A stretch of 47,813 bases of DNA from a virus: IMG/VR virus record IMGVR_UViG_3300027743_000010, positions 1-47,813 of that record. One strand, 5' to 3'. Position 1 is the stretch's first letter, and each line of letters begins with the position of its first letter. Below the pieces are notes generated by a model. That model saw only the letters and a list, made by a program, of their open reading frames with translations, was not told where the DNA came from and did not search any database. A program made the translations under genes and the position numbers. Positions 1 to 47,813 of the stretch are shown here, piece by piece.

Positions 1-127
1 AAAGTTCTAACAACAACGCAACAGACAACAACGAAAGATAGGGTAGATACGTGCCAATGATTCAGTTCAGTGACAAGGATTTGATGCGCGGCAAAGTGGT
101 TGACCCCGCATGGTATGTAATGGATAT
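1..127. repeat. Terminal direct repeat, left copy
   Basis: The first 127 bases are identical to the last 127 bases of the window (47687-47813). This shows that the contig closes into a circle of 47,686 unique bases. The exact length of 127 matches a common assembler k-mer, so the repeat is most simply an assembly overlap of a circular or circularly permuted molecule, not a biological terminal repeat. The contig break falls between the Sak4-like ATPase gene and the SSB-like gene. Confidence 0.95.
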
Positions 128-440
128 CGTTTCGGTTGGTGAGGCTCCGTCTAAAGATGGCGGAAGCACCAACTATCCCGTTGAAGGTATCATTGTCCGT
201 AACGCAGATACGGGTGGTGAGGAATTCAAGGGTATGATCATCGAGTGGAATTTCAATAGCAAGGCTATTGGTTTCGCAGCAGGTCTTCTCCAAGCATTGG
301 GCGCTGATGTCAAATCAGGTGAACGCTACAAGCTGGAAATGGCAGCAGGTAGACAGGTGGAAGTGTTTGTGGAGAATGGCGAATGGCAGGGCCGCATCGT
401 TAACAGGGTGAATCACAAGTATCGCCCCGTTCGTGGCTAA
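51..440 (+). CDS. SSB-like / Sak4-associated DNA-binding protein
   Basis: A 129-residue protein directly downstream of the Sak4-like ATPase across the contig join (47696 is equivalent to 10). Alternating beta-rich segments, the central EFKGMIIEWNFNSKAIGF stretch and the position next to a recombination ATPase resemble phage single-stranded-DNA-binding proteins that partner annealing recombinases. I see no diagnostic catalytic motif and no acidic SSB-type tail. A GTG start at 51 is chosen because AGGG lies seven bases upstream; ATG at 57 is the alternative. Arginine is mostly CGC or CGT, unlike the AGA-rich polymerase gene, which suggests strong expression. The SSB role is inferred mainly from context. 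Confidence 0.55.
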   Translation: MPMIQFSDKDLMRGKVVDPAWYVMDIVSVGEAPSKDGGSTNYPVEGIIVRNADTGGEEFKGMIIEWNFNSKAIGFAAGLLQALGADVKSGERYKLEMAAGRQVEVFVENGEWQGRIVNRVNHKYRPVRG

Positions 441-446
441 CTAAAC

Positions 447-507
447 GATGCGCGTTAATACTACCACTCCTACTTTAAGAGGTAGACGAGATTTGTAGGA
501 GCGCATC
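447..507 (+). other. Nested inverted repeats between genes
   Basis: The gap between the SSB-like and acidic-protein genes holds an outer perfect repeat, GATGCGC (447-453) with GCGCATC (501-507), and an inner one, CTCCTAC (467-473) with GTAGGAG (495-501). A competing pair, CTACC (461-465) with GGTAG (481-485), could form instead. There is no T tract, so this looks like a structured mRNA element or processing site, not a terminator. Function is unknown. Confidence 0.45.
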
Positions 508-528
508 AACTAATCAGTGGAGAGTGTG

Positions 529-723
529 ATGAAATACATGATGACGGACGATGAACAGATTGAGCTTCCATCTGTAGTACCTGATGGGGACGAAGTAGAC
601 GATATCATCGATGAAGATGAGGATGAAGACGAGGATGATGATATCGACGATGACGATGACGAAGATGATGAAGACGATATCAGCGAAGACGAAGATGCTG
701 ATAAAGACGAAGTAATCAAGTAA
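529..723 (+). CDS. Highly acidic protein, candidate DNA mimic
   Basis: A 64-residue protein in which about 45 central and C-terminal residues are almost all Asp or Glu, with scattered Ile. ATG at 529 is preferred over an upstream in-frame GTG at 517 because GGAGAG sits just before it. There is no transmembrane segment and no cysteine. Such composition is seen in DNA-mimic inhibitors (for example Ocr-type anti-restriction proteins), acidic chaperone tails and SSB-like acidic tails. It follows an SSB-like gene, so it may act as a detached acidic tail that recruits replication proteins. Both roles are inference; the coding call rests on the ribosome site and the codon-phase regularity of the acidic run. 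Confidence 0.6.
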   Translation: MKYMMTDDEQIELPSVVPDGDEVDDIIDEDEDEDEDDDIDDDDDEDDEDDISEDEDADKDEVIK

Positions 724-753
724 CTATCGGATGATATTCTAGATATCAGAATT

Positions 754-788
754 TGTCAATCTCCGTGCCATCGGATCCCCGATTGACA
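754..788. repeat. Inverted repeat in leader of cold-shock gene
   Basis: TGTCAATC (754-761) and GATTGACA (781-788) are perfect eight-base arms, with TCCG (762-765) and CGGA (772-775) able to extend the stem inward. The right arm contains TTGACA, so a promoter minus-35 element may sit inside the hairpin, but I find no convincing minus-10 at the right distance. Confidence 0.45.
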
Positions 789-820
789 CAAGTTGATACT
801 AGGAGATTCATTCGATAATA

Positions 821-876
821 GGGGGTACACTCAACACTATCACCCAGATAGATTACGAGTGTTGCCCCCGCCTTTT
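821..876 (+). terminator. Long hairpin plus T tract, terminator or attenuator
   Basis: GGGGG (821-825) and ACACTC (827-832) pair with GAGTGT (857-862) and CCCCC (865-869). The loop carries a further CTATC/GATAG mini-stem (837-841 and 847-851). The hairpin is followed by GCC and TTTT (873-876). It closes the SSB/acidic-protein unit and lies 28 bases before the cold-shock-domain gene, so it either ends transcription or attenuates it. Confidence 0.6.
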
Positions 877-903
877 AATGAATGTAGTGAAATGAGGGAG
901 AGA

Positions 904-1194
904 ATGGACGCGCATAAAATCGTGGGGCGCATAATTAAAGTTAGCAAAAATGGATGGGGGTTTATTAGTTCAAAAAATATAGAATTCACCCGAATATTCT
1001 TTCACTGGACAGCACTTCAGCAAGATACACTTCCTTTTCTGGAACTTAGGACAGGAATGATAGTAGAATTCATTCCATTACAGATTCCAGGTAAGGGATG
1101 GAGAGCTATTCATGTGAGTGTGATTAGTAAACCTGAGTTTAAAGTAGAGGCAGTAAATGACGGAACCACTGAAGTGCCCCCATTGTCAGAATGA
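904..1194 (+). CDS. Cold-shock-domain-like nucleic-acid-binding protein
   Basis: A 96-residue protein whose first 70 residues match a cold-shock domain. It begins GRIIKV, has NGWGFISS (16-23) at the RNP1 position and RIFFHW (30-35) at the RNP2 position, and then a GMIVEF strand and a KGWRAIHV strand. The family binds single-stranded RNA or DNA and can melt hairpins or antiterminate. ATG 904 is chosen because GAGGGAG lies a few bases upstream; a longer frame reaching back to a TTG at 793 would translate the terminator hairpin. The C-terminal 25 residues are outside the domain. Its 3' end overlaps the next small zinc-protein gene by 38 bases. Placement before the polymerase suggests a replication or transcription role (inference). 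Confidence 0.7.
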   Translation: MDAHKIVGRIIKVSKNGWGFISSKNIEFTRIFFHWTALQQDTLPFLELRTGMIVEFIPLQIPGKGWRAIHVSVISKPEFKVEAVNDGTTEVPPLSE

Positions 1195-1336
1195 TGACAG
1201 AAGATTAATTGAAAATGTAGCATTACACATTGAGATTACCACAGTTAAGACTCATTTGTGCGCGTGTTGTTCTAGGGAATGGGAAACTAAAGAAACAGTC
1301 AATCAGCCCAAATCAAAATTGGAACCAAATAAATGA
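1157..1336 (+). CDS. Small zinc-ribbon protein
   Basis: A 59-residue frame with a treble of good signs: AGAGG eight bases before ATG 1157, stop overlapping the polymerase start as ATGA, and two cysteine knuckles. Residues 7-10 read CPHC and residues 35-38 read CACC, a spacing typical of a small zinc ribbon. The start lies inside the last codons of the cold-shock-domain gene in another frame. Translational coupling to the polymerase is likely because that gene has only a weak ribosome site of its own. A role as a replication accessory protein is inferred from position only. Confidence 0.65.
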   Translation: MTEPLKCPHCQNDDRRLIENVALHIEITTVKTHLCACCSREWETKETVNQPKSKLEPNK

Positions 1337-3810
1337 AGTACGTGCCCGGAACTGGAGCTATTGGCGCCAAGTTAATGATACTTGGCGAAGCTCCTACACA
1401 TGAAGATAACATAGCTGGTCGTCCATTCTCCGGCAGTCAAGGTAGAGAATTAACTCGGCTTCTAAAGGAAGCAGGAATTAATATAGGTGACTGTTGGCTT
1501 AGTTATGTGTCTAAGTATTCAGTTCCACCTAATCTAGATAAGAAGAAACTACCATTTCATATACGCGCCCGTGAATTCGGTGTGGATATGGAAAAACAAC
1601 TAGAGGAGTTGAGAGTTGAGATAAATGACATTAAACCTAACTGCATACTGTCTCTCGGGGGGACTGCTCTATGGGCACTGTCCGGTAAAACTAAAATTAA
1701 TAAACAAAGAGGCTCTATCATGTGGGGTATGGGCAGTAAGTTTGTTCCTACCTATAATCCCGCACATCTTATATCTCACGCTCCGGGTGGAGAAATCAAA
1801 GGTTATTTTAACAGACAAGTAATAATTTTTGATATGAAGCGGGCCTATGCGGAGTCTATGTCGGCGGATATGAATCTGCCCAGTCGCGTGTTACAAGTAG
1901 CTTCTAATTCAGGTGAACTGTACGAGTTCTTAACTAGATATAAAGATAGGAAAAAACTAAGTGTTGATATTGAAGCCGGAGGCCATTGCCTTCCTATTTG
2001 TATTGGTTTATCTTTTAATCCAAATCATGGAATGACAGTTCCATTGTGGAATAGAGATGGAATATCAACCATTCCAAATTCAGACTTAGTTAGCATATGG
2101 CAAATGCTGGCTGAAGTATTATGGGAGAAGGACATTGTTGGACAAAACTTTAACTACGATAGAGATAAAATCCGAAGATTGGGATTCATTATTCGCAGAA
2201 TCCATAGTGATACATTGCTCAAAGCCTTTGCAATTAACCCTGAACTCCCAAAGGGGCTTGCATTTCTTACATCTATCTATACCAGAGAGCCCTTTTATAA
2301 AGATGAAGGAATGTATGAGGGGAGCACTAGAGATTTATTGCTCGGATGCGCGCGTGACGCTTGTGTCACATACGAAATAGATGAAGCAATGGAACCTGAC
2401 TTAGAGGAGTTAGGTATCACCAAGTTCTATAATAATTTCCTAATGTCTTTACCTGACATGTATCTAGAAATTGAGAATAATGGGTTTCATGTAAATAATG
2501 AAACTCGAATGGGATTACTTGAAAAGTATATTAAGTGGGATGCGCGACTTGGCTATGAAATGTTTGAACTGTCAGGAGTAGACGTCAATGTTTCCTCTCC
2601 CATTCAAGTACATGCATTACTATTTGATGAATGGAAATTGCCACGTCGTAAGGGTGTCGGTGAAGAAGAACTCACCGCTCTACTCAATCTCAAAAGCGGG
2701 ATTAAAAATCCTGAGCATAGGATTTGGATTGAAAAATGTTTGGAAAGAAGAAGGGTTAAGAAAACTATCAGCACGTACTTGTTTGCAATACCGGATTACG
2801 ACGGAAAAATGCGAACTACGTGCTTTATGTGTCTCGACACGGGTCGCACAAGTACAGGCCAACAAGATCCTCCTATCAGACCATTGGTAGATATTGTAGG
2901 TAGAGGTAAGAAAGCTGATATGAAAGTCATGGGCACAGCTTTCCAAGTATTCACTAAACATGGTGATATCGGAGCTGATGTTCGTGGCATGTATGAGCCT
3001 GATGAGGGAGAAATATTCGTACAGTTAGACTCATCACAGGCTGAGGCGCGTGTAGTATTTAACTTAGCAACCGATGAAGATGCATTGGAGGCAATAGATG
3101 TCCACGACTACCATGCTCTTACTGCTAGTTGGTTCTTTGGTGGTAACGAATCTGATTACTCTAAAAAAGTACTTGGCTATGAAAGCCCAATCAGATTTGC
3201 CGGGAAGACTTTACGCCATGCGGGCCATCTTGGAGCGGGTCATAGACGCGCCGCAACAGAACTCAATACACAGGCGCGTAAATATAAAATAGACATTACT
3301 ATCAATGAGTTTCAAGCTGAACGCGCATTGAAGATATTTCATGCGAAACAGCCTAAGATACAAAAGGTATTTCATGCCCAAGTCTTTGAAGAAATTAAAT
3401 CCAGCCGAAGGCTTACAGCCCCATTACCATTCGGCATCGACGCGGAGCGAGGTGGTGTACGAATTTTCTATGAAAGATGGGGAGATGACTTGTTTCGTCA
3501 AGCTCTGGCCTATATCCCACAACGAGCCGTCACTGATAATACCAAGGCAGCTTGCATTAGAATTAAGAGATCATTCAAAGAAGCGAAAATTATTCTTGAG
3601 GCGCATGATGCACTTTTGTTCGCAGTTAGAAAAGAGTATCTCGAAGATTTCATTCCCTTAGCTAAGAAGGAGATGGAAAGGCCAATCAACTTTAAGATGT
3701 GTTCATTACCTAGACGCAGCTTAAAGATTCCATGTGATGTAGAAATTGGTGAGAACTATAGGGATTTAAAAAAATACAAATTCGAAACTGAAACAACAGG
3801 AGTGAAATGA
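1333..3810 (+). CDS. UDG-like domain fused to family A DNA polymerase
   Basis: An 825-residue replicative polymerase. Residues 12-165 form a domain of the family 4/5 uracil-DNA-glycosylase type, with GEAPTHEDNIAGRPFSG at 18-34. A 3'-5' exonuclease domain follows: VDIEAGG at 211-217 (Asp212, Glu214), NFNYDRDK at 272-279 and RDACVTYE at 341-348. The polymerase domain has motif A at 565-573 (LDSSQAEAR), an O-helix motif B around 621-636 (R..GK...H..HLGAG) and motif C at 757-763 (AHDALLF). Odd points: the glycosylase motif that is usually HP(S/A) reads NPA (142-144), the iron-sulphur cysteines of family 4 enzymes are absent, the exonuclease Tyr is not visible, and the Glu after the motif C HD is Ala760. 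SPO1-type phage polymerases also carry a UDG-like N-terminus. The domain may be a non-catalytic DNA reader here. Confidence 0.92.
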   Translation: MKYVPGTGAIGAKLMILGEAPTHEDNIAGRPFSGSQGRELTRLLKEAGINIGDCWLSYVSKYSVPPNLDKKKLPFHIRAREFGVDMEKQLEELRVEINDIKPNCILSLGGTALWALSGKTKINKQRGSIMWGMGSKFVPTYNPAHLISHAPGGEIKGYFNRQVIIFDMKRAYAESMSADMNLPSRVLQVASNSGELYEFLTRYKDRKKLSVDIEAGGHCLPICIGLSFNPNHGMTVPLWNRDGISTIPNSDLVSIWQMLAEVLWEKDIVGQNFNYDRDKIRRLGFIIRRIHSDTLLKAFAINPELPKGLAFLTSIYTREPFYKDEGMYEGSTRDLLLGCARDACVTYEIDEAMEPDLEELGITKFYNNFLMSLPDMYLEIENNGFHVNNETRMGLLEKYIKWDARLGYEMFELSGVDVNVSSPIQVHALLFDEWKLPRRKGVGEEELTALLNLKSGIKNPEHRIWIEKCLERRRVKKTISTYLFAIPDYDGKMRTTCFMCLDTGRTSTGQQDPPIRPLVDIVGRGKKADMKVMGTAFQVFTKHGDIGADVRGMYEPDEGEIFVQLDSSQAEARVVFNLATDEDALEAIDVHDYHALTASWFFGGNESDYSKKVLGYESPIRFAGKTLRHAGHLGAGHRRAATELNTQARKYKIDITINEFQAERALKIFHAKQPKIQKVFHAQVFEEIKSSRRLTAPLPFGIDAERGGVRIFYERWGDDLFRQALAYIPQRAVTDNTKAACIRIKRSFKEAKIILEAHDALLFAVRKEYLEDFIPLAKKEMERPINFKMCSLPRRSLKIPCDVEIGENYRDLKKYKFETETTGVK

Positions 3811-5084
3811 CTTGGCTAGAAACTGTATTAGCGCAACACTCCGAACTAGAGAGTCCAACAAACTTTTGGTTATGGGGTTCGATGGCTGCCATATCAGCTG
3901 TTGTAAAGGATAACGTATGGCTGGACAGACAGATATACAACCTGTATCCCAACATCTATGTGATGTTCCATGCGGAGAGTGGTTTGAAGAAGGGGCCACC
4001 TATATCAATGGCGAAGCAGTTGGTGCGTGCTGTAGGTGGAACGCGCATCATCTCAGGACGTTCGTCTATTCAGGGTATATTAAAGGAACTTGGGACAGCA
4101 CAGACTCAACCGGGGGGCAAAGTTTTAAACAAGTCTACTGCTTTTATATGCTCAAGCGAGTTGACAAGTAGTATCGTCGAGGATAAAGTAGCGACTGACA
4201 TATTGACAGACCTATATGATAGACAGTACAATATAGGTGAATGGCGTTCGCTACTCAAGATGGAATCGTTCAATTTGAAAGATCCAACTATCACCATGTT
4301 GACGGCTACCAATGAAGCTCACTCAGCAGACTTCTTTGGGAAGAAAGACATACACGGTGGTTATTTCGCACGAACATTTGTCATTAGTGAAAGCAAGCGG
4401 AATAGGGCTAACAGTCTACTTGTTCCTTTACTTAACCCTCCAAAGTATCTGGAGTTGGCTGAGTATCTGAAAGTATTGACAGAGTTAAAAGGCCCATTTG
4501 CACCATTAGCATGTGCCACCCCAACAGAGGTTTGTACCATTCCACACGTTGAATTGGAATCTGGTGAAACGAATTACTTTAGTGCAGCTGGAGTTCTCTA
4601 TCAGAAATGGTACGAGGAGTTCATCTTTACTATGCAAGACCAAGAAGTGAAAGATGATACAGGTACATTGAATAGATTCGGGGATTCCGTGCTAAAGGTA
4701 GCTATGATTCTATCTTTAGCTCGTTCCCCTGAATTGTATATTGACGAGGATTCAATGCAACTAGCAATCGACTACTGTGAGAAACTAGTAGGAAATGTAC
4801 GTGAAATGACTCATGGAAGGAAAGGGTTGAGTGAATCAAAAGGAATCAAGAATCTGATTATAGCTGAGTTACTAGGAAGGACAAATCACCAAATCAGTAG
4901 GCCCATGCTTTTGAAGAAAATGTGGGCACACTACAAGGAAGCTACTGAGTTGGATGAGATAATGCAGTCGTTTGATCAGGCAGGGATGATTAAGAGTGAA
5001 TCAATAGGCAACCAAATCATCTATGTGATGCCTGATTTGCAAGTGCAGGAACTTAAGAGACTGTTTGCGGGGAAGAACAAATGA
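3807..5084 (+). CDS. DUF3987-type helicase/primase-like protein
   Basis: A 425-residue protein with the layout of the DUF3987 group found beside phage polymerases: an N-terminal segment with SPTNFWLW (16-23), then YPNIYVMFHAESGLKKGPP (47-65), where a P-loop is expected, a Walker-B-like FICSSE (113-118) and a sensor-like TMLTATNE (163-170). The P-loop is degenerate: AESGLKKGPP lacks the Ser or Thr after Lys. The C-terminal part (about 330-425) is helical and may be a winged-helix region. It starts within the polymerase stop as ATGA, so the two are coupled. It probably acts as the replicative helicase or helicase-primase scaffold; whether it hydrolyses ATP is open. Confidence 0.7.
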   Translation: MTWLETVLAQHSELESPTNFWLWGSMAAISAVVKDNVWLDRQIYNLYPNIYVMFHAESGLKKGPPISMAKQLVRAVGGTRIISGRSSIQGILKELGTAQTQPGGKVLNKSTAFICSSELTSSIVEDKVATDILTDLYDRQYNIGEWRSLLKMESFNLKDPTITMLTATNEAHSADFFGKKDIHGGYFARTFVISESKRNRANSLLVPLLNPPKYLELAEYLKVLTELKGPFAPLACATPTEVCTIPHVELESGETNYFSAAGVLYQKWYEEFIFTMQDQEVKDDTGTLNRFGDSVLKVAMILSLARSPELYIDEDSMQLAIDYCEKLVGNVREMTHGRKGLSESKGIKNLIIAELLGRTNHQISRPMLLKKMWAHYKEATELDEIMQSFDQAGMIKSESIGNQIIYVMPDLQVQELKRLFAGKNK

Positions 5085-5275
5085 TGACCAAAGCCAGAGT
5101 GATTAACTTACACTGGGATGACATAGCTCATTCAATTCAAGAGGCTACTATAGAGGTAGAATTTCCAACAGGAGATACGCAGCTGTTCGTTGTACCAATA
5201 GTGCGTATGACGAATCGATTACCTGCTAGAAGGAATGCAACCGAAAACAAGGACTGGACAGATGACAAGAAGTGA
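5081..5275 (+). CDS. Small protein of unknown function
   Basis: A 64-residue protein starting inside the stop of the helicase-like gene (ATGATGA). The predicted content is beta-rich in the middle (ATIEVEFPTGDTQLFVVPIV), with a basic then acidic tail. I recognise no family. It belongs to the replication operon by overlap on both sides and is one of three short genes that end the plus-strand block. Confidence 0.6.
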   Translation: MMTKARVINLHWDDIAHSIQEATIEVEFPTGDTQLFVVPIVRMTNRLPARRNATENKDWTDDKK

Positions 5276-5471
5276 TCCTCCAGTCGAGGAACGTATACCA
5301 GATGTGGCTGCGGCTAAAAGATGTGTTGACTCCATCGTAGAATACATGTACCATGATGACGATTCACCATTTGCCGCGGAAGATTTGAGGTATTCGATTA
5401 AGCTATTAGTCGAAGAAGCGAAAAATGATACTACCACTCCCGACATACACAGAACTCGAGTTAAGTCCTGA
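5262..5471 (+). CDS. Small acidic helical protein
   Basis: A 69-residue protein if translation begins at ATG 5262, preceded by AAGGA; an in-frame ATG at 5235 would add nine residues. It overlaps its upstream neighbour by 14 bases. The middle (VDSIVEYMYHDDDSPFAAED) looks helical and acidic, and the C-terminus is Thr/Arg-rich. No family is recognised. Confidence 0.55.
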   Translation: MTRSDPPVEERIPDVAAAKRCVDSIVEYMYHDDDSPFAAEDLRYSIKLLVEEAKNDTTTPDIHRTRVKS

Positions 5472-5652
5472 GGAGGAGGCTGATGCGCGTCAATACAAAT
5501 GGGTGACGTGGTTCGTCAATCTACCTACATGGAAGTGTGTGAAGTGCGGAGCTGTAATGATGGGGCGTGTGACATATTGTATTTACTGCAAACATAAATA
5601 CGGTAGACATACGCCCCGTCCAGATGATTATGTCGAGCCTACTTTTTCTTAG
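5425..5652 (+). CDS. Zinc-ribbon protein at end of replication operon
   Basis: A 75-residue protein with WKCVKCGAVMMGRVTYCIYC (36-55), two CxxC knuckles that should bind one zinc ion. It begins within the previous gene in another frame (47-base overlap). Its last 14 bases overlap the end of the convergent late operon on the minus strand. The downstream part is basic and aromatic. A nucleic-acid or protein contact role is likely but unproven. Confidence 0.65.
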   Translation: MILPLPTYTELELSPEEEADARQYKWVTWFVNLPTWKCVKCGAVMMGRVTYCIYCKHKYGRHTPRPDDYVEPTFS

Positions 5653-8473
5653 GCCCGTCTCCAAGTATGTCATCAATCGGCTTATCCCGATTAGACTTAG
5701 GTGATTTTAAATCAGGATTACGTAACTCTCGATATTTCTTATCTGCAATATCATATAATGCATCAAATACTGCTCTTTGAGAGTCATTCACAGCATTATC
5801 TGCCATAGTTCCAATGTCATCTCTATTATTACGTGCAATTTCCAAATCAGTCATATCTGCTATATGTTGTTTAACTTTTTCTATTAATGATTTACCTACA
5901 TCAAATTTATCTCCACGTTCTAGCGAATCCCACAAATCATCAGTCACTTCAGTCAATTCAGCGGGTAGACGTTTTATAGGAGTAGTAGATTTTGATCCAT
6001 ACTTATGCATTATTTCATCGGTTGCAGTTGGTTTCTTAGATTGAAATTCAGCTTCTATCTCATCTTTTATTCCCTGTAATCTACCTGCAGGTTTGAATTC
6101 AGGATCAATCTGCATACCACGAGTTAGTTCAGCTTCAGTAGGTGGACGATTGAAATATCGACGCAGATTCCACCATAGTGTGTTGGGATCGAATTCACCT
6201 GATTCATCTCCTAATAGTTTCTTTCCAAGATCTTTAAGTTTCTTCCATGCATTCAGATCAGTAGCTTCAGGTGGATGCGCGTCCTCTGATTTAAGGAATT
6301 CAACTATCTGATCATCTATTACTTTAGATGGATCTACATCTTTTGGCTTAGTGAAATCAAATTCTCTCGGCCCACCAGCTTCAACACGCACGGCCATACG
6401 TGGATCCATTTGTCTAGGATTCATCACAGATTGTGATCTGATGGCATTGATATCACCTGATGGTTGAGTTAGATATCCATCAGGTAACTGTGAAAGAGCA
6501 TCCATCATAGGTGATGAAGGTAGCTTACCTTGCATAGCCTGTTCAAATCTAGAGCCTGTACCCTTAGATGGAGTTACTGCATTTAAATTAATTAGTTTTT
6601 CCTCAGCGATATTCATTTGTCGCTGAGCATCCATAGCTCCGTCCATATCACCAGCCGCGTGTAGTTCTACGGTTTTATCATACCATCGTTTTATTTCATT
6701 TTGTAGAACTTGAGCAGGAGTATTACCAAGATCGGCTAATCTTTCAGCTCTTTGTTCAGCAGTCAAGAATGGAGCTACAGCACCAGTAGTTTCACCGGGT
6801 TTTACTTGTCTTCTAACCGCCGCACCTAACTCCGCATCAGATGGATCACGTCCTAATAGTCTCTTAAGATTTTCAAACATTTCACCGGGAGTAAATGTAC
6901 CTGTTTCATTTCCACCAAATTCACTAGTTGCATCATTAACCATCTTCTTAAATTTACGGAAAATGTTAGTAGCTGAATCAAATTGAAATCCAGCAGCTGT
7001 CATTTTACTGAGTTCAGCAGGTGTAGGTGTTTTAGGCCACTTAATCTCCATATCGGGATTAATTGATGCACCACTAGTTTTAGCTACTTCAGGTACGTCA
7101 GGTTCACTAAAAGCTAATTCTTCACCAGCAGCATTCACCATTGGGGCTTCTTCAACAACAGTAGATTTCTTATTCCGCATATATTTTTCAAATGCGGTAA
7201 GTGGTCTACCGGGGTCTACTGCTGTAGTGGGAACAGGCTCAGGCACTTCTTCACCCATCATTCCATATTTATCCATTGCACTAAGAGGAGCTTCATTGAC
7301 AGTAACTGGAGGTGGAGTGTATTGTGGCCCATTTTTCCAATTCTGATAAGGCTCTAATATTTCTGCATCAGGCGGATTAAACTCAGATTCTAATATTGGA
7401 TCAGTAGTTTCATTAACAGTCGTTTCCTCAGGATCCCATGCATTACGATTAGTACTCTCTCTGAATTGTCTTAATTCAGGTACTTCTGAATCAGGTGGAT
7501 TGATTGGTGATTCCATTATAGGATCACGCGCGCCACCTACTCTAGTTGAGGATATACGAATGATAGGATCTTGTGCATCTGGTGAATTCCGACCCCAGAA
7601 ATCTTCTAATTCACCTCGTGTAATGGATCCGTCGATGTTGCGTATCCATTGTCCGCCACGTTCTATTGCACCACCAGCTGCACTTTCAATACCTTTAAGA
7701 AATTTAGGTGCTCCACCATACTTAGCACCAAGTACAGCAGCAGGAAATCCACCGTATTTATATCCGGCAGCACCAGCAAGAGTTCTAGTTCCAATATCTG
7801 TAAGTGGGGAATAATTCTTCATTACTCTGCCACCAAACTCAACACCTCTACCTACTCCCTTAGCTAAATCTACTCCAGAAGGTAATCCAGGTACATTACC
7901 AAATAAACCTTCTGTCATGGCAGGTTGACCTGTCATTTGTCCTAATGCTTCACCAAATTCATATGGATGCGCGCCTGATTCCTTACCTAATTCAATTAAA
8001 TGTCCTATTGATGGAATTAGGTTCTTACCAGCTTCCTCTGCTGGCATATCTTTACCCATACCATAATGATATGCAGCATATCCTAATGGATTGGCAGTTG
8101 CCATCATTTTGGCACCTTCCATCAATCCATGAGGTAAATTTACTATAGCACCATGAAGCCATCCTCTAGATGATTCATCAGAGGCGCGCATAGCTTCGCC
8201 ACCAAACATAGATTTAGTGAATCCACTCATCCAATCTGTTGGCCCAGTATATGGTGGTGGTTGCTCAGGTGGAGCCGCTGATATAGGTGGCCCAACTTCC
8301 TGTGATTCAGATTCATTAATATTCGCATTAGCCCTACCCAGAGCAGTTTTTACTTCATCTGGATATGCTGCCTTAAATTCTTTAATAAATGTTGCAATAT
8401 TTTCTTCAGGTTCGCCGGCATCAATCATTCTCTGAATACCAGCTTCAATTCTAGTTTGAGGTTCTTGAGCCAT
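5639..8473 (-). CDS. Large internal virion / ejection protein candidate
   Basis: A 944-residue protein, the last and largest gene of the virion block. The first 240 residues are Gly/Ala-rich with short amphipathic stretches (for example GYKYGGFPAAVLGAKYGG). The middle is Pro/Glu-rich with recurring blocks of the form DPI.ES..NPPD-E-PE (about 300-375). Two related segments of the form (D)WWNLRRYFNR / ENLKRLLGRDPSDAELG occur near 530-560 and 770-800, so part of the protein is duplicated. No enzyme motif is visible. Location after the tail fibres and two other low-complexity proteins matches the ejection-protein block of podoviruses. Its stop overlaps the convergent plus-strand gene. Confidence 0.6.
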   Translation of the reverse strand: MAQEPQTRIEAGIQRMIDAGEPEENIATFIKEFKAAYPDEVKTALGRANANINESESQEVGPPISAAPPEQPPPYTGPTDWMSGFTKSMFGGEAMRASDESSRGWLHGAIVNLPHGLMEGAKMMATANPLGYAAYHYGMGKDMPAEEAGKNLIPSIGHLIELGKESGAHPYEFGEALGQMTGQPAMTEGLFGNVPGLPSGVDLAKGVGRGVEFGGRVMKNYSPLTDIGTRTLAGAAGYKYGGFPAAVLGAKYGGAPKFLKGIESAAGGAIERGGQWIRNIDGSITRGELEDFWGRNSPDAQDPIIRISSTRVGGARDPIMESPINPPDSEVPELRQFRESTNRNAWDPEETTVNETTDPILESEFNPPDAEILEPYQNWKNGPQYTPPPVTVNEAPLSAMDKYGMMGEEVPEPVPTTAVDPGRPLTAFEKYMRNKKSTVVEEAPMVNAAGEELAFSEPDVPEVAKTSGASINPDMEIKWPKTPTPAELSKMTAAGFQFDSATNIFRKFKKMVNDATSEFGGNETGTFTPGEMFENLKRLLGRDPSDAELGAAVRRQVKPGETTGAVAPFLTAEQRAERLADLGNTPAQVLQNEIKRWYDKTVELHAAGDMDGAMDAQRQMNIAEEKLINLNAVTPSKGTGSRFEQAMQGKLPSSPMMDALSQLPDGYLTQPSGDINAIRSQSVMNPRQMDPRMAVRVEAGGPREFDFTKPKDVDPSKVIDDQIVEFLKSEDAHPPEATDLNAWKKLKDLGKKLLGDESGEFDPNTLWWNLRRYFNRPPTEAELTRGMQIDPEFKPAGRLQGIKDEIEAEFQSKKPTATDEIMHKYGSKSTTPIKRLPAELTEVTDDLWDSLERGDKFDVGKSLIEKVKQHIADMTDLEIARNNRDDIGTMADNAVNDSQRAVFDALYDIADKKYRELRNPDLKSPKSNRDKPIDDILGDGPKKK

Positions 8474-9849
8474 TATAAACCTCCATACTTTCTAAGCATT
8501 TCACCAGTAGTAGGTTTTCCTTTAGGAGTGACGGCGACATTTTCTTCACCTTCACCCGGTTGCATAACCTTCTCTAGTTTTTCCATAATTGCAATTAGTT
8601 CAGCAGTTAATTCTCCGGGTTCCCTCGCCCAGTCTAATGTAGATGCAGCACTTTCAAGTACATCTAATTCTCTACCTGTCAACTGTCCGAATCCAGTTGC
8701 ACCAGTCTTAGATTGTGCTTTCATATCTCCAATTAATTCAAGAGTCAATAAATCTTTTAATCTCTTTTGTAATGCTACTGCACTACGTTGTGGAGATTCA
8801 GGTAGAAATTGAGCCGGATCCCAATTTTTCCAACCTGCTCCAACTCTAATTTTAGGATTCATCGTAGGTGATCCCTTAGCATCTTTTGGCATTACTAAGA
8901 AATCATCTTTAATTAATTTTAGTGCTCTGGCAGTCATACCACGAACACGTGCCAAATCATCTCCTCTAGCAGGAGCTACTTCACCAGGTGCTCTATTACC
9001 ACTCGGTACTTTCTTTATAGGTGTGCCACCTTGTACGGGTGTTTGTGTTGGAGTATCCGCGCGTGGATTAATAACTACTGGGTTACCCTTTTCATCAACA
9101 TTCAATATAGCACCAGAGGCTATATTTCTTGCATTGGCAGCAGCAGCCATAGTTTCAGTTCTTTCCTGAGCTGCAATCAATTTAGTCATATCACTGACTC
9201 TGTCAGTATCAATTTTAGTAACTACAACTTCACCAGTTCGGGGATTTACATATTTTACTTTAGTACCAGTGAAATCAAACTTCAAATCAGGATTCGTATA
9301 TTTGAGATTTTGCAAATCTACGTTTTGTTGTTTGATATCTTCAGTAGCTTTATTCTTCCGTTCAGTTTCATCTAGCCGCCGCGTATCATTTCGTTCTTTT
9401 ATTTCAAGAGCCGCTAGATTACGTGAATTTATGTTTCGCTGATTTTCTTGAGTAGAAGCCACTTCAGCAGGCTTAATCTGTTCTTTCCAATCCTCTAGTT
9501 CACGATTGTATCCCGCGTATTTAGCTTTCTCAGCAGCATCCTGACCACCAGCAATATGACGACGTACATTACCTAGATACGCGCCAGCACCAGCCAATTT
9601 ATCCATGAAAGTGGGATCACCACGTTCAGGAAACTGATCTAGTAACTGTTTGAATCGTTCACTAGCTACTGTTTCAGGTGCATATAATGGATCTGGAGGT
9701 TGATCCATAACACTAGCTACTCTAATGTTTTGAATGTCATTTTGGGGTTCAAATAGATCATCATATGAACCTTCATACAAATCAGGTTCAGGTAAACCAA
9801 ATTCAAATGGTCTCTTAGGTCTATTGCTGCCAAGTGGATAAATAGCCAT
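8473..9849 (-). CDS. Internal virion / ejection protein candidate
   Basis: A 458-residue protein, directly followed by the 944-residue protein (one base shared). Residues about 100-190 are strongly charged and helical (QENQRNINSRNLAALEIKER and following), suggesting a long coiled coil. The C-terminal 150 residues form a second helical region ending in GEMLRKYGGL. A very similar ending, DEIMHKYGS, and DKYGMMG and EKYMRNK motifs occur in the neighbouring protein, hinting at shared short linear motifs. No transglycosylase signature is seen. Assignment rests on position and composition. Confidence 0.5.
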   Translation of the reverse strand: MAIYPLGSNRPKRPFEFGLPEPDLYEGSYDDLFEPQNDIQNIRVASVMDQPPDPLYAPETVASERFKQLLDQFPERGDPTFMDKLAGAGAYLGNVRRHIAGGQDAAEKAKYAGYNRELEDWKEQIKPAEVASTQENQRNINSRNLAALEIKERNDTRRLDETERKNKATEDIKQQNVDLQNLKYTNPDLKFDFTGTKVKYVNPRTGEVVVTKIDTDRVSDMTKLIAAQERTETMAAAANARNIASGAILNVDEKGNPVVINPRADTPTQTPVQGGTPIKKVPSGNRAPGEVAPARGDDLARVRGMTARALKLIKDDFLVMPKDAKGSPTMNPKIRVGAGWKNWDPAQFLPESPQRSAVALQKRLKDLLTLELIGDMKAQSKTGATGFGQLTGRELDVLESAASTLDWAREPGELTAELIAIMEKLEKVMQPGEGEENVAVTPKGKPTTGEMLRKYGGL

Positions 9850-9851
9850 GA

Positions 9852-10982
9852 TTAAGGCCTATTCTGTGTTGGGGCTATTGGATATCCACCAGCTATTGGT
9901 CTACTAGGTAATGGGCCAACAGGTTTCTTAGGCCTGTTTCTAAATTGATTAACAATTCCAGTACCCACATTAATGTAATCCATTACATCATTAACTCTGT
10001 TATTGAATTGATCATACGCGCCGGTCAAATTCTGGATTTGAGTACCAGCATTCAATAGATTTGTACCATGTCCAGCAGCCTGATTAGCTGCATTTAATGC
10101 TTGAGTACCAAACATATTAGCCATACCTGGAGTGGCTCCATACATTCCAGCTTTACCAGCTAATGAACTCTGTAAACCCTGTAATCCGAACTGTTTACCC
10201 TTATTACGAGCTTCAGCTAATGTCGCCTCTACATTCTGTGTTGCATCAGCACTAGCCTGACCTCTCTCCCTAGCCATCTTCACTAGTGATGCATTAGCAT
10301 TAGGTGAATATCCACCTTGTAGCGATCGATTCCTCTGTATTTCTCTCTCAGCGTTAGCATACGCAGCTCTGATTGGGCTAACACCTCTAGCGCGCATATT
10401 TGCTATGTCTTCTTTTGAATATCCACCAGTTGTAGCGAATTCTCCATAGGTAGACATTTCTCCTTGCTGCCCACCACTACTATCCCCCGGCCCTCTTTCA
10501 CCCCGTTCATATGCAGCATGCCAATCACCTATATTTCCTCTATTTTGCCATTGTGCTGGCCCACCCCATGCGCCTAAATCAACTGTTTCACCATTAGGCA
10601 TTAACATGCGCGGCCGTAAATCACCCCTAGCCTCATTTTGCAAATGTATTCCCATCGCTTGCAATTGAGGTTGAGCAGCTTTAAGAGCTTCAGGAGTCAT
10701 TCCATTAGGGAATAACCTCATAATAGCTTCTTGACTAGGTGCCACTCCTTGAGGAGGAGGAACAGGCATAGTATTAGATGTGGGTGGCCTACTTTGAGGC
10801 ATACCCATTATGGTGTCATAACCCTGATTTATGTTACCATAATCATTCCAGCCCTGCTCATTAGCACGGCCCATATTTCGGAAAGATTCATCTATATATG
10901 GATTATATCTACTATCTATTTGTTGACGTAGAATATCCTCCTTGGTCATCTGTCTACCGCGAGGATCGGTTCCGTAAGCCAT
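9852..10982 (-). CDS. Internal virion / pilot-like protein
   Basis: A 376-residue protein rich in Gly, Ala, Gln and Asn. The N-terminus is Gln/Asn-rich, and the 270-330 region is an Ala/Gly helix-forming stretch (AGMYGATPGMANMFGTQALN and on) like the membrane-active segments of podovirus ejection proteins. Residues 200-260 carry AYANAEREIQRNRSL and ARERGQASADATQNVEATL, typical of the family of tail-needle or pilot proteins. First gene of a three-gene ejection-type set following the fibres. Confidence 0.5.
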   Translation of the reverse strand: MAYGTDPRGRQMTKEDILRQQIDSRYNPYIDESFRNMGRANEQGWNDYGNINQGYDTIMGMPQSRPPTSNTMPVPPPQGVAPSQEAIMRLFPNGMTPEALKAAQPQLQAMGIHLQNEARGDLRPRMLMPNGETVDLGAWGGPAQWQNRGNIGDWHAAYERGERGPGDSSGGQQGEMSTYGEFATTGGYSKEDIANMRARGVSPIRAAYANAEREIQRNRSLQGGYSPNANASLVKMARERGQASADATQNVEATLAEARNKGKQFGLQGLQSSLAGKAGMYGATPGMANMFGTQALNAANQAAGHGTNLLNAGTQIQNLTGAYDQFNNRVNDVMDYINVGTGIVNQFRNRPKKPVGPLPSRPIAGGYPIAPTQNRP

Positions 10983-10991
10983 AAGTTTCTC

Positions 10992-11771
10992 CTACATTAT
11001 GATGACAAATTGCGTGGTCTCGGTAGACACTGGTGCAGTAGATACAGACGAACTAAGTAGTTCAACGACGTATTGACTCGTTCTAATAGCCGGAAATGGT
11101 AATGATAGCGTTTCAATTACATCTTGAGTAACTCGAATATCAGTTGCTGCAGCAGGTTTAAATACAGCAACAGAAGCAACTGCATTATCAGTACCCCCCG
11201 AAAAATTCCATTGTGGATTAACAGTTGTAATAGTTGTTTGAATATCATATGCTGTAGCATTACCAGCATTTTTACTAAGATTAGGTAAATTAACTGTTAT
11301 TGTTGAAACAGTTGCATTACCATGACGTAAAGTAGCGATAACTAATGAATTATTAACAGCCGGAGTAACTGTTCCACCACTCAATGGCCCAGAAGTACCC
11401 CCTGCAAGACCATCTACTTTATCAAAGGGTGCGGTAGTATCAACATTTGCAAATGCATGTACAATTACAGTAGGCCATGAAGCAGCTGAAGAAGATACAG
11501 TAAAAGTATGACCTGCACCAACTATAGCATTTTTAGCATAAAAAAATTGAGTACCTGATGAGGAAAAATTACGATATACTGTTAATCCAATCCATGTATT
11601 TCCTTTATTATCACTAACCGAATTAGTAGGTATATTCCAATCAGCCCAACCAAATGACACAACAAGTAAATTAGCACCAGTTGTGTCAACAGTTGGAGTC
11701 GTTACTCCAGTAGTAGTCCAACCCGGACTAGAAAAATCTGCATAAGTTGATGCAATAAAAGCGATAGCCAT
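10992..11771 (-). CDS. Beta-sandwich virion surface protein
   Basis: A 259-residue Ser/Thr/Val-rich protein with evenly spaced beta strands and almost no charged helices, as in receptor-binding or decoration proteins. The last 50 residues carry an internal repeat: RVTQDVIETLSLPFPAIR is followed by TSQYVVELLSS, a pattern of the form (V)TQ/SQ-VVE-L that recurs in many phage surface proteins. Start overlaps the stop of its upstream neighbour. Likely a fibre-associated or host-adhesion protein. Confidence 0.5.
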   Translation of the reverse strand: MAIAFIASTYADFSSPGWTTTGVTTPTVDTTGANLLVVSFGWADWNIPTNSVSDNKGNTWIGLTVYRNFSSSGTQFFYAKNAIVGAGHTFTVSSSAASWPTVIVHAFANVDTTAPFDKVDGLAGGTSGPLSGGTVTPAVNNSLVIATLRHGNATVSTITVNLPNLSKNAGNATAYDIQTTITTVNPQWNFSGGTDNAVASVAVFKPAAATDIRVTQDVIETLSLPFPAIRTSQYVVELLSSSVSTAPVSTETTQFVIIM

Positions 11772-12832
11772 CAGACTGTTTTCTTATATCCGAATTCAGC
11801 CGCATTAAAATTAGCTTCAGTAATTGGAACACCCGGAGCTATTTCTGTAGCGATTTGAGTTCCATATGCATAACTAGTTCCCGGATTTATATTTGATCCA
11901 GTATTATTCGTTCCACTATGTCGAATTACTGGCGCTATACTAGCCGGCCCCGCATCCATCTTCTTCAAATTCAAATTATGCTGAATACCATACAATGTAG
12001 CTCCAACGACGGGTGCATCTTGTGTTACAAATGTATCGATTGCATTTAATGTAGAAGTTGAATTATAATCAATGTCATCGTTAGGATTAATATCATCTAC
12101 AACTTGATAATTAAGAGCAGAAGAAGGAGTCCATCCAGTAGTAGTACCAGCAGCGGTGGGTAAACGCGCATCTACTCGCACATCTCCCAAGAAATTATTC
12201 CAAGGAGCGGCACCAGTAGCATCACAAATATAAATATCATCATAAGTAAAACTTCTACCAGAACTTGCATTAGTACTAGCATCAGCTATATGTTGTCCAA
12301 AAATAATAGTAGGAAAGGATGTTCCTGAAATATTTAATGTATCTAATCCAGTTAAACTAAGTACAGATATACCGTTATATTGAACATCTATTGTTCCACC
12401 AGAATTAGCTATAAAAATCTTACATTCAATATAAGTAAATACACCTGTAGATAAAGGAGTAGATACTGTACCAATTGTAGCAGCTCCACGTGTTACTGCC
12501 ATTGTTAAATCTGAATTTAATTTTAATGCATTATTTAATGTAGCTGTATTATCAAGTATTGCTGCAATTTGAGTCGAAACTGATAATACTGCACTTGGAT
12601 TGAATGCAAATCCCATTATAATAGTATTACCGACAATATTTAGTGATTTAGAAAGATATCCTTGGGGTGCATTATAAGTTCCAGTAACCCATCGAAATCC
12701 ACTAGAACTATGTCGTCCAAATGAACCTATAGCAATAGTACCACTTGCACCACTAACACCAGATGATCCCCATTTTTCATTAATATCAGCAGTTAGATAA
12801 TGATCGAATGAATCCATGAATAGGAGGGCCAT
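11771..12832 (-). CDS. Lectin-like tail protein
   Basis: A 353-residue protein opening MALLFMDSFDHY, a start I have seen in many environmental phage tail proteins. The first 210 residues have the strand pattern of a concanavalin/LamG-like jelly roll (TYIECKIFIANSGGTIDVQY, then FTYDDIYICDATG with an Asp pair). The rest is a separate beta domain. It probably binds host surface glycans. The domain name is inferred from pattern, not from a search. Confidence 0.5.
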   Translation of the reverse strand: MALLFMDSFDHYLTADINEKWGSSGVSGASGTIAIGSFGRHSSSGFRWVTGTYNAPQGYLSKSLNIVGNTIIMGFAFNPSAVLSVSTQIAAILDNTATLNNALKLNSDLTMAVTRGAATIGTVSTPLSTGVFTYIECKIFIANSGGTIDVQYNGISVLSLTGLDTLNISGTSFPTIIFGQHIADASTNASSGRSFTYDDIYICDATGAAPWNNFLGDVRVDARLPTAAGTTTGWTPSSALNYQVVDDINPNDDIDYNSTSTLNAIDTFVTQDAPVVGATLYGIQHNLNLKKMDAGPASIAPVIRHSGTNNTGSNINPGTSYAYGTQIATEIAPGVPITEANFNAAEFGYKKTV

Positions 12833-12834
12833 GA

Positions 12835-13974
12835 TTACTCCGGTTTTACGACTGAAAATTGAATTGCTTCTCGATTAGTGACTAAAGCTGATGCACCATC
12901 ATCTAATTTATTAATTCTAAATCCAAAATCCGGAAAAACGGTAGAACTAGTAGTAAATGCACCTAAGTCAGTTCGAGTTGCACCTAGTAAATAAAATGGA
13001 AATGTTAATCTAAAACTAGAATTTAAAAATGTAATAGTTTGAATAGTTCTATTTCCAGTTGTAGTAGGTCTATATGATATTGCATATTCAGTATTAGCTT
13101 GCAATTCTGTTTCAGCAATATCTATAATAGTATATCCAGCAATACTTCCAACTAATCCTACAGATGTGGCAAGTAAAGTTGTAGTTACTAAATTAGTAAC
13201 AGTAGTAAGTGGATTCTGTATTAAATGTACAGTTGCATCCTCCCCAGAATCTTGCTCACCTGCGGTAATATAAAGAGCATTAATTGTACATTTAAATGGA
13301 ACTTTAAAAATAAGAGCATATTCATCAGGAGTTGAACCTGAATTAAGTGTAGTAACTGATGTTATAGATGATGGAATCATAAAATCACCAAAATATCCCA
13401 TAGTACCATCATCAAATTGAATAGCAATACAAGGTGCATGATTATTAGTAGCATTTCTGGTTGGGCCAGCTCCTATATCAACAGTAATATAGGGAAAATT
13501 TCCTGTAAGACCATCAACAGAAGTGGTATTAATATTTAATGAATCAGTTCCATTTCTAACGGTCATTTCAATTATAATTCCAATTATATCACCATGATTA
13601 ATTGTTTTAGTTCCAGATGACATTAATACTTCTTTAACACTATCACTTGGAATTGTATCAGTTCCTTGTACTAAATCATCATATACATCATAAGTTCCAT
13701 CTTCGATTCCAGTACCAGTATTAATGTCTTGAATTCCTACTCGTATTGTAGAACCTACCGAAGCCCAAACTTGTGTTCCTGGTATAAAATATATTTTACC
13801 ACCAGCAGAAGAAATAGTCTTACTAGTACCCAGACCAGAAGTAAGATATATTTTACCAATAAAACATAGACTTTCACCTACAGCATTTATCTGAAATACA
13901 TCGCTAACCATTCCATAATTTAAAAAAGGTCTAATTAACAAACCTAAATTATTAAAAAGAGATGTTAATGCCAT
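12835..13974 (-). CDS. Tail or fibre-associated protein, unknown family
   Basis: A 379-residue beta-rich protein lying between the second fibre and the lectin-like protein. Two halves each resemble a surface beta domain: residues 20-175 and 190-375. The second contains LQANTEYAISYRPTTTGNRT, typical of jelly-roll or fibronectin-like carbohydrate-binding folds. No catalytic motif is seen. Start codons of the neighbours are two to three bases away, so it is part of the same transcript. Confidence 0.45.
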   Translation of the reverse strand: MALTSLFNNLGLLIRPFLNYGMVSDVFQINAVGESLCFIGKIYLTSGLGTSKTISSAGGKIYFIPGTQVWASVGSTIRVGIQDINTGTGIEDGTYDVYDDLVQGTDTIPSDSVKEVLMSSGTKTINHGDIIGIIIEMTVRNGTDSLNINTTSVDGLTGNFPYITVDIGAGPTRNATNNHAPCIAIQFDDGTMGYFGDFMIPSSITSVTTLNSGSTPDEYALIFKVPFKCTINALYITAGEQDSGEDATVHLIQNPLTTVTNLVTTTLLATSVGLVGSIAGYTIIDIAETELQANTEYAISYRPTTTGNRTIQTITFLNSSFRLTFPFYLLGATRTDLGAFTTSSTVFPDFGFRINKLDDGASALVTNREAIQFSVVKPE

Positions 13975-13976
13975 AA

Positions 13977-15731
13977 TTAAGCCGACACTTTCAAATTCAT
14001 AGAAATCTTTTTAATGGTTGACACTGAATCTACATTAAATGCTAAGATATCACCTGCCGTAATTGATATAGTCCATCCAGTTAATGTAGTACTTTGATTC
14101 TTAATTGCTGAACTGATGGTTGGTTTAGCAGATGCAGTAATAGAATCACCAACTACAGGTGGATAATTTGCATATGTATCTTTCCATACATCAAATACAA
14201 TACTCCCAGATACATCAGCTAAAAGAGTCCATCCCGTGATAGTACACGCGAATGGAATCTCAATATATCCCTTCAATCCAGTTGTAAGAACTGATCCACC
14301 ACCATCTACTGTAACTCCAATTAATCCAGCTCTAGCTGCTCCAACAGATCCATTTGCAGCTAATGTAATTCTACCCTTAGAATCGACTGTAATATTAGCG
14401 TTAGTATACGCGCCGGGAGTTACTGCTGTATTAGCCAATGTAGCCGCTACTGAACCTGATCCGGGGCCAGCGGTTACATCACCTGTTAACTGTGTAATTC
14501 CACTTCCACCAGCACTCCCATTTGAAGCGGCTGTAAGCCGTCCGTCAGCATCAACTGTTAAATTCGTATTTGTATAACTACCCGGTGTTACAGCTGTATT
14601 AGTTAATTCTGATGGGCCTACAGTCGATAATGTAGCTAATGTACCTAATCCTAAATTAGTACGCGCGGTTGCAGCAGAGTCTAGATCTGATAGATTGTTG
14701 GCCCGTTGCGCGTATCTAGCGTCTCCTTGAGCTTCACTAATTCCACCACCAGTTTGGCTGATATTTCCACCCTGAAATTCAATTGCATCGAGATAGAATC
14801 CCTGACCACCGCCGAATACACTGATACGAACTTGATCAATAGTTGAACCAGACGGAATAGCGAATGTAGTGACTGGAATTGCAACTAATTGATAATCGGC
14901 TGTAATTGATGAATCGAATCCAAATGTTCCAGTCCGATTGATTGTAACTGGATTACCTATCTGAACTCCTGCATTACGTAGAGTGATAGTAAGCCCGCGT
15001 CCGTTAGACCATGTAGCCTTGGATCGAATATAAAGAATCAGATTATTGAAATTATATGGAACTATTGTTCCAGTTCCTATCTGACCCTGAACATATCCAT
15101 TTACTGAAACTGCTGTTGCTTCGATATCCTTCGTCGATGGTGCTTTAGGATTATTCGTTGAACTAGTATTCCATCCTGTACCTGATGTAGTCCAATTCCA
15201 CTCTGCAGGGGATCCAGCCGCGTCTGCATACAATACTTCAGTAGTAATAGTTGGAGCCGTTGATGCAGCCTGAACTAATACAATACCTAATTTGAGCTGA
15301 GTAGCAGGATCAATATCTGGTTCAGATGGATTGACTGCCGGTGTACCAGTTTTCTTGAATACTACACTACTAGTATTGACACCAATCGCATCAAGACGTG
15401 GATTAGTTGGATTCGCGGCATCTAATGTGATTACAGTTTCTGGACTATTATATTGAACATTCTGAATGAAATATAATGCCGCCGAAACACGAAAATCATA
15501 GCCTGTAAGCCATGTTATGATACCACCACTGACTAGAAATGTACCGCTAGTATTACCCCCACTACCTCCACCACCTCCAGCATCACTAAATGATTCCCAA
15601 AGTGTACCGTTAGATCTCTCAGTGATTAGAGTATCGGTGGAATAATACAACGTACCCGGAGCTACAGCTGTAGCTAATGGTTTAGCAGAAGATGGCCCGC
15701 GTTGAATTACGTCTTGGAGTCTAGAAGCCAT
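13977..15731 (-). CDS. Tail fibre protein with repeated beta motifs
   Basis: A 584-residue fibre. The N-terminus has GTLYYSTDT...ERSNGT.WE followed by a poly-Gly linker, the same module as in the collagen-like fibre encoded at 16051-17706. The centre has two copies of a fibre repeat, NTAVTPG(S/A)YTN(T/A)N(L/I)TVD, each followed by (A)DGRLTAASNG or SKGRITLAANG. The C-terminal 120 residues look like a small receptor-binding head domain. The repeats are typical of trimeric phage fibres with triple beta-spiral or helix shafts. Confidence 0.7.
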   Translation of the reverse strand: MASRLQDVIQRGPSSAKPLATAVAPGTLYYSTDTLITERSNGTLWESFSDAGGGGGSGGNTSGTFLVSGGIITWLTGYDFRVSAALYFIQNVQYNSPETVITLDAANPTNPRLDAIGVNTSSVVFKKTGTPAVNPSEPDIDPATQLKLGIVLVQAASTAPTITTEVLYADAAGSPAEWNWTTSGTGWNTSSTNNPKAPSTKDIEATAVSVNGYVQGQIGTGTIVPYNFNNLILYIRSKATWSNGRGLTITLRNAGVQIGNPVTINRTGTFGFDSSITADYQLVAIPVTTFAIPSGSTIDQVRISVFGGGQGFYLDAIEFQGGNISQTGGGISEAQGDARYAQRANNLSDLDSAATARTNLGLGTLATLSTVGPSELTNTAVTPGSYTNTNLTVDADGRLTAASNGSAGGSGITQLTGDVTAGPGSGSVAATLANTAVTPGAYTNANITVDSKGRITLAANGSVGAARAGLIGVTVDGGGSVLTTGLKGYIEIPFACTITGWTLLADVSGSIVFDVWKDTYANYPPVVGDSITASAKPTISSAIKNQSTTLTGWTISITAGDILAFNVDSVSTIKKISMNLKVSA

Positions 15732-15744
15732 TATATTGTCTCAA

Positions 15745-16041
15745 CTAAAACGCACCGACACCCCATAATTGACGTAAAAATTGAGTAAAATTTTTAGGTT
15801 CAGGTAACGCTTGATTTCCAGAACCAATTTGAACTACTAATTGCTCCAAATCGGAAATACCAGATTTCAATATTGCAATTTCATTAGGTGTATAGCCTAA
15901 TTCAACTAAGCTAGCTTCATCTGAAGAATCAAGAAATCCCTTAAGTGTAGTTACATCTCCTGCTAATCGTTGGAATGCTCGGGCCATATCTCCAGCTCGA
16001 TTGTCAATTTCTTGTTTTGTAACTGGTAAGCCTACAGCCAT
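15745..16041 (-). CDS. Small coiled-coil virion protein
   Basis: A 98-residue helical protein (ITKQEIDN-type start, then DMARAFQRLAGDVTTLKGFL and ISDLEQLVVQIGSG). Genes of this kind lie between fibres in several podovirus-like genomes and may connect fibre subunits. The C-terminus FTQFLRQLWGVGAF is hydrophobic. No function can be read directly. Confidence 0.5.
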   Translation of the reverse strand: MAVGLPVTKQEIDNRAGDMARAFQRLAGDVTTLKGFLDSSDEASLVELGYTPNEIAILKSGISDLEQLVVQIGSGNQALPEPKNFTQFLRQLWGVGAF

Positions 16042-16050
16042 GTTATCTCC

Positions 16051-17706
16051 CTATTGAATTTCATAAATAACAGTTGAATATAAGTTCAAAGTACCTACAA
16101 AAGGTGTATTATCAATCTTTGAACAGATAATATAACCATTGCCCCAAGCTAATGAAGTTCGTAACCAAAGATTAATTACACCACTATTATCAGTAGAAAA
16201 TCCTGGATGCGAATTTCCATCTGGTTCTTTAGCTGCCAAAAATGGTGGAAGCATATGTACTAAAGTTGCTCCAGCTGTAACTGTACCACCTATTACAAAT
16301 GACCATATACAAGTTTTACCTATCAATGTATAATGATTTATAGGTACACTAACTGCTGTAGTTGACCAAGGTCCATTATTACAATTAAAATTAGCTGCAT
16401 TGTATGGGATATTAATCCATTCTCCCATTGGTACTGCACGATTATGTTCATACACACCAAGACGAGAAAGAAGAGCATTAGCCCATATATTAGATTCTAC
16501 ATATAATCCTGTATTTGAATATAATCCATAACTACCATGACTAGCCAAATACCAACTACCCTGCTGAGTCCAACTAGTATCAAATCTACCGGGATAAACA
16601 GGTCCATTAGTTAATATATCACCAGCTACAGTTATTCTTGGTCCAACAGCTAAACTACCGTTAATAGTTTGATTTAGGGTAAAGGTATTAGTTTGATTTT
16701 TAAATGCAGCATCATTATTAATAATAGCAATATCTTGGGTATTTTTAGTTATATTTGTATCAATAGTAGATAATTTAGTAGGTAATCCATTTACTTGATT
16801 TTGTGCTAATAACAATACGTCATTACCACCTAATTCATGGGTTGTATGATGTGGTACTGCATTACTACTACCCGGATCTCCTTTATCTCCCTTTGGCCCC
16901 TGTGCTCCAGTATCACCTTTCGGCCCCTGTGGCCCCATAACTCCCTGCATACCTTGTGGGCCAACTGGGCCTACATCACCTGTATCACCTTTTGGCCCTT
17001 GTGCTCCAGTTGGCCCTGTTGGCCCTATTTCACCTTGTGGGCCTTGTATAGAAGGTATAAATTCTGTAGCCTTAACTACTCCAGTACCGGGATCAACAGA
17101 ATGATCTACACCTACAGTAATTCCACCAGATGGGTGAATCTTAACATGATCTTCTAGAACAGGTGAAAGTCCAGTCTTAAATTGTAATGACTCGGATTCA
17201 ATGATTAATGGTTGATAAGTTTGTACTTCATAGTTACCACATGCAATTCGACCTAATTCCAAATCTTCATCATGTCGTAATGACAGACCAGATTGATAAT
17301 TAGATGACATTAACATCCGACTACCAGTTGGATCGCCAATTAACTGATTAATTTTATCTAATTGTGCTTGTGAAACAGGAGTAATTGTTCCAGTTACAAA
17401 CAAGTCACCATCTACCGTTTGATCTCCTTCAAATATATTTGGTTGAGTGATCCATGCAGCGGCTGGAATTTCATCAACTCCACCTGGCTCATGTGTAGAC
17501 GCGTGTGGTGTTAATGCACCTCCACCGCCACCAGTTGATGCAAATAATTCCCAACCAGTTCCATTACTTCTCTCTAAAAAGCCAGTATCGGTAGAATAGT
17601 ACAAAGTTCCAGACAATACATTAGCTGCATTAGGCTTATTGACAGCCAAGCCAACCCGATGAATGAATTCAGTTTTTCTGTAATCTTGTGGCGGATTTAA
17701 GCTCAT
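16051..17706 (-). CDS. Tail fibre with collagen-like shaft
   Basis: A 551-residue fibre. Order: an attachment module with [19 protein letters not shown] (about 33-53), a Gly linker, a HASTHEPGG segment, a beta region, a collagen-like Gly-X-Y run of 19 triplets (about 222-279, many GPQ, GPK and GDT), a second (TTHELGGND) segment, a helical shaft and a C-terminal receptor-type domain. Start ATG 17706 overlaps the stop of the upstream gene (ATGA); a longer frame to 17733 has no support. The collagen run should form a triple helix, so the fibre is a trimer. Host recognition is the likely role. Confidence 0.75.
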
Positions 17707-18032
17707 GGTGTAGGCACAAATACTGCGATACATTCACCGTTTGCGAATATCAGGTTAGTTTCATCTAAATCACCGTCAGTTAATGGAGTCCAATATCCTA
17801 ATCCAACAATTTCATCAGGTGTCAACTCATCAACTGGTTCAGGAACACCGATTTCATCTAATTCATCATCTAATTGATCTAATCTATCTACAGTAATCCC
17901 CTGAAACTGAGTTAGTCGTTCAATTAGGATTTGGACAGTCTGATAGAGTGCATTATCAGTCTGTTTAGACTGACTTAGTATACCCTTTAAATCAGCAAAT
18001 TGAGGTTGCTTCTTAGGAGGTCGATATGCCAT
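17703..18032 (-). CDS. Small coiled-coil tail protein
   Basis: A 109-residue protein: basic N-terminus ([12 protein letters not shown]), a helix from about 14 to 60 ([20 protein letters not shown]) and an acidic C-terminal half. Its stop overlaps the start of the collagen-like fibre gene, suggesting a fibre-base or chaperone relation. No family is recognised. Confidence 0.5.
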
Positions 18033-18344
18033 CTAGCTACCCGGATATGAAGTAAATACTTCCTTCGTGTAGATAACGATTCGATTAATCCGAAAGTGTT
18101 CATCCAATTGAGTCGTACCAATTGTAAATGATGCGCGCTGTTCCATGAAATTCACTAATCGAGTTGGAATGATTCGATTCTGCAGATTCATTTGAAATGG
18201 AACTAATGTTTTACTTCTCACATCATCCAATGAATGAACTGACATCTTTAATTCTCCAGTTCCATTGACTCGAATGCGAATCGCAGCGAAATGTGATACA
18301 TTCTCGCCTAAACTAGCTTCACTGATTGCCGCGCCTTTACCCAT
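18033..18344 (-). CDS. Beta-rich small virion protein
   Basis: A 103-residue protein with regular strands (HFAAIRIRVNGTGELKMSVH, then RASFTIGTT) and an adjoining stop-to-start junction (18032/18033) with the next gene. Likely a tail or fibre accessory protein. No conserved motif is recognised. Confidence 0.5.
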   Translation of the reverse strand: MGKGAAISEASLGENVSHFAAIRIRVNGTGELKMSVHSLDDVRSKTLVPFQMNLQNRIIPTRLVNFMEQRASFTIGTTQLDEHFRINRIVIYTKEVFTSYPGS

Positions 18345-18345
18345 G

Positions 18346-19818
18346 TTATTCTCCGATTAAAGCAGTCTTAATCGTAGGATTAGGAATCTTCTTTTCTGCG
18401 GGATAATATGTATCATGTGCCTTAGCTGGATTAATAAAATATATTCCACCAAATTCTGCTGGTAATGGTTCAGGATCAGGCCCGCCACCGTATGGAGGCA
18501 AGGCAGGTGGAAAGATAATAAATGGACATGATTCAGGTACACCAAATAGAAATGTGGGTTCTGTCTCTGAAGCAAATCCATTACTACTAGAAGTAGTATC
18601 TAAAGTAAATTCATGTAATCTAACACCATCACTTATTCTGAATTCAATTAATTGTGATTCAAATAAATCATTATATGTCCACATCCAAAATGTAGTATAA
18701 TCTACTCCATACGTAATTCGATTAATATCTTCAAAATCTGCAAAATACGTCCTAATTACTGTACCAGTTGGACTGTATAGGATAGCTTTAGCACGTCTAT
18801 CTGGATTATCATTAGTAGCAGTATACATAGTTATGATATTATCACCTGGTAATACTAGAAATTCATTTCCATAAAATCCTTCTCCATAATAATATGTCCA
18901 ATTTCCAGTAATATCAAATAACTCGTAAGGAATATAATATGCATCTAGTACTGAAGTCGATTTATGGAATTTACTTATTCCTTCACCTACTTGTATATAA
19001 ATAATATCATTATCTACAATCGATGGAGTAATAAAAGTGATAGTACCCGAAGTTGGTACAGTCCAAGTAATTGATCCAATTGTACCAGTTGTAGAAACTG
19101 TAGTTATCTTTCCTGAACCTTCAATATAGAATGTATCTATACGATTTGAACTGATAGGCGAGCGTAATCTATTTCTAAACGACCATGTTAAAGAGGTAAT
19201 TTCTAATATATTTTCATCATATAACCATAATTTAGTATGGTCGGGATAACCTTCTGACCATAATGATATTCCATTTGTTAATACCGCAGCAGATTCACCA
19301 TGTGGAATAAATGAACGAAGTTGAGTTGGAGTTCCATTTGGATGTAATAGAGTTGCTGGATATCCAGATATATCATTACTAATTAATGGTGCTCCCGCTG
19401 GTAATGCAGTATTCGGAGTAAGTTGAAATTTGATAGTAATTGGTTGATCTGGTATATATTCAACTCCAATATAGCCATTTTCTATCGATATATAAATTAT
19501 TCCTGTACTAGGAACTGCAATTGATTCTTCAAGAAAAAACTCAACTATATTTGTTGCCGTACCATCTTGTAATATACCTGTTGTAGGATCGGCAGGTAAT
19601 TCTTTATAGAATTTAATTTTAGGTCTATAAAGAAAAAATGGAGATGTTGTAATACCTTCAACCCATGCGCCAATTCCAAATTGACCACTTAATGTGAATT
19701 TAAACCATACTTTCTGAGGATTAGCCAATCCAGATAAATCTATAGTATCATTAAAGGGCATTAATCCAGTAAGATCAAATGCTGCTGCTGGACTAGTATT
19801 CGTCGGAGGAATTGGCAT
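18346..19818 (-). CDS. Large tail protein, beta-propeller-like
   Basis: A 490-residue protein with an N-terminal beta domain (residues 1-135, containing VWFKFTLSGQFGIGAWV, a CBM-like strand pattern) and then 250 residues of four-stranded blocks with aromatic ends (LWLYDENILEITSLTWSF and similar), as in beta-propeller proteins. The C-terminus is Pro-rich. It follows the nozzle-like gene, so a tail hub or adhesin role is likely. The PKD-like N-terminal domain may bind polysaccharide. Confidence 0.5.
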   Translation of the reverse strand: MPIPPTNTSPAAAFDLTGLMPFNDTIDLSGLANPQKVWFKFTLSGQFGIGAWVEGITTSPFFLYRPKIKFYKELPADPTTGILQDGTATNIVEFFLEESIAVPSTGIIYISIENGYIGVEYIPDQPITIKFQLTPNTALPAGAPLISNDISGYPATLLHPNGTPTQLRSFIPHGESAAVLTNGISLWSEGYPDHTKLWLYDENILEITSLTWSFRNRLRSPISSNRIDTFYIEGSGKITTVSTTGTIGSITWTVPTSGTITFITPSIVDNDIIYIQVGEGISKFHKSTSVLDAYYIPYELFDITGNWTYYYGEGFYGNEFLVLPGDNIITMYTATNDNPDRRAKAILYSPTGTVIRTYFADFEDINRITYGVDYTTFWMWTYNDLFESQLIEFRISDGVRLHEFTLDTTSSSNGFASETEPTFLFGVPESCPFIIFPPALPPYGGGPDPEPLPAEFGGIYFINPAKAHDTYYPAEKKIPNPTIKTALIGE

Positions 19819-20075
19819 TATCGTTTAACCGGAGAAAACGGATCCTTTTTAATTGCAGCGTTCACAGTTGCATTTAGTCGAATAAATGGATGGAATATTT
19901 CAGCATGATTATTTTCACTAAATACTATTGGAATAGACACATCAAATGTTTCAGTATTAGATTGTTCTGCTCCAACAGGAATTGCTACATACAGAACACA
20001 AGGAAATTGTTGTACTTCATACACTATTCCTGCTTCAAGTACACCCGATCCCCTTTTCGGAAGTAAAACACTCAT
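19818..20075 (-). CDS. Small tail-associated protein
   Basis: An 85-residue beta-rich protein that begins within the stop region of the nozzle-like gene and ends at the start of the next gene, so the three are coupled. The sequence VLYVAIPVGAEQSNTETFDV suggests a single small sandwich. No family is recognised. Confidence 0.5.
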   Translation of the reverse strand: MSVLLPKRGSGVLEAGIVYEVQQFPCVLYVAIPVGAEQSNTETFDVSIPIVFSENNHAEIFHPFIRLNATVNAAIKKDPFSPVKR

Positions 20076-21637
20076 ATACCCTCAAATACTCCAAGAATCA
20101 CTTTATTAGTCTCAATTAGACAACAGCATGTAACTTTCGCATCAAATAGCCATTTAGCCCATCGAATGTTCTTAGCATCCATTCCATTTCCGTAATCGGC
20201 ATGAAGCATAATATGTTGATTTGGTGGTGGAAGTGTCATCCACACTTTTTTCGATAAACTATCATTGACGATTTGAATGTAATGGAAATTGTTTCGATCC
20301 ATTCCCATCCAGGTATCTTCGATTTTGAATGACATTTCAGGCCGCGCATACGTGCCATTGAATATCATCAATCCAGACCAATCAGCGATGAGGAGGAAGT
20401 CAACATTAACTCCACCTGAATCAAGAACTGTAGCAACACCATGAACAGGAGCACCAACACCTTGGTCGATAACTTCTTCCTGCCATGATGATGGTTCTTC
20501 TTGATTGTCTGAGTATCCGATTGTTCTGCTCTTCTTAAACGCATACAGAATATCTCGAAATTCCTGTACATTCGTTACAGGATTACCATCTAGAGGTACA
20601 ATGATAACTCCTTCAATCTTACTAATAGCTTCAGGTTCACCGGGCCAACTAACACGCACCAATGATCTGTTATCAGTCACTCCGGGCGGTAAATCAGCTA
20701 ATGTCTCAGTAGTTCCATATTCTCCACCGATACACAATCTGCTGTGATAGGTGGTAAGACATACACCTGATGGAATTTCACTGAAATTATCGATTAAATG
20801 ACTAGCATCACTGAGTAGATCGATATCGAAGTATTCGACTACTTTCGTGGTGTCAGTGTTGTTATCAATATTCCCTTCTGGAATAAAGAAGAATTGATAT
20901 CCGTCTTGATCTCCACTGTATTCGGGGATCCACTTAGTCGAAACGAGGTGTCGTTTCTTAACATAAGCATTTGGAGATACAGGTATGTTACTGACGAGGA
21001 TTTTATGCTCACCATCAAATTCCAATGAACCGAATACTTCAGGCCCAAGTGCTGTCAAGTAACCAGTATCAGTCTCATAGACTACAGCTATGATATGAAA
21101 TCCAAAATCAGTTCTACCTGCTACATCGTGCGCGACTGTTAATGGCCCACCAGTAGGAGGAGGCCCACCAGCTTTCCTAGCAGCAGTTCCATCACCTTTG
21201 TAGACGTATAAGAACTCATTTTGAATTCCTAGCTGATAATTTACACCTTGAGAATTAGTATACGTTTTAAAGGGTGTAATGAATGCACGTCCAGCTATAG
21301 CTACGAATGCAAAATCAGTCATTGCCGCAATAGTCAGAATCGGCCCATGTGTAATCGATGGCCCAATGCAATGATAAATTTTACCACCTTCAACTAATAC
21401 AAGTAATGATTGACCAGTCTGCATCACATAGTCATATACTCTCAATACTTTCTGTCCTAGTGGTGTACCAGTCTGATATTTATCTATAGGATCACGAGTC
21501 TCAAATCCCGAATTAAAGTATTGAATGTTATCAGCTTGAATGAAGTGATCAGACGGAGCAGATTCATCATCTCCACGATCCCACAATCCATTAAAGTCTT
21601 CAATTACAATTGGTTCGTGATCTCGTACTCCGGGCAT
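20072..21637 (-). CDS. Tail nozzle / stopper-like protein
   Basis: A 521-residue protein that starts with an acidic segment (EPIVIEDFNGLWDRGDDES) followed by DHFIQADNIQYFNSGFETRDP, a pattern I associate with the podovirus tail-tube-B or stabilisation proteins (T7 gp12, P22 gp10 types). The long beta-rich body with aromatic blade ends would form a propeller. It lies directly after the head-tail adaptor gene, the usual place for the nozzle. Its start overlaps that gene by one base. Confidence 0.6.
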   Translation of the reverse strand: MPGVRDHEPIVIEDFNGLWDRGDDESAPSDHFIQADNIQYFNSGFETRDPIDKYQTGTPLGQKVLRVYDYVMQTGQSLLVLVEGGKIYHCIGPSITHGPILTIAAMTDFAFVAIAGRAFITPFKTYTNSQGVNYQLGIQNEFLYVYKGDGTAARKAGGPPPTGGPLTVAHDVAGRTDFGFHIIAVVYETDTGYLTALGPEVFGSLEFDGEHKILVSNIPVSPNAYVKKRHLVSTKWIPEYSGDQDGYQFFFIPEGNIDNNTDTTKVVEYFDIDLLSDASHLIDNFSEIPSGVCLTTYHSRLCIGGEYGTTETLADLPPGVTDNRSLVRVSWPGEPEAISKIEGVIIVPLDGNPVTNVQEFRDILYAFKKSRTIGYSDNQEEPSSWQEEVIDQGVGAPVHGVATVLDSGGVNVDFLLIADWSGLMIFNGTYARPEMSFKIEDTWMGMDRNNFHYIQIVNDSLSKKVWMTLPPPNQHIMLHADYGNGMDAKNIRWAKWLFDAKVTCCCLIETNKVILGVFEGI

Positions 21638-22338
21638 TAGAAGCCTCCACGAGCCTTATAGGATGCTCTAAAGGGTCGATGACGAGTAGACATTTGCTGT
21701 CTACCCTTATTATCGATACTAGCCATTCGTTCAACTGCTAGTTCGGCTTCACCATTCAATAATTGTGCTCTACTCTCATTTTCTCCAATGAATTGAGACA
21801 ATAAAGCAGCAGTTTTATAACTCAAGTAACTACGTGCATTAATAGTTCCAATTATTGAATTTTCATCAGTTGCCTGTGCAATAGCTTGACCTACATACCT
21901 TAATTCAATCTCACGCGCGCCAAACGCACCAGCCGGATTGAATTTAATGATTTGATTCTCCCAAACCCAATACATCAGTGAATTAGCTCTAGGAAACTCT
22001 GATACGAATTCTCTACGAGCCATTCGAATATACGAATCATTACTCCCTGCCATCCTTTCACCGATTTCCTGTATTTCCACCAAATCTGATGGATAGTGTG
22101 GTAAATCTGCATGTTCAAAAGGAGTTAATTTAGTTGTACCGGCAGGAACAGTTATGGCGACTGACGTTTGATTGGTTGGGGAAGCATTTGATTCCTCCAA
22201 TAATTCAACCAACTCATCAATCGCCATATTCAAGTATGCGAGTTGTGCTGCATAAGTGTAATCAGTTTTGGCAGGGTCATTCATTAGAGCTGCTGCCCTA
22301 TCCATCACCTCACCTGCCGTTAATGATGTTGTGCTCAT
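21637..22338 (-). CDS. Head-tail adaptor protein
   Basis: A 233-residue mostly helical protein with LAYLNMAIDELVELLEESN (33-51), a beta insertion with VEIQEIGER, and SYLSYKTAALLSQFIGENESRAQLL near the C-terminus, ending in RASYKARGGF. This is the pattern of podovirus gatekeeper or adaptor proteins (T7 gp11, P22 gp4 like) that sit under the portal. Position between capsid genes and the nozzle-like gene agrees. Confidence 0.6.
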   Translation of the reverse strand: MSTTSLTAGEVMDRAAALMNDPAKTDYTYAAQLAYLNMAIDELVELLEESNASPTNQTSVAITVPAGTTKLTPFEHADLPHYPSDLVEIQEIGERMAGSNDSYIRMARREFVSEFPRANSLMYWVWENQIIKFNPAGAFGAREIELRYVGQAIAQATDENSIIGTINARSYLSYKTAALLSQFIGENESRAQLLNGEAELAVERMASIDNKGRQQMSTRHRPFRASYKARGGF

Positions 22339-22339
22339 G

Positions 22340-22591
22340 TTATAGTGCCCTAAAGTGATTCAATTTCTGCCAGTAGACATGCGTAGTAGGAATATCAGAT
22401 TCCATGCTACGATAGTCTCTAACAATTTCCACAAGTTCCTTCAGAAGCTGTTCTTTTTCATCTTTACGTTTACTTGCGTCCTTGGTGAACGGATCCTTGA
22501 CCTGTACCTGATACGGCCCCTGTGTTCGCTCCAACTTTTCCTTCAGTGTTGGCAGCTTTGGTGGTTCCATCGGTGGCTTGCTTTCCATCAT
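22340..22591 (-). CDS. Small charged protein, overlaps upstream gene
   Basis: An 83-residue Lys/Glu/Pro-rich protein. AGGAGG (22601-22606) sits nine bases before the ATG at 22591, the best ribosome site of the region, so I accept it although its first 122 bases lie inside the neighbouring gene in another frame. Residues 15-60 look helical and charged (KLPTLKEKLERTQ, then EKEQLLKELVEIVRDYR). Unknown function. Confidence 0.55.
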   Translation of the reverse strand: MMESKPPMEPPKLPTLKEKLERTQGPYQVQVKDPFTKDASKRKDEKEQLLKELVEIVRDYRSMESDIPTTHVYWQKLNHFRAL

Positions 22592-22928
22592 GATCTCTAG
22601 CCTCCTGAACTTTCTTATCGTGTTGATCGATTAGTTCTTTAACTTTAGCCTGTACTTCTTTAGACTTAGCTTCATGCTCTCTCTTGAGATCTTCTTCTTT
22701 GTCAAATTCTTTCTTAGACTTAACGACTACAACATATTCTTCACCATCACTAGTAAATTCAAATGCAGTCATGGGAACCATGTCATAGGTGCCATAGTTA
22801 CCGTCGCGTGTGACTACACTAAGTGTCTTCTTCTTGAAATTGAATCCAATTTCATTTACATCCGTCTCGAAGAGTTTAGTTCTTCGACCCGGCCCGGTAT
22901 ATCCTTCGATTGCATATACACTACCCAT
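22470..22928 (-). CDS. Virion-region protein with coiled coil and Gly/Thr tail
   Basis: A 152-residue protein: a folded beta N-terminus (1-65), a charged coiled coil (70-115, KKEFDKEEDLKREHEAKSKE) and a low-complexity Gly/Thr/Ala tail. AAGGAG precedes ATG 22928. The tail is encoded by the segment shared with the next gene. Function is unknown; the neighbours are head and connector genes. Confidence 0.55.
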   Translation of the reverse strand: MGSVYAIEGYTGPGRRTKLFETDVNEIGFNFKKKTLSVVTRDGNYGTYDMVPMTAFEFTSDGEEYVVVVKSKKEFDKEEDLKREHEAKSKEVQAKVKELIDQHDKKVQEARDHDGKQATDGTTKAANTEGKVGANTGAVSGTGQGSVHQGRK

Positions 22929-22940
22929 TGTTCTGTCTCC

Positions 22941-23633
22941 TTACTGAGCGAATGTAATTCCGAGCTGCTTTGCCAGAGCTGGATCAGCTATAGCTTTACA
23001 AGTCTGGCAAATTGGGAATTGCCCATTACGTAGTGACCCACATGCGACACATCGAACTAATGCAGCAGTTTGAAGGTCGCCAAGCCACGGTTTATTCTCA
23101 ATATTCAATTCTTTACATGCAAGACGCGCATCATCGTTGATTGCGAGTGGATTTCCATTAGTTCGTGCCCAAAGAATATCAGCAATACGAACTAATTCCA
23201 TATACCATGCTTTTTGCTGTGCTTTCGCCTTAATTAGCATGTTTGTATGGTCTTTTTTCAGTTTTTCAACGGTATATTCGCCTGGAACATAAAATAATCC
23301 CGGCATTCTATCCGCCATATCACATGCAAGTAGCCCATTACAGTAATCAGCTACAATTGAATCGGCAACTTGTACTGAACTGACTGGAATTTCAAGTAAT
23401 GGTTGATCCTGATCGATTTCACGCCACCAACTACTAGATCCGACGACAAGTACAGCCGGATTTTCAAATGTTCCGGGCTTAATTTCAAATACTCCCGGCT
23501 GAATCGTAATCTTAGTCTCAAGAATAGGCTTCGGTAGTATGCTAACTACAGTAGCCTTATCCATTGGATTGATAGGCGCGCGTATAATTCGACGATGTGG
23601 TGATTCTAAGCCGGGAAAATTACCTACTTGCAT
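22941..23633 (-). CDS. Protein with C-terminal zinc ribbon
   Basis: A 230-residue protein. The N-terminal half is beta-rich; about 120-165 is helical and basic; the C-terminus holds CVACGSLRNGQFPICQTC (about 195-212), a zinc ribbon. ATG 23633 overlaps the upstream stop as TGATG; GTG at 23636 is possible. Zinc ribbons at the end of a head-region protein are unusual and may mediate assembly or DNA contact. No family is recognised. Confidence 0.55.
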   Translation of the reverse strand: MQVGNFPGLESPHRRIIRAPINPMDKATVVSILPKPILETKITIQPGVFEIKPGTFENPAVLVVGSSSWWREIDQDQPLLEIPVSSVQVADSIVADYCNGLLACDMADRMPGLFYVPGEYTVEKLKKDHTNMLIKAKAQQKAWYMELVRIADILWARTNGNPLAINDDARLACKELNIENKPWLGDLQTAALVRCVACGSLRNGQFPICQTCKAIADPALAKQLGITFAQ

Positions 23634-23851
23634 CACTCTGCTCCTACTTCTTCATAAACAGCTTCAAATTCATCTTTAGGCATAACATCAAGATCGCCAG
23701 CATCATCGACAACCAAATAATCTCCAGCTTCACCTGTAAGAGATTTCTTCGGAGCCTCGTTCTTGATGATAAATTTCACATCAATTTGCTTTGCAAGCAG
23801 ATTATTCTTCTTACGGTAACTTTTAAATGTCGTTAGTTCTCCTACTAACAT
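23633..23851 (-). CDS. Small virion-region protein
   Basis: A 72-residue protein starting at ATG 23851, where AAAGGTGA lies just upstream; a longer frame to 23905 runs into the preceding gene and has no ribosome site. It has a basic N-terminal part (FKSYRKKNNLLAKQ) and an acidic C-terminal part (DDAGDLDVMPKDEFEAVYEE). Unknown function. Confidence 0.55.
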   Translation of the reverse strand: MLVGELTTFKSYRKKNNLLAKQIDVKFIIKNEAPKKSLTGEAGDYLVVDDAGDLDVMPKDEFEAVYEEVGAE

Positions 23852-23852
23852 A

Positions 23853-24386
23853 TCATTCACCTTTTTCGTAGGTTTGTGGGACGACGATTGCCTGTTTGTA
23901 TGCAAGTGCGTCTCCTGTTTCCGATTCGTTACCGAATAATTCCTGTTGCAACTTATCGATTCTCAGCTCTTTAGCTTCCGGTGACGTATCTTCGATGTAT
24001 TTACGTAGACTCTTCTTACCTAGTGCCGCGTATAGAATGTCTACAACGACTTTTGTAGCAGTCCATATGGGTGGAAGTGCATTATTTTGCGCATCCCTAT
24101 ACGTCCATATGGGTTCATAACTTTGTTTTGCACCTGCTAGTTCCTGCATTTGTATCTCAGGAACTGCAACTAATCGTTCTAACACATAAAAATGCGGAAG
24201 ATATGGATATTTTCTAACTTCACGAACCTCGGGATGTAGTAAATACACCCCGAGATCCGTGACTGGAACCAATCGTTTCTCAAATTGATCATCAGACCAT
24301 ACTATGCGGAATAACGGGAGGTTATTAGATGTATCTACCCCATAGTGGTCTATGAGCCGTTCATTCAATACTTCGATTGATTCCAT
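23853..24386 (-). CDS. Hypothetical protein of head region
   Basis: A 177-residue mixed alpha/beta protein (LFRIVWSDDQFEKRLVPVT, PYLPHFYVLERLV, then a helical C-terminus SLRKYIEDTSPEAKELR). It lies between head-surface genes and small connector-region genes. No motif is recognised. Similar genes in this position are common in soil phage genomes (recollection, not tested). Confidence 0.5.
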   Translation of the reverse strand: MESIEVLNERLIDHYGVDTSNNLPLFRIVWSDDQFEKRLVPVTDLGVYLLHPEVREVRKYPYLPHFYVLERLVAVPEIQMQELAGAKQSYEPIWTYRDAQNNALPPIWTATKVVVDILYAALGKKSLRKYIEDTSPEAKELRIDKLQQELFGNESETGDALAYKQAIVVPQTYEKGE

Positions 24387-24393
24387 TATCTAC

Positions 24394-24540
24394 CTACTTC
24401 TTCGGGCCTGAAGGTGTATCAGTACCCTGACCAGTTTTAGTACCACCTTTATCGGTACCAGCACCAGTTTTATCGGGAGTTCCTCCGCCCTTACCGCCGG
24501 GATTATCTTTCTCGCCTGAGGTCGGATTGTTCTCTGACAT
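24394..24540 (-). CDS. Gly/Lys/Thr-rich 48-residue protein
   Basis: A short low-complexity frame, rich in Gly, Thr, Lys and Asp, with a repeated (T)DK(T/G)G(A/T)... pattern such as KTGAGTDKGGTKTGQGTDTP. It fills the gap between two genes almost exactly: three bases after the upstream stop, seven bases before the next start. It should be disordered. It may be a head-surface or linker peptide. Support is context and start placement only. Confidence 0.45.
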   Translation of the reverse strand: MSENNPTSGEKDNPGGKGGGTPDKTGAGTDKGGTKTGQGTDTPSGPKK

Positions 24541-24543
24541 TGT

Positions 24544-24834
24544 TTATACTCCTGAGTTAATGAGCCATTTGCCCAGTGTGCGCACATATACCATGAACAC
24601 AGCACGATTCTGTGCCATAGCAATACCTACGTTGATGTTACCACTCGTACCGAGAGTTACTGCACCATCTACCGGAACTAAAATCAGGAACTGTGATACA
24701 GCAGATCCCAATCCCGGAATGATGGTATTAATTTGTGTACTTCCAGTGACTTTAACGATATCAGTTTTAGCTGTTATCGAAGCCGCGGAAGCTGTAGTTG
24801 CCTCTGTGAGTTTTGATACACTACCAGGAATCAT
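24544..24834 (-). CDS. Head-surface protein, paralogue of neighbour
   Basis: A 96-residue beta-rich protein with ASAASITAKTDIVKVTGSTQ (17-36) and C-terminal AVFMVYVRTLGKWLINSGV. GGAGGTAGGAC precedes its ATG. It shares overall pattern with the next upstream gene (a SAA(S/T)I start, TG...I.TI, and a strand ending near the C-terminus), so the two look like a duplication. Located after the capsid gene, it may decorate the capsid or form spike parts. Confidence 0.5.
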   Translation of the reverse strand: MIPGSVSKLTEATTASAASITAKTDIVKVTGSTQINTIIPGLGSAVSQFLILVPVDGAVTLGTSGNINVGIAMAQNRAVFMVYVRTLGKWLINSGV

Positions 24835-24863
24835 GTCCTACCTCCACCTTCTGATTCCGTTTT

Positions 24864-25172
24864 TTAGCCGACTGGAACGTACTTCTGCACATTAGGATTG
24901 TAGATCAACAACATACATTGACCTGCAACTGATGCAGTAGTAGTGAGAATATTACCACCAGTAGCTACACCCGCAGTTCCTGCGAATTGAACTGCAATCA
25001 TATGTGCAGTTGGAAGTGGCGGAGTAATAGTAGTTACCGCCACATTACCAGTCAACACATTAAGGAACGTCACCGGCGCAATAGTTGCCGCCGATGCGAT
25101 AGTAGCAGGTTTAGGCTGAGTTGGCCCCTGTACTGTACTAAGCTGTTGCCAATCTGCATCATTCAAAGGCAT
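24864..25172 (-). CDS. Head-surface / decoration protein candidate
   Basis: A 102-residue protein immediately downstream of the capsid gene. It has ATIASAATIAPVTFLNVLTG (23-42), TTITPPLPTAHMIAVQF and a final strand LLIYNPNVQKYVPVG. The strand pattern is shared with the next gene. Small beta proteins of this position often stabilise the capsid at the threefold or quasi-threefold sites. AGGAG precedes the start. Confidence 0.55.
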   Translation of the reverse strand: MPLNDADWQQLSTVQGPTQPKPATIASAATIAPVTFLNVLTGNVAVTTITPPLPTAHMIAVQFAGTAGVATGGNILTTTASVAGQCMLLIYNPNVQKYVPVG

Positions 25173-25181
25173 TGTTAACTC

Positions 25182-26432
25182 CTAATAACCGACTGGTACT
25201 GCCAAGTTATCGATGTATGAGCAGGCAGCAGGGTTGGTGACGAAAGTTTGCATGCCTACGACCATATAGAAAATTTCTGCAGTAGCTACACCACCTGATG
25301 GCCCACGGATCTCAAAGATCTTCCTGCCATCAGTAGTATAGAATCCGATGGGTAGAATCTCAGCACGGCCCCATACTTCATCTACAACGAAGTCGATGCG
25401 CGTCTTATCCCACGAATAGTGAGGTTTAACTGACGCACCAGCCAATTGCATATTGTTTCCGAAATACAGATTCAACCCTTCATCTTTGGTTGTCTTCTGT
25501 ACCGTCATAAGCAACTGACCAATTTCTTCGTATGCAGCCATCTGTGCTGGATGCAACCATGCGGTAGGATTGAAATCTTTATTAATTCCAACCCTGTTAC
25601 CAATCTTATTCATTGCAAGCCTAGGGAGCGGCAATGTCATCGCTTGGCCGCCGGCATTAACTCGATTGGCTCGAATCTCTGGTGTGGTACTACGTGAGAA
25701 TCCCAACCACGTACCAGTAGATGCATTAGAATGATGATATGGAACTCCATACAAACCGGGAAGGGCCGCAGGAGTCTGTAGACCGTTAGTAACGATCTTA
25801 TCACCAGGAATTACACCAGCAACCTGTGGAGTTAGACTGATAGTCTTATTTTCCACATCATGCTGAGTAATTACACCACTACCACGCAGAATTGCTAGAG
25901 TAGCATCGAAGATCTGGACAGTCTGACCATAACGCATCAGACGCGCGCCGAATCCATCAGTAGTCAAACTAATTACATTTGAACCACCAGCAGGAGTATC
26001 AGTAGTAACCAGACCAATGACACCATCACCAGCCTGCATCAACTGACTATCCAACTGCCGACGCATCTCATCCAATGCAGTAGCTGTCAATCGACGAACT
26101 GAATTGACGATGGCTTTACGAGCATCATCAGTAGACCACTGTGACAACTTTGTGTATTCAATAACTTCCGTCAAGAATACACAGTTGACTACAGCCTTAT
26201 CGAATGTCGGCCCACCACCTCGACCCAAATCTCCGCCATCTGGATTAAAGTAATGGAATGCTCCACCGGGACGCAATTCGAGAGGAATACGCATCTGACG
26301 GTTAGAGATTTTCTCTACGTCGCGTTTCTTAATGTGCGCGTAGAATGTATCATCACGTTCAAACAACACACGAACTTTTGAAATAACTTTTTCAAGCTCT
26401 AGTGCTGCTACCTGAGATTCGGTAACTGCCAT
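25182..26432 (-). CDS. Major capsid protein
   Basis: A 416-residue protein in the canonical place after portal and scaffold-like genes. Features: N-terminal helix ELEKVISKVRVLFERDD, the segment EKISNRQMRIPLELRPGGAF, the spine-helix-like run DDARKAIVNSVRRLTATALDEMRRQLD (about 101-127, here given as its start and end), and an extended C-terminal domain. The fold is expected to be HK97-like. No protease gene is visible, so the subunit may not be cleaved, as in P22-like or T7-like phages. AAGGGG precedes ATG 26432. Confidence 0.8.
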   Translation of the reverse strand: MAVTESQVAALELEKVISKVRVLFERDDTFYAHIKKRDVEKISNRQMRIPLELRPGGAFHYFNPDGGDLGRGGGPTFDKAVVNCVFLTEVIEYTKLSQWSTDDARKAIVNSVRRLTATALDEMRRQLDSQLMQAGDGVIGLVTTDTPAGGSNVISLTTDGFGARLMRYGQTVQIFDATLAILRGSGVITQHDVENKTISLTPQVAGVIPGDKIVTNGLQTPAALPGLYGVPYHHSNASTGTWLGFSRSTTPEIRANRVNAGGQAMTLPLPRLAMNKIGNRVGINKDFNPTAWLHPAQMAAYEEIGQLLMTVQKTTKDEGLNLYFGNNMQLAGASVKPHYSWDKTRIDFVVDEVWGRAEILPIGFYTTDGRKIFEIRGPSGGVATAEIFYMVVGMQTFVTNPAACSYIDNLAVPVGY

Positions 26433-26446
26433 GTTATTAGCCCCTT

Positions 26447-27727
26447 CTAGTCTTTCATTAATACATCTAAAGTACTCATCCCGCGCGGGATATCTTTCGG
26501 TGATTTAATCTTTCCACTAGAAGGGGTTGTGGATTTCCCATTACCAACTGGACTCTTCTTAGGAGTCGGTTCTTCTTTCTCTACAATATCATCATCATTC
26601 CTACGAGCCAAGCCGCGTAAAGCATCATTTCTGGCCTTTTTAATAACTGAAGGCAACAGTGTTTTAGCTTTGCTTAAATACGCTGACTTGATTCGATCTG
26701 TACTCTCTTTATCGAAATTCTTTTCAAATGCTTTCTCCCACAATTTATCCAACAGACCTCTAAATCGCGTATCTTTGGACATTAAATTTTCGAGAGTTTC
26801 TTTAGCATCTTTAGTTGCGTTCTTTTTTACATAATCAGTCATTGATCCCCTTGGATCTATATGCTGGTCAATTGTTGATTTCAACACATTGTCAGCTTTA
26901 GTCTGCAACTCATCTTTTACATTCTCAAACTGACCCATCACACGCGACTGTTCTTGTCTCTTGTATTCATCCTCCCTATTCTTCTCAGCAGGATTTGATT
27001 TAGGAGACAATTGTTGCGGCGGACTGAAATTCTGTGAACCAAATACGAATTGATTCAATATATTTGCGGCTGCTTGTAATGGGGCACCTTGTTCACCCAG
27101 ATTACGAGCCTCCTTCACCATCGTAATGATAGTATCTTTTACGACATTACCCAATACGTGATAATATGCCTGTTGATCGACTTTCTTTAATGCAGGAAGA
27201 TAATTATCCGCTATTTTAAGAAATGCTTCCTGACTTTCAGACTTTGCAGCCGCCAAAACATTTGAGATATCACCACTCATAATGTTTTGTTCAAACGTAT
27301 CCATTACACGCGCTTTTTCAACTGCAGTCTTAGCATCCTGAATCGTTGGTAACAACTCAGTAAACTGTTGTTCTCTGTAATATGCCTTCTCAAGATAAGG
27401 AAAATCCTTAAATAGTTTAGGATATTTAGCTAGTATCTCTTTCCTGCGAACAGGCGTAGTTAGTTCTAAATCCTCTTCTGATGGCCCTTTTAATTCTTCT
27501 TCAATCTCTTTTAATTCGTCATCTTCGTCTTCTTTGACTTCCTCATCTTCGTCTTCATCGATTGATTCAATATCTTTTCCAATCGATTTATCAGTTTTTC
27601 CAATTTCGAGGATTTCGTCTGGTTCTTTAATGTCTTCTTCATTTAGAAGCTCAAAAGTTTCAGTCTCATCACTTCCACCCGAACCACTATCTTCAGGCAT
27701 CATTAAATTATTGAATTGTCGGTGCAT
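26447..27727 (-). CDS. Scaffolding-like protein
   Basis: A 426-residue highly charged, mostly helical protein placed between portal and capsid, the normal place of the scaffold. The first 90 residues are very acidic (Asp/Glu runs); the middle contains ALKKVDQQAYYHVLGNVVKD; the C-terminus is basic and Pro-rich, ending IPRGMSTLDVLMKD. AAGGA just before the ATG at 27727 makes this the likeliest start; an in-frame ATG lies at 27739 and another at 27703. It overlaps the portal gene by 20 bases. Confidence 0.6.
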   Translation of the reverse strand: MHRQFNNLMMPEDSGSGGSDETETFELLNEEDIKEPDEILEIGKTDKSIGKDIESIDEDEDEEVKEDEDDELKEIEEELKGPSEEDLELTTPVRRKEILAKYPKLFKDFPYLEKAYYREQQFTELLPTIQDAKTAVEKARVMDTFEQNIMSGDISNVLAAAKSESQEAFLKIADNYLPALKKVDQQAYYHVLGNVVKDTIITMVKEARNLGEQGAPLQAAANILNQFVFGSQNFSPPQQLSPKSNPAEKNREDEYKRQEQSRVMGQFENVKDELQTKADNVLKSTIDQHIDPRGSMTDYVKKNATKDAKETLENLMSKDTRFRGLLDKLWEKAFEKNFDKESTDRIKSAYLSKAKTLLPSVIKKARNDALRGLARRNDDDIVEKEEPTPKKSPVGNGKSTTPSSGKIKSPKDIPRGMSTLDVLMKD

Positions 27728-30083
27728 TTTGTCCTTCATTCATTTGAACCCCAGCATTAGACTGTGGTTGTTTTTGGGGATCTCTACCTGATGGAGCCTC
27801 AGATCCCGGTGGAGGCATTATTTGAGCTTGAGCTTCTTCCATCTGTTTCTGGAATATAATATCCTTATGCATCTTCATGTGTAGAAGGACATTCTTGTAT
27901 CCATTAGGATTCTCTAGTTTACATAACCGACCCGCATCGGATACTAACCAACGACGACATATATCAGCTTCCAATTCGTGATTATCAACTTCCATATCAG
28001 CTTCAACTGATGGTACCTCTGTTGGTGGAGGGGGAGGTTGTCCCATCATCATAGCCTGTTGTTCCATCATTGGATCTGGTGGCTGCTGAATTGGCTCACT
28101 ATTGACGAGCTGTTGTATTTCTTCATACTGTTTTTGTCTATCATCTTCACCAGGAATCACATAATCATCAAGTCCAATAGCTCGCTTAAGGAATGGAATA
28201 TTCTCAGGAGTCATAAGAGTGCTCATAAGCATCTCATTATTCATCTTGAATATTTCCATTACTGAATCTTTTTGCTGATTCCAAGTGATTGGTAGATTTT
28301 CATTAGCTTCAAGTTCAATAGAACCAATCTTACCTTCAAGTTCAGCTTTACGAACGAAAACATTGATGAAATTGCCGAATTCATCTTTCTTGACCTGTTT
28401 TTCGTCGTCTTTAACTTCTTTGATATACATCGGTATAACTTTACCGAATATATCTTTCCACCAATGACTTAGCATCTTCCATGTAGTCTGTAGGCGCTGC
28501 AAGGCTTGGTTCTTAGACATGCTATATTCACTAGCAGTCCTAGAACCTGACATTTGACCACCAAATAGGCTCGGAAGAGCACCCGAAACCATTTGACCTA
28601 TTTCTTGTACTTTTTGAGCAAATGGTAATACTTCTTGACTTAAAGTAGCTGTCTTAACTTCGTAAAAGCCTTCAGATAGAGGTCGCCCAGATTTTGGAGT
28701 GGCAGGGTAGATTCCTCCCGGTATAACCTCACTATTTCGATACGAATTGAAGTTAAGAACCTTTGGATCTGCGAATGTCTGTGGGATGCCATGTTCTATT
28801 GTCTGTAGAGTTAAACTAACTAAGTCGTTCGTAATCTCCTGAACAGAAGTAAGCAGCATCCCAATAGGGTCAGAATGGATATAATCACTAAGTGGATTGT
28901 AAGTAAGAGTCCAATGATCATCCATTGCTTGATTTTCAGCAGCGACCACATGATCATCGATAACACAGATTTTCACTCCATCAGGATATAATTTCTTTAA
29001 ATCCTTTATTTCATCTTCGTCTCCGAGGATGTGATATGCGCTAGGTCTAATCCAACAATTTCTGACTGTGACATTGTGGATTGGATGTTCACCAAGATAT
29101 TGGGGGGAGGTACGGCCCCATTGCTCGTATAGATCATAGTGAGCCGATCCGGAGTCCTTAATTTTATCTTTAAGATCTGGATACTGTTCGAGGACATTTG
29201 CGTAATGTGTCTCGTATGAATAAATTAGATATGAACACTCTTTTTGATTACGTGCCCATACGGGGACTTTTACAAATAGTCCACCATATACTTCCATACA
29301 GATGCGCGACTTAGGATGTTTAGTCACTCCAACTAATCTAGTCACAGTGAATGATTGTTGTGACTTTTGTGGAATTACTTGACGCCCACATGTCTCACAT
29401 AATTCATGTTCAAATATTGGAGCTTCAGGATCGAATTCATCCTGTCTCTTTTCATCCCACAATTTAGCTGCGATTTCAGCTTCTTCAGGATCTTGTGGAA
29501 TAGCATTAACTACTTCATCACTCATCTCTGACTGACAGAATGGACAAGTGAGAATTTCGTGATCTTCCTGAATTTCCTCGTATTTCTTATCTTCGTACAT
29601 TCCATATTCTTCACTCTCCTTCGGATACACGTACATTGCAGTCATACCTTCGGTGCAATATACGAAGAGTGCGTGTACCCACAAGAGAGGAACATTATTA
29701 TGTTTGAATACTAGTTCGGCTATCTTGTCACCTGCTTTAGCAGTAACGACATCCATAGGATTATCAGCGTCGTCAGGATAACAAGTAACAGGGGGGACAG
29801 TAACAGAAAGAGCAGCAATAATAGATTCCAGATAAGCTCTAAAGATGTTAACCGGCTTGTCGTAATATGCTTGATCTGTATCCTGACCAACTCTTTCACT
29901 CTCTGGTATGCGCCAATCATGCGCCACTTCAGAATAATAAGTATGTTGAACATTTTCCCACAATAGTTTCAGTTTACGCCATTGACGAATCTGCCGATCG
30001 CGCACACCTCTATCTTCGTCGTCGAAATGATCAACAATCTGTTTAAGACACTTTTTAGTTTCGTCTTTTAGTTCTTTTTCCAT
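27708..30083 (-). CDS. Portal protein with zinc-binding insertion
   Basis: A 791-residue portal. Support: size, place between terminase and scaffold, an N-terminal helical part, SHEV-like AYLESIIAALSVTVPPV, the long stem and crown pattern, and a C-terminal barrel-like tail rich in Gln/Pro. Notable insert around residues 180-240: CPFCQSEMSDE and CETCGRQVI, two CxxC knuckles that could form a zinc site, uncommon in portals. The tail (Pro/Gln/Met rich) is probably disordered. It starts one base inside the stop of the upstream gene. Confidence 0.75.
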   Translation of the reverse strand: MEKELKDETKKCLKQIVDHFDDEDRGVRDRQIRQWRKLKLLWENVQHTYYSEVAHDWRIPESERVGQDTDQAYYDKPVNIFRAYLESIIAALSVTVPPVTCYPDDADNPMDVVTAKAGDKIAELVFKHNNVPLLWVHALFVYCTEGMTAMYVYPKESEEYGMYEDKKYEEIQEDHEILTCPFCQSEMSDEVVNAIPQDPEEAEIAAKLWDEKRQDEFDPEAPIFEHELCETCGRQVIPQKSQQSFTVTRLVGVTKHPKSRICMEVYGGLFVKVPVWARNQKECSYLIYSYETHYANVLEQYPDLKDKIKDSGSAHYDLYEQWGRTSPQYLGEHPIHNVTVRNCWIRPSAYHILGDEDEIKDLKKLYPDGVKICVIDDHVVAAENQAMDDHWTLTYNPLSDYIHSDPIGMLLTSVQEITNDLVSLTLQTIEHGIPQTFADPKVLNFNSYRNSEVIPGGIYPATPKSGRPLSEGFYEVKTATLSQEVLPFAQKVQEIGQMVSGALPSLFGGQMSGSRTASEYSMSKNQALQRLQTTWKMLSHWWKDIFGKVIPMYIKEVKDDEKQVKKDEFGNFINVFVRKAELEGKIGSIELEANENLPITWNQQKDSVMEIFKMNNEMLMSTLMTPENIPFLKRAIGLDDYVIPGEDDRQKQYEEIQQLVNSEPIQQPPDPMMEQQAMMMGQPPPPPTEVPSVEADMEVDNHELEADICRRWLVSDAGRLCKLENPNGYKNVLLHMKMHKDIIFQKQMEEAQAQIMPPPGSEAPSGRDPQKQPQSNAGVQMNEGQNAPTIQ

Positions 30084-30604
30084 TAGTATGCATGTGCTCT
30101 ATTTCGGCCTTGCTGAATCACTTGCCTAAATCTACTAGGTCGTGGTGCATCTCGCGGATCCGCGTATGGACTATTCATTGCTTGCTGATTTGGTTGACGT
30201 AAATTTGATATAATATCAAATCCTTGATCCGCCTGATTCATTCCTAAATTCTTCAAGAATCCAGTTAGTCCACCGCCTGCTTGATTAGGTTGTGGAAAAT
30301 ATGGTGGTGTCATTCCAGCATTATTATCACCAAATCCACCGCCACCAAGAATTTTACCCCCAAGTTTAGCCCCACCATACATTCCAGCAGCAGCATTAAC
30401 TCCACCCATGATTTTATTCAATCCAGATCTACTAGGTGCAACTCCAGTCTTCAAGAATTCCTGCTGATCACTTCGATCTTCTAATTTATTAGCCAATCCA
30501 CCAGTCATAGGAGCAGCCATTAATGACATGCCACCAGTAAATGGAGCTGCTACATATGGAGCCGCTTGTAGTGCGATTTGACCTAGTTTATTCCAAAATC
30601 CCAT
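30083..30604 (-). CDS. Gly-rich virion-associated protein
   Basis: A 173-residue protein: an Ala/Gly hydrophobic N-terminus (IALQAAPYVAAPFTGGMSL), a Gly/Asn middle and a basic Gln/Arg C-terminus (FRQVIQQGRNRAHAY). AGGTGAT sits upstream of the start. Located between small terminase-side genes and the portal, it may be a head-to-tail or DNA-end protein. Unknown family. Confidence 0.5.
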   Translation of the reverse strand: MGFWNKLGQIALQAAPYVAAPFTGGMSLMAAPMTGGLANKLEDRSDQQEFLKTGVAPSRSGLNKIMGGVNAAAGMYGGAKLGGKILGGGGFGDNNAGMTPPYFPQPNQAGGGLTGFLKNLGMNQADQGFDIISNLRQPNQQAMNSPYADPRDAPRPSRFRQVIQQGRNRAHAY

Positions 30605-30607
30605 ATA

Positions 30608-30778
30608 TCACCTAAGTGGAATGTCAGCGACTCCGAAGGCCCGCATCAAGTAAAGGATCAAAACAATAACAGCAATCACATATATTACATTCTTGAACAT
30701 CGGAGCCATTGGCACATATGTCGTGATGGCGTATACCAAGAATCCAACGATAGCGATAACGAGGATGAGAGTGATCAT
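30608..30778 (-). CDS. Small two-helix membrane protein, holin candidate
   Basis: A 56-residue protein with two hydrophobic helices (about 2-18 and 31-46), a YVPMAP turn and a short polar tail. Small membrane proteins with a Y(V/I)PM turn near the terminase are widespread in environmental phages. The start overlaps the stop of the 50-residue basic protein (ATGA). It could be a holin or another membrane factor; no lysis-enzyme gene is adjacent, so the holin call is weak. Confidence 0.55.
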   Translation of the reverse strand: MITLILVIAIVGFLVYAITTYVPMAPMFKNVIYVIAVIVLILYLMRAFGVADIPLR

Positions 30779-30927
30779 TTCTTACTCCAATCTTTCCTCT
30801 TCTTCGATGATGTTTTCTCAACGAATTCTCTCGCTACATCAGGAGATGGCCCGACACCTTTATTAGGTTTCTTACCGTGAGCTATCATTTGCATGAACCG
30901 ATATTGTTTAGCGGACTTTGCTGGCAT
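30775..30927 (-). CDS. Small basic MPAKS-type protein (DUF3008-like)
   Basis: A 50-residue basic protein opening MPAKSAKQYRFMQMIAHGKK, followed by PSPDVAREFVEKT and a Lys/Arg-rich end. It looks like the small DUF3008-type proteins (MPAKS start, PS-x-E/D-VA motif) found near phage terminase genes. Its start overlaps the upstream gene by 20 bases, and its stop overlaps the next start as ATGA. Function is unknown. Confidence 0.6.
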   Translation of the reverse strand: MPAKSAKQYRFMQMIAHGKKPNKGVGPSPDVAREFVEKTSSKKRKDWSKK

Positions 30928-31237
30928 CTTTTACGCCCAATTCAGTTTCAAGTTCTTCAATTTCCTGAACTTTGTCGCGCATCAATCTAGCTTTTTCTCT
31001 GTCTTCAGCTTCTAACATTTGCTGTCTGACGCGCCAAGGAACATACTGTGCCTTAATAGGCTGATGTTCTTCTGTACTAATTGGTTCAGCAGATTGAATG
31101 GGTGGAGCCAATGCACGCTGTAGAAGCTCTCTCCGCTCCCGGCTACTCTCATCGAGTTGCGCGCGAAGTACCTCACAAACAGGACATACACTTGGCTCCA
31201 ACCCAAGTAGTTTTCTAAAGAATTCATTGAATATCAA
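30908..31237 (-). CDS. Small coiled-coil protein with CxxC motif
   Basis: A 109-residue protein with CPVC near its N-terminus (18-21) and two helical segments (LRAQLDESSRERRELLQRAL and AEDREKARLMRDKVQEIEEL). It begins with TTG at 31237, overlapping the terminase stop (ATTGA), with GGAAGG a few bases upstream; no ATG in that frame fits. It could be a terminase or portal cofactor; unknown. Confidence 0.55.
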   Translation of the reverse strand: MIFNEFFRKLLGLEPSVCPVCEVLRAQLDESSRERRELLQRALAPPIQSAEPISTEEHQPIKAQYVPWRVRQQMLEAEDREKARLMRDKVQEIEELETELGVKDASKVR

Positions 31238-32823
31238 TGTCTATACCTTCCAACCGGTTTAACATTATCATCCGACTCTGATTCAAGTTTCTCAGAACTT
31301 CGATAGAATGCAGTCCAATTATTCGTTAGACTTAATTGATTGGATAATTCTTCTTGTTTTTGAATTCGTTTGAATTCTTGATTCGCGTCGTCGAAGTATC
31401 CTTCTGCCGCGTCAACTATGTATCTAAGCCCGTCAATAGGATCGTCCCCATCGAATTCTGCAATGTCCTCTGCCGGTTTATTGCCTTTAGGTTTGTCATA
31501 TGAACATGCTTTGATAGCCGATACAAGGACGGGACACGCATCCTTGAATATCTGCAATTTGGGGATATTTGATTCTTCATCTTGCGGATCGAATGACTTA
31601 AGGTACGATTTGTATTCAGCCAATCCGCGATTTCGCAATATCCACATTGCATATTCTTCATCGTATATCATTTCCTCAGTAGGAATGACTAGCCTTTTTT
31701 TCCATCGCAGGTATTCATGTATTAAAATCTTCCCCGCAACACGGCTTCCAGGCGAGTTATTAGATAACTCAATTGGCTGGTCGAGTTCAGATTCGATCTG
31801 TTGTTGGATTGTATGTTCCTGTCCTCGCTCCTGAGAAGCGGATTTACAGAATCGAATAAGTCGTGGATGTTCTCTATCGATGTATTGTTTAACGAGTGGC
31901 GCCCAATCGGCGATTTTCGTTTTGACCCAATGTTGTTCACGATAGATATACAAGCGTTTAGAAGGTGAGATTGCTGCATATCCAATCCATGTCATCGCCG
32001 CGAATCCCCAATCACCAATTACAATGCGCGGCCACCATTCAGGTATATCGAATGGTTCGCAGATGTGATTAGCATTCTCTGGTTCATCTACGTGATGCCT
32101 ATCTCTAAATTCGGTGAATACCTGCCCAAGATACGAATCGAAATCGCCATATAACTTTGCATTTTTCTCGGCTTCAGGTAATGCTTCGAGTGATTTCTTA
32201 TAAGTCGGATCGATGTGTGGATTGTCGGCTTGTGTTGCGAATATCATCATTCGCTTATTACCACCCTTGCCAACTAATATTTTTCCTCCCGCTTTCCACG
32301 GTTTGACGAATCTATTGTTAACCCATGTATGCCCAATTCCACCTGGCATTCCTGCTGTTCTGATGATGGCAGGAAGGTTTGGATCTCCCGATCGTACGCG
32401 AGTGAATCCAATATATAAATACATGTATTCAGTGAAGGATGTAATTTCATCCGGGGTGAATAGATTGATCTCCATCGAGTCGTATTGATGTACATCATCT
32501 TCATTCTCACAGTGACCTAACATGATCATCGCTCCACTAGGGAACGTCCAGATCATTTCGGTTTTATTAAATGTTGCGCCGAACCTAGTGTACAATTCCT
32601 TTGATCGCGGTACAATTTCATTACGTAGTTCAGGGAAAGTGCGTCTAAGAAAGACTTGCTTAAACTTAGGATTTTCATGCCATTTATGTACGATGGCGTA
32701 GTAAAGGAGCAGATTAGATTTTCCACTACCCGCTCCTCCAAGGAATGCCGCTTCTTTGATAGATGGCGGTATTGAGAGGAATTGTTCCTGCTTTTTTGAT
32801 GGTTTCCACTCATTAGCTGCCAT
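31234..32823 (-). CDS. terL: Large terminase subunit
   Basis: A 529-residue packaging motor. Walker A GGAGSGKS at 29-36, Walker B LFTPDE at 121-126, a TAGMPG coupling-type motif at 156-161, and an RNase-H-like nuclease with IGDWGF (Asp271) and a late acidic DGDDPIDGLRY segment near 455. It cuts and translocates genome DNA with the portal. The gene has its own strong promoter (32903-32931) and a structured leader. Its 3' end overlaps the next gene. The type of DNA end (pac or cos) cannot be read from the sequence. Confidence 0.93.
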   Translation of the reverse strand: MAANEWKPSKKQEQFLSIPPSIKEAAFLGGAGSGKSNLLLYYAIVHKWHENPKFKQVFLRRTFPELRNEIVPRSKELYTRFGATFNKTEMIWTFPSGAMIMLGHCENEDDVHQYDSMEINLFTPDEITSFTEYMYLYIGFTRVRSGDPNLPAIIRTAGMPGGIGHTWVNNRFVKPWKAGGKILVGKGGNKRMMIFATQADNPHIDPTYKKSLEALPEAEKNAKLYGDFDSYLGQVFTEFRDRHHVDEPENANHICEPFDIPEWWPRIVIGDWGFAAMTWIGYAAISPSKRLYIYREQHWVKTKIADWAPLVKQYIDREHPRLIRFCKSASQERGQEHTIQQQIESELDQPIELSNNSPGSRVAGKILIHEYLRWKKRLVIPTEEMIYDEEYAMWILRNRGLAEYKSYLKSFDPQDEESNIPKLQIFKDACPVLVSAIKACSYDKPKGNKPAEDIAEFDGDDPIDGLRYIVDAAEGYFDDANQEFKRIQKQEELSNQLSLTNNWTAFYRSSEKLESESDDNVKPVGRYRH

Positions 32824-32843
32824 TACATCTCGCTAAATTGAAT

Positions 32844-32890
32844 AGATGGCACCCCATGATTTCGCAACCTGAGGTTGTAGGACGCCATCT
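32844..32890 (-). ncRNA. Structured terL leader hairpin
   Basis: On the minus strand, AGATGGC (32890-32884) and GCCATCT (32850-32844) are perfect seven-base arms. Inside them CAACCT (32877-32872) and AGGTTG (32870-32865) form a second, near-perfect stem. The element begins about six bases after the predicted start site of the terL promoter, so it should be the 5' end of that transcript. It could stabilise the mRNA or bind a regulator. No T tract follows. Confidence 0.5.
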
Positions 32891-32892
32891 GT

Positions 32893-32924
32893 GTATCCTT
32901 TAGTTATACTACATTAAAGGATAC
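32893..32924. promoter_or_regulatory. Perfect inverted repeat bracketing terL -10 box
   Basis: GTATCCTTT (32893-32901) and AAAGGATAC (32916-32924) are perfect nine-base arms separated by 14 bases. One arm falls in the spacer between the promoter boxes and the other between -10 and the start site, so the -10 box lies between them. This is the geometry of a dimeric operator. Confidence 0.6.
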
Positions 32925-32931
32925 GTGTCAA
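32903..32931 (-). promoter_or_regulatory. Strong sigma-70-like promoter for terL
   Basis: On the minus strand TTGACA (32931-32926), a 17-base spacer and TATAAC (32908-32903). It matches the bacterial consensus at 11 of 12 positions. The -35 overlaps the stop codon of the upstream low-complexity gene. Transcription should start near 32896. Confidence 0.8.
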
Positions 32932-33335
32932 TACATTTTCATCTGGGGGTTATACATCTGTTGAGGCTGACGCATTCCACCAAATTGAGGCTGTGGTTGC
33001 ATAGCTTCAGATGCTTGTCCCTGTTGTTGTGGTTGCTGCATCATATTTCCAAATGCAGCCATCGATGGGCCTAGTCCACCTGATTCCATTGGTGGTTGTT
33101 GTTCAGGCATTTGACCTGATTGTTGGCCCATCATAGGAGGTTTATTCATACCCATTCGATTAGCATATGGACTATTATTTCCCCATATTGGTGCCCCCAT
33201 ATTCATTGATGGCCCAATACCTCCACCCATACGTCCACTTTGTTGCATAGGTGGTGGGCCTGATGGACGCACGGCAGACTGTCTACCCATTCCGCCAAAC
33301 ATTCCGCCACCCATTTGTTGTTTAGGAGGAAACAT
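32928..33335 (-). CDS. Low-complexity Gly/Met/Gln/Pro protein
   Basis: A 135-residue protein made almost only of Gly, Met, Gln, Pro and Ser (for example MQQPQQQGQASEAMQPQPQF). It should be disordered. AGGA lies upstream of ATG 33335. Similar Gly/Met/Gln-rich proteins lie near the terminase in other environmental podoviruses (recollection). Its stop codon carries the -35 of the terL promoter. Confidence 0.5.
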   Translation of the reverse strand: MFPPKQQMGGGMFGGMGRQSAVRPSGPPPMQQSGRMGGGIGPSMNMGAPIWGNNSPYANRMGMNKPPMMGQQSGQMPEQQPPMESGGLGPSMAAFGNMMQQPQQQGQASEAMQPQPQFGGMRQPQQMYNPQMKMY

Positions 33336-33347
33336 AATTAATTCCTA

Positions 33348-33941
33348 TTAAGTAACTGGAACCCCAAGAGCTTCACACCACTCAGGTCTGTGTTTTTGGA
33401 TAGCAGCATCTAGTCCAAGTGGTTCCTTCTCTGGCCCCATGTATGCGGAATGAAAGACACGCGCCGCCCATACAGTTACATCGAAATCTGCTGCTTGTGG
33501 CCTACGCTGATAGTCATATGCAAGAACTGATTTCAATTGCTGAAATCCATTCTCATCATATGCAACCCAAGGAACTGAATTATCTGGAGCAGATGATGTG
33601 CCATGCCAGATATCAGCTTCTGTGTAACGAGGCTGATCTACACCCCAATTAAAATTAGCATTCTCTGATTCAGCTGATCCGATGATATCAACTGCCTGCA
33701 TTAGACTATTAGTTTCACTATATGGAAGTGCATACAAGAATGCATCGATTGCATGTCCATTCCACTGAGTTTGACCAGGATTTTTCTTTAGATTTTCTAC
33801 TTCTTCGTACTGATTTTCCTTAGCATGTTTGACGAATGCTTCAGTATAACGCCCGCATCCTTCTTGAGTTGAAAAATCGTAATCGTCGTTATTCGCGTCC
33901 CAAAAATCTCTGCACAATTGTTCGAGTTCTGCTGGTATCAT
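33348..33941 (-). CDS. Unknown protein, possible papain-fold hydrolase
   Basis: A 197-residue protein. Residues 26-36 (QEGCGRYTEAF) place a Cys at the start of a helix, and residues 61-70 (NGHAIDAFLY) place a His on a strand, followed by a QAVDII strand near 82-88. Cys then GH-hydrophobic strand is the order seen in NlpC/P60 and CHAP amidases, so a cell-wall hydrolase is possible. Distances and the exact residues are not diagnostic, and no cell-wall-binding domain is present. I keep this as a weak endolysin candidate; it could equally be a non-enzymatic virion protein. Confidence 0.45.
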   Translation of the reverse strand: MIPAELEQLCRDFWDANNDDYDFSTQEGCGRYTEAFVKHAKENQYEEVENLKKNPGQTQWNGHAIDAFLYALPYSETNSLMQAVDIIGSAESENANFNWGVDQPRYTEADIWHGTSSAPDNSVPWVAYDENGFQQLKSVLAYDYQRRPQAADFDVTVWAARVFHSAYMGPEKEPLGLDAAIQKHRPEWCEALGVPVT

Positions 33942-33975
33942 ATACGCTCCATGCCGGGATATGGATCTGATTTAA

Positions 33976-34218
33976 TTAGTCTGACTTGAGTGTAACGATT
34001 GGTGTGCCAACAGTGGCACGTAGAAATGCAGCGGTTACTCTACCCGCTCCTCCAGTTAATGTAACAGTTGATTTAGTGGCGAAGTCAATTACATTCGATT
34101 GCTCGAATGCTGCACCAGCTGAATCAGTGTATAGAGTTACAGCTTTACCCGGCAATGCATACACTCTATTAGTTACTAGAGTCCATGCCGGCCCCATCGT
34201 CAGGAGTTCAGTTGGCAT
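33976..34218 (-). CDS. Small beta-rich virion protein
   Basis: An 80-residue protein with a regular strand pattern (ALPGKAVTLYTDSAGAAFEQ, then STVTLTGGAGRVTAAFLRAT). GGAGG precedes ATG 34218. It overlaps the upstream gene by 11 bases. It resembles small head or tail surface proteins, without an identifiable family. Confidence 0.5.
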   Translation of the reverse strand: MPTELLTMGPAWTLVTNRVYALPGKAVTLYTDSAGAAFEQSNVIDFATKSTVTLTGGAGRVTAAFLRATVGTPIVTLKSD

Positions 34219-34417
34219 CTTGCCTCCACACTTTGTTTTTCACTCCGTCTACATGGATTTCAATATTATCCATCGTACATTTCTCAATCGTATCATTCCA
34301 TGTGATTAAACAACATAGAATATAATCCGCAAGTACTTCCTTCGAGGTGCTAGAGTTTTGACCTAAACACCATTTGTCGATCCAATGTTCTAGTTCGACA
34401 CGAAGTTCTGAATTCAT
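34208..34417 (-). CDS. Small Cys-containing protein
   Basis: A 69-residue protein with a helical N-terminal part (ELRVELEHWIDKWCLGQN) and CC in the middle (YILCCLITW). It starts in the stop of the IPT/TIG gene (ATGA-type overlap). Unknown function. Confidence 0.5.
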   Translation of the reverse strand: MNSELRVELEHWIDKWCLGQNSSTSKEVLADYILCCLITWNDTIEKCTMDNIEIHVDGVKNKVWRQDAN

Positions 34418-34956
34418 TTCTTTACTTCGACACTCTTGGAGACAGTGACAGATTTATTCTGATCGCCAAGATTCCTGATTACATCCTGCGCGACTGGATT
34501 AGCTGGAGTTAGTTCAAAGAGTTGAGTATTAGATAGTGCGCCGTTTTCATTCTGCACTTGTACTGGAATAGACACAGCAGCTTCAGCAGTTCCCATATTC
34601 ACACCAGTAGTCAATTGACTATCACTCACAAAGACAGTAGGTTCGACTGCACCATTCCATACGATCTTCGCCTCAGGATCGAAATTCTTACCTGAAACTG
34701 TGAGAGTAAATGATTCACTACCCAATGCAGCTGTATTAGGTGATAGTGAAGTGACTTCAGGTAGTGGTTGAGATCCAGCAGTTAGAATCACAATGATTGA
34801 ATTGTATGTCTTCTGTGCGAATCGTGAATCAGATGCACCGATCTGAATGATTTCCCACATGTACTGCTTCTGTTCTTCTGTCAATTCAAGAGCAGGTGAA
34901 CTGAATAGAACTGGAGCGAACGGGTCGTGATGTAATGCGTGGACTAATTCTGCCAT
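34414..34956 (-). CDS. IPT/TIG immunoglobulin-like domain protein
   Basis: A 180-residue protein: an N-terminal part of 60 residues, then an IPT/TIG-type domain from about 67 to 150 (PEVTSLSPNTAALGSESFTL, GKNFDPEAKIVWNG, then a run ending in NENGALSNTQLFEL). Such domains on phage virions bind weakly to host surface or mucin glycans. AGGAG precedes the start. It lies in the accessory part of the virion block, upstream of the terminase. Confidence 0.65.
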   Translation of the reverse strand: MAELVHALHHDPFAPVLFSSPALELTEEQKQYMWEIIQIGASDSRFAQKTYNSIIVILTAGSQPLPEVTSLSPNTAALGSESFTLTVSGKNFDPEAKIVWNGAVEPTVFVSDSQLTTGVNMGTAEAAVSIPVQVQNENGALSNTQLFELTPANPVAQDVIRNLGDQNKSVTVSKSVEVKK

Positions 34957-34987
34957 TTGTATCTCCTAATTGTGTGTAATCTAAATG

Positions 34988-35010
34988 GGGCACACCGAAT
35001 AGATGTGCCC
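34988..35010 (-). other. Hairpin between genes
   Basis: GGGCACA and TGTGCCC form perfect seven-base arms with a nine-base loop in the 71-bp gap between the repeat protein and the IPT/TIG gene. No T tract follows on the minus strand, so it is a poor terminator; RNA processing or stability is possible. Confidence 0.4.
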
Positions 35011-35027
35011 ACATTACATTACATCAA

Positions 35028-35429
35028 TTACTTGGGTTCAGCAGTACCCGGTAGACTATTGTCTGGAACTAGAATGAGTCCCTGACATGCGAGCCACTTC
35101 ACTACATACTTCTTACCGGGACGTGGCAAATCATTATCTGGCCTACCACCCTGACCCGGTAGAGAATTATCTGCACCAGGCTGCTGATCTGGAAGCCCCT
35201 GATCTGGACGTGTAGGATCAAAAGGAAATACAGGTAGCAATGCGATGTGTCCACCACCGGGCAATGCATTACCGGGATGACCACCTCCGTAGATGGGGCC
35301 AGTAGATGGATAATTTCCACCACTAGGCAAACTATTATCTGGCCTACTCCATGCAGGTTGACCATATCCCGGATCTACTGCACCAGCGGTGTCAAGGAAT
35401 GTGATGACTGCTAATCGACCATTTGCCAT
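35028..35429 (-). CDS. Pro/Gly protein with PDNSLPG repeats
   Basis: A 133-residue protein with at least six imperfect copies of a seven-residue unit of the form (R/A/V)(P/A)DN(S/D)LPG: RPDNSLPSG, HPGNALPGG, RPDQGLPDQ, GADNSLPGQ, RPDNDLPRP and VPDNSLPG. The C-terminal part has a strand-rich segment (KKYVVKWLACQGLIL). AGGAG precedes ATG 35429. Repeats like these occur in virion proteins of soil phages; a surface or linker role is likely. Confidence 0.55.
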   Translation of the reverse strand: MANGRLAVITFLDTAGAVDPGYGQPAWSRPDNSLPSGGNYPSTGPIYGGGHPGNALPGGGHIALLPVFPFDPTRPDQGLPDQQPGADNSLPGQGGRPDNDLPRPGKKYVVKWLACQGLILVPDNSLPGTAEPK

Positions 35430-35453
35430 GTTCTAATCTCCTGAATGTCATTT

Positions 35454-35497
35454 AAAAAATAGGATACGCGCCACTTATTGGATGACACGTATCCTAT
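35454..35497 (-). terminator. Strong intrinsic terminator
   Basis: On the minus strand ATAGGATACG pairs with CGTATCCTAT, and the stem can continue inward by about six pairs including G-U pairs around a CCAATAA loop, giving a stem of about 16 pairs (35459-35474 with 35482-35497). It is followed by TTTTTT. It lies directly after the VPDGG-CTERM gene and should end the first two-gene transcript of the minus-strand block. Confidence 0.75.
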
Positions 35498-35510
35498 ACA
35501 CGGATCGAAT

Positions 35511-36233
35511 CTACATCTTTGATTTAACTACACTGAGTCCAAACATACTGAGACCCAACATAGCGATAGTAAGTCCACCATCAGGAACTGAAGGAGGTTC
35601 ATCATCTGGTGGTTCATCATCGCCCGGAGGAATAGTTCCACCAAGTCCGATTAAAAAGAGCTTATCCGGCCCATCGTTGTACATGTTGGGGCCACTACCT
35701 GCAAGTCCAAATGTAAATGCAATCTTAGTGGTGCCAGCAGGTGCGCTGAATGGAGTAAGTGGTGAGCCAGCGGTGAGAATGTAATCCGCGTATCCTGTAC
35801 CGTTTGCATTGGATGGAACCAGTTGTGCAGGAGCGAATGAATATGAACCGATATTTGATCCACCGAAATTATAGAAATTGACTGTTAGATCAGTCAACAA
35901 CTGTGCAGTCGATGTGTCATTAATGTCAAGACCTAGATAGAAATTGGCCCCAACATTAGATGCGAACAAAGCCAATTCACCCGGTGCATCACCATAGATG
36001 TTAACAAGTGGATTCGGATTGAATGGATCTCCACCACCTGTATCACCTACAGTTACCCATCCTGCAGGATTCTGATTACATCCAGATCCACCAGGCCCAT
36101 AGAATACGCAGGGATTGTTGATGGTGTTCTGATATGTCTGATCGGGTGCCGTATAGATACTGATTGGATTAGCTGATGCTACTGATGCAATTAGTGCAAT
36201 CAGTAAAGTGAGTACCGGGACTTTGTAGCGCAT
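35511..36233 (-). CDS. Secreted VPDGG-CTERM (exosortase-type) protein
   Basis: A 240-residue protein. It begins with a signal peptide (KVPVLTLLIALIASVASA), then a mature domain with paired Cys and a beta-rich region, a Pro/Asp linker (PPGDDEPPDDEPPS) and a final VPDGG, a hydrophobic helix (LTIAMLGLSMFGL) and a basic end (KSKM). This tripartite end is the VPDSG/VPDGG form of PEP-CTERM sorting signals, processed by host exosortases in Verrucomicrobia, Acidobacteria and relatives. AAAGGA favours ATG 36233 over 36239. Putative roles (inference): cell-surface display for superinfection exclusion, biofilm or EPS change. It sits between the small terminase and a strong terminator. Confidence 0.75.
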   Translation of the reverse strand: MRYKVPVLTLLIALIASVASANPISIYTAPDQTYQNTINNPCVFYGPGGSGCNQNPAGWVTVGDTGGGDPFNPNPLVNIYGDAPGELALFASNVGANFYLGLDINDTSTAQLLTDLTVNFYNFGGSNIGSYSFAPAQLVPSNANGTGYADYILTAGSPLTPFSAPAGTTKIAFTFGLAGSGPNMYNDGPDKLFLIGLGGTIPPGDDEPPDDEPPSVPDGGLTIAMLGLSMFGLSVVKSKM

Positions 36234-36260
36234 TCTCATTTTCCTTTGAGGGATTGACTC

Positions 36261-36866
36261 TTATGAGTCCGAACTAGACACATCGATGACATCGAATGAT
36301 TCTTCTTTACGGAATTGTGGTGCAAAGATTACGAACTGAACTGATTTATCTGATTGATTTGAATCAACAACTTTCTCAGGTTCGAGATTTTTGATTACTA
36401 CTGACATATCTTTCGCTATGGCTGATAGATCTTTCGCATCAGTGTAATCTAATTTCTCTTGTGTAATTGAACTGAGTGATTGGCCTAATACTTTAGACGC
36501 GCGACGTATAGCTCGTTCCCTAGATTTAGATATGTGAGATGATATCGACTTACTAGGTGTATCATATGATTTGGTGGAGGTCGATCCGTTCGCGTATGCA
36601 GATACAGATGAAGGAGATATGCCAAACATCCCAGCTAATCCAAGAGCTGATTGTCGTCCATTGAGTACTGCATCTTCACCTATGATTTGACGTAATGAAT
36701 CCGGGACATTTACATCACCTTCATTACGTCCCTTGCTAGGCTTATCGATGATAACTACTTCACTAGTCGACGTATCAGGTGTATGAGACTCTTTATTAGA
36801 CGCGCGTCCACCTAACTTATTTAATTCGTCATTAAATTCTTCGTCTGAGACTACACCGATAGGCAT
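36261..36866 (-). CDS. Putative small terminase / HTH DNA-binding protein
   Basis: A 201-residue protein. Residues about 60-110 form a helix-turn-helix (ALGLAGMFGISPSSVSAYAN), followed by a basic helix (KSRERAIRRASKVL) and a helical end with AIAKDMSVVIKNLEP. Small terminases have just such an N-terminal DNA-binding domain plus helical oligomerisation region. It is the first gene of the minus-strand block, but it is separated from terL by about 3.4 kb. A transcription regulator is the alternative. Confidence 0.5.
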   Translation of the reverse strand: MPIGVVSDEEFNDELNKLGGRASNKESHTPDTSTSEVVIIDKPSKGRNEGDVNVPDSLRQIIGEDAVLNGRQSALGLAGMFGISPSSVSAYANGSTSTKSYDTPSKSISSHISKSRERAIRRASKVLGQSLSSITQEKLDYTDAKDLSAIAKDMSVVIKNLEPEKVVDSNQSDKSVQFVIFAPQFRKEESFDVIDVSSSDS

Positions 36867-36898
36867 ATGATGTACTCAATATATGTTGTGTAGGATTG

Positions 36899-36912
36899 GA
36901 CGGAGTTCCGTC
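36899..36912. promoter_or_regulatory. Palindrome at late promoter start site
   Basis: GACGGA (36899-36904) and TCCGTC (36907-36912) are separated by two bases. The repeat lies just downstream of the -10 box, where transcription should begin. It could be an operator or form a hairpin at the 5' end of the transcript. Confidence 0.45.
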
Positions 36913-36919
36913 AGGTTGG

Positions 36920-36948
36920 AGAGTATCAGAAAATTGCCGAGTTGTCAA
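36920..36948 (-). promoter_or_regulatory. Late-block promoter
   Basis: On the minus strand TTGACA (36948-36943), a 17-base spacer and TACTCT (36925-36920), with TGA directly before the -10 (extended -10 type). It reads into the putative small terminase gene. Confidence 0.65.
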
Positions 36949-37160
36949 GTGACTTAACTCCTTTCTTTTCTTTCACTTAGAAGGGGTGTCCGAGTATGAG
37001 ACTCTTTCTTGGTTTATATATTTTACCTCCTTACTTAATATATGGGACCCGTATATGTATTTTCCCGTCAGATTTGATTTCAACAGTGCGCCCAGACTTA
37101 TGTAATGTATAATTATACACAAGGGTGTATACCCATACATCTGTATATAGTAACTAATTA

Positions 37161-37225
37161 AAAGTAAGTAACTTACTTTATAAAGCAAAGTACTTGGTAC
37201 TTACTAATAGTAAGTTACTTACTAT
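37161..37225. promoter_or_regulatory. Repeated dyads, candidate operator cluster
   Basis: Two perfect inverted repeats of 9-base arms: AAAGTAAGT-A-ACTTACTTT (37161-37179) and ATAGTAAGT-T-ACTTACTAT (37207-37225). Their centres are 46 bp apart. Between them lies AAGTAC-TTG-GTACTT (37188-37202), a shorter palindrome, followed by a further half site. The consensus WAGTAAGTNACTTACTW strongly suggests binding of a dimeric regulator between the divergent transcription units. Confidence 0.7.
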
Positions 37226-37281
37226 GAGCTACACGCATGGACTGCATAAGAACTCTGTATGCGACTACATATAGATAATGC

Positions 37282-37310
37282 TTGTAGTCAAACCATACCT
37301 CGCATATTAT
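37282..37310 (+). promoter_or_regulatory. Early promoter candidate
   Basis: TTGTAG (37282-37287), a 17-base spacer and TATTAT (37305-37310). It lies downstream of the dyads and reads toward the first early gene. A second candidate -35, TTGACA (37375-37380), lies nearer the gene but has only a poor -10 (TATCGG after 15 bases). Confidence 0.5.
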
Positions 37311-37408
37311 TAGTAGGTCGCTAGTCGATGCAAGTAACTCAAGTCGATAGACGAGAGTGAAACCGGAACACTAGTTGACAGTATTGGAGTCTGCATATCG
37401 GCTCCACT

Positions 37409-37432
37409 ATACGCGGCGCGAATGTCGCGTAT
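37409..37432. repeat. Inverted repeat ATACGCG/CGCGTAT
   Basis: ATACGCG (37409-37415) and CGCGTAT (37426-37432) form perfect seven-base arms in the leader of the first early gene. The left arm begins ATACGCGGCG, which recurs at 40357 by the second early promoter. Confidence 0.5.
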
Positions 37433-37458
37433 CTCGTAAGTGAAAGTGTGAGTGTTCA

Positions 37459-37872
37459 TTGAAAACTAAAAAGGTAAGTGGCGTAGCGAAGTCTGCCTAC
37501 GGTAAGCCTCTGCACGTTCTCGATACTGAGAGCGGAGTCAAGCTGCCGAAAGGCTCGGAACTCAAGTTTGCTGGCACGTATACGGAATACGAGTCAGCGG
37601 GCGAACTACGTGGTGCTGGACAATGGCCCACGGACGATAAGATTGTCGGATGGTATAACGCATCATCCCGCAACAATGCGCGCAACAAGGCGCAGACTGC
37701 AGCATTCGACGCTGCTGGTATCATCAAGCCTACCATCGAAAACGATGTTATGCTCAGGTTCCGCGATATGGTGAAGATTCTCGTTGCATCGGGTAACGAT
37801 GAATCCGAAGCGAAGGATATCGCGGCAACGATGCTGAAAATCGACTTGTCAGAAGTCGAATCGGACGAGTAG
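37459..37872 (+). CDS. Early protein, paralogue of the gene at 39784
   Basis: A 137-residue protein starting at TTG 37459; an upstream in-frame stop leaves no better start. The C-terminal 55 residues (ARNKAQTAAFDAAGIIKPTI, then MVKILVASG...EAKDIA) closely match the product of 39784-40134. The central part has a WPTDDKI segment also shared with it. Codons are enriched in CGC/CGT, unlike the AGA-rich neighbours, which suggests high expression. First gene after the divergent control region. Function is unknown; small early proteins of this kind are often host-takeover or DNA-binding proteins. Confidence 0.6.
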   Translation: MKTKKVSGVAKSAYGKPLHVLDTESGVKLPKGSELKFAGTYTEYESAGELRGAGQWPTDDKIVGWYNASSRNNARNKAQTAAFDAAGIIKPTIENDVMLRFRDMVKILVASGNDESEAKDIAATMLKIDLSEVESDE

Positions 37873-37880
37873 ACAATCAT

Positions 37881-37904
37881 GGGCCGGGAGTAATATCCCG
37901 GCTC
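37881..37904 (+). other. Hairpin after first early gene
   Basis: GCCGGGA (37883-37889) and TCCCGGC (37896-37902) form a perfect stem that can extend by two pairs. No T run follows, so it is more likely an RNA-stability or processing element than a full terminator. Confidence 0.45.
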
Positions 37905-37914
37905 TACTTCCACC

Positions 37915-38253
37915 ATGAAATACCCACTACATCTATTGCTAGACCTAATAGATGAATACGACAATCCAGATGTATATCAGGAACATGATATACAGCACAT
38001 TGTATCGGGTGATTTACACGCGCGCCCGTGGAGTGATATTCAACCCACTTGGCGCAAGTATGATCTACGAGGTAGAATACAATTACCTCATACAATTAAG
38101 CCAGAGAAACGTAGAGAACCTGTAGTAAGAGTTACATACAAACGTCCATCTATGTTAGTTAGACGATTGGCTCGTATCCTAGTAGCCAATGGTATGACAC
38201 AAGATGATGCAATCGCCCAGGCTAGACTAATGCTCAAGGAACCTGCAGAATGA
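37915..38253 (+). CDS. Early protein with shared C-terminal module
   Basis: A 112-residue protein. The last 35 residues (LVRRLARILVANGMTQDDAI...A..ML) repeat the module seen at the C-termini of the 37459 and 39784 products (MVKIL.ASG....EA...A...LKI). The N-terminal half is different: LHLLLDLIDEYDNPDV, then a WRKYDLRGRIQLP segment. The weak upstream sequence gives no clear ribosome site. The stop overlaps the next start (ATGA). Confidence 0.55.
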   Translation: MKYPLHLLLDLIDEYDNPDVYQEHDIQHIVSGDLHARPWSDIQPTWRKYDLRGRIQLPHTIKPEKRREPVVRVTYKRPSMLVRRLARILVANGMTQDDAIAQARLMLKEPAE

Positions 38254-38378
38254 TTGAAGTACTCATACACTGGCTGATATTCATCGCCGCGTGTTCTACC
38301 TTCCTGCTGCTAGCTATATCTGCTGCAGCCATGCCATTCCTGATACTGAGCATACTCGTTAGGTGGGTGAGGAGATAA
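38250..38378 (+). CDS. Small hydrophobic membrane peptide
   Basis: A 42-residue frame that starts in the stop of its neighbour (ATGA), with AAGGAA ten bases upstream. It is almost wholly hydrophobic (about 4-37: LIHWLIFIAACSTFLLLAI and on), with Arg residues at the end (RWVRR). Its sequence supports one or two membrane helices, so a holin, antiholin or regulator of host membrane proteins is possible. Not covered by longer gene calls. Confidence 0.55.
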   Translation: MIEVLIHWLIFIAACSTFLLLAISAAAMPFLILSILVRWVRR

Positions 38379-38389
38379 TCCTCACTCAC
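38363..38389 (+). other. Strong hairpin after membrane-peptide gene
   Basis: GTGGGTGAGGA pairs with TCCTCACTCAC across a GATAA loop (11 pairs including one G-U). It spans the stop codon of the membrane peptide. There is no T run, so it may be an RNA-stability element or rho-independent terminator of a weak kind. Confidence 0.45.
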
Positions 38390-38425
38390 TCACTACATCA
38401 TTCCATCATATATACATACATATGG

Positions 38426-38447
38426 GTTCACATGAGTACATGTGAAC
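38426..38447. repeat. Perfect inverted repeat GTTCACATG/CATGTGAAC
   Basis: Nine-base perfect arms with an AGTA loop. It lies at the left edge of the repeat block and is followed by the AAGCCTTTTCG field. It could be a recognition site of an initiator or a hairpin. Confidence 0.55.
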
Positions 38448-38464
38448 GTCCACCCACGCCACTA

Positions 38465-38623
38465 TAAGCCTTTTCGCCTTGCCTTTTCGGCCCATGTATT
38501 TAAGCCTTTTCGGCACATACATTAAACCTTTCGTTTCGGCGAGGACGCCGAACACACAATACAGCCGCGTGTACTAAGCCTTTTCGTCTATATGTATACA
38601 GCTACATATAGCTTTTCGCCTTT
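38465..38623. repeat. AAGCCTTTTCG repeat field
   Basis: Exact TAAGCCTTTTCG at 38465, 38501 and 38575; near copies TTGCCTTTTCGGC (38479-38491), TTAAACCTTTCG (38522-38533), TAGCTTTTCGCC (38609-38620) and GCCTTTCG at the end. The spacing is irregular. Embedded hairpins are TTCGGCG/CGCCGAA (38535-38552) and CTATATGTA/TACATATAG (38588-38611), the second flanked by TTTTCG on both sides. Confidence 0.65.
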
Positions 38624-38724
38624 CGTCTATATAATAACAGTGTGTATGTATGCGCCTGTGATGTAACCCCCCACACCCCTGACACACACTATGTCCTCCA
38701 AAGGGGACACTCCACCACACCACA

Positions 38725-38773
38725 TAATATAATACATTATATTACCTCTTATTTTTTTTTTTTGATTTTTTTT
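38725..38773. other. AT-rich palindrome and T tracts
   Basis: TAATATAAT-AC-ATTATATTA (38725-38744) is a perfect palindrome of nine-base arms. Six bases later come T12 (38752-38763), GA and T8 (38766-38773). Such DNA melts easily and is a candidate unwinding element of the origin; as RNA the hairpin plus T run could also act as a terminator. Confidence 0.5.
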
Positions 38774-38810
38774 AAGTAGAAGGATGATGAAGTGTCCACT
38801 TTTTAGGTCA

Positions 38811-38840
38811 TTGACATCGGGTGTGTGTCTCGGGTATACT
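38811..38840 (+). promoter_or_regulatory. Strong early promoter
   Basis: TTGACA (38811-38816), an 18-base spacer and TATACT (38835-38840). It reads into the zinc-protein and LAGLIDADG genes. Confidence 0.75.
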
Positions 38841-38897
38841 GGGGAGGGGAACAGACGGACACGCACTCACACTGATATTATGTAGAGGAGACATCAC

Positions 38898-39152
38898 ATG
38901 GCTAAACATCCACACAAATTACTGTTAGTTAACAATAAAACATGGAAATGCGCACTTGAGGGGTGCTCATTCTTTGTACATCTTGGACTTCAGCATCTAC
39001 TAATAGGGAAACACGCGACATGTTGGGATTGTGAGGAAATGTTCTCAGTCAGTGAGAATAGTTTACTTGAACCTAAACCACGATGTAGCGATTGTAAAGG
39101 AATCAATCCAGATGCAATCACTCAACTTTTGAAAGATAAAGGATTACTATGA
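38898..39152 (+). CDS. Zinc-finger protein of early region
   Basis: An 84-residue protein with three cysteine groups: CALEGC (18-23), CWDC (42-45) and CSDC (63-66). This gives up to six Cys for one or two zinc ions, plus aromatic residues around. GAGGAG precedes ATG 38898. Nucleic-acid binding or protein contact is likely. It is coupled to the downstream endonuclease gene by an ATGA overlap. Confidence 0.6.
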   Translation: MAKHPHKLLLVNNKTWKCALEGCSFFVHLGLQHLLIGKHATCWDCEEMFSVSENSLLEPKPRCSDCKGINPDAITQLLKDKGLL

Positions 39153-39613
39153 AAGATACAGATATCGCATGGTGTGCTGGATTCTTTGATGGTGAGGGAC
39201 ACGTGTCATATCATCGAAGTCCACCATCGAAAACAGGAACTGTATCACCACAATTATATGCAGTTATACCACAAGCATCAGAGAACATCGAAGTATTAGA
39301 ATTCTTTCAATCAGTCATTGGATTCGGTAACATTAAGGGGCCATATCCAATGCCTAGTGGTAAACCACAACATAGATTACACTATGGAGTAAATGAAGTT
39401 CAAGCATTATTCATTATACTCAAACCATATCTGAGAGCAGATAAGACACGCGATTTTCAGAAAGCGTTAGCATCATATTGGACACATGATCCATCAATCA
39501 ATGAAGATGATCAGATTAAAACAGTTAAACGAAATAAGAAGAAAGGATGTCCTGAATGTGGAGATAAGGAATGGAATGGATTATTATGTTTTAAATGTGG
39601 TTATATAATGTAG
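39149..39613 (+). CDS. LAGLIDADG-type homing endonuclease with zinc tail
   Basis: A 154-residue protein. Residues 5-18 (DIAWCAGFFDGEGH) match the LAGLIDADG helix motif (usual form: WLAGFFDGEG), so a single-motif enzyme that acts as a dimer is expected. The centre contains LEFFQSVIGFGNIKGPYP and LFIILKPYLRADKTRD, in the order of the usual endonuclease fold. The C-terminus adds CPECGDKEWNGLLCFKCG, a zinc ribbon, that probably strengthens DNA binding. It is free-standing: no intron or intein is evident in the window. Confidence 0.75.
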   Translation: MKDTDIAWCAGFFDGEGHVSYHRSPPSKTGTVSPQLYAVIPQASENIEVLEFFQSVIGFGNIKGPYPMPSGKPQHRLHYGVNEVQALFIILKPYLRADKTRDFQKALASYWTHDPSINEDDQIKTVKRNKKKGCPECGDKEWNGLLCFKCGYIM

Positions 39614-39688
39614 TCAATAAGACCGAGGGACTCGCGGCAGCGGCGCATCATGGGCCGAAATTAATTTCACTCGACCCTCATTATTTTG

Positions 39689-39716
39689 TTGCAGCGACCT
39701 TAAACCGTGATACTAT
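39689..39716 (+). promoter_or_regulatory. Extended -10 promoter before paralogue gene
   Basis: TTGCAG (39689-39694), a 16-base spacer and TACTAT (39711-39716) with TGA directly upstream of the -10. It reads into the 39784 gene, which has its own terminator, so this unit is likely monocistronic. Confidence 0.55.
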
Positions 39717-39783
39717 TTCCTTATCGGGACGGAATGAGCCGAACCGAACGAATCAACTAGTCAGACTACACCGGGGATACAAA

Positions 39784-40134
39784 ATGAAGAATGAAACTTT
39801 TGAAGCAACTGCAGAATCGGGACGTGGACAGAAACTTGATACGCCGCTTAAGTATCAGGGTGAATACAGTGTTTATACTAGCCCTGATGAAATTCGTCAG
39901 CAGAATGATTGGCCGTCAGATAACGAAATTCTTGAATATCGTAACACGCAGCGTAAACTCGCGGCACGTAACAAGGCACTCAACGCGGCACTTGATGCGG
40001 CGGGTATTGTGAAGCCTACTATTGAGAACAGCGAGAATCTTCGTCTCAATGGTATGGTTAAGATTCTGATGGCTAGCGGTATGTCACAGGATGAAGCTAC
40101 GGATACCGCAAAGGCTACGCTGAAAATCGCCTAA
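39784..40134 (+). CDS. Early protein, paralogue of the gene at 37459
   Basis: A 116-residue protein starting at ATG 39784, with GGGGA eight bases upstream; a longer open frame to 39595 is not supported. Its C-terminal half matches that of the 37459 product: ARNKALNAALDAAGIVKPTI, then GMVKILMASGMSQDEATDTA. All six Arg codons I can read in it are CGT, so high expression is likely. It has its own promoter and terminator. Such small, highly expressed early proteins often act on host RNA polymerase or nucleoid proteins, but nothing in the sequence proves a role. Confidence 0.65.
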   Translation: MKNETFEATAESGRGQKLDTPLKYQGEYSVYTSPDEIRQQNDWPSDNEILEYRNTQRKLAARNKALNAALDAAGIVKPTIENSENLRLNGMVKILMASGMSQDEATDTAKATLKIA

Positions 40135-40171
40135 TCAGCTAATCAGTGTAGAGTAATACACCCAACCCTTT

Positions 40172-40215
40172 TATAGCCACCTAGCCATATGTGTTAGGTG
40201 GCTATATTTTTGTTT
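40172..40215 (+). terminator. Strong intrinsic terminator
   Basis: TATAGCCACCTA (40172-40183) and TAGGTGGCTATA (40195-40206) form a perfect 12-pair stem, followed by TTTTTGTTT. It ends the highly expressed 39784 transcript. Confidence 0.85.
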
Positions 40216-40268
40216 ATTCAATCAATCATTCGACTACATGTAGTTCGGTGTGCCGAAATGGGACAGCC

Positions 40269-40320
40269 CTACATCTTGGGGTCGGTCGGGCCGAAACGGG
40301 CCGAGTGTCACTACATCTTG
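40269..40320. repeat. Direct repeats CTACATCTTG upstream of promoter
   Basis: CTACATCTTG at 40269-40278 and 40311-40320 are 42 bases apart from start to start, four turns of the DNA helix. The second copy ends three bases before the -35 box. This is the usual geometry for activator sites. Confidence 0.5.
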
Positions 40321-40323
40321 CGG

Positions 40324-40354
40324 TTGACCTCCGCCCCGGCCCATGTGCTAAAAT
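40324..40354 (+). promoter_or_regulatory. Promoter of middle plus-strand operon
   Basis: TTGACC (40324-40329) and TAAAAT (40349-40354), 19-base spacer, with TGC immediately before the -10 (extended -10). Reads into the operon from 40446 onward. Confidence 0.65.
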
Positions 40355-40391
40355 GGATACGCGGCGAGCGTGTATCAGGTAGATAGGCCGC

Positions 40392-40414
40392 CATCTATAT
40401 ATAGTTTATAGATG
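40392..40414 (+). other. Leader stem-loop
   Basis: CATCTATA (40392-40399) and TATAGATG (40407-40414) are perfect eight-base arms in the untranslated leader of the first gene of the middle operon. It is about 30 bases before the ATG and could hold a regulatory or stabilising structure. Confidence 0.45.
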
Positions 40415-40445
40415 TAGTAAAGTGAAACTCCGAAAGGACACTCTA

Positions 40446-40658
40446 ATGACTGAGCAAGATTTCCTCGACAGTTTAATCCCATCACATAAGCTAGATGAAG
40501 TGCTAGATGCAATCTGGCATTATGAGGTAATTTCTCGTGATATTCATTTAGCACCCTTCCAGACCACACCGCTGTATGAAGCGGTATTACAGCTCCAAGA
40601 GTATCTCATATCTTCAGCTCATGAAGAATGGGATAACGATTCATCCATTAATTACTGA
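40446..40658 (+). CDS. Small acidic helical protein
   Basis: A 70-residue protein, ATG 40446 chosen because AAAGGA lies nine bases upstream. It is predicted mostly helical (LDEVLDAIWHYEVISRD, then LYEAVLQLQEYLISSAHEE) and acidic. First gene of the middle operon. Unknown function. Confidence 0.55.
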   Translation: MTEQDFLDSLIPSHKLDEVLDAIWHYEVISRDIHLAPFQTTPLYEAVLQLQEYLISSAHEEWDNDSSINY

Positions 40659-40676
40659 TTCCGAGAGGACAGACAA

Positions 40677-40895
40677 GTGAAAAGATTCTTTTGTACCGAA
40701 TGTAGAAAAGTTAAGCGGACACAACAGTGGCCGTTTAACATCACAAACATGACATCCATCAATGTGTTTGACCGAATGGGTTCATGTAATTGGCATACTA
40801 GTGGGCCGCGTATCATTCAACACGCGGGTCAGTCGTATAAGAAAGTTAAGCCTGTTAAAACTGTAGTTGTTAGCAAACGTAGAAAGGCAAGCTAA
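40677..40895 (+). CDS. Small zinc-knuckle basic protein
   Basis: A 72-residue protein starting at GTG 40677 (GAGAGGAC upstream). It opens with CTECRKVK (6-13) and ends in a Lys/Arg-rich tail. A further Cys at 37 and His at 40 (CNWH) may complete one zinc site. Likely DNA or RNA contact. The stop overlaps the next start (TAATG). Confidence 0.5.
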   Translation: MKRFFCTECRKVKRTQQWPFNITNMTSINVFDRMGSCNWHTSGPRIIQHAGQSYKKVKPVKTVVVSKRRKAS

Positions 40896-41575
40896 TGAAT
40901 ACTGGACTACTCAAGTCTACTAAGATAGGCGATTGTGAAGTATGCGATACGCCGCAAGTTGAAGTATTTGAAATGCAGGGGCATATAATGATGTGCCTAG
41001 ATTGTAGAGCCGCTGAAATGTTGGTAATTGAGCAGTCAACTGTTGGAGAGAAAGTCATTCAACAGATGCGCACCGTAGACAATACGATTGAATTGAAGCA
41101 GGATGTATTCAATGCATCCACTGTCGCAATCACCGAATTGAAGGGTGCGATATGGGCTGACGATTCAATCGAATCAAATCGTAAGCAGTATGTATATACA
41201 AAGGCATGTGCTGACCACTTCGAGAAGATGCAAAAGACTGTATTCGATAAGCGTCAGGAGCTTACTACAGCTGAAAATGAAATGCGCGCATGGCAGGTGG
41301 CCGCACAATCAGCAGCTGGCGCATTGACTGCTACTGAGAGAGAACACTTCAAGAAAATCAATATTAACTATCAGCCGGTAGTCAAGTCAGTCAAACCAAA
41401 GGCTGTCAAGCCGAGCAAATCATACAAGTCAAATGAATACAAGGAAGCTGCTGCGAAGTATAATGTAGACGCAACAGCTATCCGAATGATTGCATTACAG
41501 CGAAATCTATCCGCTGAAGATGCAGCCAAAGCATTCGTTGAAATCATGTCGGCGCGTAAACAGGCTAATCAGTAA
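40895..41575 (+). CDS. Zinc ribbon, coiled coil and helical C-terminal module
   Basis: A 226-residue protein. Order: N-terminal zinc ribbon CEVC (14-17) and CLDC (34-37); a charged helical middle (about 50-150); a basic Lys/Pro linker (VKSVKPKAVKPSKSYKSNEY); and a C-terminal helical module (YKEAAAKYNVDATAIRM, then LSAEDAAKAF). That last part resembles UBA/HTH-like small helical bundles and the module shared by three small early proteins. Unknown function; a DNA-related adaptor is possible. Confidence 0.55.
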   Translation: MNTGLLKSTKIGDCEVCDTPQVEVFEMQGHIMMCLDCRAAEMLVIEQSTVGEKVIQQMRTVDNTIELKQDVFNASTVAITELKGAIWADDSIESNRKQYVYTKACADHFEKMQKTVFDKRQELTTAENEMRAWQVAAQSAAGALTATEREHFKKININYQPVVKSVKPKAVKPSKSYKSNEYKEAAAKYNVDATAIRMIALQRNLSAEDAAKAFVEIMSARKQANQ

Positions 41576-41604
41576 TTCAAATATCCGAAAGGACATCTAA
41601 TCAG

Positions 41605-41802
41605 ATGAAAAAGCTATACATCGAATATCGGGTCTACTTTGACCCATCCACTAATCAAGAACTTCTATCCGAAGTAGCTGAAGCTGTTAAGGATAAACTA
41701 TACGACATGTTCGATGATGAAGATACACCTGTTCCATCGTTACATGATGTAACTTATGAACTAGTCATGGAAATACCTCCATCTAATGAGGTAAAGAAAT
41801 GA
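41605..41802 (+). CDS. Small acidic protein
   Basis: A 65-residue protein (KKLYIEYRVYFDPSTNQE, then a helix LLSEVAEAVKDKLYDMFDDE). AAAGGAC precedes the start region. Its stop overlaps the SprT-SNF2 start as ATGA, so it may be coupled to that helicase. Unknown function. Confidence 0.5.
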   Translation: MKKLYIEYRVYFDPSTNQELLSEVAEAVKDKLYDMFDDEDTPVPSLHDVTYELVMEIPPSNEVKK

Positions 41803-43889
41803 CACGCGGCGAAGCTACACAATTCCTACGTGAAAAGCTGAATGAACATGGTCTATCAGACTGGTCAATTCGGCTAAATCAAAACGTTGACAGTCGATTC
41901 CTTGGCTTGTGTTCATATAAAGACAAGTGTATCATCCTATCAGCACATCACATCGATATACATCCAACGCCAGATTGTAAGAATACTATTCTACATGAAG
42001 TGGCACACGCACTCACACCGGGACATCATCACGATGAAGTGTGGGCTGCTAAGGCGCGTGAAATAGGATGTGATAATACACTCCCATGTTCCAATCTATC
42101 GTTGTCACCACAAGTGATAGATGCGATACGCAGCGGCGCCGATGTAGAGATTACATTCGAGGAGCAGGTTATACGCACTCCAAAGTATAACATTACACGG
42201 CTTCAAGATAGATGTCCCTACTGTGACAAGGTAGCTAAACAGACAGGTGAAAAGACTGTAGTCAATAAGCGAGATACAGAGCCTGACTTAAAATTCATCT
42301 ACCTAGACTGTGGTCATACAGTTATCAAGAAGATACCGAAAGGTACTCCATTCCATCTATTACAGATGGGTGGTGACATTAATTGCACACATGAATGGCA
42401 TCAAAATAAATGCTTGAAGTGTGGCCGCTTACAGCCATTCCCATTCCAGATAGTCGGTATGCAATTCCTCGAAGCTGCATTAGCAGTTAATCGTGGTGGA
42501 TTGTGTGCTGATGAAATGGGATTAGGTAAAACTAATCAAGCAATGGGCGTAATTAAGTATCATCCAGAACTGTGGCCGTGCGGATGGCTTGTAAAGAGCG
42601 GATTGAAATATCAGTTCGCTACACAGATGGTTAGATGGATGGGCAAGGAGTTCGTCCCACAAATCATCAATTCATCCAAGGATATCGTAATACCCGGTCT
42701 AAAGAACTATATCATCGGATATGACATGCTAGTCCAGAAGACGCGCAAACTCAAATCAGGTAAAACTGTCACACAAGGATTTGACATACAGAGATTTGAA
42801 GATGCGGGCATCAAGTGTTGGGTATTAGATGAATGTCAGCAAATCAAGAATGTTGATTCATCACGTACACAGATGGTGCGTAAGGTAGTTAAAAACACCA
42901 AAGTAATAGCTCTGTCAGGCACACCATGGAAGAATAAGGGAAGTGAACTATTCCCGGTGTTAAATATGATGGATCCTGTTAAGTTCTATAGTGAAGAAGG
43001 ATTTAAGAGACAGTGGGTCAATTACTACTGGCAGGGAAGTATCCGTAAAGAAGGTGGTATCAGAAGGATAGAAGACTTCAAGAATTATACGAAGGATATC
43101 ATTATCCGTCGTGAGAGAACTGAAGTCATGCCGGAGCTGCCGCTCGTTAATAGAACGAAATTGTATGTAAAGATGGACGCGCAGCAGGAAGAAGTATATG
43201 ACGAAGCTGTAGAGGAATTCGTCCGGTGGTATAGTGACCAAGCTGGTGAAATCAGTGGAATGTCAATCCTACCAGCTATGGCTAAGATGCGTCATCTAGT
43301 GGCAGTCGCTAAGATTCCAGCCACTATGGAATATGTAGATGAGTTCGTTGAAGATACAGAAAATAAGCTAGTCATCTTCGCTCATCATAAGGACGTGCAA
43401 GATATGCTGTATGACGGTATCAAAGAGAAATACGGCTCAGAGATGCCAGTGCTACGTATCGTATCCACTATGTCAGGTGAAGAAAGATTCAGAGTTCAGA
43501 CAGAGTTCAATGAATCTACACGCGCCATCATGATAGCTAGTCAATTAGCCGCAGGAGAGGGATTAAATCTCCAAACATGTGGCGACTGTATCATGCATGA
43601 GAGACAGTGGAATCCTGCTAATGAGGAACAGTGCGAAGGTAGATTCATTCGTATCGGTTCCACACACGCGTCAGTCAATGCAGTCTATACACAGATGCAG
43701 GGACTAACTGCGATAGACGAATCACTCGATATGATTGTGGAGCGTAAGAGAATACAGTTCCACAATGCAATGAATAAGGGCGAAGCACAAATGTGGAATC
43801 AGGATTCACTAATTAAGGAATTAGCTGAAACCATTGTGAATGCTCAGAATGCTAAGAAGAATCGCAAGATACTAACGGGCGCGAAGTAA
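41799..43889 (+). CDS. SprT-like metalloprotease fused to SNF2 helicase
   Basis: A 696-residue fusion. Residues 1-130: SprT-like domain with HEVAH (66-70) and His residues at 76-78 (GHHHDEVW), the zinc site of SPRTN/Wss1-type proteases. Residues 135-210: two CxxC knuckles (CPYC 139-142; CLKC 205-208) and LDCGH, a zinc linker. Residues 215-690: SNF2/superfamily 2 motor with Walker A DEMGLGKT (238-245), DECQ (344-347), SGTPWKN (373-379), and a C-terminal Q-x-x-GR-like motif (EEQCEGRFIRIG). Probable role: proteolysis of DNA-protein crosslinks plus translocation along DNA, or remodelling of host nucleoid proteins. The fusion is striking; function is inference. Confidence 0.85.
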   Translation: MTRGEATQFLREKLNEHGLSDWSIRLNQNVDSRFLGLCSYKDKCIILSAHHIDIHPTPDCKNTILHEVAHALTPGHHHDEVWAAKAREIGCDNTLPCSNLSLSPQVIDAIRSGADVEITFEEQVIRTPKYNITRLQDRCPYCDKVAKQTGEKTVVNKRDTEPDLKFIYLDCGHTVIKKIPKGTPFHLLQMGGDINCTHEWHQNKCLKCGRLQPFPFQIVGMQFLEAALAVNRGGLCADEMGLGKTNQAMGVIKYHPELWPCGWLVKSGLKYQFATQMVRWMGKEFVPQIINSSKDIVIPGLKNYIIGYDMLVQKTRKLKSGKTVTQGFDIQRFEDAGIKCWVLDECQQIKNVDSSRTQMVRKVVKNTKVIALSGTPWKNKGSELFPVLNMMDPVKFYSEEGFKRQWVNYYWQGSIRKEGGIRRIEDFKNYTKDIIIRRERTEVMPELPLVNRTKLYVKMDAQQEEVYDEAVEEFVRWYSDQAGEISGMSILPAMAKMRHLVAVAKIPATMEYVDEFVEDTENKLVIFAHHKDVQDMLYDGIKEKYGSEMPVLRIVSTMSGEERFRVQTEFNESTRAIMIASQLAAGEGLNLQTCGDCIMHERQWNPANEEQCEGRFIRIGSTHASVNAVYTQMQGLTAIDESLDMIVERKRIQFHNAMNKGEAQMWNQDSLIKELAETIVNAQNAKKNRKILTGAK

Positions 43890-43894
43890 CTAAC

Positions 43895-43923
43895 ACGGGC
43901 CGGTCTATAGTGGGCTGGCCCGT
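43895..43923 (+). terminator. GC-rich hairpin after helicase gene
   Basis: ACGGGCCGG (43895-43903) pairs with CTGGCCCGT (43915-43923), nine pairs including one G-U, followed by ATTTAAT. It separates the helicase gene from the next gene; the short T run makes partial termination more likely than full. Confidence 0.5.
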
Positions 43924-43942
43924 ATTTAATGACGGAGAGAAT

Positions 43943-44206
43943 ATGAAGGCATTTAACCGATTGAATGCAAGTGGCACCAAATTCATGTTGCGTGAACTAC
44001 CACAAGGTAAAACTGAAATTGTACTAAAGAATGACTATAAGCGAATCGTAGTCAATCACTCTATCGATAAAGTTATCGTTGCATGGTACGAATGGACTAT
44101 GTTGAATCAAAATCCATTCGAGTTCCTATCAGATGAGGAGCGTCAATTCCTTCAAACTGGTATCATTAAATCTGAGTATGACAGAATCTTCGGAAAGAAT
44201 CAATGA
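43943..44206 (+). CDS. Small protein of unknown function
   Basis: An 87-residue mixed alpha/beta protein. ATG 43943 is supported by GGAGAG; a frame reaching 43910 would include the hairpin. Its sequence RELPQGKTEIVLKNDYKR is strand-like and the rest is helical. The stop overlaps the next start. No family is recognised. Confidence 0.55.
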   Translation: MKAFNRLNASGTKFMLRELPQGKTEIVLKNDYKRIVVNHSIDKVIVAWYEWTMLNQNPFEFLSDEERQFLQTGIIKSEYDRIFGKNQ

Positions 44207-44424
44207 TTCCAGAGATTGGTGATAGGGAATTAGTAGACATTCTGCGAGCGGCTGACATATGTGGTGTCAGCCGCCGCACTATCTATAACTGGCTCGCAGC
44301 TAATAAAATAGAAGGAGTCAGAACTGCTGGTGGATGTATTCGTATCTTCGCTGATACGTTATTCCGTGAAATAGGTGAGATTAAAACTAATCAAGAAAGG
44401 AAAACTAATGGACGAATTGCTTAA
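44203..44424 (+). CDS. MerR/excisionase-like DNA-binding protein
   Basis: A 73-residue protein with ILRAADICGVSRRTIYNWLA (13-32), a winged helix-turn-helix of the excisionase/HTH_17 group, followed by a wing with GVRTAGGCIRIFADTLFR. It may bind one of the repeat clusters (for example the dyads at 37161-37225) and regulate early or late transcription; this is inference. ATGA overlap with the previous gene. Confidence 0.7.
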   Translation: MIPEIGDRELVDILRAADICGVSRRTIYNWLAANKIEGVRTAGGCIRIFADTLFREIGEIKTNQERKTNGRIA

Positions 44425-44641
44425 AGTCATTAAAGAGATAGCTGATAGTGGTATGGAACAGGATAAAGCATTGCTAAGTCTTGTTCAAGCTGTTATTGAC
44501 AGATTAATGGAGATGGAAAATCTCATCGCTATCATGCAACTAACTAGCAGTATTCAAAGTGATACGATTGGCAAACACAATAAAGCCATCGATAATTTGG
44601 AACAAACTCTAAAAGCTTACACTGATAAGAAAGCACACTGA
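44408..44641 (+). CDS. Small coiled-coil protein
   Basis: A 77-residue protein with heptad-like helices (DELLKVIKEIADSGMEQD, then LIAIMQLTSSIQSDTIGKHN). AAAGGA precedes ATG 44408. It overlaps the HTH gene by 17 bases. Oligomerisation is likely; function unknown. Confidence 0.55.
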   Translation: MDELLKVIKEIADSGMEQDKALLSLVQAVIDRLMEMENLIAIMQLTSSIQSDTIGKHNKAIDNLEQTLKAYTDKKAH

Positions 44642-44743
44642 ATGTATCAACTAATCATGACTATATTCGGACGCGCAGATGCAATACTGGCTTCAATCCA
44701 GCCCATGTCTTATCAATGGATTCAGCGTCAGAGGAGATACTAA
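44642..44743 (+). CDS. Tiny frame filling gap
   Basis: A 33-residue frame that starts directly after the previous stop and ends directly before the next start (ATG 44744). It is mildly hydrophobic at the N-terminus and basic at the end (QRQRRY). The exact fit to the gap argues for it, but no strong ribosome site is seen; confidence is modest. Confidence 0.4.
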   Translation: MYQLIMTIFGRADAILASIQPMSYQWIQRQRRY

Positions 44744-45415
44744 ATGGAAATGAATGAGATTAAACCACTAACACCACTATCGGGCGGAGTAGTTCTGATA
44801 GTTGGAGTTAAGTCCAGCAATCTAGATGATGAGATTAAATCTCATCCACGGGTTGTAATCTGGGACAGTCAACAGGAACACTGGACTGATAAGGATATGC
44901 CAGCTAATACACGCGCAGTCTTTATGACGCGCTTCCTATCACATGCATCATTCGGTAAGATTACGGCTGAAGCACGTAAGCGTAATATCAATATATTCAA
45001 TCCAGATGGTACAGGATTGATTGCACGTCAGGTGAAGGAACTATTGTCTATCGGGCCTAAAGTGGTAAAAGAATCAAAGGAAAAGGTGTATGGGAAGTTA
45101 AATCCTCTCATTCCTTCGATTGATTTCAGTTTAGGTAATGCAGAGAATGCGCGTCAACTAATGGTTCGCGCTAAGGAATTGAACATAGAGACAACTGAGG
45201 CATCATTAGCTCAGCTAGTTAAAGTTCAACGTGATAAGCAGGGTAGAACAGCCGTACCTAAGTCTATACAGGCTAAGGTAGATGTGGCTGTAGAGATGTT
45301 AGACAATGCTATCAAAGACATGACGGACATGCGCGCCTTCCTCATAGCTACAGTAGAGGAGAACAAAACACTTAAAGCGAAATTAGAAGGCTTTAAGAAA
45401 TTGTTGGGTGAGTAA
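44744..45415 (+). CDS. DUF2325-like / DNA-metabolism protein
   Basis: A 223-residue protein. Residues 13-100 have the pattern of a small alpha/beta nucleotide-type domain: GGVVLIVGVKSSNLDDEIKS, then a strand VVIWDSQ, then AVFMTRFLSHASFGKITAEA, like the DUF2325 fold (a Rossmann-like domain). The C-terminal half is helical and charged with a coiled coil (YGKLNPLIPSIDFSLG, then LDNAIKDMTDMRAFLI). GAGGAGAT precedes the start. It is directly coupled to the nuclease gene downstream. Confidence 0.5.
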   Translation: MEMNEIKPLTPLSGGVVLIVGVKSSNLDDEIKSHPRVVIWDSQQEHWTDKDMPANTRAVFMTRFLSHASFGKITAEARKRNINIFNPDGTGLIARQVKELLSIGPKVVKESKEKVYGKLNPLIPSIDFSLGNAENARQLMVRAKELNIETTEASLAQLVKVQRDKQGRTAVPKSIQAKVDVAVEMLDNAIKDMTDMRAFLIATVEENKTLKAKLEGFKKLLGE

Positions 45416-46368
45416 TGGATATCATACCGACTCCTAAGAAGAATGTAATCATGGATGCGACCACACTTAGCTCACTAATGAGTTGTGGTCGCTATCATGA
45501 TTTACGTTTCAATCATCGATTCATTCCAATGAAGGGTAAATCTAATTCATTGGAAGTAGGCACGTTGATACATAAAGTCTTTGAGGTGTATTACAAACAC
45601 ATCATTCAAGGGTTTCCACGTAATACAGCTATAGGTCAGGCAATGGCTGCTGGTCAATTGTGGGTCACTGGATGCGCGTCATGTTCTGACTTGACTAATG
45701 AGAAACCTAGTTGTGGACATGAAGCAGGTGAATATCCGGGTGCTCAGAATACACCTGAGGAAAATCAGGATAAGAATATTGGGTGGAAGTTCGCACTCAA
45801 GACATGCGAGGAGTATTTCGAGTTCTATAAGAATGATGCATTCATTCCTTTAGCGGCAGAAATAGTAAAGGGTGAAGTGTTATACGAGGATGATGAGATA
45901 CGCGTTTTGTGGAAAGCGAAATTAGATCTACTGATAGATCAATCACAAATTGGCGTCCTATCAATGGATCATAAGACATTTAAACAAAAGAGAAATAAAT
46001 CAACTCTGTCAAATCAGTTTCTTGGACAGTGTTTACTTCTCAAATCACGCAATGTGATTGTAAATAAAGTCGGTCTACAAACTTCCTACAAAATTGCAGA
46101 TAGATTGAGTAGAGAGGTCGTAAGTTTTAGTGCCGACCGATTAGATGAATGGCAGAGTGAGATACTTCCATACTATGCATACAAGTACATTCAGTATGCT
46201 GAGACTGGATATTGGCCTCCTGACTATACACATTGCGATACAATGTATGGCCCGTGTTCTTTCAAGGAAGTGTGTGAAGCGAATAGAAATATGCGCGTCG
46301 AACTACTCAGAAATGATTTTCAACTAGCACCTGTATGGGATCCCACTAACAAAGGAACTGATGAATGA
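45415..46368 (+). CDS. Cas4/AddB-like Fe-S PD-(D/E)XK nuclease
   Basis: A 317-residue exonuclease. Motifs: Cys24 in SCGRYHDLR; a G-T-L-I-H (49-53) helix; KLDLL (169-173, Asp171) then SMDHKTFK (183-190), the D...DxK catalytic pair with Lys187; Q201 and LLLK; and C-terminal Cys274, Cys281 and Cys287 in CDTMYGPCSFKEVC. The Cys arrangement (one near the N-terminus and three near the C-terminus) predicts a 4Fe-4S cluster as in Cas4, AddB and Dna2. An extra Cys-rich insert (CASCSDLTNEKPSCGHE, 87-103) may add another metal site. It probably makes 3' tails for the Sak4-like annealing protein. Confidence 0.8.
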   Translation: MDIIPTPKKNVIMDATTLSSLMSCGRYHDLRFNHRFIPMKGKSNSLEVGTLIHKVFEVYYKHIIQGFPRNTAIGQAMAAGQLWVTGCASCSDLTNEKPSCGHEAGEYPGAQNTPEENQDKNIGWKFALKTCEEYFEFYKNDAFIPLAAEIVKGEVLYEDDEIRVLWKAKLDLLIDQSQIGVLSMDHKTFKQKRNKSTLSNQFLGQCLLLKSRNVIVNKVGLQTSYKIADRLSREVVSFSADRLDEWQSEILPYYAYKYIQYAETGYWPPDYTHCDTMYGPCSFKEVCEANRNMRVELLRNDFQLAPVWDPTNKGTDE

Positions 46369-46547
46369 ACGAGGAATTACTATTACTAGCTGAGGAATGG
46401 AATCTAGAACAACTAAATACATATATTCAGCGGCTTGAAGATAGAATCAAATTCACTAATCAGTTAGTGAAGGAATTGAAAGTGATTCGTCGTAGGAAAA
46501 CTAGACGTAAGCCGGTGGATACAGGTAGTCCGAGAGGTGGGAAATGA
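46365..46547 (+). CDS. Small basic coiled-coil protein
   Basis: A 60-residue protein starting in the nuclease stop (ATGA). Helical (LAEEWNLEQLNTYIQRLEDR) then strongly basic (KVIRRRKTRRKPV). Likely nucleic-acid or nuclease-associated. Unknown function. Confidence 0.55.
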   Translation: MNEELLLLAEEWNLEQLNTYIQRLEDRIKFTNQLVKELKVIRRRKTRRKPVDTGSPRGGK

Positions 46548-46717
46548 CTATTAAGGAATTGAAAGAACAGATTAAGAATATTCCAGATCATTTCGAGATA
46601 GTCATGGAAATGGCTGATGGCGGCGTGTGCGACATTCAAATAGAACACATCACTGAATCATGTGATGATCCTACACCTGTTGGCGTAATCATTACAGTTA
46701 AAGAAACGAGTCACTGA
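46544..46717 (+). CDS. Small acidic protein, previously unlisted frame
   Basis: A 57-residue protein coupled by ATGA to the basic coiled-coil gene and by TGATG to the next one. It has TIKELKEQIKNIPDHFEIVM (2-21) followed by ADGGVCDIQIEHI and ends IITVKETSH. It resembles the short 'T(V/I)KEL...LP.D..V' proteins common in phages. Function unknown. Confidence 0.6.
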   Translation: MTIKELKEQIKNIPDHFEIVMEMADGGVCDIQIEHITESCDDPTPVGVIITVKETSH

Positions 46718-46881
46718 TGCGATATCATTGTCATTTTTGTCATAAGTCGGTTACGTCTGAACTTCCACTTGATACTACGATACGCGCTCTATTGGTGTGT
46801 CCAGAATGTATCGAAGCTAATAGAATCATTATTCCAGATGATCCTAAAGATCTAAATACTCATCTGAAAGAAGTGAAATAA
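46717..46881 (+). CDS. Small zinc-ribbon protein
   Basis: A 54-residue protein with CHFC (5-8) and CPEC (28-31), the two knuckles of a zinc ribbon. TGATG joins it to the previous gene, and TAATG joins it to the Sak4-like gene. It probably assists the recombination ATPase or nuclease (inference from position). Confidence 0.65.
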   Translation: MRYHCHFCHKSVTSELPLDTTIRALLVCPECIEANRIIIPDDPKDLNTHLKEVK

Positions 46882-47696
46882 TGCCATCAATGGAAACTGC
46901 GGGCTTTGATTCACTCTACTGCATGTTTAAGGGTGAACCGGGTACACGTAAGTCAACACAGGCTCTATCTTTTCCGGGGCCACAATATTGGTTTTCGTGG
47001 GATAGGAAGATGAATGGTATCTATCTTCCCATGAAACGATGGGGTATAGACCCTAAAACAATCTCGTATGATGATTATGATGATTGGAACAAACCGAAGA
47101 AAAAGCTAGAAGATTTACAGGTTACGTGTCCATATAAGACGATTGTATTGGATAGTGTGACTAGCTTAGCTGACATGACACTTCGTCAGACTAATAAAAT
47201 GAAGTATGGAGTTACTAGAGCCAGCGGAGCGGCGGCTGGCAAGTTAATAGCCGGCATCGCCGTGAATGAGATAGAGGATTATAACGCAGAGGCAGCCGCG
47301 CTTCAAGAGATGATTGCACTAACGAAGGATATCCAAGCATATCATAAGTGTAACATCATCCTCATTGCTCACGTAGTTCAGGCTGAGTACAGGAATACTA
47401 CCAACAATACTACTCATGTGAGTAGGCAAATTGTGACCGCTGCTAAGAAAGTGGCGGCTAAGCTACCAGCGTATTGTGGTGAGGTATATCACTTCAATAT
47501 AAAACAACAAGGTTTCACTGAAGGAGCAGGAGGTGCGTATTCACTATTAAGTGAGCATACAGGAGATGACTTTGCTAGAACTGCGTTGGGTTTGGATAAG
47601 GAGATAGTGTTCGGTGATAAGCCTATCTACGAAACATATATCCAACCAGCTATGCAAAAGTTGCTCAAAGAAAACAACGTCGTAACAAAGTTCTAA
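46881..47696 (+). CDS. Sak4-like RecA-fold annealing ATPase
   Basis: A 271-residue protein with Walker A GEPGTRKS (18-25), Walker B TIVLDS (87-92), and a third strand NIILIAHV (158-165) that carries the sensor His. The C-terminal part has GEVYHFNIKQQ and ends in a helix. The family (Sak4/AAA_24) pairs with an SSB to catalyse single-strand annealing in phage recombination. The SSB-like gene at 51 follows it across the contig join, and the Cas4-like nuclease lies just upstream, so a nuclease, annealing and SSB set is present. Confidence 0.8.
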   Translation: MPSMETAGFDSLYCMFKGEPGTRKSTQALSFPGPQYWFSWDRKMNGIYLPMKRWGIDPKTISYDDYDDWNKPKKKLEDLQVTCPYKTIVLDSVTSLADMTLRQTNKMKYGVTRASGAAAGKLIAGIAVNEIEDYNAEAAALQEMIALTKDIQAYHKCNIILIAHVVQAEYRNTTNNTTHVSRQIVTAAKKVAAKLPAYCGEVYHFNIKQQGFTEGAGGAYSLLSEHTGDDFARTALGLDKEIVFGDKPIYETYIQPAMQKLLKENNVVTKF

Positions 47697-47813
47697 CAAC
47701 AACGCAACAGACAACAACGAAAGATAGGGTAGATACGTGCCAATGATTCAGTTCAGTGACAAGGATTTGATGCGCGGCAAAGTGGTTGACCCCGCATGGT
47801 ATGTAATGGATAT
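47687..47813. repeat. Terminal direct repeat, right copy
   Basis: Identical to 1-127. It repeats the end of the Sak4-like gene, its downstream gap and the first 26 codons of the SSB-like gene (47737-47813), which therefore appears as a partial copy here and is complete at 51-440. Confidence 0.95.

Follow-up and report, generated by a model that had tools for sequence, protein, structure and literature searches.

Gene anatomy and flanking genes

The 242-aa protein described here is encoded by a soil phage, of which a stretch of 47,813 nucleotides (the window) was analysed. Its gene lies on the minus strand together with the following features, which are given with the basis of each assignment.

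35511..36239 including the stop codon, minus strand: gene of a putative secreted protein (242 aa) with a VPDGG (VPDSG-type) C-terminal sorting signal; open reading frame and translation, homologues in four other viral lineages
36171..36239, minus strand: predicted Sec signal peptide MRMRYKVPVLTLLIALIASVASA, residues 1-23; read by eye, aligned leader in every full-length homologue
35631..36170, minus strand: conserved beta-rich body, approximately residues 24-203; 69-78% identity to the homologue bodies, AlphaFold2 models of low confidence
35592..35630, minus strand: Pro/Asp/Glu spacer PPGDDEPPDDEPP, residues 204-216; translation, similar acidic/Pro spacers in homologues
35514..35588, minus strand: C-terminal sorting signal, in which VPDGG precedes a hydrophobic segment and a basic end, residues 218-242; PF18205 match
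35459..35497, minus strand: intrinsic terminator directly 3' of the gene; 16-pair stem followed by TTTTT, fold z-score -4.1
36261..36866, minus strand: conserved helix-turn-helix (HTH) gene, upstream border of the insertion slot; 53-73% identical in relatives spanning it, weak HTH/repressor matches and one terminase-small-subunit match
35028..35429, minus strand: gene of a Pro/Gly-rich protein (133 aa), bordering the slot downstream; follows the HTH gene directly in relatives such as L042, L075, L093 and L105
34414..34956, minus strand: IPT/TIG-domain gene, which borders the slot downstream where a relative lacks the Pro/Gly gene; PF01833 31.6 bits, present in slot-spanning relatives

The gene is a real open reading frame running from 36239 to 35511, and its first ATG is preceded within a few bases by AAAGGA. 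An earlier note, made from the sequence alone, had placed it at 35511-36233, which held only in part since 36233 is the second in-frame ATG (MRMRYK...). Its observation of a signal peptide, a Pro/Asp spacer, VPDGG, a hydrophobic helix and a basic tail held, all parts being present in the translation. The leader ends in ...ASVASA and qualified as a Sec signal peptide by reading of the window protein and all full-length homologues and by a simple charge and hydrophobicity rule, without a dedicated predictor. The terminal sequence of the protein is VPDGGLTIAMLGLSMFGLSVVKSKM. By eye and without a transmembrane predictor, no further long hydrophobic stretch was found between signal peptide and tail, and the body was predicted to be beta-rich. 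This anatomy is shown; that the tail is functional is inferred.

The structure prediction proposed in the earlier note as a check was run and yielded two AlphaFold2 models of the body, both predicting a beta-sandwich with low confidence (pLDDT 53 and 60) and giving only weak beta-sandwich or lectin-like matches. These weak fold neighbours were dominated by carbohydrate-binding beta-sandwiches, namely ConA-like lectins, CBM22/CBM35, Fbs sugar-binding domains and phage depolymerases. All matches fell into the background range, which the tool attributes to a common arrangement, and the best Z-score (8.0) was obtained for seipin. A sequence-profile search of the PDB with the body gave no match. 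Because the models are of low confidence and the fold scores lie in the background range, glycan binding by the body, as predicted from these models, is a possibility that serves merely as a lead.

The strong terminator claimed by the earlier note held, with a 16-pair stem and T run for which none of 200 shuffled sequences was equally stable (z -4.1). The start of the 242-aa gene lies 21 nt past the HTH gene, and no promoter-like site was found just upstream. Since only 21 nt separate the two genes, they are probably co-transcribed, with the inferred transcript ending at the terminator. The further claim of regulation apart from the virion genes held in part, as the terminator separates the pair of HTH and secreted-protein genes, not a single gene, from the downstream virion genes.

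The HTH gene (36261-36866) is kept in about 50 relatives, and profiles do not separate a small terminase from a regulator. We dropped the label of small terminase for it, as the profile evidence leans toward a generic HTH protein, but the assignment is undecided. The Pro/Gly-rich protein (35028-35429) contains repeated DNSLPG-like units. The position of its homologue varies among relatives, where it follows the HTH gene, the TIG gene or the terminase (L050).

Profile evidence and exchange of the tail on a conserved body

In hmmscan the window tail matched Pfam PF18205 (VPDSG-CTERM) over residues 217-242 with 20.8 bits (E 3.4e-4; cut-off 25), and in a scan of the whole record it reached 25.1 bits, barely over this cut-off. 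The score against NCBIfam TIGR03778 was 16.2 bits (cut-off 22). By itself the profile match of the window protein is borderline, yet it is beyond chance, because a 71%-identical homologue (L001) passes PF18205 (26.3 bits vs 25), three further body homologues (L009, L007 and L008) exceed the cut-offs of PF07589 (PEP-CTERM) and TIGR02595, and scans of 38 viral records were specific. When PF07589 and PF18205 were run over these whole records, over-cut-off matches were confined to the genes of this study. Thus, the tag is no common false positive in this material. Curated Pfam cut-offs were passed by the homologues L001, L007, L008 and L009 as well as by three proteins from the insertion slot described below (L031, L032 and L061). 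A tblastn search with the tail only gave no match, the query being too short to be informative. The window protein is best called a protein that works like a VPDSG/PEP-CTERM protein, its formal profile membership being borderline and that of the homologues clear.

The likeness to substrates of the exosortase (EpsH) family (PF18205, PF07589, TIGR03778, TIGR02595) comprises the signal peptide, a divergent body without known homologues and, at the extreme C-terminus, a short motif, a transmembrane helix and a basic end (PMC1569441, PMC12188702). In contrast to these substrates, the gene in the window is phage-encoded, in a phage without detectable exosortase, and is exchanged at a phage locus beside head genes. 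The word 'phage' does not occur in the paper of Haft 2006 (PMC1569441). PepA of floc-forming bacteria (NCBIfam NF033554), a flocculation-associated PEP-CTERM protein, shares the tail class. Partial matches to this family were obtained for homologue L009 (22.5 bits) and slot protein L031 (31.2 bits), but these scores are far under the family cut-off of 80 and the window protein had no match.

Scans of IMG/VR recovered the body in four other viral lineages, namely L001/L002/L003 (contigs with the same gene), L004/L009, L007 (a 130-kb contig) and L008 (47.7 kb), with whole-protein identities to the window of 59-71%. Their tails carry VPDGG (L001), VPEPGS (L009), VPEPAS (L007) and VPEPAT (L008), so that this body is combined with VPDGG in two lineages (the window and L001/L002/L003) and with PEP-CTERM in three (L004/L009, L007 and L008). 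Bodies of the window and the other four are 69-78% identical, whereas tails of unlike type share just 4-8 of 25 positions. The body is thus conserved while the sorting tag that it carries is exchanged for one of another type. With two tail types on one body, an incidental motif is hard to defend.

This bears on a rival explanation, according to which the product is an exported protein anchored in the inner membrane without any exosortase, e.g. for lysis or for blocking of injection, and the VPDGG/PEP motif is incidental. In its favour, the window tail is under the hmmscan cut-off, a host enzyme is undemonstrated, and phages do encode envelope proteins that block injection, such as SieA of P22 (PMC11436027). 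Against it, seven related or co-located proteins pass PF07589 or PF18205 with the full layout of motif, helix and basic end, one body carries tails of two exosortase classes, and the shared slot carries the tag on unrelated bodies. We consider this rival unlikely. The reading of the earlier note as a phage-encoded protein sorted in the PEP-CTERM manner is supported, having survived the profile search (borderline for the window, clear for the homologues) and having gained further support from the exchange of VPDGG and PEP tails and from other PEP-CTERM proteins recurring at the same site in related phages. The sorting itself and the host enzyme are still inferred.

The carriers of the body gene differ in their surroundings. 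In L006, the contig of L003, the gene lies between terminase and portal in a phage with P22-type portal, scaffold and coat; in L007, which has a Mu gpT-like head protein, it lies near the major head gene; and in L009 it precedes a terminase-like gene by a few kb. What L008 has in common with the window is chiefly replication genes (39% for the UDG-polymerase, 35% for a primase-like gene, and some short weak matches), and its body gene adjoins them in an orientation opposite to that of the genes that follow. The fusion of a uracil-DNA-glycosylase (UDG) domain to a family A DNA polymerase is found at 1333-3810 of the window (PF03167 and PF00476) and at 2218-4734 of L008. Two carriers also encode signal-peptide proteins of unknown function near the PEP-CTERM gene (L009:3375-3809 and L007:7027-7500, minus strand).

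The G+C content of the gene tracks each carrier (0.45 to 0.67; GC3 0.34 to 0.91), and the gene is therefore likely to be a long-standing resident. Among the body homologues pN (0.23-0.32) is well under pS (0.50-0.91), which indicates amino-acid constraint, with the caveat that synonymous sites are near or at saturation in many pairs. The window protein had no homologue among 50,697 GenBank phages, and PHROGs contain no family for its body. A pattern scan of 84,980 bacterial and archaeal genomes revealed no true homologue, although distant relatives would escape such a scan. Its sole match, NGTGYADY inside a long restriction-helicase-like frame, was rejected as spurious, and 294 genomes of the phylum concerned contained no body homologue, just PEP-CTERM-like tails.

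An insertion slot in terminase relatives

By means of the large terminase of the window, which gave 233 matches in IMG/VR, 80 relatives (L029-L108) with 68-98% identity were collected. The slot was defined as the stretch from the HTH gene to the Pro/Gly or TIG gene, and 50 of the 80 span it. In 47 of these 50 it is empty and the flanks are adjacent, with 7-295 nt between the matched ends, versus 832 nt in the window. The window gene thus is an extra gene between genes that are adjacent in relatives, as required of a moron or accessory gene. The slot is filled in the remaining three relatives (L032 with 874 nt, L061 with 993 nt and L031 with 1603 nt), each of which has, immediately downstream of the HTH gene, a gene for a protein with a signal peptide and a PEP-CTERM tail. 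These three tails scored 24.1, 27.4 and 28.3 bits against a Pfam cut-off of 20.7. Including the window, all four inserts of more than 300 nt carry the tag.

The body of the window protein is missing from the slot proteins of L031, L032 and L061. Those of L031 and L061 are akin (38% over 92 aa) and that of L032 shows no relation to them, so that the four slot proteins represent three unrelated body families. Hence, site, export signal and tag class recur while the body does not; this shared use of one insertion site by different PEP-CTERM proteins is shown. For the slot proteins of L031 and L032 no homologue was found in the 50,697 GenBank phages. On the large-terminase tree, at least 3 gains or losses are required to account for the distribution of tagged inserts, and in L030, at 90% the closest relative in which the slot is visible, it is empty. 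Three of the four carriers belong to one clade, and the insertions are therefore not four fully independent events. The earlier note's proposal to look for the same gene in related phages met with a divided result: the terminase relatives spanning the slot lack the window body there, but 3 of these 50 have other tagged proteins, and the body itself was found in the four other lineages.

Directly after its PEP-CTERM gene, L031 encodes a 309-aa protein (L031:6436-7365) whose start resembles the 80-aa gene at 33976-34218 of the window. This protein contains a ConA-like/LamG_3 lectin domain (PF13385, 80.4 bits).

A second rival holds that the genes are passive passengers, host PEP-CTERM genes caught by chance or assembly chimeras, without a role for the phage. 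Chance capture is plausible in so far as some genomes encode many, divergent PEP-CTERM proteins (Haft 2006, PMC1569441), and the presence of a tagged protein is patchy (4 of 51 slot-showing phages). Against it, the body occurs with a constrained sequence in five viral settings, among them a phage with a P22-like portal, one with a Mu-gpT-like capsid and phages with the UDG-polymerase. Furthermore, neither the pattern scan nor the genomes of the one phylum, which had tails only, provided a bacterial homologue, and the 4/4 tagged inserts speak against this rival as well. Since flanks are shared on both sides and the finding recurs in independent contigs, we regard an assembly chimera as very unlikely. 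Constraint and recurrence speak against chance capture of a functionless gene, patchiness being expected for accessory genes. As a whole, we consider the passenger explanation highly improbable.

A third rival regards the product as a component of the virion or tail, a glycan-binding beta-sandwich decoration whose signal peptide and C-terminal tail serve another purpose. It can be supported by the location next to head or packaging genes in several phages (the window, L006 and L007) and by the depolymerases among the fold matches. However, a Sec signal peptide and a C-terminal membrane helix would take the protein out of the cytoplasm, where heads assemble. In L008 the gene is situated beside polymerase and primase genes and opposite to the following genes, and it is absent from 47 of 50 close relatives spanning the slot. 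This rival, too, seems very improbable.

Putative sorting by a host exosortase

Exosortase systems are chromosomal machinery of environmental Gram-negative bacteria and are tied to exopolysaccharide, biofilm and flocs. PEP-CTERM proteins enter via Sec, are retained by the C-terminal helix, are processed by exosortase and end up outside the cell, often linked to exopolysaccharide (PMC1569441, PMC12188702, PMC11980579). The window, the contigs with the body gene and the relatives searched, some of which may be fragments, gave no exosortase match (PF09721), while a bacterial metagenome-assembled genome searched alongside did match. A host enzyme would therefore be needed. The claim of the earlier note that the phage places a protein on the host surface through the host's exosortase is an inference consistent with this result; both the host enzyme and the actual sorting are inferred.

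The explanation we favour, with moderate confidence, is that of an accessory ('moron') gene whose product is sorted to the surface by the host exosortase, most likely altering the polysaccharide layer or blocking other phages; sorting, function and host are inferred. The use of host sorting by these phages is suggested because tails switch type on one body and unrelated bodies are tagged at one slot. The phage product would be exported via the Sec route, and its C-terminal helix would keep it in the inner membrane until, by analogy, the host exosortase cuts at VPDGG and hands it on to the surface of the cell or to its polysaccharide layer. At this site the body may bind or remodel surface polysaccharide, which is the most likely of its inferred roles, and thereby mask receptors or change the outer layer of the infected cell. 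The benefit would most likely be exclusion of competing phages, with effects on aggregation or release as alternatives. In this lineage, the slot, which lies past the HTH gene and ahead of the first virion-associated genes, would be a place where different exosortase-substrate proteins are swapped in. Against this explanation stand the hmmscan score of the window tail under the cut-off, fold scores no better than background, the lack of experimental data and the unidentified host. A bolder reading, to which we give rather less credence, is that the phages give each slot body the tail type that suits the exosortase of the current host and that host sorting re-coats the cell, in which case the tail type would report host range.

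Isolated phages are just distantly similar to the window phage. The host is unidentified, and no tRNA was found in the window; that the host possesses a matching exosortase is inferred. Neither tyrosine integrase nor serine recombinase families turned up in the window or in the records searched, an absence that is provisional as fragments are possible. Lysogeny by integration is probably absent in the lineage, and an effect in the course of lytic infection therefore fits better than superinfection exclusion in the lysogenic state.

Phage morons that alter the cell surface (Cor, SieA, Gtr) act in superinfection exclusion and receptor conversion (PMC11436027). The window gene resembles them as an extra gene between conserved genes, with a product predicted to be envelope-directed and, in the window, a terminator directly after it. 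It differs in the C-terminal exosortase tag, in that the lineage yielded no integrase or serine recombinase family, and in that interference is undemonstrated. In the literature searched, which left out preprints and most subscription journals, we found no report of a phage-encoded PEP-CTERM protein or of a phage slot for exosortase substrates. Tail and export anatomy belong to a known protein class and surface-altering morons are a known kind; within this literature, the slot is what is new. If the explanation is true, phages recruiting exosortase machinery with their own cargo would represent a new route of viral remodelling of the host surface, in bacteria for which few genetic tools exist. 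It predicts exosortase-positive hosts with the matching tail type and effects on adsorption and aggregation. The body conserved across unrelated phages provides a concrete protein to express and assay.

The window (27708-32823) and the relatives L029-L108 belong to a large uncultured group of phages of about 45-49 kb. Their terminases are less than 60% identical to every GenBank phage record matched, the best reaching about 28-30%. At 39149-39613 the window encodes a protein beginning ...WCAGFFDGEGHVSYHR, which by its look, without a profile, resembles a LAGLIDADG-type homing endonuclease.
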